This document shows, piece by piece, positions 1 to 37,178 of a stretch of 37,178 nt of DNA. Source of the stretch: Bacteroidales bacterium (GTDB lineage Bacteria > Bacteroidota > Bacteroidia > Bacteroidales > JAADJA01); NCBI GenBank assembly GCA_016933115.1, contig JAFGBL010000253.1, forward strand, positions 1 to 37,178, read 5' to 3'. Position numbers and translations under genes: made by a program. The notes under the pieces are model-generated. The model did not search any database. It was not told the DNA's origin and saw nothing but the letters and a program-made list of their open reading frames with translations. Position 1 is the first letter of the stretch; the number at the start of each line of letters is the position of its first letter.

Positions 1-3
1 GAG

Positions 4-35
4 GCTCCGCACCTCAGTGTGGCCAGCGCTTTTTT
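4..35 (+). terminator. Possible terminator of a gene left of the window
   Basis: A six-pair stem (CCGCAC at 7-12 with GTGTGG at 17-22, one G-T pair, loop CTCA) is followed by six T residues at 30-35. This would end a + strand gene outside the window. The stem lies in a GAGGCTCCGCACCTCAG-type sequence that may instead be a dispersed intergenic repeat, so the call is tentative. Confidence 0.35.
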
Positions 36-170
36 ATTATATTTCGGAAAGTTCAGGGCACCCTGAGGAGTCCGATGTACCCACTTCATTGAAGGCAGGC
101 CGATTAATCAATTCTCCAAATCATATAAAAAATCATTTAAAAAAATAAAATATTATATAAAATAAATTTT

Positions 171-178
171 TATATTTG
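171..178 (+). promoter_or_regulatory. Bacteroidota -7 promoter element before the T9SS repeat protein
   Basis: TATATTTG matches the Bacteroidota sigma-ABfr -7 consensus TAnnTTTG and lies 47 bases before the ATG at 226, in very AT-rich DNA. I see no clear -33 TTTG at the usual 19-21 base spacing. Confidence 0.4.
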
Positions 179-225
179 AATGAAATTTATTTAATCTTTT
201 TTAAAAGCCTTAAAAACACAGCACT

Positions 226-1707
226 ATGAAAACATTTACACCTTTCACCAAAATTTTTTGCATAATGATATTGGGATTTGCAATGAGCCTTCATGTCATG
301 TCGCAAACAAATGTATTTCTTCCTTCTTCGGGGAAAGTTAATCCCAGGACCAATTTGCAGGCCGAACTTCCGTATCACCCTTCGCAGGTTAACGGATATG
401 ATCAGCCATTTTACAAATCAACCCAGGGTTCATTTCCCCGTGAGACGCACCATTATTACTGGGATGTCACCACCATCTGGATGGCGGATTTCAACAGGTA
501 TTGTACGTATGATAATTATGGAAATCTCCTGACCACGTTACAAACCGATGCCAATACCGGTGATACCCTGGAATTGACCACTTATACCTATGATTCCGAA
601 CAAAGAATTACAAAAATAATATATCAAATTTGGAATAACGGGAACTGGGAAAATTCGGATCAATATTATTATGAATATGACGCTCAGGGTAATGAAACGA
701 TTTACCTCTATTATACCTGGCAGGGAAACTGGATTGCATCTGGGGGATTTAAGCATATTTACACCTATGAAAACAACAAAATTATCGAAGACCTTCGCCA
801 GCAATGGGATCAAATACAAACAACCTGGGTAAACATGAACAAATTAATCTATACATACGATATTAACGGATACCTGACAGAATGCGTTTACCAGTACTGG
901 GATAATAACATGGGAATATGGAACAGCCTCAACAAGGATAATTACATAGTAGGTGCATCCGGCATCGTGAATGAAATGATCCATCAGACATATGACGTGG
1001 TGAACAGTACATGGGTCAACAACTATAAACACACAAATATCTTATGGCATCAATGGAATGGAGAATATTATGCTTCTGACCTGCAAAATAAGACGATTTT
1101 GATTTGGAACAACGGCATCTGGGAAAACTATGAACGGATAGAGTGCACCTGGGATGCAAATGGCAGTTGTGCAGAAACCCATCAGCAATATTTTAACGGG
1201 AACTGGACAAATAGTGAAAGGCAAACATATACCTTTGATGACCATGGTAACTTCATATTATGGACTGTTGAATTTTGGATGATCAATAATTGGGTTATTG
1301 ATATGGGAGGTCAGTACCTGCTGACTTACAACGGAAATGATGTGATCCAAATGATCTCACAGGGATGGGATCATATCAATGAAGAATGGGTAAACGGGTC
1401 GAAGGAAGAATACAGTGATTTTTTCCACACTCAGGGAATCGGGGATAATCCGTTTGCTCAAAACAGTATTCATATCTACCCAAATCCCACATCAGGAATT
1501 ATATACCTGGAACTTGATACACCTGAAGCAGGTAGCCAGACCATCGAGATCGTGAACACCAATGGCCAGGTGGTTTACACCGACCAGTTCCAGACTTCCG
1601 CAGAGGAGGTGATTCAAATCGATCTGACGAGCTGTGCAAAAGGGTTTTATTTTGTTAAACTGCAGCTTGAGCGTGAGACCAGGGTCGGCAAACTGATATT
1701 ACAATAA
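226..1707 (+). CDS. T9SS-sorted secreted protein with degenerate YD/W-rich repeats
   Basis: A 493-residue exported protein of unknown function. Residues 1-26 form a signal peptide (basic start, hydrophobic core, cleavage near MSQ). Residues about 75-400 are built from roughly eight degenerate units of about 40-45 residues. Each carries a YTYDxxGN-like turn and a W-N-N-G-x-W-x-N-like segment (for example WNNGNWENS, WNNGIWENY and FNGNWTNSE), reminiscent of YD/RHS-type beta repeats but much looser. The last 80 residues are a T9SS type A sorting domain starting at IHIYPNPTSG and ending VGKLILQ, so the protein should pass the outer membrane and be attached to the surface or released. It is monocistronic: a -7 element precedes it and a strong hairpin terminator follows. 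A structural or adhesive role is possible, but nothing in the sequence identifies a ligand or activity. Confidence 0.85.
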   Translation: MKTFTPFTKIFCIMILGFAMSLHVMSQTNVFLPSSGKVNPRTNLQAELPYHPSQVNGYDQPFYKSTQGSFPRETHHYYWDVTTIWMADFNRYCTYDNYGNLLTTLQTDANTGDTLELTTYTYDSEQRITKIIYQIWNNGNWENSDQYYYEYDAQGNETIYLYYTWQGNWIASGGFKHIYTYENNKIIEDLRQQWDQIQTTWVNMNKLIYTYDINGYLTECVYQYWDNNMGIWNSLNKDNYIVGASGIVNEMIHQTYDVVNSTWVNNYKHTNILWHQWNGEYYASDLQNKTILIWNNGIWENYERIECTWDANGSCAETHQQYFNGNWTNSERQTYTFDDHGNFILWTVEFWMINNWVIDMGGQYLLTYNGNDVIQMISQGWDHINEEWVNGSKEEYSDFFHTQGIGDNPFAQNSIHIYPNPTSGIIYLELDTPEAGSQTIEIVNTNGQVVYTDQFQTSAEEVIQIDLTSCAKGFYFVKLQLERETRVGKLILQ

Positions 1708-1734
1708 CAAGTTAGTTTCAATGATTTTCAACAT

Positions 1735-1761
1735 AAGGCATGAGCATTGCTCGTGCCTTTT
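1735..1761 (+). terminator. Rho-independent terminator after the T9SS repeat protein
   Basis: An 11-pair stem (1735-1745 with 1749-1759, one T-G pair) closes a three-base ATT loop and runs into TTTT. It starts 28 bases after the stop codon of the gene ending at 1707. Confidence 0.75.
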
Positions 1762-1863
1762 AAAAACTTATTTAACAAGCAATCTCTCAGGTAGTTCAGT
1801 GTTGCAGATATATTTTTGTCATTTTTGATATTTCCTCCAAGTTTAAATAAATTCTGACACACA

Positions 1864-1892
1864 CTTCGAGGCTCCCTGTGGTCGCACCCTGA
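1864..1892. repeat. Possible dispersed intergenic repeat (CTTCGAGGCTCC type)
   Basis: This GC-richer stretch shares GAGGCTCC and, on the other strand, TCAGGGTGC with the first 75 bases of the window; a weaker relative (CTTCGGGGCTC) lies near 8331. Short intergenic repeats of this style are common in Bacteroidota genomes, but three partial matches do not prove a family. Confidence 0.3.
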
Positions 1893-1957
1893 ATATCCTA
1901 ACCTCGGCCTGGTTCCTGTTTGACCCGCTGGTACAGTCATTATTAAGCGAAAAATCA

Positions 1958-1972
1958 TCAGATTCAATCTGA
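1958..1972. repeat. Hairpin repeat copy 1 (TCAGAT-TCA-ATCTGA)
   Basis: A six-pair stem with loop TCA. Its partner at 2067-2081 has the same loop and inner pairs, with the outer pairs changed on both arms. On the minus strand both copies are followed by an ATTT..CGC tail, so the similarity extends beyond the stem. Confidence 0.45.
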
Positions 1973-2066
1973 CCATTCTAAAAATTCCTGGACTGATGTT
2001 TTATTTTGACTTTAAAATGCTTCACTGTTTTATTATTCCGCGAAGTATATTTATTGTGGCGAAATA

Positions 2067-2081
2067 CCGGATTCAATCCGG
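2067..2081. repeat. Hairpin repeat copy 2 (CCGGAT-TCA-ATCCGG)
   Basis: A six-pair stem with loop TCA, 13 bases beyond the stop codon of the minus-strand radical SAM gene. No T-run follows on the minus strand, so it is not a standard terminator, though it could protect the 3' end of the transcript. It is related to the hairpin at 1958-1972. Confidence 0.45.
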
Positions 2082-2093
2082 CCCGACTTTAGC

Positions 2094-3578
2094 TCAAATA
2101 TTAAAAACCCCAAATGTTTTGCGGAAATGATACCCGTAAATGGAGTAGGTAATCGCCAGGGGGAAAATGGAAGGTTTTTTGAACAGGCTCCAAAAAAATA
2201 ACCGCCAGTAATATTTGCGGCTTCTGTCAATAGCTCCCAGTACAAAAATTGATTTCAACAATGCCATGAAGTCGCGAAACGACACCTTTGTTTTATTTGC
2301 AGTTACAGGATCGAATTCCTTCAAAAAATGCATCACCCTTTTATAATAGGGTTTACAGGCATATATGCCATTGATGATATTCCGGTAACCATTTAGTAAT
2401 TCATCGCGGTCCATTTTGGGTAGGAAATTCATGCTATAATCGGTATTGTTGCCGCTCATCTCATGGATGATCCGGTCTTCTTTCACCAGGCGCTGGTACA
2501 ATTTTGTTTTTTTGGGAGCATTCAGCAAACCGACCATGGCAGTGATGATGCCGCTGTTTTGTATGAAATCGATCTGGCGTTGAAAAATCGAAGAGGTATC
2601 ATTGTCGAAACCTACTATGAACCCGGCAGTAACCTCTATTCCCGATTGCTGAATAGTATTGACACTGCGTATCAGATCGCGGTTCTTATTCTGGGTCTTG
2701 TTGCATTCCGACAGGCATGACTCTTCAGGGGTTTCAATACCGACGAACACATTACCAAATCCGGCCTGCGCCATGAGTTTCATTAGCTCAGGGTCATCTG
2801 CCAGGTTGATGGATGCCTCTGTAGTGAACGAAAAGGGACTTTTTCTGGCTTTCATCCATTCAATCATGGCCGGAAGCAAATCGTATTTGAGGCGTTTTTT
2901 ATTGCCGATAAAATTATCATCCACAAACAGGATATTTCCCCGCCAACCCGTGTTGTAAATGGCCTGGAGTTCCATTAAAATACGGTGCGTCGGTTTGGTC
3001 CTCACTTTGTGACCGAACAATGCAGTGACATCGCAAAAATCGCAATTGAAAGGGCATCCCCTCGAAAATTGGATGTTAATGGATGCATATTTTTTAATTC
3101 TCAGCAAGGAATAGTCGGGAAGCGGAGTCTCGTCCAGGTCGGGAAAGTTTGCATTCTGATAGATTTTTTTTGGGATTCCGGCATTCACATCGTGAATGAA
3201 CTGGTCGAGGGTCAGTTCGGCTTCATTTAAAATCAGGTGGTCGATTTCATTGAAATCCTCGAAATAGGAGGTGAACAGTGGCCCCCCTGCAACGGTAGGT
3301 TTATGCATGGCTTTGCATCGCACTATCAATTCCAGTACCGATTGTTTCTGGACAGACATGGCACTGATGTATACATAATCGGCCCACTTCAGATGTTTTT
3401 CCTTGAGTTTGCTCACATTCATGTCCACCAGCTTTTTATTCCAGTTTCCAGGCAGCATGCTGGAAACAGTAATCAATCCAAGCGGCGGATTGGCTGCTTT
3501 CCTGTTGACGAATTTCAGGGCATGTTTAAAGCTCCAGAACGTATCGGGATATTCGGGATATACGAGGAGTATGTTCAT
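2094..3578 (-). CDS. Radical SAM protein with N-terminal B12-binding-like domain (DUF4070 type)
   Basis: A cytoplasmic radical SAM enzyme of 494 residues. Residues 1-140 form a B12-binding-like Rossmann domain (MNILLVYPEYPDTFW start) with no visible DxHxxG cobalamin motif. The radical SAM core follows, with the 4Fe-4S motif CPFNCDFC (C175, C179, C182) and, further on, a VDDNF strand and a GxETP segment. The C-terminal region matches the DUF4070 type of B12-binding radical SAM proteins. Substrate unknown; relatives include hopanoid- and lipid-modifying enzymes. I chose the ATG at 3578 because the domain begins exactly there and the 31 upstream codons run through an inverted repeat and a tandem operator-like repeat. 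It lies downstream of the LytTR regulator gene on the same strand (127-base gap) and is probably controlled by it. Confidence 0.85.
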   Translation of the reverse strand: MNILLVYPEYPDTFWSFKHALKFVNRKAANPPLGLITVSSMLPGNWNKKLVDMNVSKLKEKHLKWADYVYISAMSVQKQSVLELIVRCKAMHKPTVAGGPLFTSYFEDFNEIDHLILNEAELTLDQFIHDVNAGIPKKIYQNANFPDLDETPLPDYSLLRIKKYASINIQFSRGCPFNCDFCDVTALFGHKVRTKPTHRILMELQAIYNTGWRGNILFVDDNFIGNKKRLKYDLLPAMIEWMKARKSPFSFTTEASINLADDPELMKLMAQAGFGNVFVGIETPEESCLSECNKTQNKNRDLIRSVNTIQQSGIEVTAGFIVGFDNDTSSIFQRQIDFIQNSGIITAMVGLLNAPKKTKLYQRLVKEDRIIHEMSGNNTDYSMNFLPKMDRDELLNGYRNIINGIYACKPYYKRVMHFLKEFDPVTANKTKVSFRDFMALLKSIFVLGAIDRSRKYYWRLFFWSLFKKPSIFPLAITYSIYGYHFRKTFGVFNI

Positions 3579-3580
3579 AA

Positions 3581-3604
3581 TTATCTGCAATATTATACAG
3601 ATAA
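3581..3604 (-). promoter_or_regulatory. Inverted repeat just upstream of the radical SAM start
   Basis: TTATCTG (3581-3587) and CAGATAA (3598-3604) form a perfect seven-base inverted repeat with a ten-base AT-rich spacer, two bases before the ATG at 3578. On the minus strand the spacer holds TAATATTG, one mismatch from the -7 consensus. It may be an operator over the promoter or a leader hairpin. Confidence 0.4.
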
Positions 3605-3634
3605 TATATGCGGTTCCGAAATTTGTGATAAAGT

Positions 3635-3674
3635 GAAGGTTTAAGGGACAAATGGATGGTTTGAGGGACAAATG
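3635..3674 (-). promoter_or_regulatory. Tandem 20-bp direct repeat, predicted LytTR operator
   Basis: Two back-to-back 20-base units, GAAGGTTTAAGGGACAAATG (3635-3654) and GATGGTTTGAGGGACAAATG (3655-3674), differ at two positions. They lie 57-96 bases upstream of the radical SAM start and immediately downstream of the LytTR gene. LytTR-domain regulators are known to bind paired direct repeats about two helical turns apart, and a 20-base period fits that. That this regulator binds here is inference. Confidence 0.55.
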
Positions 3675-3705
3675 TCATTCAGCCCTTGACGAATGATATC
3701 TTCAT

Positions 3706-4557
3706 TCAACGGCTCTTAATGGCTTCCTTTACCTGCATGATGTACTGCCTTGAAATATGTACCTTTTCTTCCATATTTTTGAGTTGAAGCGATACACCCT
3801 GCGAACTACTGACAAGTTTAACAATGTAATCCCGGTTGACCAATGTGGTACGGTGGCACCGGATGATGTTAGAATGGGATTTTAAAAGGTTCTCAGCATA
3901 AACAAGTGTCGATCGGATCAATTTCTTTTTAATATTCCCGTTGTCATTCACATATATCTCAATGTAGTTGTTGGCCGATTTAATTATCACCAGGTTGGAT
4001 AGAGAGACATTAAAATTTTCGGATTTGTTTTCGGTGATAAATTCTATTTCTTTTTCAGGCACTGCCAAATCGTAGGGTGCCGCCGTTGTTTTTACCAATT
4101 CCCTGATCTTCTGAAAACCGATTTTGTAGATTTTAAATTGGTGTAGCACAATGATAGAAACCACTGGGATCAGTCCAAGTAGGATTATTCGAAATGACAA
4201 GTGAAAGGTAATGCTGATCAAACCGACATAGCGGGCATAAAAATTAAAAGCGATGGCCAGGAATGCCCAGCTAACAAAATTCAACAAAATATCTTTATAA
4301 AGCCGCCAGTTTCCTTTGAGAAATACCTTCGGGAAAATCGATGGCAGCACAATATTGTTCAAACACAGGATAAGAAAAGTTATTCCACCAAAACCCGCTA
4401 TGATCAATAGCTGATCGTTAAATTCAAAATCACGCAGTTCAAACGGTTGAAAAAACAGAATAAACAGGAAAAGGAATAAACTGATACCGAAAATGACCTT
4501 TAGGTTATAAACCAGCTCATCAAAAAAAGGATAGGGGTTTTTCAGGCTGTTGAGCAT
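3706..4557 (-). CDS. Membrane-anchored LytTR-domain transcriptional regulator
   Basis: A 283-residue protein with four hydrophobic helices in its first ~155 residues (segments around ISLFLFLFILFF, LIIAGFGGITFLILCL, FVSWAFLAIAFNFY and IILLGLIPVVSIIVL), a short linker, and a C-terminal LytTR DNA-binding domain over the last ~100 residues. Visible LytTR signatures are IKSANNYIEIYV, LIRSTL, IIRCHRTTLVNRDYI and HISRQYI. There is no receiver or kinase domain and no kinase gene next to it, so it probably senses a membrane signal directly. I chose the ATG at 4557 over one at 4581: a perfect -7 word (TAACTTTG, plus coordinates 4579-4586, minus strand) overlaps the upstream ATG, and the M-L-N-x-L-x-x-P-Y-P-F start is natural. 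The tandem repeat just beyond its 3' end suggests control of the radical SAM gene. Confidence 0.85.
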   Translation of the reverse strand: MLNSLKNPYPFFDELVYNLKVIFGISLFLFLFILFFQPFELRDFEFNDQLLIIAGFGGITFLILCLNNIVLPSIFPKVFLKGNWRLYKDILLNFVSWAFLAIAFNFYARYVGLISITFHLSFRIILLGLIPVVSIIVLHQFKIYKIGFQKIRELVKTTAAPYDLAVPEKEIEFITENKSENFNVSLSNLVIIKSANNYIEIYVNDNGNIKKKLIRSTLVYAENLLKSHSNIIRCHRTTLVNRDYIVKLVSSSQGVSLQLKNMEEKVHISRQYIMQVKEAIKSR

Positions 4558-4578
4558 TTCTGTTTTCAAAATATCATA

Positions 4579-4586
4579 CAAAGTTA
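4579..4586 (-). promoter_or_regulatory. -7 promoter element of the LytTR regulator gene
   Basis: On the minus strand this reads TAACTTTG, a full match to TAnnTTTG, 21 bases before the ATG at 4557. It overlaps the alternative ATG at 4579-4581, which argues against that start. Confidence 0.45.
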
Positions 4587-4608
4587 ATAATACTGATCCG
4601 AAAAGAAA

Positions 4609-4785
4609 ATGGTAAATAAAAAGTTTGGATCAAATTATTTCGGTTGCCCTCTGATTAAAGCTTCGCTGATTCAGGATCATCAAACCCAAGCTGTTTGCAT
4701 GAAGAAACTGGATCTTGCAACCGTTTTCCTGCACAAGATCTCAGATTATTTAACGGGAATAAAAAATTTGGGAATAAAAATGTAA
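4609..4785 (+). CDS. Candidate small ORF of 58 codons upstream of the phospholipase-like gene
   Basis: An uninterrupted ATG frame of 58 codons ends six bases before the TTG start at 4792. The product begins MVNKKFGSNYFG and ends GIKNLGIKM, with no signal peptide and no recognised domain. It contains a perfect seven-base inverted repeat, GATCTTG (4711-4717) with CAAGATC (4734-4740). An open frame this long can arise by chance in AT-rich DNA and I see no ribosome-binding site, so it may only be leader sequence. Confidence 0.2.
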   Translation: MVNKKFGSNYFGCPLIKASLIQDHQTQAVCMKKLDLATVFLHKISDYLTGIKNLGIKM

Positions 4786-4791
4786 TTTAGC

Positions 4792-5922
4792 TTGCTAATC
4801 GGACAGATTGTGAGATTTTTTCAACATACCTTCCTCTTCCTATTGATGTTGGCTTTGGCAGTCCTGCTTTCAGGCTGGGGCTATACAGGCCATTTTAAAA
4901 TCAACAGCAATGCGGCATTATCCTACAGTGCTGATATGGTCCAGTTTTATCAATGGACCGTTATGCTTGCTGAGCAAGCATCAGATGCAGATATCCGAAA
5001 AGAATGGGACCCTACCGAAGGGCCCAAACATTATATTGATATTGATAACTACCCTGAGTTTTTGGCAACCGGTGCTATTCCGCAAGCAATGGATTCGGTC
5101 ATTGCCCTGCACGGTTATAACTTTGTATACGATCAGGGAATATTGCCCTGGGCTACCAAAACAACCTTTGATTCATTGCAAAGCAGCTTTGAAAGGCGTG
5201 ATTGGGAAAAGGCTGTTTTATTTGCCGCCGACCTGGGTCATTATGTGGCTGACGGACATATGCCCCTGCACATCACCAGGAATTATAACGGGCAATATAG
5301 CGGGAACAACGGAATCCATTCTCGTTATGAATCTGAAATGGTTAATATGTTTATCAGTCAAATCAATTATGATGGCTACCAGATTGATTCTATTGCTGAT
5401 GTCAGCCAGTATATTTTCAATTATTTATATTCAAATTACACATACATCGATTCTTTGTTGGAGGCTGACGATTATGCTCAAAACATTGCCGGGAATACCT
5501 ATTCTACGCAATATTATACAACGCTCTGGGATCGAACCGAAAATATGACCGTTACCCTTTTTAAGAGGGCTTCCCACGCCCTTGCAGAACTGATGTTAAC
5601 TGCATGGCTAAATTCCGGCGGTCCAATGATTGCGGCTGTGTATTCTCCATCAATATACAACACCGGATTGCATATACAAAACAGTCCCAATCCCTTTATT
5701 CAGAAGACAAAAATTAGTTTTTCCCTTCCCGGATCTTCACAGGTGGTGCTGGAGATCAGAGACCATTCAGGTCAATTGGTAATTACCTTGCTTGACGAAA
5801 TTAAACCTGCCGGCTCTTACCAATTGGATTGGAATGCCCGGGGAGAATCAGATGGTGTTTACTATGCAGTTATATATTCACAACATAATATCCGGGTTTG
5901 CAAAATGATCCTTACGCAATGA
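4792..5922 (+). CDS. T9SS-sorted zinc-dependent phospholipase C / S1-P1 nuclease family enzyme
   Basis: A secreted hydrolase of 376 residues. A signal peptide ends just before WGYTGH, so W29 would be the mature N-terminus, which in this superfamily binds zinc through its amino group. Likely ligands are H34, H80, D83 or D85, H150 and D154 (HYVAD), H160 (HMPLH), H176 and E180 (HSRYE). The HxxxE pair matches bacterial phospholipase C, whereas S1/P1 nucleases use HxxxD, so a phosphodiester lipid is the better substrate guess. Residues ~295-376 form a T9SS sorting domain (SPNPFIQKT ... CKMILTQ). No in-frame ATG lies near the start: TTG at 4792 or GTG at 4810 are the options, and both give a working signal peptide. 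It stands alone between a divergent regulator and a cytochrome gene. Confidence 0.8.
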   Translation: MLIGQIVRFFQHTFLFLLMLALAVLLSGWGYTGHFKINSNAALSYSADMVQFYQWTVMLAEQASDADIRKEWDPTEGPKHYIDIDNYPEFLATGAIPQAMDSVIALHGYNFVYDQGILPWATKTTFDSLQSSFERRDWEKAVLFAADLGHYVADGHMPLHITRNYNGQYSGNNGIHSRYESEMVNMFISQINYDGYQIDSIADVSQYIFNYLYSNYTYIDSLLEADDYAQNIAGNTYSTQYYTTLWDRTENMTVTLFKRASHALAELMLTAWLNSGGPMIAAVYSPSIYNTGLHIQNSPNPFIQKTKISFSLPGSSQVVLEIRDHSGQLVITLLDEIKPAGSYQLDWNARGESDGVYYAVIYSQHNIRVCKMILTQ

Positions 5923-6257
5923 TTTAGCTGAATGGAATATGTGAGATAGATCATTACTTCCCAACTTCCTGTGATGGTCCGGACTTATAACCCAAGCCTT
6001 TCACTCAAATTACATTAAAAGTATCAGCGGTTCGTATCCTTCCATAATAGTCTGCATCTAATAAACCGTAATGGGTTAAATAGCTGAAAAGGGTAAAGGT
6101 CATCTATTTGTTAAAAAATTTAAAATCTCATTAATAATTAACACAACATTAACAAAATAAACCCGAAATGCCCCATTTTAGTATGACTGAAATGAAACAG
6201 GATTTGTTATATCAATACAATCTAATAAACTTATCAATCAATCGAAACCTTACTAAA
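5923..6257 (+). other. Intergenic region before the cytochrome gene
   Basis: An AT-rich gap with no convincing gene, terminator or strict TAnnTTTG promoter. An in-frame ATG at 6168 would add 30 residues to the cytochrome with no signal-peptide character, so I treat that stretch as leader. Confidence 0.5.
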
Positions 6258-7250
6258 ATGAAAACACTGAAAAAAGTTCTTCTGATTATCCTTGGAATAC
6301 TCGTGATCGTTGTTGCCGGTTTTTATATTTACGTGCAACTCTCCTGGGATAAAGAATTCGATTCACCCTATCCCGACATAACAGCTACTTACGATTCGGT
6401 GATGATCGCCCGAGGAAAATACCTGGCCTATGGACCGGCTCATTGTGCAGAATGCCATATCCCCATGGACAAACTCGATGAATTAAGGCAGGGAAAGGAC
6501 ATCCCTTTAAGCGGTGGGTGGGAATTGCCTATTCCTCCCGGAATCTTCAGGGCACCCAACCTGACTCCCGACCCGGAAACGGGCATCGGTAATCTCACCG
6601 ATGGGCAAATTGCCCGGGCTTTGCGTTATTCGGTAAATCACCGTAACCGGTTAATTGTACCTTTTATGCCTTTCCAGGATATAAGCGATCAAGACCTGTC
6701 AGCCATCATTTCGTTTTTACGATCGCAGGAACCAGTTAAAAATGAAGTGAAACCCACCGAATTCTCTTTTCTGGGCAAAGCAATGATCGCGTTTGGCCTT
6801 CTTAAACCAAAAGGACCTTCTAAGATACCGCCTAAATCGGTGGCCATTGATACAACTGTTTCTTATGGTGAATATCTGGCCAATAGTGTGGGAAACTGTT
6901 TGTTTTGCCATACCAAAGTATCGGAACAAACGGGAGCTTTGCTCGGACCGCACTTTGCAGGAGGAGGCAAATTTCCGGCAGACCATTTCACAAAGGGTTA
7001 TTCTTTCATTTCGCCAAACCTTACACCCGACAAGGAAACAGGTATACTGGCATTATGGGATGAAAAATTCTTTTTGGAGAGGTTTCATGGAGGACGGTTA
7101 CATGAGGGATCTCCCATGCCCTGGGAACTGTTTTCGAGGATGACCGATACCGACCTGAAAGCGCTGTACCGCTATTTTATGTCGTTGGAGCCGGTAGGCA
7201 ATAAAATCGAAAAGACCGTTTTCGAGCCGGGAGAAGAACTTCCGGATTAA
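6258..7250 (+). CDS. Membrane-anchored diheme cytochrome c
   Basis: A periplasm-facing electron-transfer protein of 330 residues. An N-terminal helix (residues 5-27) anchors it. Two cytochrome c domains follow, each with a CxxCH heme site (C63-H67 in CAECH; C214-H218 in CLFCH) and a likely axial methionine (M137 in FMPF; M287 in SPMPW). Both domains carry an NLTPD-E-TGI segment, showing an internal duplication. This layout resembles the cytochrome subunits of membrane sugar/alcohol dehydrogenases, but no dehydrogenase or oxidase gene is nearby, so the partner is unknown. I start at the ATG at 6258 because it places lysines directly before the membrane helix. Confidence 0.87.
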   Translation: MKTLKKVLLIILGILVIVVAGFYIYVQLSWDKEFDSPYPDITATYDSVMIARGKYLAYGPAHCAECHIPMDKLDELRQGKDIPLSGGWELPIPPGIFRAPNLTPDPETGIGNLTDGQIARALRYSVNHRNRLIVPFMPFQDISDQDLSAIISFLRSQEPVKNEVKPTEFSFLGKAMIAFGLLKPKGPSKIPPKSVAIDTTVSYGEYLANSVGNCLFCHTKVSEQTGALLGPHFAGGGKFPADHFTKGYSFISPNLTPDKETGILALWDEKFFLERFHGGRLHEGSPMPWELFSRMTDTDLKALYRYFMSLEPVGNKIEKTVFEPGEELPD

Positions 7251-7818
7251 AGAAAAAAAATAAATAACCTTTTGTTTACGTCGCCATACTACCTCGATCC
7301 TTTTACATCTTGCTAACGTGGCTCTGTATCCCAACTTCGCCGGTTGGATTTTGAATTTCAAAACCCACCTGACGTGGCCTTCCTTCAACGATGGCATATT
7401 TTATAATTGCATTCACATTGAAAACCTCATTAAATACAAACCAAGACATAGCCGGCACTTTTAGTCGTAAATTCAATTTCGCACAAGCCAGCTTCGATTT
7501 ACCTGGTTGTGGATTTCAAACCCAAAAACCTGTTTCATCCTGCTAGGTCACAACATTCCCTTTATGTACCGTTCAGGTATTTATCTTTACTCCAGGTTTT
7601 AACAGCCAGCCGGATCACCATTTTCATGATGAAAACCAGGTCCGGACTTTGTTTAGTTGTGTGATAGTTTTTCCGATTATCCACGAATAACAATCCCTTT
7701 CCCAGGTTATCCCGACAGCATACCTTATCTCCACACATGTTTCGGAGTTGAATTCTTTTAAACACTTCGCTAAAATTTCCGTTTATTTGTAAAATGCAAT
7801 TAATTTGACAATCAGAAA
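7251..7818. other. 568-base gap with coding-like debris on the minus strand
   Basis: No full gene is identified. On the minus strand a frame is open from 7515 to a stop at 7303; from its only ATG (7449) it encodes 48 residues beginning MSWFVFNEVF and containing GFEIQNPTGEVG. A second segment, 7492-7532, resembles 7335-7371 at DNA level and encodes GFEIHNQ in a different frame. A further 67-codon minus frame (7562-7765) has no recognised domain. The stretch may be a decayed gene or a dispersed repeat. Confidence 0.35.
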
Positions 7819-8316
7819 ATGGCCGGAAGCGGAAGCAAGATAGATCGAAATTATTTTAACCGGGCTCAGGTTACCGGGAACAAGCCGTTGAAGTGGTTCC
7901 TCATCACACTGGGTACCATCTCGGTTGGATTGGGATTCCTGGGTATCTTTGTGCCGCTATTGCCCACCACCGCTTTCCTGTTACTGGCGGCCTGGTGTTA
8001 CGCCCGCAGTTCCAGGCGTTTTTACAATTGGCTGCTCAATAACCGTATTTTTGGCAAATACATCACCTCTTATCTGGAAGGAAAGGGCGTGCCTGTGCAA
8101 ACCAAGATATGGTCGGTGGGTCTATTATGGATCACCATTTTGTCTTCCATCATAATATTTGTTGAAAACATATACATCGAAGTACTGTTAATCCTCATTG
8201 CGATTGGTGTAAGCGTACACATCATAAAACTGCCCAACTACAAGGCAAGCCACAAAGACAAAATCGGTAAAACCATCATTAAATCCAGTCCATCCATTGA
8301 GCGAAGTCGAAATTAA
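7819..8316 (+). CDS. DUF454 (YbaN-like) inner-membrane protein
   Basis: A 165-residue membrane protein of the DUF454/YbaN family, function unknown. The family core is clear: GTISVGLGFLGIFVPLLPTT, LLAAWCYARSS and FYNWLLNNRIFGKYI. Hydrophobic helices cover residues ~25-58 and two further segments at ~95-130. A soluble, lysine-rich tail follows. Family members are usually about 120-150 residues, so the N- and C-terminal extensions are modest. It stands alone between two long gaps, and nothing in the context suggests a role. Confidence 0.85.
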   Translation: MAGSGSKIDRNYFNRAQVTGNKPLKWFLITLGTISVGLGFLGIFVPLLPTTAFLLLAAWCYARSSRRFYNWLLNNRIFGKYITSYLEGKGVPVQTKIWSVGLLWITILSSIIIFVENIYIEVLLILIAIGVSVHIIKLPNYKASHKDKIGKTIIKSSPSIERSRN

Positions 8317-8400
8317 ACATACTCGCTTCGGGGCTCTTTACATTTGAAAGTACGTGCATACTTAACTCCTCGTGAACCTTTCCCTTGCGAAGTCCGGCGA

Positions 8401-8439
8401 CCTGTCAGGTTGCGAGCGCAAAGGCCGGCATCAACCTGA
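8401..8439. repeat. Inverted repeat in the gap after the DUF454 gene
   Basis: TCAGGTTG (8405-8412) and CAACCTGA (8432-8439) form a perfect eight-base inverted repeat around a GC-rich 19-base loop; CCTGTCAGG (8401-8409) is a near-palindrome itself. No T-run follows. It resembles a short intergenic repeat more than a terminator. Confidence 0.35.
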
Positions 8440-8465
8440 AAGGCCAACCCAATCCAATAAATTCA

Positions 8466-8497
8466 TTTGGTTTGAAGTTATTAAGTTAATATATTTG
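8466..8497 (+). promoter_or_regulatory. Promoter of the TldD/TldE-like operon
   Basis: TTTG at 8466-8469, a 20-base spacer, then TATATTTG at 8490-8497: a near-ideal Bacteroidota promoter (TTTG, about 19 bases, TAnnTTTG). It leaves a leader of roughly 70 bases before the ATG at 8573. Confidence 0.6.
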
Positions 8498-8572
8498 CCC
8501 TGTGATTACAATCGACCGGAGCCGCAAAAAAATTAAAAGAATACAATCCCGAAAAGAAAGGAATATCTAAAC

Positions 8573-10291
8573 ATGAAAAAATTATTGATTATTTTTACGA
8601 TCGGCTTACTGTCATGGATTGCCGGTATCCCAACGCTCGCTCAAACCGATTCCTTGCTACATATTTTAAAGGACGAATTGTGGATTGAGTTCAAAGAACT
8701 ACAATCAACAGAACATCCTCCCTATTTTATGGAATTCGTTGCTTCCGACAGCCATACCCTGGGAATATCCTCACTTTCGGGATATACCATGAGTGTGAAC
8801 GAGGACAGGTCACGGTCATTTTCGCCAAACATACGCATCGGTTCTTATGAATTCGACAATTCACATACCTTCCAAAATGGAATGCCCGATTTTAACCGTG
8901 GAACTTCTTTACTCACAGAGTTGCCACTGGATAACCGTCAGGATGCCATCAGGTATGCCATTTGGGAAACCACCAACGACCTCTACCGGGAGACCCTTAA
9001 CACCTACCTTAATAAACTGGATGAACATAAACCGGGTGAAATCTACAAAACTGCCGATTTCTCCAGGGAAGAACAAATTGTTTACGTTGAACCTCCCATT
9101 CCTGACGAACAACAGGAGGTGGACCTGGAACTCTGGAAGAACAAGATGAATAAATATTCGGCTGTTTTTAATGATGAGGACGAAATTTTCATGGCATCTG
9201 CCAATTTTATGTATTCAACCAACCGGTCATACCTGGTCAATACGGAAAAGACCGAGATTGTCCAGAATGAAAGCCTTTGTGTTGTCACGTTTTGGATACT
9301 GGCCCGTTCTACTGATGATGAATATGTACCATACATGCAAACCTACTTTGGTTTTTCTCCAGATCGAATTCCAACCGATTCGGTTATCATGGCCGACTGT
9401 ATCGAGATCAGGGAAAAGGTGATCGCTTTGTCGCATGCTCCGCAAGCAGAGCCATACAGCGGTCCGGCCATTTTATCGGCAGAAACATCCGGTGTTTTCT
9501 TCCACGAAATCCTCGGCCACCGTATCGAAGGTCACCGCATGGAAGAATTCAACAACAGCAAAACTTTCAAGGAGAAAGTAGGAACATTGGTGCTCGACAA
9601 ATCCATTAGTGTTTATTCCGATCCTACCATTAGTGAATTCGACGGTAAAGACCTTATTGGACATTACAAATACGACGATCAGGGGGTCGCTGCTCAGAAA
9701 GTTGTAAATATTGAAAACGGTATCCTGAAACATTTCCTGATGTCGCGCAAGCCCATAGAAGGATTTGAAAAATCGAACGGACACGGCCGGGGTAATTTAT
9801 CCCTGACTCCCGTAGCCAGGCAATCGAATCTGATCATTGAGTCGGACAGTCCTATGGGTTTTGATAAGTTAAGGAAAAAACTGATCAAGGAATGTAAAAA
9901 ACAAGACAGGGAATACGGTTATTTTTTTAAAACCGTCTCGGGTGGCCTTACAAATACCATGAATTACACCCCCGACTATTTCAACATTTTTCCACTGGAA
10001 GTTTACAGAATTTATGTGGATGGCCGTCCTGATGAGTTGGTAAAAGGGGTGAACCTGATCGGAACTCCGCTGATTACCTTTTCGGAAATTTTGGGTGCGG
10101 GAGAAAAAAGGAAAGTGTTTTCAGGAATTTGCGGAGCCGAATCGGGTTCAGTACCGGTTTCCACGGTAGCTCCCGCCTTGCTGGTGAGAAAAATAGAGAC
10201 CCAAAACCAGTTCTCATTTAAACCCGAATGGCCGATCTTACCCGACCCTGAAAAAGATGCCTTAAACCAAAAGATGAATAACGATGAATAA
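8573..10291 (+). CDS. Exported TldD-like zinc metalloprotease (active partner)
   Basis: A TldD/PmbA-family metallopeptidase of 572 residues with a signal peptide (residues 1-23, cleavage near LAQ). The zinc motif HExxxH is intact at H311-E312-H316 (HEILGH), and C520 in FSGICGAESG fits the third zinc ligand known from E. coli TldD. In E. coli, TldD acts with the motif-less TldE in the cytoplasm to degrade unstructured peptides such as the microcin B17 precursor and CcdA. Here the protein should act outside the cytoplasm. The next gene overlaps its last 8 bases and encodes a homologue without the motif, so the two probably form a heterodimer. The substrate is unknown. Confidence 0.88.
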   Translation: MKKLLIIFTIGLLSWIAGIPTLAQTDSLLHILKDELWIEFKELQSTEHPPYFMEFVASDSHTLGISSLSGYTMSVNEDRSRSFSPNIRIGSYEFDNSHTFQNGMPDFNRGTSLLTELPLDNRQDAIRYAIWETTNDLYRETLNTYLNKLDEHKPGEIYKTADFSREEQIVYVEPPIPDEQQEVDLELWKNKMNKYSAVFNDEDEIFMASANFMYSTNRSYLVNTEKTEIVQNESLCVVTFWILARSTDDEYVPYMQTYFGFSPDRIPTDSVIMADCIEIREKVIALSHAPQAEPYSGPAILSAETSGVFFHEILGHRIEGHRMEEFNNSKTFKEKVGTLVLDKSISVYSDPTISEFDGKDLIGHYKYDDQGVAAQKVVNIENGILKHFLMSRKPIEGFEKSNGHGRGNLSLTPVARQSNLIIESDSPMGFDKLRKKLIKECKKQDREYGYFFKTVSGGLTNTMNYTPDYFNIFPLEVYRIYVDGRPDELVKGVNLIGTPLITFSEILGAGEKRKVFSGICGAESGSVPVSTVAPALLVRKIETQNQFSFKPEWPILPDPEKDALNQKMNNDE

Positions 10292-12056
10292 AAGGACAAG
10301 ATATTTTTTCATTTGCCTGCTTATGGTAGCATCCGTTCAGGCATTTATCGAAAAAGGTCTCCTTGCGCAATCATCGGCTGATTCGGTCATTTTCCGGGCT
10401 ATGCACGATGAGATCGAACGCAGCATGCATGACCTTGAATACCGGGATTATGCAAAACCATGTTATATCGGTTTCGAACTGAACAACCACTTTGAGTATG
10501 TCATTCATGCTGAACTGGGAGCCATATTCCGGTCGGATACCCTAAGCAACCGGGGCTGGTCGTATCGGTTGATCGTTGGAACCTATGAAATCAATGATGA
10601 AAATTTCAGGGGGCAGAGCAATGACAACAACATGAGCATGGGAGACCTGGCCGATGTTTTCCCGGTTGAAAATAATTACTGGGGCCTCCGCCGTTCCATC
10701 TGGATGAAGACCAACGACATTTACCTGCGGGCAGGAGTTAATCACCGGGAAAAATTGAAATTGATCGAACAGGGCAAAATATCTAAGGAATCGCTTACCA
10801 TCCATGATTTTACAAGATCAACCCCGGTTGAAATTAGCATCGACAGGAAAACCGATGATCCTTCCCTTGACGTTTTGAAAGAAAAAGTCAGACGGTTATC
10901 GGAGGCATATTACAGCAACCGGCCAAATATAGACTATTCCACCGCATCCCTTTCTTACAATAAAAATGACGTATATTACCAAAACAGCGAAGGAACAAGG
11001 TTTAAAATACCTCAAGACCTGCTCTCGCTAAATGTGACCCTTAAAAAAGAAACGGGAAATTATGACTTTAATGTCCGCACATTATCGGTGATTGCCGAAT
11101 CATTTGATGAGCTGCCATCATTGGAACAGTTACAACAAGATGTAGAGAAGTTGGTTGAAGATTTTCGAAAAAAAGCAGATGCAATCATTCCTGAAAACGA
11201 ATATACAGGGCCCGTATTGCTGGTCGGACGAATTGCTTCGGAGACCCTTTTGGATAACCTGTTCGATGCAGACCACAGTTTGTATGCCGAACGCAACGAC
11301 CTGGTGGTAAATACCCAGGGAGATGTCTTTTTTGAAGAGATCCAAAATGAATGGCAATCCAAAATGGGTAAGAGGATACTTCCCGACAGTACTGATATTA
11401 TGGCTTTACCTGCATTAAACGAATTCAATGGGGTGAAACTGATGGGAAACTACCCTATCGATTCCGATGGGATCATTCCCCCGGATAGCATCAAACTGGT
11501 CGAAGACGGCAAGCTTTTAGCCATGCTCTGCTCCCGGACACCTACTTCGGTCACTGATATTTCAAACGGTCATTATCAGTTTTATTTTACAAGCAACGGC
11601 CTGGCTCATTTCCATGGGCCCTCGGTTATCCGGATTCAGGCAAATAAAGCGTTTAGTTTGGAAGGGCTCAGGCAAAAACTGATCGACTATGCCAAAAAGG
11701 AAGGGTATGATTTTGCCTATATCATCCGGAGCATTCCCTCCGAAACAGCCAACATGCCATATAATTTCTATCGCATAAATGTGGAAACAGGTGAAGAACA
11801 ATTAATGAAAAATGTAAGCCTTGAAAGGTTTATCGAAACATCAGAGATGCGAAAGATTGCCTTTAGCAGAGATATTATGGTTTTAAACACTTTAATGAAT
11901 GGAAACCGGTTTGCCATCATAAATCCGAATGGTCTCCCTGTGAGTTATATCGGTCCAAATGCGATTTTCGTTGAGGAAATGAATATCAATGTGGTCAAGG
12001 ATTTGGGGAAACTCCATACGGCAGGCGATTATATTACAAATCCGCTCAAGAGATAA
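10284..12056 (+). CDS. Exported TldE/PmbA-like partner lacking the zinc motif
   Basis: A 590-residue protein related to the preceding TldD-like protease throughout: similar start, an RxSIWMKTNDIYLRA segment matching RYAIWETTNDLYRE, and YTGPVLL matching YSGPAIL. A signal peptide covers residues 1-29 (cleavage near LAQ). Where the partner has HEILGH, this protein has about DNLFDA near residues 323-329, and its C-terminal region has no counterpart of C520, so both zinc-site elements are gone. This parallels E. coli TldE, the non-catalytic half of the TldD/TldE dimer. Its ATG lies 8 bases inside the upstream gene, indicating translational coupling and balanced synthesis. I infer a regulatory or substrate-binding role. 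Confidence 0.83.
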   Translation: MNKRTRYFFICLLMVASVQAFIEKGLLAQSSADSVIFRAMHDEIERSMHDLEYRDYAKPCYIGFELNNHFEYVIHAELGAIFRSDTLSNRGWSYRLIVGTYEINDENFRGQSNDNNMSMGDLADVFPVENNYWGLRRSIWMKTNDIYLRAGVNHREKLKLIEQGKISKESLTIHDFTRSTPVEISIDRKTDDPSLDVLKEKVRRLSEAYYSNRPNIDYSTASLSYNKNDVYYQNSEGTRFKIPQDLLSLNVTLKKETGNYDFNVRTLSVIAESFDELPSLEQLQQDVEKLVEDFRKKADAIIPENEYTGPVLLVGRIASETLLDNLFDADHSLYAERNDLVVNTQGDVFFEEIQNEWQSKMGKRILPDSTDIMALPALNEFNGVKLMGNYPIDSDGIIPPDSIKLVEDGKLLAMLCSRTPTSVTDISNGHYQFYFTSNGLAHFHGPSVIRIQANKAFSLEGLRQKLIDYAKKEGYDFAYIIRSIPSETANMPYNFYRINVETGEEQLMKNVSLERFIETSEMRKIAFSRDIMVLNTLMNGNRFAIINPNGLPVSYIGPNAIFVEEMNINVVKDLGKLHTAGDYITNPLKR

Positions 12057-12328
12057 AAAATAGTATGATGAATTCCAACAAAGACATTTAACATAATATT
12101 TCATCTTTCCTAACAACACCCAACTTCATTGAAAAGCATTCAAGTATCAGGGTAACTACTGGCTGACTGTTTAATACGTTACCTTGCTGGGATTTATTTA
12201 TGCAGGATGATGGTTAATAGAGGAGAAAAAAACAATGAAGCTTGTTATATACGAATTTAAAAAGATTGGTGTCACTGATATTATGTGCCTAAATCGCAAA
12301 AATCCGGGTTATCTGCGTTCTACACAAA

Positions 12329-13768
12329 CTAAAATGAAAAATATTGTTCTTTTACAGCAATTTTCAAAACCTGCCCTTCAACCAATGGAAGGTCTGCTTC
12401 CAATCCGTTTTTCAGGAGGGTCGTTTTTTCATCCCAGGTGTTATTGGTACGGGTGGAAAAAGAAGAAAAATTTTCATTTTTCAATATACTGGCAGGCCGC
12501 AAGAATAAACCGGTAATATTTTGTTTTTCATCATCTGTTAATGGCCGGGTACTTATAATCGCATTGGCAATGGTGGCAGCATGTTTGGGATAGCTCACAC
12601 CCATAACATTTAACAGAACATCCCCAACATCAATCCAGTAAACCAGAACGTTTATTGGTTGATCGCCTGAATCATCATTTACAGAAACCATCCAGGAAGG
12701 AAAACCATTGATATCAAGTTCACTGTTTTCTTTGGGGAGGATATTGAATTTTTTTTCCAGTTGTTCGGCATAGGCCTTGCCAAGGGAATCGGGAGTAGCA
12801 TTGGTGTTATCGACAATGAAAAAAAACTGGCCCTCTCCATCCGGTTGTGCGGCACCTACTGCAACAGGAACGTTGACGGTATTCCACTTATCAGGGAAGT
12901 TAATCGCCAGGTTCAGATCGGGATGTCTGAAGATATTTGAATCAAATATACCCTGTGCAGGATTGGGACCATAAACCATCCCATCCAGGTGGCCATACAG
13001 GACATTTTTATCTTCTGCAATGTACTGCTTTTGGCTCAATTCTAATCCTGGAATTTCTTTTTCTATATTTTCAACCCGTTTTGGTGTATACGGATGGCTG
13101 GCGAAATAACTTTTCTTTTCCGCTTCCCCGGTCAACAATTCCACATCACCCGATAGCCTTTCGAGAATGATGGCCAGCTTATTGGGATCGTATCCGGCTT
13201 CAGCAGCCAGTTTCACACCATATTTGTCGGCTTCGCTTTCCTGTTTGTGGCTGTAGTTGGATAAAAACAATTCGGTTCCAATACTTACTGGTGCATTGAT
13301 GATTTTTCCCAAATTGCTGTTGAACATGCCTACTACTGCTCCGGGGATGTGCAATATTCCCGGGATGATACTCTTTTTTATCTGTTTCACCGAGTGTCGT
13401 TTGGTAACGTGAATCATCTCGTGGCCCATCACACAGGCCAGTTCCGCTTCGTCATTGATAAGGCAAAGCAGCCCCCGGGAAACATAAATGTATCCACCCG
13501 GCAAGGCAAAGGCATTGGGTTCGGCCATATCTACCACATGAAAATTAAATTCAACCGGTGAATCACCTAAAGCATTTACAAGCCTTTGACCTACCAAATT
13601 TACATAGGCTGTCAGGGCCGAATCGGGGTAAACACCGATCATTTGTTCTACTTCATTGGCAGCTTCGGCACCAATCTTCCTGTCATAAGTAAAATCCTGG
13701 GAAAAAGCAGGATTTATATATATAATTGCAAGGATGAAAATAATATAACTTTTCCTTATAAATTCCAA
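12329..13768 (-). CDS. Exported M48 family zinc metalloprotease
   Basis: A BepA/Ste24-type M48 metalloprotease of 479 residues, with a signal peptide (cleavage near residue 23, AFSQ) and no further membrane helix, so probably periplasmic. The zinc site is HEMIH (H116, E117, H120) plus E177 in the ExEAD segment. The NAFALPGGYIYVSRGLL block is typical of the family. Beyond the protease domain (to about residue 265) lies an extra ~210-residue region with an INFPDKW motif and a pair of alpha/beta-like segments, suggesting a substrate-binding domain. BepA-like relatives degrade misassembled outer-membrane proteins; that role here is inference. The tRNA-Lys gene lies upstream on the same strand, 80 bases from the ATG, so the two may share a transcript. 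Confidence 0.87.
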   Translation of the reverse strand: MEFIRKSYIIFILAIIYINPAFSQDFTYDRKIGAEAANEVEQMIGVYPDSALTAYVNLVGQRLVNALGDSPVEFNFHVVDMAEPNAFALPGGYIYVSRGLLCLINDEAELACVMGHEMIHVTKRHSVKQIKKSIIPGILHIPGAVVGMFNSNLGKIINAPVSIGTELFLSNYSHKQESEADKYGVKLAAEAGYDPNKLAIILERLSGDVELLTGEAEKKSYFASHPYTPKRVENIEKEIPGLELSQKQYIAEDKNVLYGHLDGMVYGPNPAQGIFDSNIFRHPDLNLAINFPDKWNTVNVPVAVGAAQPDGEGQFFFIVDNTNATPDSLGKAYAEQLEKKFNILPKENSELDINGFPSWMVSVNDDSGDQPINVLVYWIDVGDVLLNVMGVSYPKHAATIANAIISTRPLTDDEKQNITGLFLRPASILKNENFSSFSTRTNNTWDEKTTLLKNGLEADLPLVEGQVLKIAVKEQYFSF

Positions 13769-13848
13769 AATTCAATAATTGAATGAAAACAGAAAACAGT
13801 CAATCAGGCATAACCAGAAACAGCACTGAACACAATTGTTTTGATTTG

Positions 13849-13921
<73 letters not shown>

Positions 13922-13932
13922 TTATCGGGTGG

Positions 13933-13940
13933 CAAAATTA
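13933..13940 (-). promoter_or_regulatory. -7 promoter element of tRNA-Lys
   Basis: On the minus strand this reads TAATTTTG, a full match to TAnnTTTG, 11 bases before the first tRNA base. That is the right distance for a transcript starting a few bases upstream of the mature 5' end. Confidence 0.5.
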
Positions 13941-13966
13941 CAAAAATCCGATTCAATATTGTTAGC

Positions 13967-13974
13967 TATCTTTG
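13967..13974 (+). promoter_or_regulatory. -7 promoter element of meaB
   Basis: TATCTTTG matches TAnnTTTG and lies 24 bases before the TTG start at 13999, leaving a short leader. The surrounding sequence (ATTGTT...TATCTTTGTTAAAT) closely repeats the one before kdsD at 27218-27239. No clear -33 TTTG is visible. Confidence 0.45.
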
Positions 13975-13998
13975 TTAAATAATTAAAACACCTCATTT

Positions 13999-15099
13999 TT
14001 GTCGGGAAAAGAGAAAAATAATAAATCTGCACTAAAGGTCAACAAAGGGATTGAGCAACCTTCAGCATTCCATCCCGAAGCCAAATCACGATTTAAAAAA
14101 ACGTTGGTTTCGGATGTAGATCCAGAAACCTATTTTAATGGGATCAGGGCGGGAAACCGGGCCCTTTTGAGTAAAGCCATTACCCTGGTTGAAAGTTCTC
14201 TGGCCTTACACCAGAAAACAGCCCAGGAAATAATTGAAAGATGCCTGCCACATGCTGGTAATTCCATCCGGATTGGAATTACGGGTGTTCCGGGTGTCGG
14301 CAAAAGCACTTTTATTGAATCGTTGGGTACTTTTCTTACCGGGCAGGGGCATCGCCTGGCTGTACTGGCCATCGATCCCAGCAGTGAGAAAACCAAAGGG
14401 AGCATCCTGGGTGATAAAACGAGGATGGAACAACTGGCCAACGATAAAAATGCTTTTATCCGCCCTTCTCCTTCCGCCGGCTCTCTGGGTGGTGTAACGC
14501 GAAAAACCAAAGAGATCATCATTTTGTGTGAGGCTGCCGGATTTGATACCATCTTTGTCGAAACGGTTGGAGTAGGACAGTCGGAAACGGCTGTGCATTC
14601 CATGGTCGATTTTTTCCTGCTGCTCATGCTGGCCGGGGCCGGAGATGAATTGCAGGGTATCAAGCGGGGTATCATGGAAATGGCCGATGCTATTGTGATC
14701 AATAAAGCAGATGGTGACAACATCCAAAAAGCAAAAATGGCCGTAAGGGAATACAGCAATGCTTTGCACCTTTTTCCACCTTCTGCTTCGGGCTGGACTC
14801 CTGTTGTGAAAATGTGCTCATCTCGGATTAATAGCGGTATTGAAGAAATTTGGCAATCAATTGAAAAATTCAGGACCTTTACCCTTTCCAATGGCTATTT
14901 TCAAAAACACCGACAGGAGCAGGAGTTGCGACTTATGCTTGAAGCCATTCACAACTTGTTGAAAGACCATTTTTATAGTCATGCAATGGTTTCGGAACAA
15001 TTAAAGATTTACCAGGGAAAAGTACTTCATGGGAAATTGAGTGCGTACCAGGCAGCATCGGAACTGCTCAAAATATATTTCAAGCACATTTCCTTATAA
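13999..15099 (+). CDS. meaB: MeaB/ArgK-type GTPase, methylmalonyl-CoA mutase chaperone
   Basis: A cytoplasmic G3E-family GTPase of 366 residues that loads and protects the adenosylcobalamin-dependent methylmalonyl-CoA mutase. Visible motifs are the Walker A GVPGVGKST (96-104), VLAIDPSS with the family's KTKGSILGDKTRM block, the switch segment ETVGVGQSE (188-196), and the guanine-specificity motif NKAD (235-238). The C-terminal helical part is complete. The start is a TTG at 13999; no ATG gives a full N-terminus, and a -7 element lies just upstream. No mutase subunit gene is in the window, so its client must be encoded elsewhere. Its stop codon overlaps the convergent terC-family gene by six bases. 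Confidence 0.93.
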   Translation: MSGKEKNNKSALKVNKGIEQPSAFHPEAKSRFKKTLVSDVDPETYFNGIRAGNRALLSKAITLVESSLALHQKTAQEIIERCLPHAGNSIRIGITGVPGVGKSTFIESLGTFLTGQGHRLAVLAIDPSSEKTKGSILGDKTRMEQLANDKNAFIRPSPSAGSLGGVTRKTKEIIILCEAAGFDTIFVETVGVGQSETAVHSMVDFFLLLMLAGAGDELQGIKRGIMEMADAIVINKADGDNIQKAKMAVREYSNALHLFPPSASGWTPVVKMCSSRINSGIEEIWQSIEKFRTFTLSNGYFQKHRQEQELRLMLEAIHNLLKDHFYSHAMVSEQLKIYQGKVLHGKLSAYQAASELLKIYFKHISL

Positions 15100-16155
15100 A
15101 TTTTCGGTTTTGGTCTCTTTTATTTTAGGCGGAAACAGAATGGAGGCCAATACACTTACAACCAGTATGGCTAAAATGATATATAGCGAATGCGCTGTGG
15201 TAAAACCGATTTCCTTTAATGGTTCATGCACAAGCATTTTAACCCCGATGAATGAGAGTAAAACCGAAAGGCCGATCTTGAGGTAATGGAATTTGTCGAG
15301 TATATTGGCCAACAGGAAAAACAAAGCACGCAATCCCAATATGGCAAAAATATTTGAAAAAAATATGATGTAAGGATCTTTGGAAACCGCAAAAATGGCC
15401 GGGATCGAATCCACGGCAAAAATCACATCCGAAAACTCGATCACCAACAATACAATGAATAAAGGGGTAATATAATTTTTACCACCAATTTTTACAAAGA
15501 ACCGGTGACCTACAAACTGGTCATGTACCTTAAAATATTTCGATGCAAACCTTACTACCGGATGTTTGGCCGGGTCAATCCTTTCTTTTTTGTTTCTTTC
15601 GAGAAATAAGCGGATTCCCGTAATGATGAGGATGAAACCGAAAATGTAGAGTATCCAGCTGAATTGCCTGACCAGGGCTGCTCCGGCAAAAATGAAGATA
15701 AAACGCATCACCACCGCGCCCAAAATCCCCCAGATCAAAACTCGTTTATAGTACTTTTCATCTACCCCGAAAGCTAAAAATATCAGGATGATCACAAAAA
15801 TATTGTCTATAGAAAGTGATTTTTCAATCAGGTAACCAGTGAGGTATTCCAGTGCCAGGTTCTTTTCATAAACTTTCAGGGCATCTTCAAATCCCAGGTT
15901 GGTAATGCTGATCGGATGCCTGAATACATCAATCCGGTATTGGATCTCCTCCAGTGTATTTATTCCATGCACCAGGTAACCGAAATGAATTAAAAAAAAG
16001 TAAAAAGCCAGTGACAGTGTGACCCAAATCACCGACCAAACAGAAGCTTCGGTGAAACCAACCTTATGCTGGTTTTTACTCAATACTCCCAAATCGAGCA
16101 GCAGTACTGCAAAAATAAAAACCAGGAAAACCGAAAAAAACCCTATTTCGTTCAT
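15094..16155 (-). CDS. TerC family integral membrane protein
   Basis: A polytopic inner-membrane protein of 353 residues of the TerC/Alx family, linked in other bacteria to tellurite resistance, manganese homeostasis and metalation of exported proteins. Nine or so hydrophobic helices are visible. Conserved family features include the acidic membrane motifs in LTGYLIEKSLSIDNIFVI and EFSDVIFAVDSIPAIFAV, whose aspartates and glutamate probably handle metal ions. I start at the ATG at 16155 because a -7 word (TATTTTTG on the minus strand, 16174-16181) overlaps the alternative ATG at 16176. It converges on meaB with a six-base overlap of the 3' ends. Confidence 0.9.
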   Translation of the reverse strand: MNEIGFFSVFLVFIFAVLLLDLGVLSKNQHKVGFTEASVWSVIWVTLSLAFYFFLIHFGYLVHGINTLEEIQYRIDVFRHPISITNLGFEDALKVYEKNLALEYLTGYLIEKSLSIDNIFVIILIFLAFGVDEKYYKRVLIWGILGAVVMRFIFIFAGAALVRQFSWILYIFGFILIITGIRLFLERNKKERIDPAKHPVVRFASKYFKVHDQFVGHRFFVKIGGKNYITPLFIVLLVIEFSDVIFAVDSIPAIFAVSKDPYIIFFSNIFAILGLRALFFLLANILDKFHYLKIGLSVLLSFIGVKMLVHEPLKEIGFTTAHSLYIILAILVVSVLASILFPPKIKETKTENL

Positions 16156-16173
16156 AATAAAATGAATGGTGCA

Positions 16174-16181
16174 CAAAAATA
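16174..16181 (-). promoter_or_regulatory. -7 promoter element of the TerC family gene
   Basis: On the minus strand this reads TATTTTTG, matching TAnnTTTG, 18 bases before the ATG at 16155. It supports that start over the ATG at 16176. Confidence 0.4.
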
Positions 16182-16308
16182 TACAATATGGTTCAATTCC
16201 AGATTCACTGTATTCAAATAAAAATAAACCGGCAGGATTATTAACTCTGAAAAATTATTTAAGTTTGACAGCGGTAAAAAAAATTTATATCGACAAAAAC
16301 AAAGGTGT

Positions 16309-17814
16309 ATGAATCAATATACTGAAATGAACCCGAACCATTTGGTTCAGTACCTCAACAAGCCCTCCTCTGAATTTACCAAAGAGGACATCATCCGCTA
16401 TGTGGAAGATCATGACATAGCCATGGTCAATTTCAGGTATTGCGGTTGGGATGGCAGGTTGAAAACCCTCAATTTTGTAATTAACAGTAAAGCACATCTC
16501 GACAGCATATTATCTTACGGTGAACGGGTGGACGGATCAAGCCTGTTTTCTTTTATTGAAGCCGGGTCCAGCGACCTGTATGTGATCCCCCGTTACAAAA
16601 CGGCTTTCTTAAATCCGTTTAGTGAGGTTCCTACTCTGGATATTTTATGCTCATATTATAATAAAGATGGCGAACCGTTGGCCAGTTCGCCTGAATATAT
16701 CTTAAAAAAAGCGCACCAGACCTTATTTGAACGAACCGGCTATACCCTCGATGCCATGGGCGAACTGGAATATTATATCATCAGCAATAAAGGTGAACTT
16801 TTCCAGGCTACCGACCAAAAAGGATACCATGAAGCCGAACCTTTTTCCAAATGGGGTGGATTCAGAAAGGAAGCCATGCTGGCAATAGCCCAGGCAGGCG
16901 GGCTTATCAAATACGGCCATTCAGAAGTGGGTAATTTTGTAGTGGACGGGCTGGAATACGAGCAGAATGAGATTGAATTTGCACCTACCAATATTGAAGA
17001 TGCTGCAGATCAGTTGCTCATTGCCAAATGGATACTCAGGACTTTGGCTTATAAACATGGTGTAACCGTAACATTTGCTCCAAAAATTACAACCGGGAAA
17101 GCCGGTAGTGGACTGCATGTGCACTCAAGGTTGATGAAGGGAAGCAAGAATATGATGGTCAAAAACAATGGTCAATTGTCCGATCTGGCCAAAATGGTCA
17201 TTGCCGGTTATCTTGATCTCGCCCCTTCCCTTACTGCTTTTGGCAATTTGAACCCGATGTCCTACTTCCGGCTGGTTCCTCACCAGGAAGCGCCGACCAA
17301 TATTTGCTGGGGCGACCGGAACCGGTCGGTTCTTGTTCGGGTTCCACTGGGGTGGACAGGAAAACTGAATATGGCAGAAGATGCCAATCCGCAACAGAAA
17401 GATATCAGTAAACGCAACCTCGACAGGCAAACCGTAGAATTGCGCAGCCCTGATGGCTCTGCCGATATTTACATGCTGATGGCCGGTATTGCAGTGGCTG
17501 CCAGGCATGGGATCGAAATGAAAAACGCTTTGCAGTTCGCAGAAAAAACCTATGTTGATGTGGACATTTTCAATGCCAATAATAAGAAAAGATTAAGTGA
17601 GTTGAACCACCTGCCGGCCTCCTGCAATGAATCGGGTGAAGCACTTGAAAACCATAAGAAAATTTACATGCAGTACAACATCATGACAGAAGGCACATTG
17701 GATGGTATTATCCGTTATCATCAAAGCTTTAATGATAAAAACCTGCGGGATGAGATCAAGGATAAACCCGATGAATTAATGAAGCTTGTACGGAAGTACT
17801 TTCATTGTGGCTAG
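16309..17814 (+). CDS. Glutamine synthetase family enzyme (variant GSI-like)
   Basis: A 501-residue ATP-dependent ammonia/amine ligase of the glutamine synthetase fold. Residues ~1-110 resemble the beta-grasp domain (YCGWDGRLKTLNF). The catalytic core shows ELEYY (E152, E154), HSEV (H204, E206), QNEIEF (E221, E223), GSGLHVHSRL (H270, H272), NPMSYFRLVPHQEAP (R321, E327), WGDRNRSVLVRVP, and ELRSPDGSAD (E377, R379). Compared with classical GSI, about eight residues are inserted between HSEV and QNEIEF, and the adenylylation motif NLYxLP is not visible, so covalent control is unlikely. It is probably glutamine synthetase, but a gamma-glutamyl-amine ligase cannot be excluded. TTTG at 16264 with a TATATCG word 18 bases later is a weak promoter candidate. 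deoC follows after 20 bases, suggesting co-transcription. Confidence 0.85.
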   Translation: MNQYTEMNPNHLVQYLNKPSSEFTKEDIIRYVEDHDIAMVNFRYCGWDGRLKTLNFVINSKAHLDSILSYGERVDGSSLFSFIEAGSSDLYVIPRYKTAFLNPFSEVPTLDILCSYYNKDGEPLASSPEYILKKAHQTLFERTGYTLDAMGELEYYIISNKGELFQATDQKGYHEAEPFSKWGGFRKEAMLAIAQAGGLIKYGHSEVGNFVVDGLEYEQNEIEFAPTNIEDAADQLLIAKWILRTLAYKHGVTVTFAPKITTGKAGSGLHVHSRLMKGSKNMMVKNNGQLSDLAKMVIAGYLDLAPSLTAFGNLNPMSYFRLVPHQEAPTNICWGDRNRSVLVRVPLGWTGKLNMAEDANPQQKDISKRNLDRQTVELRSPDGSADIYMLMAGIAVAARHGIEMKNALQFAEKTYVDVDIFNANNKKRLSELNHLPASCNESGEALENHKKIYMQYNIMTEGTLDGIIRYHQSFNDKNLRDEIKDKPDELMKLVRKYFHCG

Positions 17815-17834
17815 TTTATTAAATAACCCATACC

Positions 17835-18683
17835 ATGTTTAAATTCGAAGAATATAATTACACCGCCGAAGAAAATAAGACAAGGTTATTCAGCATGCTC
17901 GGCGAATCTGTTTCCGATCAAAAGGCAGACATTCTGAAAATTATTTTGTCCTGTATCGATCTCACTACACTTGAAGGCACCGATACGGATGAAAGGATCA
18001 TCAGCCTTTGCCAAAAAGCCAAGAGTTTCCGGGAATTAGCGCAGGGATTACCCAATGTTGCAGCGGTCTGTTTTTATCCTCCTTTTGTCAGAACAGCAAA
18101 AAAGGAACTGCAAGGTACCGGAATCAATGTAGCATCGGTTGCAGGAGCCTTTCCTTCGGGGCAATCTCCATTGAACATCAGGATTCAGGAGGTAAAATTT
18201 GCAATCGATGAGGGGGCAGATGAAATAGATATGGTCATTTCAAGAGGAAAATACTTGGAAGGCAATTATAACTTCATTTTCGATGAAATCGCTGCAATCA
18301 AGGAAGCTTGTGTTAACAAACACCTCAAAGTGATATTGGAAACTGGTGAACTGCAGACTATCAAAAATATTCGTCATGCTTCGGAAATAGCCATCAATGC
18401 AGGAGCAGACTTTTTGAAAACATCAACCGGTAAAATACAACCCGCTGCCACCGAGGAAGGTTTTCTTGTTATGGCCGAAACGGTAAAGGAATATTTTGAC
18501 AAAACCGGAAAAAGGATAGGACTTAAACCTGCCGGCGGTATCTCAACACCGGAACAGGCAACGAATTACTATCTGATAGTTAAGCACATTGCAGGTGAAG
18601 ATTGGCTGAACAATGAATATTTCAGGATTGGAGCAAGCAGGTTGACCGATATGCTGGTTGAACAGATCATTAACAACACATAA
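17835..18683 (+). CDS. deoC: Deoxyribose-phosphate aldolase
   Basis: A cytoplasmic class I aldolase of 282 residues that cleaves 2-deoxyribose 5-phosphate to glyceraldehyde 3-phosphate and acetaldehyde in deoxynucleoside breakdown. Diagnostic residues are the Schiff-base lysine K195 in DFLKTSTGK, the proton-relay lysine K231 in GLKPAGGI, and D132 in EIDMVIS. The blocks VAAVCFYPPFV and VASVAGAFPSGQ match the family. It is slightly longer than the E. coli enzyme (259), mainly at the N-terminus, so it resembles the longer E. coli-type group. It lies 20 bases after the glutamine synthetase family gene; no other deo gene is nearby. Confidence 0.94.
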   Translation: MFKFEEYNYTAEENKTRLFSMLGESVSDQKADILKIILSCIDLTTLEGTDTDERIISLCQKAKSFRELAQGLPNVAAVCFYPPFVRTAKKELQGTGINVASVAGAFPSGQSPLNIRIQEVKFAIDEGADEIDMVISRGKYLEGNYNFIFDEIAAIKEACVNKHLKVILETGELQTIKNIRHASEIAINAGADFLKTSTGKIQPAATEEGFLVMAETVKEYFDKTGKRIGLKPAGGISTPEQATNYYLIVKHIAGEDWLNNEYFRIGASRLTDMLVEQIINNT

Positions 18684-18776
18684 AGCCTTTTCAGGATTTC
18701 TGATAAATAGGACACAATAGGTTGATTTCCCACTGATGAACCTATTTGTTAATTTATTGTTAAATGGAATAAGGAT

Positions 18777-18808
18777 TTTGCCTGATAAGCAACTAACATT
18801 TAAATTTG
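18777..18808 (+). promoter_or_regulatory. Promoter of the T9SS thioredoxin pair
   Basis: TTTG (18777-18780), a 20-base spacer, then TAAATTTG (18801-18808): a good Bacteroidota promoter. It ends 24 bases before the ATG at 18833 and argues against the ATG at 18806, which overlaps the -7 element. Confidence 0.6.
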
Positions 18809-18832
18809 AATGTCATACACAAAAGGCTATTA

Positions 18833-19630
18833 ATGAAAAAACTTCTGCCATTTATCATTTTTGTTTTTGTCTTTTCCCTTTCAAAAGCTCAAACCATGCT
18901 GGATACAGCCATCAATTTTACGGTAAAGGATGTAAACGGCAATACCATCAAGCTATATGATATTTTGAATGCAGGCAACCTGGTGGTCATCGATTTTTAT
19001 TCAACTGCTTGTGGCACCTGCCAGCAATATGCACCCGACATGCAAATGGCCTATGAAGAATTCGGTTGTAATTCGGGCAATGTGTTTTTTATGGGAATTG
19101 ATAAAGGCAATACCAATCAAGATGTGATGGAGTTTGATTCGATCTATGGTGTGCATTACCCTAACGTAAGCGGACAGGAAGGGGGGGGAAACCAGGTGCA
19201 TTTGCTTTACGAAATTCAGGCAACTCCAACCACAATAGTGATCCAGCCTGACGCTTACATTTACGTACCACAGATTTATCCACCTTCATACGCTAACGTA
19301 GTTGATTCCGTTTACAGTGCAGGTGGAATTGCCCAACAATGCCTGACATCTTTACCCGAATGGAAGAATTCCGAAATGCTTTGCATTAGTCCGAACCCGG
19401 TCAGAAATTATGTAAATATAAAGCTGCATTTGGAGGACGCAAAAAACTTACATATCAAAATTTTCAACCTCACCGGGCAGGAAGTAACACATATTGGAAG
19501 TAAACTCTATTATTCCGGTAAACATGCTGTATTTGCTGATCTTTCGGGAAAACCTGAAGGATTGTATTTCGTTCAATTGTTGGAAAACAGCACAGTTATT
19601 TCAACACAAAAATTAATTTTAACCAGATAA
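18833..19630 (+). CDS. T9SS-sorted TlpA/thioredoxin-fold protein, first copy
   Basis: An exported redox-type protein of 265 residues. A signal peptide covers residues 1-20 (cleavage near KAQ). A TlpA/AhpC-like thioredoxin domain follows, with the redox pair C60-C63 in STACGTCQQYAPDM and a likely cis-proline in QATPTTIVI. The last ~80 residues are a T9SS sorting domain (LCISPNPVRN ... STQKLILTR). It should act at the cell surface, where thiol exchange would be unusual; a disulfide role on T9SS cargo is possible. The GGG of the QEGGGNQVH loop is encoded in a run of eight G residues (19181-19188), a possible slippage site. A paralogue starts 10 bases downstream, forming an operon. Confidence 0.87.
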   Translation: MKKLLPFIIFVFVFSLSKAQTMLDTAINFTVKDVNGNTIKLYDILNAGNLVVIDFYSTACGTCQQYAPDMQMAYEEFGCNSGNVFFMGIDKGNTNQDVMEFDSIYGVHYPNVSGQEGGGNQVHLLYEIQATPTTIVIQPDAYIYVPQIYPPSYANVVDSVYSAGGIAQQCLTSLPEWKNSEMLCISPNPVRNYVNIKLHLEDAKNLHIKIFNLTGQEVTHIGSKLYYSGKHAVFADLSGKPEGLYFVQLLENSTVISTQKLILTR

Positions 19631-19640
19631 AAATCAGGGG

Positions 19641-20441
19641 ATGATCAAAAAAATTACACTAGTATTATTCTTATTCATTTCTGCATTAATTTCTACAGCT
19701 CAAACTACACTTACCGTTGCAGAGAATTTTATTATCAAAACTCCGGACGGTGAACCCGTAAACCTGTTCAACATCCTTGACGGCGGTCAATATGTGGTGA
19801 TCGATTTTTTCAATGTTACGTGCGGCCCTTGCCAAACGTATGCTCCCGATGTTCAAATGAGCTTTGAAACTTTTGGAAGCAACCAGCAGGAGGTATTTTT
19901 TATGGGCATCAGTTACAGCGGGAATAATGCCATGCTTATTGAGTGGGATCAGACCTACGGAATTACAATGCCTACTATCAGCGGAACCGAGGGAGGAGGG
20001 TACAATGTCCATATCAATTATGGAATTCAAACCGTTCCAACTATCGTGCTCATTGCTCCCAATAAAGACATCCTCGGTCAATTGCACATTCCGGCATATG
20101 TACCGGAAACCAGCGTGATCGACAGCATGCTGATAGCGCATGGATTAATTCCGGCCATTACGGGGAATTCAAATTTAACAATTAACAGCGGGGAATTCAG
20201 TTTTTATCCGAATCCCGTTGTAGGTCAGGTACAAATATCGGTACAGCTTCATCCGGGTAAAGATTACCGTTTGGAAATTTATTCGATGTCCGGCCACCTG
20301 ATGGTTAAAAAAAATCTGCAAGGAATTGGTCTGGTAAAAGAGGACTTAAACATTGACAATCTTGAACAAGGATTATATCTGGCTACTTTAATTGAAAACA
20401 ACCGGATAGTGGGCAGGAAAAAACTCAATGTAATCAGGTAA
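19641..20441 (+). CDS. T9SS-sorted TlpA/thioredoxin-fold protein, second copy
   Basis: A 266-residue paralogue of the upstream protein with the same plan: signal peptide (residues 1-20, cleavage near STA-QT), thioredoxin domain with C61-C64 in NVTCGPCQTYAPDV (the CGPC sequence typical of thioredoxins), likely cis-proline in QTVPTIVLI, and a T9SS sorting domain (FSFYPNPVVG ... GRKKLNVIR). The two copies differ at the redox loop (CGTC against CGPC), which usually shifts redox potential, so they may have distinct roles. They are separated by 10 bases and must be co-transcribed. No other Dsb-type gene is nearby. Confidence 0.87.
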   Translation: MIKKITLVLFLFISALISTAQTTLTVAENFIIKTPDGEPVNLFNILDGGQYVVIDFFNVTCGPCQTYAPDVQMSFETFGSNQQEVFFMGISYSGNNAMLIEWDQTYGITMPTISGTEGGGYNVHINYGIQTVPTIVLIAPNKDILGQLHIPAYVPETSVIDSMLIAHGLIPAITGNSNLTINSGEFSFYPNPVVGQVQISVQLHPGKDYRLEIYSMSGHLMVKKNLQGIGLVKEDLNIDNLEQGLYLATLIENNRIVGRKKLNVIR

Positions 20442-20466
20442 TATAATTCTTCTCCCACTTTCCAGG

Positions 20467-22695
20467 TTAAAGGATATATTTGAGGTAATCGATCATCAGC
20501 GAAATTTCATCTTCCTCTATACCACATTTCAATAAGTACTTTTTATCTTCTTCGAAACTGGCCAGAAAAGTTTTTAAATTGTTGTCCTCACTGTTAATAG
20601 ATAATTTGTAATTTTTAAGGGCAATCTTTCGGTTTCCCAGGCACCATTCCACATGGCCCAGGTTCATAAAGTCATACTTGTTGGCCTCGCTGACCATGAG
20701 CCTTTCATAGTATTTTTTTGCTGTTTCAAGTTTACCCAGGACAAATGAACACCACGCTATGGGCCGCAATACTTTTTTATTGCCTTCAGCCATTAATTCT
20801 ACTTTGTAATAATAATCCAGTGCCTTTTCATAATCTTTCAAATCGAGGTAAGAATGCCCGATATACGTCTGAATGTAAAGATTTTCGGGTTCCAGTTTTT
20901 CAGCTTCCAGGTAAAGCTTGAGAGATTCTTCGTAGTTTTTGAGATACCGGTTACACAATGCCAGTTTTTTCAGGTTCCAGGCTCTGTTGGTATCGAATAA
21001 TTCGGCATTTTTATAGTAAGTCAAAGCGTTTTCAAAGTTTTTGAGCATCTGGTAGCAATAACCGATTTTTTCAAATATTTCGGGGCTGTTGATACCCTTT
21101 TCATTCAGGATCAAATAGGCTTCCAGGGCTTTTTCATAATATCCTTTTTCAAAAAGGAACTCCGCAATATTGCGTAAAATATTTTTTTCATCAATGAGTA
21201 TTTGAAAGAACCGGTCGTCGTAAAAGTTAAACTTCAACTTAAAAAAATCGACAAATTCACTTTTCATCGGAAACAGCTTATAAAACCTGTACATATCTTG
21301 AATATACTGGGAGAGGATACTTTTATCTGAAGCCGATTTATTCAGTAAGTCATCCTCCTTTTGTAAATCTTTCAGGGATTCCAGTTCGGCATTGAACATT
21401 TCCATCATCATATTTTTCTGCATATCCGGCATAAAATGGATATTCAGGCAGAAAGAATATTTGTCGGAATTACACATGAAAAATGAATTGGCCAATCCAT
21501 CAAGGAACAGATCAACATTAAAGTTTTCCGACTCGCTTTGAAGAGATTGTTTAACGAAAAAATTTTCCTTGTAAAATGGCCTGAACCAATTGATCATTTC
21601 ATTGAAAAAGTCGAAGTGTTTTAAACGTGCAAATGCACTCATAAACACATCAGCTCCCTCCATCTGAAGGTCGGAGATTTCCTGAAGCTTATCGAGCAAG
21701 TCCGGAGCATCTTCAAATACACGCTCCCAATCGGGGTTTTTATCTTCCAGGAATTCATCCGAAAGGATGTTGTCGAGCTCAAGTCTGTCTTTGAGTACCG
21801 GTTGAAATTTTACCATTTCGGGGATGATTTCCTCCTCGAGTTTTTTGGTGATCTTTTCGGTTTCTTTCGATTTTAATAATTGAACTATTATCAGTTCAAT
21901 CAATGTTTCAATTTCCGGATAAAGTTTCAGCCGTTCAATGTCCTGGATGAGATCAGGATAAAGCTGCGTACGATGATCATAATAATGGAGCACCATCACC
22001 AGTCCGACAAGCGCCCTCAGCCGGATTTGATCATCGTCATCAGTAGAGTAATCAATCAACAAACTTATTTTACGGGCATCAAAACACCGTATGGCGCTGA
22101 TCGTAAGTGCGCTGATGATGATTGAACGCTCATACCAGGGGAAATTTTTATTTTTCCAGATGGCTATTACAAGGTTGATGTCGGTATCATTGAATTTGTC
22201 AGTAAGCCAAATGAGGTTAAACAACTGAATAAGAATTTCCTGGTGTTTGAAATATTCCTCCTTTTCACTTTTACCTGATTCTGCCTTTCCATAAATAATA
22301 TCTGTCAGTTCCTCCGATAATACCAAATCATCAATGTTATCGATGGCTTCTTCCTTTATTTCCTTCGACCGGTTTTCGATGGCCTTTTTGATCCTGTAAA
22401 TTTGCTGGTCGCTATCTGCCAGGTAGGCGCATTGAAATGCTACATCGGCAAGTTCCAGTACAGAAACTTTCAGGTGTTGATATATCTTGTGCCGGTCAGG
22501 ATCATTGATTCCATCAATCGTATATTTTAGCATGTTCTCATAGGTTTCATCCAGGTTTTCATACCGTGAAATCAATTCACCCTTCCTGGAATGGATCACC
22601 AACTCACGCAACACATCCAGTGCATCTTTCAATTCATTTTTCAGGATGTTTTGTTCAATTCTCCTGTAATTCTTTGCAAGTCCTCGCTTATCCAT
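20467..22695 (-). CDS. Large TPR/HEAT-like repeat protein
   Basis: A 742-residue soluble, all-helical protein with no signal peptide or membrane helix. The N-terminal two-thirds look like irregular HEAT/ARM-like helices with many charged residues. The C-terminal third (about residues 515-710) contains six or so tetratricopeptide repeats, seen as YEKALEAYLIL, FENALTYYKNAELF, YEESLKLYLEAEKL, YEKALDYYYKVEL and LETAKKYYERL. Such repeats bind partner proteins; no enzyme domain is visible. It lies 31 bases downstream of a small lipoprotein gene on the same strand and may share its promoter, which is the only clue to its role. Confidence 0.8.
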   Translation of the reverse strand: MDKRGLAKNYRRIEQNILKNELKDALDVLRELVIHSRKGELISRYENLDETYENMLKYTIDGINDPDRHKIYQHLKVSVLELADVAFQCAYLADSDQQIYRIKKAIENRSKEIKEEAIDNIDDLVLSEELTDIIYGKAESGKSEKEEYFKHQEILIQLFNLIWLTDKFNDTDINLVIAIWKNKNFPWYERSIIISALTISAIRCFDARKISLLIDYSTDDDDQIRLRALVGLVMVLHYYDHRTQLYPDLIQDIERLKLYPEIETLIELIIVQLLKSKETEKITKKLEEEIIPEMVKFQPVLKDRLELDNILSDEFLEDKNPDWERVFEDAPDLLDKLQEISDLQMEGADVFMSAFARLKHFDFFNEMINWFRPFYKENFFVKQSLQSESENFNVDLFLDGLANSFFMCNSDKYSFCLNIHFMPDMQKNMMMEMFNAELESLKDLQKEDDLLNKSASDKSILSQYIQDMYRFYKLFPMKSEFVDFFKLKFNFYDDRFFQILIDEKNILRNIAEFLFEKGYYEKALEAYLILNEKGINSPEIFEKIGYCYQMLKNFENALTYYKNAELFDTNRAWNLKKLALCNRYLKNYEESLKLYLEAEKLEPENLYIQTYIGHSYLDLKDYEKALDYYYKVELMAEGNKKVLRPIAWCSFVLGKLETAKKYYERLMVSEANKYDFMNLGHVEWCLGNRKIALKNYKLSINSEDNNLKTFLASFEEDKKYLLKCGIEEDEISLMIDYLKYIL

Positions 22696-22726
22696 GTATT
22701 CTGCTTAAATTATATCAACACCAAGA

Positions 22727-23185
22727 TTATTTAAATGTTTCAAAGTTTACCGATTTCAACAATTCAATCTTTCCCGCTTTATCATAAAACGTTTTTGCGC
22801 TTCCGGTTAGTTTCAGCTGGGTTTCCTTCTTGTAAAGGGTTCCCAGAAATGATTTTTCATTACTGGAGAGGGATAATGAATAGGAGCTTTGCACAGGACC
22901 GGATACACTGATTGTAAAAATAACAGGAACGGTTACCTGGACCGATAACACATCATTTCCGGTTTGCGCAACTACAATTGTGACCTGTTGATCGCTATAG
23001 TTTAAATTATTGATTGCATCGTAAACGCTGCAAGTTCCAGTATATGTTCCTGCCCAGTTTTCGGCATTGCAATCGGTACAATAACTCCATCCGTCATCCT
23101 GTTCATCCTTTTTGCAGGCAAAAGTGAATAGAACCACCAATATACCAACAAAAATAATCAACGATAAACGTTCGTTATTTACCAT
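22727..23185 (-). CDS. Small hypothetical lipoprotein
   Basis: A 152-residue predicted lipoprotein: a hydrophobic start, then a lipobox with C24 in FTFACKKDEQDD. The mature part is short, rich in beta-prone segments and contains three further cysteines (YCTDC and GTCSVYD), which could form disulfides in the periplasm. The GTYTGTC start of the mature domain resembles lipocalin-like lipoproteins of Bacteroidota, but I recognise no named family. It is divergent from another small lipoprotein gene and lies upstream of the TPR gene on the same strand. Confidence 0.7.
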   Translation of the reverse strand: MVNNERLSLIIFVGILVVLFTFACKKDEQDDGWSYCTDCNAENWAGTYTGTCSVYDAINNLNYSDQQVTIVVAQTGNDVLSVQVTVPVIFTISVSGPVQSSYSLSLSSNEKSFLGTLYKKETQLKLTGSAKTFYDKAGKIELLKSVNFETFK

Positions 23186-23214
23186 TTAAGTATTAAATTA
23201 GCATCAGTTTCTGT

Positions 23215-23222
23215 CAAAGATA
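23215..23222 (-). promoter_or_regulatory. -7 promoter element of the lipoprotein-TPR transcript
   Basis: On the minus strand this reads TATCTTTG, a full match to TAnnTTTG, 29 bases before the ATG at 23185. The divergent lipoprotein gene starts just to the right, so the region may control both. Confidence 0.45.
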
Positions 23223-23255
23223 ATAATTATTATGTCAAACTTAAGCATCTCATTT

Positions 23256-23684
23256 ATGAATCAGAATTTAAACAGGTTTTTAGGATTTTCCATCTTTATC
23301 ATGCTGTTCTTGGTAAGTCTGACTTCATGTACTGATGAAGAAAACCCCTTCGATCTGACTGATGACCGCGATGTTTTCCTGGGAACCTGGAATGTAGACG
23401 AAACCTGCACAAGGGATGCCTATTCGGTTTCCATTGAAAAAGATCCTTCCAACAGCAGCCAGGTTATCATCAATAATTTCTGGCTCATCGGTTACCAGGA
23501 AAAACCACCTTATGCAATTGTTGCGGGAAGCTCTATCACCATTCCAAAACAAGCTATTTGCGACGATGGCAGCAACCTGGTTTCAGGAAGCGGAACTTTA
23601 AACAAGGATAAGATTACCTGGAGTTATACCGTTAACGATGGTGCGGATTTATATACCTGTAGTGCCGTTTACGAAAAGCCCTGA
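23256..23684 (+). CDS. Small hypothetical lipoprotein, divergent partner
   Basis: A predicted lipoprotein of 142 residues with lipobox cysteine C25 in VSLTSCTDEE. The mature part starts with an acidic stretch (TDEENPFDLTDDRD), then GTWNVDETCTRDAYSVSIE and strands ending in TYTCSAVYEKP, a layout like small lipocalin-like beta-barrels. It shares the G-T-x-x-x-x-x-C-(S/T)-x-(Y/D) start of the mature domain with its divergent neighbour, hinting at distant relationship. The ATG at 23256 gives a conventional signal peptide; an ATG at 23232 is also possible. Function unknown. Confidence 0.65.
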   Translation: MNQNLNRFLGFSIFIMLFLVSLTSCTDEENPFDLTDDRDVFLGTWNVDETCTRDAYSVSIEKDPSNSSQVIINNFWLIGYQEKPPYAIVAGSSITIPKQAICDDGSNLVSGSGTLNKDKITWSYTVNDGADLYTCSAVYEKP

Positions 23685-23686
23685 TA

Positions 23687-24055
23687 TTACTCCTGCTCGG
23701 CTCCGCTTTTCATTTTGCTGAGCCGGGTAATCACATCGGCATAAATAGCATCGATTACATCCAGATTCTGCTCGTAATATTCCAGACTGCTTTCAAACTG
23801 ATCACGTGTTATCTGGTGTTTTTCCATGATCGACTCGTACAAAATAATTTTTTTGTTTTCCAGTTGATCGTCTCCCCGCTTCTGGGCGTTTTGCATGATG
23901 GCATCCATAAGGTGTATATCGGCAATGATATTTACCATAGTATCCCTGGGAATAAGGTCAGGGGGAGGTGGGCCTACTTCATCAATTTTTGAAGTGCATC
24001 CCGTAATTATATACCCCAGTAATAGTAAGAAAATCAATATTTGAAATGATTTCAT
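23687..24055 (-). CDS. DUF4296 domain lipoprotein
   Basis: A 122-residue lipoprotein of the Bacteroidota-specific DUF4296 family, function unknown. The lipobox cysteine is C20 (IITGCTSK). The family pattern follows: PPPPDLIPRDTMVNIIADIHLMDAI, then a KHQITRDQFESSLEYY helix, where residues pack as helices around a conserved tyrosine pair. Its ATG overlaps the stop of the upstream OmpH/Skp-like gene in an ATGA (24052-24055), so the two are translationally coupled and may act together in envelope assembly. It ends two bases from the convergent lipoprotein gene. Confidence 0.85.
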   Translation of the reverse strand: MKSFQILIFLLLLGYIITGCTSKIDEVGPPPPDLIPRDTMVNIIADIHLMDAIMQNAQKRGDDQLENKKIILYESIMEKHQITRDQFESSLEYYEQNLDVIDAIYADVITRLSKMKSGAEQE

Positions 24056-24699
24056 TTTTCCGGCGACTGTGCTTTTTGGTATTCCTCATTTAATCCCTGC
24101 AAAACCACCTCTGTTATATCAAAAGTATCTTTAGCAAGTAAAATGTTGCCAGCTTCATTATAACTTAAAATGTAATCGAAATTGTATTGCCCATTTACCC
24201 GATGGAGATAATTTCTTACACTATCGACTATTACGATATTGGTTTCATACTCTTTTTGCGCCAGTTCTGCTGAATACTGGTCCTGCAGGCTATACAATTC
24301 CTGTTGCTTCATCATCAGTTGCTCATAAATTTGTTGTGCGCTTTGCTCCGAAATGGTCTGGTTTTGGACCTGCTCCTGAAAATAGGAAGCATCCGACTCG
24401 TAAGCTTTTTGCTTTGATTTAAAATCTGCATCTTTTTTCTTACGCTCTTTGTCAAGTTCATCGGTCAAATCCTGGACAAGCGAATACTTTTTTAACAATA
24501 CATCAGAATTTACAAATGCAATTGAATTTGATCCTGATGATGGTACTTGCTTTATTTGGTTATACATGGTTTTATCTTGTTGTACAGAATCCTTTTCCCC
24601 CTGGTTAAAAAAGAGGAAAAATAAAACAACAAGGCCAATCAGCAGAATGGCATTTACAACAATAACAATTGTAAATTGGTTTTTTACTTTCGTATCCAT
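24052..24699 (-). CDS. OmpH/Skp-like periplasmic protein with N-terminal anchor
   Basis: A 215-residue protein of the OmpH/Skp family, whose members hold unfolded outer-membrane proteins in the periplasm. Residues ~9-32 are a long hydrophobic helix with no clear cleavage site, so it probably stays anchored in the inner membrane. After a linker, IAFVNSDVLLKKY is the family's first beta-strand, followed by a long charged coiled coil (residues ~75-160, KERKKKDADFKSKQ...) and a C-terminal strand region (YNFDYILSYNEAGNILLA) typical of the Skp body domain. It is the first gene of a two-gene unit with the DUF4296 lipoprotein, and lies after the recQ terminator. Confidence 0.85.
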   Translation of the reverse strand: MDTKVKNQFTIVIVVNAILLIGLVVLFFLFFNQGEKDSVQQDKTMYNQIKQVPSSGSNSIAFVNSDVLLKKYSLVQDLTDELDKERKKKDADFKSKQKAYESDASYFQEQVQNQTISEQSAQQIYEQLMMKQQELYSLQDQYSAELAQKEYETNIVIVDSVRNYLHRVNGQYNFDYILSYNEAGNILLAKDTFDITEVVLQGLNEEYQKAQSPEK

Positions 24700-24722
24700 A
24701 AATGATAAATTTTACATGATAA

Positions 24723-24750
24723 CAAAAGACCAGGCAAATGCTACTGGTCT
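24723..24750 (-). terminator. Rho-independent terminator of recQ
   Basis: On the minus strand a seven-pair stem (AGACCAG with CTGGTCT, 24727-24733 and 24744-24750) around a ten-base loop is followed by TTTTG. It starts about 40 bases beyond the recQ stop and separates recQ from the OmpH/Skp-like gene. Confidence 0.6.
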
Positions 24751-24791
24751 CTCTTAATTTTTGGCAAAAGTAAATAAATTTCTATCGGTTT

Positions 24792-26993
24792 TTAATTACC
24801 GATTTCCGACATGAATTTAATCCGCATCAAACGGATTTCTTCTTCGCTGAATTCATCATCACCAAGAGATTCCAGAGCTGCATAAATGGAATCTGTTTCG
24901 GCTTCCCTGAAATATTCATAAATTTCTTCCTGGTGATATTCGTCAACATATTCCCGAATGTAATAATCGATATCAACTTTGGTTCCTGAAGCTACAATCC
25001 GTTCAATCTCCGTTAATAATTCATCCACGGTCAAATCTTTGGTAAAGGCAATATCTTCCAATGCCAGCTTGCGGTCGATGCTTTGGATTATATAAACTTT
25101 CAGGCCCGATTTGTTGACCACTGATTTTACCACCATATCGTTGGGCCGGATGATTTCATTTTCATCTACATATTGTTTGATGAAATCCAGGAAAGGTTTA
25201 CCGTATTTTTTAGCTTTACCCGCACCAACGCCGGTTATTTGCAATAACTCTTCTTCTTTGATAGGGTATTGGATCGACATGTCTTCGAGGGATGGATCCT
25301 GGAAAATCACAAATGGCGGCAGGTTTTCTTTCCTGGATATGTCTCTTCTGAGGTCTTTCAGAAGCGCGAAAAGAGTTTGGTCGGCAGAACTTGTCTTAGC
25401 GGCCCCACCTCCGAAAAAGTCTTCATCCTCCTCCGAGCTTTCATAATCATGATCCTTAGCCAGCATAATAGAGAAAGGCATTTTGAGGAATTCCTCCCCT
25501 TCCTTTGTAATTTTCAACAAACCATAATTCTCGATATCCTTAACCAGTAAATTATTGATCAGGGATTGGCGGATCACGGCATTCCAGAATTTATCGTCCC
25601 GTTCCATTCCCCTGCCGAACGACTTGAGTTTATTATGCTTGAATGATTTTATTGTAGCTGTATTTTTTCCGATCAATATGTTTATGATATGATTGGCCTT
25701 GAACAATTGTTTAACCTCGAGAACGGCTTCCAGCACAACTTTTACAAAATCCTTACCTTCAAATTTCTCCTTAGGATGGAGACAATTGTCGCAGGCTCCG
25801 CAATCATCCTTGGTATATTCTTCTCCGAAATAATGCAACAACTGCCGGTGCCTGCAAACCGACGATTCTGCATAAGCGACCGTCTCCTGCAACAGTTGTT
25901 TGGCAATCTCCTGTTCGGCAACCGGTTTTCCTTTCATAAACTTTTCAAGTTTCACAATGTCGTCGTAACTGTAAAAGGCGATACAATTTCCCTCACCATC
26001 ATCTCTTCCCGACCGTCCGGTTTCCTGGTAATAACCTTCAATGCTCTTAGGCATATCGTGGTGAATCACATAACGGATATCCGGTTTGTCGATCCCCATT
26101 CCAAAGGCAATGGTTGCAACAATTACATCTGCCTCTTCCATCAGGAATTTATCCTGGTTGGTGCGCCTTGTAACTGCATCCAACCCTGCATGATAAGGAA
26201 GCGCCTTAATGCCATTTACCTTAAAGGTTTCTGCCAGTTCTTCCACTTTCTTCCTGCTCAAGCAATAGACAATTCCTGATTTTCCCGAATTATTTTTAAT
26301 ATATTTAATAATATCCTTAACAACATCCTTGGTTTTTGGTCTCACTTCATAATAAAGGTTGGGCCTGTCGAATGAAGACTTATAAACTTTTGCATCCAGG
26401 ATATTCAGGTTTTTCTGAATATCCTGCTGAACCTTCAGGGTAGCAGTGGCAGTAAGGGCCATAACGGGAACATCCTGCCCGATGGATTCGATGATGGGCC
26501 GTATACGCCTGTATTCAGGACGGAAATCATGACCCCATTCCGAAATACAGTGGGCTTCATCAACTGCATAAAACGAAATTTTTATATTACTTAAAAAATC
26601 AACATTTTCTTCTTTTGTAAGTGATTCGGGGGCAACATATAACAGCTTGGTTTTTGTTGAGCTCAGATCACTTTTAACTTGGTTGATCTCAGCTTTGGAC
26701 AACGATGAATTTAAAAAATGGGCAATTCCTTGCTCAGCTCCAAAATTCCGAATTGCATCCACCTGGTTTTTCATTAATGCAATCAGCGGTGATATAATGA
26801 TAGCCGTACCATCGTTCATGATGGCCGGTAATTGGTAGCACATCGACTTGCCTCCTCCTGTGGGCATAATGACAAACGTATTCTGCCCGTCAAGAACACT
26901 CCGGATAATTGCCTCCTGATTACCTTTAAAACTATCAAATCCGAATATCTGTTTAAGGAGGCTATGTAATGGATAATCTTTCACTTTTACCAT
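24792..26993 (-). CDS. recQ: ATP-dependent DNA helicase RecQ
   Basis: A 3'-5' DNA helicase of 733 residues for recombination and replication-fork repair. The helicase core shows motif 0 GFDSFKGNQ, Walker A TGGGKS (45-50), the DEAH box (145-148) with the aromatic-rich loop EWGHDFRPEYR, and the motif VI block QETGRSGRDD. The RQC zinc site follows, with four cysteines in CRHRQLL...CGACDNC, then the winged helix. An HRDC domain sits near residues 530-620, and an acidic ~100-residue tail follows. This matches full-length bacterial RecQ plus an extended C-terminus common in Bacteroidota. It is divergent from kdsD, with a 270-base AT-rich spacer. Confidence 0.96.
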   Translation of the reverse strand: MVKVKDYPLHSLLKQIFGFDSFKGNQEAIIRSVLDGQNTFVIMPTGGGKSMCYQLPAIMNDGTAIIISPLIALMKNQVDAIRNFGAEQGIAHFLNSSLSKAEINQVKSDLSSTKTKLLYVAPESLTKEENVDFLSNIKISFYAVDEAHCISEWGHDFRPEYRRIRPIIESIGQDVPVMALTATATLKVQQDIQKNLNILDAKVYKSSFDRPNLYYEVRPKTKDVVKDIIKYIKNNSGKSGIVYCLSRKKVEELAETFKVNGIKALPYHAGLDAVTRRTNQDKFLMEEADVIVATIAFGMGIDKPDIRYVIHHDMPKSIEGYYQETGRSGRDDGEGNCIAFYSYDDIVKLEKFMKGKPVAEQEIAKQLLQETVAYAESSVCRHRQLLHYFGEEYTKDDCGACDNCLHPKEKFEGKDFVKVVLEAVLEVKQLFKANHIINILIGKNTATIKSFKHNKLKSFGRGMERDDKFWNAVIRQSLINNLLVKDIENYGLLKITKEGEEFLKMPFSIMLAKDHDYESSEEDEDFFGGGAAKTSSADQTLFALLKDLRRDISRKENLPPFVIFQDPSLEDMSIQYPIKEEELLQITGVGAGKAKKYGKPFLDFIKQYVDENEIIRPNDMVVKSVVNKSGLKVYIIQSIDRKLALEDIAFTKDLTVDELLTEIERIVASGTKVDIDYYIREYVDEYHQEEIYEYFREAETDSIYAALESLGDDEFSEEEIRLMRIKFMSEIGN

Positions 26994-27072
26994 CTCGTAT
27001 TACTTCAATATTATATTAGTGATGTATGTATTAAATTTTAAAAATTGTATCAACCTGTTGAGAGGATATATA

Positions 27073-27105
27073 CAAATTTATGTAAAAATATTTTTTATAA
27101 CCAAA
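27073..27105 (-). promoter_or_regulatory. Promoter of recQ
   Basis: On the minus strand TTTG (27102-27105), a 21-base spacer, then TAAATTTG (27073-27080) fit the Bacteroidota promoter pattern. It lies about 80 bases before the ATG at 26993. Confidence 0.45.
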
Positions 27106-27225
27106 TTAATTCTGCCCAAGAAATCTTGAATTAATTAATCGTCGTTTTAATAAAATTACAAAAAATAGTTACAAACGAAATTATTTTTAAAAAAATGTTC
27201 ATAAAACTCAATTTTTAATTGTTCG

Positions 27226-27233
27226 TATCTTTG
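27226..27233 (+). promoter_or_regulatory. -7 promoter element of kdsD
   Basis: TATCTTTG matches TAnnTTTG and ends 30 bases before the TTG start at 27264. The flanking sequence (ATTGTTCG-TATCTTTG-TTAAAT) is nearly the same as before meaB. No clear -33 element is seen. Confidence 0.5.
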
Positions 27234-27263
27234 TTAAATCAAATTTATTAAAAATTCAGGCGA

Positions 27264-28229
27264 TTGAAAACAGACCAGGAAATTATAAAAATTGGTGTTC
27301 GCACTATTCAGGATGAAATAACAGCCATTACGGGGCTAACTTCAAAACTCGATGAAAATTTTGCTAAAGTTGTGAAGTGTATTTTACAATCACCCGGGCA
27401 GGTAGTTATTACAGGGATTGGAAAAAGTGCAAATATTGCGTTGAAGATAGTTGCTACTTTAAATTCAACCGGAACCCCTGCAGTATTTTTACATGCCGCT
27501 GATGCCATCCATGGTGACCTGGGAGTTATTCAAAAGGGAGATGTTGTAATTTGTATATCCAATAGCGGGAATACACCGGAAATAAAGCTACTGGTACCAC
27601 TCATTAAAATTCGCGGAAATAAACTGATCGCTTTTACAGGAAATTTGAATTCCTCCCTGGCGAATAAAGCGGATTATATAATAAATACAATGGTCGAGAA
27701 AGAAGCCTGCCCGAACAACCTGGCACCTACTTCAAGTACAACCGCCCAGTTGGTTATGGGTGATGCACTTGCTGTGGCATTGCTCGAATGCAGGGGTTTT
27801 ACAATGAACGATTTTGCTAAATTTCATCCTGGTGGGGCATTGGGTAAAAGAATATATTTAAAGGTCGAAGATCTTTATTCACAAAATGCACAGCCCCAGG
27901 TTAATTTACATGAGGATATCAGGAAAACAATTGTGGAAATTTCCTCCAAAAGGCTGGGTGCCACGGCAGTGATGGATAACGGGAATCTGGTCGGGATCAT
28001 CACCGATGGAGATTTGAGACGAATGCTGGAAAAAAATATTTCAATGGAGTCGGTCCGTGCCGGAGATATCATGTCGCCTAATCCGCGTACCATTGACAAG
28101 GATACTTTAGTGGTTGATGCACTTACCATCATGCGGCAAAACAATATTACCCAACTACTGGTTGTTGATGGCACCAAATATGTTGGAGTAATTCATCTAC
28201 ATGATATTCTTAAAGAAGGGCTTTTTTAA
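27264..28229 (+). CDS. kdsD: Arabinose-5-phosphate isomerase (KpsF/GutQ family)
   Basis: A 321-residue enzyme that interconverts ribulose 5-phosphate and arabinose 5-phosphate, the first step to Kdo for lipopolysaccharide. An N-terminal SIS domain (residues ~35-180) shows GIGKSANIA, HAADAIHGDLG, ISNSGNTPE and APTSSTTAQLVMGDALA, followed by FHPGGALGKR. Two CBS domains (residues ~205-320) complete the standard KpsF/GutQ layout. The start is a TTG at 27264, supported by a -7 element upstream and full family length. It is divergent from recQ and precedes an outer-membrane barrel gene and lptB, consistent with an envelope locus. GutQ-type paralogues share this layout, so the exact name rests on context. 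Confidence 0.92.
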   Translation: MKTDQEIIKIGVRTIQDEITAITGLTSKLDENFAKVVKCILQSPGQVVITGIGKSANIALKIVATLNSTGTPAVFLHAADAIHGDLGVIQKGDVVICISNSGNTPEIKLLVPLIKIRGNKLIAFTGNLNSSLANKADYIINTMVEKEACPNNLAPTSSTTAQLVMGDALAVALLECRGFTMNDFAKFHPGGALGKRIYLKVEDLYSQNAQPQVNLHEDIRKTIVEISSKRLGATAVMDNGNLVGIITDGDLRRMLEKNISMESVRAGDIMSPNPRTIDKDTLVVDALTIMRQNNITQLLVVDGTKYVGVIHLHDILKEGLF

Positions 28230-28405
28230 CATTTAACTGATTTTTAACACTTTATCAAAAAAATTATTTTGGATAAACCTGTAATATGTGATTGATTTAT
28301 GTCCGATTAGTGATACTATTTAAATAATCGGATAATTTTATAAAATTACTGGTTTCGATACACTAAGAACACATTAAACTGCATATATATATAATTTATA
28401 CTACG

Positions 28406-30886
28406 ATGCAAACCAAAATCAAAATATTAAAACCTCTCCTGACAGGAATGTTTGTATTGTTTTTGGTTTCCGTTTTCGGACAGGTAACTAAAATTATGGG
28501 AAGGGTCATTGATAGTGATACAAAGGAACCCATTCCTTTCGTGAATATTTTCTTCAAGGGAACTACCATAGGTGTTACTTCAGATTTTGATGGGAATTAC
28601 TCACTGGAAACCAAAACACCGGGCGATACTTTGGTTGCTTCTTATGTTGGATACAAATCACAACACCGGAAAATTTATAAAAATCGGTTCCAGACTATTG
28701 ATTTTGAACTCGAATCAAAAAACATCGACCTTCCTGAAGTTGTTATTCATGCCGGGGAAAATCCTGCAGAAATTCTGCTTAGAAAAATAATTGCCAACAA
28801 GGATAGCAACAGCAGGAATGAATTCGAGGCATACCAGTATGAATCATATAATAAAATTGAGGTTGATGCAAACAACATTACCGAGAAATTTCAAAACCGG
28901 AGAATATTGAGGCCTTTTAAGTTTATTTTCGATTACATGGATACGTCAACAGTCAATGGAAAAACCTACCTGCCTATATTCCTTTCCGAAACGTTGTCTG
29001 ATTTCTATTTCAGGAAATATCCCAAATCAGAGAAAGAGGTAATTAAAGCTACAAAAGTTTCGGGAGTAGAAAATGAAAGTGTGTCGCAATTCCTCGGTGA
29101 TATGTTTCAATCCTATAATTTTTATGATAACTACATCACTATTTTTCAGAAGAACTTTGTAAGCCCAATTGCAAATTTCGGATTAAACTTTTACAAATAT
29201 TACCTGGTCGACAGTACCTATATTGGAAATAAATGGTGTTACAACATCATGTTCAAGCCCCGAAGAAAACAGGAACTCACTTTCACGGGTAATTTCTGGG
29301 TTCATGATACCACTTTTGCCATCAAATCCTTCGATATTCGTATTGCAGAAGATGCTAATATCAATTACCTGAACGACCTTGTACTGAAGCAGGATTTTGA
29401 ACTCATCGATGGTAAATATTGGATGGTAATAAAAGACTATGGTATAGGCGATTTTAACATCATGGATAACAATAAAACCATGTTGGGATTTTTCGGAAAG
29501 AAAACAACTACTTATAAAAACTTCGTCTTTGATGAACTGAAAGATAAAAAGTTTTATTCCATGCCAACCAATGTTATTATTACCGAAAAAGCTTACACAC
29601 AGGATGAGGATTACTGGAAAATTAACCGGCACGAATCCCTTACTAAAGATGAAAAAACCATCTACAACATGGTGGATACCTTGAAAAACCTGCCTGCCTT
29701 CAAAACCTGGATTGACATTTTTGAAACAGTTATTACGGGGTACTATGAGTTAAATAAATTTGAGATCGGGCCTTACGCCTCTCTGATGAGTTTTAATGCC
29801 ATAGAAGGTGTCAGGTTCCGTTTGGGGGGGCAAACAACCGGAGAATTCAACGAACAAATAAGGCTTGACGGGCATGTAGCGTATGGAACGCTTGATAAAC
29901 GGTTTAAATATGGTGTCGGATTATTGTACCTTCCCAATAAAAATCCGAGAAGAGCCATAGGCGGTAACTATAAATATGATATTGAGCAATTGGGTAACAG
30001 CCCGAATGCATTTCGGGAAGATTTTTTCCTGGCTGCATTATTTCGCAGGAACCCGGCCAATAAATTATCCATGACAAGTGAATATCATTTCTATTACGAA
30101 CACGAATGGTTCAATGGTTTTAGCAACAAATTAAATTTAATTCATAAAGAAATTATTCCTCTGGGAGATGAAAAAGTACTGCTTTATGATGACAGTGGTG
30201 AAGTGATCAGCAAGGATAAAATTACAACTTCCGAAATCCGGTTGGATTCAAGGTTTGCCTTCAACGAAAAATTCCTCATGGGCGATTTTATCCGGATCAG
30301 TGTAGGGACCAAGTATCCGATTATTGGCATTCAATACAGCTATGGCATTCCTGGTTTCCTGGGTGGTGAATACGAATATCATAAACTAAATATCGGAATT
30401 CGACATTGGTTCAACGTATTAAATATTGGATGGTCGAGGTATATTGTTGAAGTTGGAAAAGTTTGGGGAACGCTGCCTTTTCCGCTGCTGGTGCTTCACC
30501 CTGGAAACGAAACCTATTTTTATGATGAATATGCTTTTAACCTGATGAATTATTTCGAATTCGTAAGTGATCAATATTTAAGTGTTTATTATACCCACCA
30601 TTTCGATGGATTTTTCCTCAACAGAATTCCTTTGATGCGCAAACTGAAATGGAGAGAAGTTGGTTATTTCCGTGGGGTAATCGGTACTTTAAGCGATAAG
30701 AACAAAAACTATAATAAATTACCCGAGAATACCCATACACTTGACAGACCATATATGGAAGCTGGTGTTGGTATTGAAAACATTTTCAAGGTTATCAGGG
30801 TTGATGGAATCTGGCGACTGACGCAATTGGAAAATAACAACATCAACAAATTTGCCTTCTTTGTTTCCCTTTATTTCACTTTCTGA
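28406..30886 (+). CDS. DUF5686 outer-membrane beta-barrel with carboxypeptidase-like N-terminal domain
   Basis: An 826-residue outer-membrane protein. A signal peptide (residues 1-26, cleavage near VFGQ) is followed by a carboxypeptidase-D regulatory-like domain (residues ~30-115; GRVIDSDTKEPIPFVNIF, TSDFDGNYSL), a ~330-residue middle region, and a C-terminal beta-barrel from about residue 440 ending in FVSLYFTF, whose terminal phenylalanine fits the BAM recognition signal. There is no TonB plug domain or TonB box, so it is not a TonB-dependent receptor. The DUF5686 family has no defined function. It lies 176 bases after kdsD and 33 bases before the lptB ATG, probably co-transcribed with lptB, suggesting a role in LPS or outer-membrane assembly. 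Seven G residues run at 29824-29830. Confidence 0.87.
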   Translation: MQTKIKILKPLLTGMFVLFLVSVFGQVTKIMGRVIDSDTKEPIPFVNIFFKGTTIGVTSDFDGNYSLETKTPGDTLVASYVGYKSQHRKIYKNRFQTIDFELESKNIDLPEVVIHAGENPAEILLRKIIANKDSNSRNEFEAYQYESYNKIEVDANNITEKFQNRRILRPFKFIFDYMDTSTVNGKTYLPIFLSETLSDFYFRKYPKSEKEVIKATKVSGVENESVSQFLGDMFQSYNFYDNYITIFQKNFVSPIANFGLNFYKYYLVDSTYIGNKWCYNIMFKPRRKQELTFTGNFWVHDTTFAIKSFDIRIAEDANINYLNDLVLKQDFELIDGKYWMVIKDYGIGDFNIMDNNKTMLGFFGKKTTTYKNFVFDELKDKKFYSMPTNVIITEKAYTQDEDYWKINRHESLTKDEKTIYNMVDTLKNLPAFKTWIDIFETVITGYYELNKFEIGPYASLMSFNAIEGVRFRLGGQTTGEFNEQIRLDGHVAYGTLDKRFKYGVGLLYLPNKNPRRAIGGNYKYDIEQLGNSPNAFREDFFLAALFRRNPANKLSMTSEYHFYYEHEWFNGFSNKLNLIHKEIIPLGDEKVLLYDDSGEVISKDKITTSEIRLDSRFAFNEKFLMGDFIRISVGTKYPIIGIQYSYGIPGFLGGEYEYHKLNIGIRHWFNVLNIGWSRYIVEVGKVWGTLPFPLLVLHPGNETYFYDEYAFNLMNYFEFVSDQYLSVYYTHHFDGFFLNRIPLMRKLKWREVGYFRGVIGTLSDKNKNYNKLPENTHTLDRPYMEAGVGIENIFKVIRVDGIWRLTQLENNNINKFAFFVSLYFTF

Positions 30887-30919
30887 TAATTCTTATCTTT
30901 GGACGGAATAAAGAATTCT

Positions 30920-31645
30920 ATGATTCTTCGAACAGATAATTTGGTAAAAAAATACCGGAATCGTACGGTTGTAAATAACGTGACGGTAAATGTCAAAAAC
31001 GGCGAAATCGTCGGTTTGCTGGGACCAAACGGAGCTGGTAAAACAACAACTTTTTATATGATCGTCGGCCTGATCAAGCCACTTTTGGGTAAAATTTTTC
31101 TCGATAAAATTGATATTACCGATGAGCCAATGTATAAAAGGGCCCAAAGAGGTATCGGTTACCTTCCGCAGGAAGCATCGGTATTTAGAAAACTGAGTGT
31201 TGAAGACAACCTTAAGGCGGTTCTTGAATTTACCGATTTAAGTAAAAATGAACAAAAAGATCGACTGGAATCCTTGATAGAAGAATTTGGCCTCGGGCAT
31301 GTCCGTAAAAGCATGGGGATACAACTATCGGGAGGAGAAAGGCGCAGGACTGAAATAGCAAGGGCCCTTGCGGTCGATCCCCGATTTATTTTACTGGATG
31401 AGCCGTTTGCAGGAGTCGATCCCATTGCCGTTGAGGACATTCAAACCATTGTTGCCAAATTAAAAGACAAGGATATCGGAGTTTTGATCACTGACCACAA
31501 TGTACATGAAACATTATCCATTACCGATCGTGCCTACTTGTTGTTCGAAGGCTCCATCCTGAAATCGGGAACTGCTGAAGAACTTGCCGAAGATGAGGAT
31601 GTACGCAGGGTTTATCTCGGTAAAAATTTTGAATTAAGGAGATAG
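30920..31645 (+). CDS. lptB: LPS export ABC transporter ATP-binding protein LptB
   Basis: A 241-residue ABC ATPase that powers lipopolysaccharide extraction by the LptB2FG complex. Motifs are Walker A GPNGAGKT (35-42), the Q-loop region [13 protein letters not shown], which is typical of LptB, signature [15 protein letters not shown], Walker [14 protein letters not shown] and H-loop [11 protein letters not shown] start at the ATG at 30920, not the TTG at 30899, because the family begins with [12 protein letters not shown]. lptF/lptG are not in the window. Its 3' end overlaps the convergent decarboxylase gene by 12 bases. Confidence 0.95.
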
Positions 31646-33064
31646 CTCATTCACCAGCCTGGCCGCGCAATCATTGATGATTTCCCAGGCCTGCTCTACA
31701 TGTTTTTCAGCAACATTTGTTTGCCCGATCACCATCCTGAGTGTATATTTTTCATTTAATTTGGTATGCGTTAAATATATTTTCCCGGTAGAATTGATCG
31801 CATTCAATAACTTCTCATTTATTTGGTTCAGTATCGTTTCATCCTGTATATGGGGAAGTTTGAACCGAAAACAAACGAGGTTCAGTGTACGGGGAGCTAA
31901 CATTTCAAAATACACGCTCTCAATGATTTTACTCTCAAAATTTTTGGCCAGTTCAATGTGGTAGGCAATTTTCTTTTTTAGCCCTTCCACTCCGAAACTG
32001 CGGATTACAAACCAGAGTTTAAGCGCCCTGAACCGTCTGCCCAGTTGAATCCCCCAGTCGCGGTAATCATTCACCTGGCCCTGGGTTCTTGTTTTGAGAT
32101 ATTCGGGGGAAATGGCGAAAGTCCTGATGAGGGAATCTTTATCCTTAACAAAATATGCGGAACAATCAAAATTGGTGAACATCCATTTGTGCGGGTTAAA
32201 TACCAGGCTGTCTACATTTTCAATTCCTTTGATCATCCACCGGTTCTCTTCCAAAATCAAGGAAGTCCCGGCCAGGGCGGCATCCACATGCAACCAAATA
32301 TTGAACCGGGTCGTTATTTTGGAAATCTCCTCAATCGGGTCAATGGCGGTAGAACTAGTAGTGCCCAAAGTAGCAACAACACACAAGGGTTTGAAACCAT
32401 TTTTAATATCCGATTCAACGGCCTGCCGGAGAGCATTGGTATCCAGCCTGAATTGATCATCCACACTAACTTTCACCAGATTATCCAATCCAAAACCTGC
32501 AATTTTTACGGCTTTGTCGATGGAAGAATGCCCCTGGCTGGAAGTGTAAATCCTGAATTTGCTATTTTCTAATCCCGTTTTATTGATTTTAAAATCGGTA
32601 CTTCTTTCCCGCGCAGTGAGCAATGCCACCAATGTAGCCGTTGATGCGGTATCCTGGATCACCCCATGAAAATGGGCTGGCAATTTGGTCATCTGCTTTA
32701 ACCAGTTCATCATCTTTTCTTCCAGTTCGGCCGCAGCAGGTGAAGTTTCCCAAATCATACACTGCGTGGCAAGTGTTGATGTGAGCATCTCGGCAAGTAC
32801 CGAAGGATAGCTTGAGTTTGCCGGGAAATAGGCGAAAAAGTTGGGGCTTTGCCAATGGGTAATCCCCGGCAGGATAATTTTTTGAAAATCGGTGAAAATC
32901 TCCTGCATCAATTCTGGTTTTTCAGGCGGTGATCCGGGTATCTGGGGATTTAAATAGCCCGGTTTCACCTGCGACTTGACCGGAAAATCTTCCACTTTTT
33001 CAAGATAGTCGGCCATCCAGTCCACAAACCGGTGGGCTTCATTCCTGAATTCCTTTGAATTCAT
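31634..33064 (-). CDS. Group II PLP-dependent amino-acid decarboxylase (aromatic type)
   Basis: A cytoplasmic PLP enzyme of 476 residues of the DOPA/tryptophan/histidine decarboxylase group. The cofactor lysine is K293 in [18 protein letters not shown]261 in LHVDAALAG would bind the pyridine nitrogen and H179 in [10 protein letters not shown] would stack on the ring. The block [20 protein letters not shown] and the [16 protein letters not shown] loop are typical of aromatic-L-amino-acid decarboxylases (the usual QGTAS is QDTAS here). The likely reaction is conversion of an aromatic amino acid to its amine; substrate preference cannot be read. The ATG at 33064 is preferred over a TTG at 33073. 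It is not in an operon. Confidence 0.9.
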
Positions 33065-33137
33065 AATATTCAATTTTTAAAGTTTACTAATTTATAAAAA
33101 ATCAACCGAAACAAACCTCAACTGGTTTCATTGGGAT

Positions 33138-33166
33138 AAAAAAAGTCCCGCAACCAGCGGGACTTT
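33138..33166 (-). terminator. Rho-independent terminator of the C25 protease gene
   Basis: A perfect ten-pair stem (AAAGTCCCGC, 33142-33151, with GCGGGACTTT, 33157-33166) around a five-base loop. On the minus strand it runs into seven T residues. It starts about 30 bases beyond the stop of the C25 gene. Confidence 0.9.
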
Positions 33167-33197
33167 AACCAAAAACCAATTTAAACCATGAAAACTA

Positions 33198-36100
33198 CTA
33201 ACGAATAATGATTCGATTTACTGTTCTCCCTTGGCAGTTTTCAATTACAAGGAAGTACAGACCTTTATATAATTCGCTTAAGTCAATTGTTGCTTTGTAA
33301 ATTCCATCTACAAATATATTATTTTTTTCAAAAACAACAGAACTTAAAGAATTTATTACTTTAATATTTACATTTTCTTCAACATCAGAACTAAATTCAA
33401 CATTAAATAAACCGTTAGAAGGATTCGGATAAACACTCAAACCTGCTTCTGTTAGCTCATCCATGCCGGTACAAATGTTAACTGTTATATAATCGGTCCT
33501 TGTATAAGTATTGGAATTTGAACCGTCGGAAACAGTCAGTATCACATCATAAACACCAGCTGTATTATAAGTCACTTCAGGATTTTGTTCAGTTGATGAT
33601 TCAGGATCCCCACCCGGGAATTCCCAACTCCACGAGGTTACGTTTCCGGTTGAATAATCAACGTAAGATACCATTTCACCTTCACAAACTTCGGTAACAT
33701 CAGCCATAAAATAAGCCAACATATCCTGGCCGGTAATCCCGAAGAAATTGAGGAATTCAGCCATCAATTCAGCTTTGGTTGATGGTGAAGCTCCGTCATT
33801 CAGGCCACCAAATTCGTGAGAAGTTCCGATTGTTTTATAATCACCCGCATCATAAGCAACACCTGTTCCATAGCTGGGAGATTGGTTTTTAAGAATGGTG
33901 AATGCAGAACCAACCGGATCAATGTGGTCCATCCAGTTATTTTCTCCTGAATAATTGAATGACATGCCTTCAGTAAAAGTTCCGGCTTGTCCCTGAACGG
34001 TTCCCATATCGCTTGAACCATCCTCTGTTCCGTTGATATTGAACATATTGTGGACAGCTGTTTGTGAGTCAAAATACCAGGTATCTCCACCTTCCATATA
34101 AAGTGCGCCACCCTGGTTCAGGTAATCAGCCAAATCCTGTCCTTCAGAACTGGTTAACACATGGTTATCCGAATAGATTCCGAGGCAGAGGAAAACGGAT
34201 GAATACAGGCTCAGGTCGTCCGGCATACTGGTAACATATTCAGCAACAACTCCATTGTCGTCCATAGCCTGAACCATTTCAGGTCCTGAACTTGCATTTC
34301 CATCCAGGTCAATAACGAGTACAGGAATTTGGCCGACAACTTCAATAAATGATCCCATTCCTGAAATACCCATATCAGCGCCAATTTCAAAGTTGAAAGT
34401 AACTGCATGGCCTGTGGGTGTACTTTCCGAAGCCATCACCACAAAGCTTTCAGATACTGAACTTCCGGCATCAATATCGCCATATTCACTGGAAACGGTT
34501 TCAATTGTAATATATGGGTCGGCGCATATGATCTCACCAGTTACATTGTAAGCTGCTGAAGAACCATCATTCATGATGCCGACATTGATTTCAACAGTTT
34601 CCCCCGGATCGATCTTGCCATTCCCATTCCCGGATTGATCATCTATTGTGTAATCTCCCATTTCGATTACAGGAGCATGCAATATAATTGTCATAGTACT
34701 GGTCCATAGAGATTTATTTCCGTCGGTAAATTCTACCTCGAACATGGCAGAATAACCATCCGGTGTATTTTCAGCTATTTCGATTTCAAAAGCTCCTTCT
34801 CCATCAACAACCGTTCCGGCTGCAATATCGCCGAAAGTATGAGAATCATCGGTTATGGTAATGTAAGGATCGGAAGACATCAAGGTAGCCATCACTCCGG
34901 TTGCATCATCATCGCCGACGTTCTCGGCAGCAACATCCAGCAATACGGTTTCACCATAATCTGCCTGACCATTATTGTTTCCACCTGCATCGTTCACTTC
35001 ACAATTATTCACAATAATCCATGCTCCTCCGGGAGGAACGACAGTTACTTCTTCGTAAATGGTTTCGGTATTGAACCCGGTAACAACCAATTTTGCCATC
35101 CCGGGTGATAATGTGTTATCGATCGAAACTGAACCGGAGGCATCAGTAACAGCACTGAAGTAAGCATCTTCCTGCGAAATACAAACCATTGCACCTTCAA
35201 CTGCTCCGTCAGGTCCTGTAATAATTGTGCTAAAAGGAACACCGACCAAAATTACATTGTTCGATAAATTGAGGTTGGCAGGTTCATCTGTTCTTGGTTG
35301 CATTGCTGCATCCCCGAAAATATGCCATGTTTTGGCAGTTTCCCAGTCACTTGAACCTCCCGATTCGGTTGTCATTAAAACCAGGCCGTTAAATACCATT
35401 GCACCCAGCGTGGTTCTTTGTTCTTCATTATTTATACCGTTCTGGCCCGGATAAGCACTGTAATTATACCCACCTACCAAAACGTCATTAAAATAATCTT
35501 CTCCGCGCATTGGAGGATCCCAAGGCTGACTAATGGTAGCACCCAGGAACATGACAGCACCGCCTCCACTTTTCTTTACCCAGGCTTCAGCAAAACAATC
35601 GCCGGCATCATGAAAATTACCATTGTTGCACGCAACGGAAAATATAATGGGTAACATATCGCCATTGGTCAAAGTAGATACATTACTATTGCTGAAACCT
35701 GATGATCCCCATGAAGTAGCAGATCCATGACCGCAATAATTAATGATGGATGCTCCGGCTTCAACTGCATTTTTTACCATTGTAGTGTTGGCTGAAGGAT
35801 CATAAATCTGTGTAAAATTATCATACGTAAACTGGCTGAGCCTATTGTCATAAATCACATCAATGTGTTCGTAATCCAACTCATTATCATCACCAGGCCC
35901 CTGGTTCGAGGCGATTCCGATAGCACTTTTATACCAATCCTCACCCATTTGCGGGTTTTTTTCATAATTGATAACTTTATCTACCTGAATAGTTACATGG
36001 GAAGGATTATTGGCTGAAAAACGTCCGACAGTAATATCGGGATAGTTATCTGATCCAACAACACATCCTAATTGTGGGTCCATCGGAGCATATCCACTCA

Positions 36101-36995
36101 TTAAATCACTTTTAATATCTGCCCAGTCACCGACAAGCTGAACATACAACAAGTTGTTATTTGCATTATAAGCCTGTTGAATAAGCGTTTTTACATTGGT
36201 TCCTGTTGCAACCACCTCGAGGGAAATGTTATAACCTTTTTCAAGTTTCCAGTCAATATAGGGTTGAATGGCTTCTATATCCCTGTCGGTGCTTATTACG
36301 AGTATATCGCCATATTCTCCAATCGTAAGGGGATCTTTACCTGAATCATAGTTAATAAAGATTGACCTGTAAACGCCATCCATTTCCCTCAATATTTTTT
36401 CGGATTGAACGGTCAATGGATTAGTTGCAGGTGTATTGTTTTCAACCAATTGAACTGTAAGGTTTTTATAAACCCTGAGCACCTTTGTTACTGCATTGTA
36501 TCTGAAAGGATATACATAAACCGTCGTGCCGCGAACATCTTTAATAATAAATGGATCCACATTCGTGGCCAGGTTTTGTGGATACCATGCATCTCGCATG
36601 CTGGAAGGGCTAATTACATAAGGTACAGTTGAAGGGTCCTGGTCCCTGTAAATAACTCCGCGTGAAGGCAGCATAGGGAAATCCAGCACATAATCTTCAA
36701 AATCTCCTTCAATTAATTTTAAGGTTACGTTCTTATTCGCAGGCAGTTGAACGGAAGCATTGACAAATGGAAGTTCAGCAAAGCCTTTTAACTGAGTAAA
36801 TACGCTTCCATCAAAAACAAGCCTGGAATAGGTAACACCATCAATAGAAATTTGATCGATACCATATTCTTCCAAAGTAAAATTAAGTTGATAAATATCA
36901 TTCGACGGTTGGTCAAATGAAACCTGGTATCCTTTTTCAGCTAAAAGCGACAAGGAACCAGATAAAAGCAATAGAAATAATAAAAGTTTTTTCAT
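33198..36995 (-). CDS. Gingipain-like C25 cysteine protease, multidomain, T9SS-sorted
   Basis: A 1265-residue secreted protease. Layout: signal peptide (1-19); C25 propeptide (~20-205); C25 caspase-like catalytic domain (~228-570) with H423 in NYCGHGSATSWG and C456 in FSVACNNGNFHDAGD; Ig-like domain (~575-655); two related beta domains (~663-775 and ~778-888), each with GNxNGxxDxGETVxxxV and DPYITI; a Rossmann-like, GATase/ThuA-type domain (~890-1088); a PKD domain (~1095-1173, with SWSWEFPGGDPESS); and a T9SS sorting domain (1186-1265, LSVYPNPSNG ... VNRIIIR). Gingipains cleave after Arg or Lys; specificity here cannot be read. It is flanked by terminators on both sides, so it is monocistronic. 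Relatives include PorU, but PorU has no sorting domain. Confidence 0.92.
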   Translation of the reverse strand: MKKLLLFLLLLSGSLSLLAEKGYQVSFDQPSNDIYQLNFTLEEYGIDQISIDGVTYSRLVFDGSVFTQLKGFAELPFVNASVQLPANKNVTLKLIEGDFEDYVLDFPMLPSRGVIYRDQDPSTVPYVISPSSMRDAWYPQNLATNVDPFIIKDVRGTTVYVYPFRYNAVTKVLRVYKNLTVQLVENNTPATNPLTVQSEKILREMDGVYRSIFINYDSGKDPLTIGEYGDILVISTDRDIEAIQPYIDWKLEKGYNISLEVVATGTNVKTLIQQAYNANNNLLYVQLVGDWADIKSDLMSGYAPMDPQLGCVVGSDNYPDITVGRFSANNPSHVTIQVDKVINYEKNPQMGEDWYKSAIGIASNQGPGDDNELDYEHIDVIYDNRLSQFTYDNFTQIYDPSANTTMVKNAVEAGASIINYCGHGSATSWGSSGFSNSNVSTLTNGDMLPIIFSVACNNGNFHDAGDCFAEAWVKKSGGGAVMFLGATISQPWDPPMRGEDYFNDVLVGGYNYSAYPGQNGINNEEQRTTLGAMVFNGLVLMTTESGGSSDWETAKTWHIFGDAAMQPRTDEPANLNLSNNVILVGVPFSTIITGPDGAVEGAMVCISQEDAYFSAVTDASGSVSIDNTLSPGMAKLVVTGFNTETIYEEVTVVPPGGAWIIVNNCEVNDAGGNNNGQADYGETVLLDVAAENVGDDDATGVMATLMSSDPYITITDDSHTFGDIAAGTVVDGEGAFEIEIAENTPDGYSAMFEVEFTDGNKSLWTSTMTIILHAPVIEMGDYTIDDQSGNGNGKIDPGETVEINVGIMNDGSSAAYNVTGEIICADPYITIETVSSEYGDIDAGSSVSESFVVMASESTPTGHAVTFNFEIGADMGISGMGSFIEVVGQIPVLVIDLDGNASSGPEMVQAMDDNGVVAEYVTSMPDDLSLYSSVFLCLGIYSDNHVLTSSEGQDLADYLNQGGALYMEGGDTWYFDSQTAVHNMFNINGTEDGSSDMGTVQGQAGTFTEGMSFNYSGENNWMDHIDPVGSAFTILKNQSPSYGTGVAYDAGDYKTIGTSHEFGGLNDGASPSTKAELMAEFLNFFGITGQDMLAYFMADVTEVCEGEMVSYVDYSTGNVTSWSWEFPGGDPESSTEQNPEVTYNTAGVYDVILTVSDGSNSNTYTRTDYITVNICTGMDELTEAGLSVYPNPSNGLFNVEFSSDVEENVNIKVINSLSSVVFEKNNIFVDGIYKATIDLSELYKGLYFLVIENCQGRTVNRIIIR

Positions 36996-37013
36996 AATAA
37001 AATTAAGTTACGT

Positions 37014-37052
37014 AAAAAATAGAATTCCCCTAATAAATACATTGGGGAATTC
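37014..37052 (-). terminator. Rho-independent terminator of the truncated right-hand gene
   Basis: On the minus strand a perfect nine-pair stem (GAATTCCCC with GGGGAATTC, 37022-37030 and 37044-37052) is followed by TATTTTTT. It lies 29 bases beyond the stop codon of the gene cut by the window edge and just upstream of the C25 gene. Confidence 0.8.
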
Positions 37053-37081
37053 CAGTATGTTACATTTATTTTGATAAATAT

Positions 37082-37178
37082 TTAATTAGAATGAATGATT
37101 CGTTTAACAATAGTGTAATCGGTTGTCTCTATCTTACAATAGAAAATACCTGGCATAAACGAACTTGCATCGAAATTA
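37082..37178 (-). CDS. 3' end of another T9SS cargo gene (truncated by the window)
   Basis: Only the last 31 codons are in the window. The frame ends FDASSFMPGIFYCKIETTDY then TIVKRIIHSN and a stop at 37082. The pattern L/F-(D)-x-S-x-x-x-x-G-(I/L)-(F/Y)-Y-x-K-I followed by a basic K-R-I-I end is the C-terminal half of a T9SS type A sorting domain. Its N-terminal part and function lie outside the window. A terminator follows it, so it is a separate unit from the C25 protease gene. Confidence 0.75.
   Translation of the reverse strand, partial: NFDASSFMPGIFYCKIETTDYTIVKRIIHSN

Follow-up and report, generated by a model that had tools for sequence, protein, structure and literature searches.

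The 20-bp direct repeat between a membrane LytTR gene and a radical SAM gene of a Bacteroidales bacterium is probably the middle half of a four-half-site activator operator

A near-perfect tandem duplication lies between two minus-strand genes of a Bacteroidales bacterium, and its position raises the question of what it controls. In the 37,178-nucleotide stretch of DNA that was analysed (the window), the gene for a membrane LytTR regulator ends at 3706 and, after 127 bp, the gene for a radical SAM enzyme begins with its ATG at 3578. The repeat between them comprises 3635-3654 (GAAGGTTTAAGGGACAAATG) and 3655-3674 (GATGGTTTGAGGGACAAATG), which are identical at 18 of 20 bases with a 20-bp period, and reads CATTTGTCCCTCAAACCATC CATTTGTCCCTTAAACCTTC on the coding (minus) strand. 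Two adjacent 20-bp direct repeats had been described here in an earlier note, and this was borne out, with only 1 of 20,000 first-order Markov shuffles of the 127-bp intergenic region equalling their identity. No other repeat of at least 18/20 was present at lags 18-23 within the window. LytTR operators consist of direct repeats of approximately 9 bp, separated by 10-13 bp and located upstream of a promoter.

On the minus strand, four half-sites stand in tandem (Table 1), and the duplication forms numbers 2 and 3; the TTC-type cores lie at 3693, 3672, 3652 and 3632, in steps of 21, 20 and 20 bp. The array thus has four half-sites rather than two, including weaker in-register copies at cores 3693 and 3632; the earlier note had included neither these flanking copies nor the -7 box 37 bp past the last core. 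The half-site consensus approximates YCATTCRYCCCTAA, arranged as direct repeats 20-21 bp apart, a distance of two helical turns that places all half-sites on one face of the DNA. The pair formed by half-sites 2 and 3 scored 26.96 bits with a held-out matrix, trained on 65 loci in which the next gene is not a radical SAM gene, and was matched by 0/20,000 shuffles. Half-site 1 of the window was weak (-2.5 bits). A strict pair pattern, scanned across the whole assembly, gave six matches, namely this site twice (the pair of half-sites 3 and 4 was also recovered) and four within ORFs, so that this site was the only intergenic one. As the reversed control pattern gave two matches, a wider regulon in the same genome was rejected.

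Table 1. Positions of the features of the locus within the window.
Feature	Position	Strand	Comment
Half-site 1 (weak), TTCGTCAA	3686..3693	-	21 bp upstream of half-site 2; position kept in L004 (CATTCATC) and L005 (TTCACCCC)
Half-site 2, TTTGTCCC	3665..3672	-	second repeat of the earlier note, reverse strand; 12.9 bits by held-out matrix
Half-site 3, TTTGTCCC	3645..3652	-	first repeat of the earlier note, reverse strand; 14.1 bits by held-out matrix
Half-site 4, TTTATCAC, promoter-proximal	3625..3632	-	5.5 bits; 20 bp past half-site 3
Bacteroidota -7 box, TAATATTG	3588..3595	-	one mismatch to TAnnTTTG; 37 bp from the half-site 4 core
Inverted repeat, ATTATCTG-N10-CAGATAAT	3580..3605		8-bp arms, 10-bp loop; overlaps the -7 box; thought non-functional
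Radical SAM enzyme with DUF4070 and B12-binding-like N-terminal part, 494 aa	2094..3578	-	Radical_SAM E 1.6e-16, DUF4070 E 8.3e-38
Membrane LytTR regulator gene	3706..4557	-	conserved ATG 4557 preferred over TTG 4581

The choice of start codon for the regulator was supported by M9, which is invariant in six orthologues. Four transmembrane helices were predicted (residues 23-44, 54-82, 94-119 and 126-166, counted from 4581), followed by the LytTR domain (Pfam PF04397, E 3.5e-13, 50 bits versus a cut-off of 22.6). The AlphaFold model (pLDDT 83) showed helix-joining loops of approximately 12 residues or fewer and a long last helix running into the cytoplasm, with no recognisable ligand domain. 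The LytTR part of the model matched AgrA, ComE and 3d6w, and the model aligned with AgrA 3bs1/4xqj (AgrA-DNA structures) with a TM-score of 0.80-0.83 by target length. By both sequence and fold, the regulator is thus a LytTR DNA-binding protein, and it is of the transmembrane one-component type, with the helices and the DNA-binding domain in one chain and no partner kinase. Its gene is flanked by the radical SAM gene and by a divergent gene resembling S1/P1 nucleases. In agreement with the earlier note, no kinase was identified among the window genes scanned, a subset of the ORFs.

The window was compared with four loci carrying the same LytTR-radical SAM pair. In L003 and L004, with LytTR proteins 72-74% identical, in L005, and in L006, which alone is from another family, CATTCRYCCC-type cores were present in the same place, 20-21 bp apart. 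The exact 20-bp duplication was specific to the window genome among the orthologues compared; L003 and L004 retained half-sites 2 and 4 and the -7 box, with half-site 3 decayed. Diverged half-sites occupied the same positions, with the same -7 box spacing, in these orthologues and in families at 31-40% protein identity. Where the LytTR protein is more distant, the gene that follows is FabK/nitronate-monooxygenase-like, and TTCRYCCCTAAA repeats at 21 bp occur in the intergenic region. Upstream of a FabK-like gene, the genome of the window itself encodes another LytTR protein (L154; G000 contig C163); in the 320 bp after the LytTR stop, cores occur at 4, 23 and 44, and the box TAATTTTG lies at 81, again 37 bp away.

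The comparison was extended to 141 loci, from named genomes and 393 genomes of the order. Near-identical 9-mer pairs were counted, with no motif assumed, in the 220 bp after the LytTR stop of 100 non-redundant loci; lags of 20 and 21 were found in 16 and 22 loci, and lags of 40 and 41 in 16 and 10, versus approximately four expected. No other lag was clearly enriched in these loci. A matrix trained on all of the loci, and thus in-sample, detected pairs in 90/100, with a spacing of 20 or 21 in nearly all.

A search for the repeat in genomes with the same gene pair, as proposed in the earlier note, was run with the held-out matrix at a threshold of 14 bits. The regions between LytTR and radical SAM genes had a median of 20.1 bits, with 24/29 above the threshold (0.04 expected from shuffles), versus a median of -2.4 and 2/19 for upstream regions of other lineages of the enzyme without a LytTR gene, counts that are not independent events as the loci share descent. 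The proposed operator linking the LytTR protein to the radical SAM gene was thereby corroborated. Similarly, genome G118 has two radical SAM paralogues, and the copy beside the LytTR gene scored 21.8 bits, versus -10.4 for the other. Among the control regions, 0/100 on the opposite strand and 4/514 other intergenic segments of the same loci exceeded 14 bits; three of these four were on the divergent side, beside distant LytTR homologues. Upstream of the LytTR genes, none of 97 regions exceeded the threshold, and autoregulation through this motif was rejected. In L027, L028 and L031, distant LytTR homologues without a downstream array, a high-scoring pair is present upstream on the opposite strand, as if driving the divergent neighbour.

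The -7 box starts 17 bases before the ATG of the radical SAM gene, so the leader of this gene should be only a few bases long. Across the loci, the spacing between the last half-site and the TAnnTTTG box that follows it clustered at 37 bp, or at 76-77 bp where two weaker half-sites intervene. When four half-sites and a TAnnTTTG box 36-38 bp away were fitted to 100 loci with a score threshold of 5, 72 were above the threshold, as were 0/1,000 shuffles, and a spacing of 37 bp was chosen in nearly all of the 72. The window fits this geometry, with its box at 3595 exactly 37 bp from the core at 3632. The array layout is not matched by L135, L015, L057 or a few distant homologues. In the box-anchored logo, the ATCCC of the proximal half-site was the strongest element besides the box, and the -33 position, just downstream of the end of the last half-site, was T-rich and lacked the usual G, as expected of an activator-dependent promoter.

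An inverted repeat at 3581-3604 had also been put forward as a second possible control site. The repeat exists, but its true span is 3580-3605, and the proposed role was not sustained. It overlaps the -7 box, repeats of this kind occurred in 5% of shuffles, and it was not found in L003 or L004, the two closest orthologues. It is probably due to chance.

The radical SAM enzyme shares the Radical_SAM and DUF4070 domains (HpnP, PMC10697835) and a B12-binding-like N-terminus with the B12-dependent radical SAM lipid enzymes HpnP, HpnR and TIGR04072, and its orthologue in L034 passes the B12-binding cut-off. However, all of the NCBIfam scores were far below the cut-offs, with a TIGR04072 match at 70 bits, HpnR at 46 bits versus a cut-off of 650, and HpnP not listed. 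Identity with a known hopanoid or ladderane lipid enzyme was therefore rejected and, as judged from its sequence, the enzyme represents a separate, uncharacterised family. Approximately 10 kb from this gene, the window encodes a MeaB GTPase (13999-15099, plus strand), a chaperone of B12-dependent methylmalonyl-CoA mutase, which is probably unrelated. A gingipain-type Peptidase C25 protein with a PKD domain and a type IX secretion tail is encoded at 33198-36995 (minus strand), and this tail is also present on several other window proteins.

The family of regulators is not tied to the radical SAM enzyme alone; the targets vary, and their common theme is lipid-modifying enzymes. The genes downstream of LytTR genes encode radical SAM enzymes, FabK-like proteins (PF03060), fatty acid desaturases (PF00487) and acyltransferases (PF19576, PF01553), as well as a glycosyltransferase, an acyl-CoA dehydrogenase, a 614-aa protein that has no Pfam match, and a methyltransferase behind which a desaturase is often encoded. 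The glycosyltransferase, methyltransferase and 614-aa proteins do not necessarily act on lipids. In L036, L082, L083, L085 and L116, one operon contains both radical SAM and FabK-like genes, and in L059, L061 and L076 radical SAM and desaturase genes are combined in this way. Within 4 kb on both sides, 46/51 loci had at least one of the queried enzymes (radical SAM, FabK-like, desaturase, acyl-CoA dehydrogenase and linked methyltransferase) downstream on the same strand and 0/51 upstream, a contrast that arises partly by construction, as the queries were drawn from downstream genes. On the LytTR tree, the target label was clustered yet underwent 18 changes, which indicates that the operator travels with the regulator while the targets are swapped.

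Two uncharacterised proteins recur among these targets. In L039-L044, L047-L051 and L058, the first gene after the LytTR gene encodes a protein of approximately 170 aa whose resemblance to the radical SAM enzyme is limited to the B12-binding-like N-terminal part; this stand-alone protein, found in Draconibacterium and Maribellus, has no Pfam match, and a full-length radical SAM enzyme follows it in L041, L046 and L049. A conserved protein of 605-632 aa, also without a Pfam match, is encoded at L065:5959-7800, L078:5987-7801, L092:5836-7653 and L095:5901-7796. It is the first target in the Chlorobiota and in some Bacteroidota, followed in three loci by an acyl-CoA dehydrogenase.

What the computations show directly is the array and how it is conserved and depends on the regulator gene, together with the promoter geometry and the LytTR fold. 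The 20-21 bp steps, the enrichment of only these lags and their doubles, and the 37 bp to the -7 box are those of a LytTR operator, and the array is, on this sequence evidence, very probably the operator of the LytTR protein encoded just upstream. We therefore hold with considerable confidence that 3635-3674 is the middle half of a four-half-site LytTR activator operator, for which a bilayer-linked role is the best explanation. In the proposed mechanism, two membrane-tethered LytTR dimers (or a tetramer) would occupy the four half-sites and bring RNA polymerase to the promoter of the radical SAM gene. The four-helix membrane part, which is almost without extramembrane loops, would sense the state of the bilayer or a lipid, and this would trigger activation of the promoter. 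The regulator is best read as a one-component membrane activator of lipid-modifying genes, one that probably senses the bilayer. Fatty-acid and lipid enzymes predominate among the targets of the family, and the radical SAM enzyme accordingly probably modifies a membrane lipid or its precursor in a B12-dependent reaction.

LytTR proteins typically act as activators when bound just upstream of the -33 region, where the last half-site lies, and this position makes activation likely. A repressor site, at which the bound protein would block RNA polymerase until a signal arrives, has a precedent in CoxC, a membrane one-component LytTR repressor with three direct repeats at 18-21 bp (PMC11347149). 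However, the CoxC repeats overlap the -35 box, and here the last half-site stops short of a -33 position that itself resembles that of an activator-dependent promoter; we regard repression as unlikely. The assignment of the array to the adjacent regulator could also be questioned, since in L119 and L122, the two exceptions among the 19 control regions, an array lies upstream of the enzyme gene with no LytTR gene found in the assembly, as would be seen if another transcription factor, encoded elsewhere, bound the array and the neighbouring LytTR gene were incidental. L119 is truncated at the end of its contig, L122 belongs to the same genus, and these assemblies are only 72-75% complete. The array tracks the LytTR gene rather than the enzyme gene across the genomes compared and persists when the target is swapped, which makes an unrelated factor quite improbable. 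L122 has a full array and no LytTR gene adjacent or elsewhere in its 75% complete assembly; a trans-acting or recently lost regulator is possible there.

That the duplication is a functionless product of recent slippage would fit its restriction to the window genome and the decay of half-site 3 in L003 and L004. The positional conservation of diverged half-sites and of the -7 box spacing argues against this, and we rejected slippage as hardly credible. The signal is the least certain part of the activator reading, with an even chance that it is the membrane or a lipid. The four-helix part might instead sense a small molecule, a gas or the redox state, the lipid theme being a by-product of nearby enzymes. 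Known membrane LytTR regulators respond to other cues, such as CO for CoxC (PMC11347149), and several targets are related to redox or oxygen (radical SAM, desaturase and FabK-like flavoenzyme). However, the short loops and the lack of a recognisable ligand domain, together with the recurrence of desaturases and acyltransferases as targets, point away from such a cue, which we consider plausible at slightly under even chances.

Direct repeats approximately two turns apart upstream of a promoter are LytTR sites that usually activate (PMC6193735) and sometimes repress when they overlap the -35 box (PMC11347149). The half-site core described here, within a putative activator operator, resembles experimentally defined LytTR sites, namely the AlgR cores CCGTTCGTC and CCGTTTGTC (PMC4064291) and the RcoM TTCNNGCA and CoxC TTNNNGCN repeats, 18-21 bp apart (PMC11347149). 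The AlgR cores are one base from CCATTTGTC here, CCGTTCGTC being the closest (PMC4064291). However, AlgR of Pseudomonas aeruginosa, a response regulator, is soluble and works with a kinase, and its sites are scattered and form no phased array. CoxC (Afipia carboxidovorans, MHYT-LytTR) and RcoM are one-component LytTR proteins with three tandem direct repeats two turns apart, and CoxC is membrane-anchored (PMC11347149). CoxC differs in having a seven-helix MHYT sensor and in repressing from the -35 box, and RcoM is not of this membrane type; the system described here has four short-looped helices with no MHYT Pfam match, and its four half-sites differ in sequence and are positioned as for an activator.

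The LytTR Regulatory Systems (LRS) likewise combine a LytTR protein with direct repeats that lie a few bases before the promoter, and LRS-like LytTR proteins of Bacteroides carry transmembrane segments, with a promoter ending in TATCTTTG (PMC6193735). However, LRS require a separate membrane inhibitor protein, and their repeats drive the regulator's own operon. Here, no inhibitor gene lies beside the regulator, 0/97 LytTR genes have upstream sites, and the site would drive the next gene. By its domain and operator design, the window system is a LytTR system, and it is neither LRS nor an MHYT regulator. In Bacillus subtilis, the state of the bilayer governs a desaturase gene through the membrane sensor of DesK/DesR (PMC6879721, PMC11237406). 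The window system may work likewise without a kinase, whereas DesK/DesR consists of two proteins with phosphotransfer and an unrelated DNA-binding domain. In the literature searched, nothing relevant connected LytTR proteins with desaturases, FabK or the control of lipids, although this does not prove that no such work exists, and no description of a four-helix membrane LytTR family was found in the open-access part.

Taken more broadly, and only tentatively, Bacteroidota and Chlorobiota may have a widespread and so far undescribed class of bilayer-sensing, short-looped four-helix LytTR regulators, a kinase-free counterpart of DesK/DesR. Their phased four-half-site operator would be fixed at 37 bp from the -7 box of genes that remodel lipids, and one new lipid-modifying output would be a B12-dependent radical SAM enzyme. 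At least 72 related loci share this switch, mostly before enzymes predicted to modify lipids. The operator code (half-site, spacing and promoter distance) applies to a large membrane LytTR family for which none was found in the searched literature, and it allows targets to be predicted from sequence. One control logic ties together the uncharacterised DUF4070 radical SAM and FabK-like enzymes and the desaturases. The switch can be tested in Draconibacterium orientale and Maribellus luteus, cultured relatives that carry the family. The system suggests how these bacteria might sense their membranes without a kinase, and the switch may be a way in which they read and adjust them.
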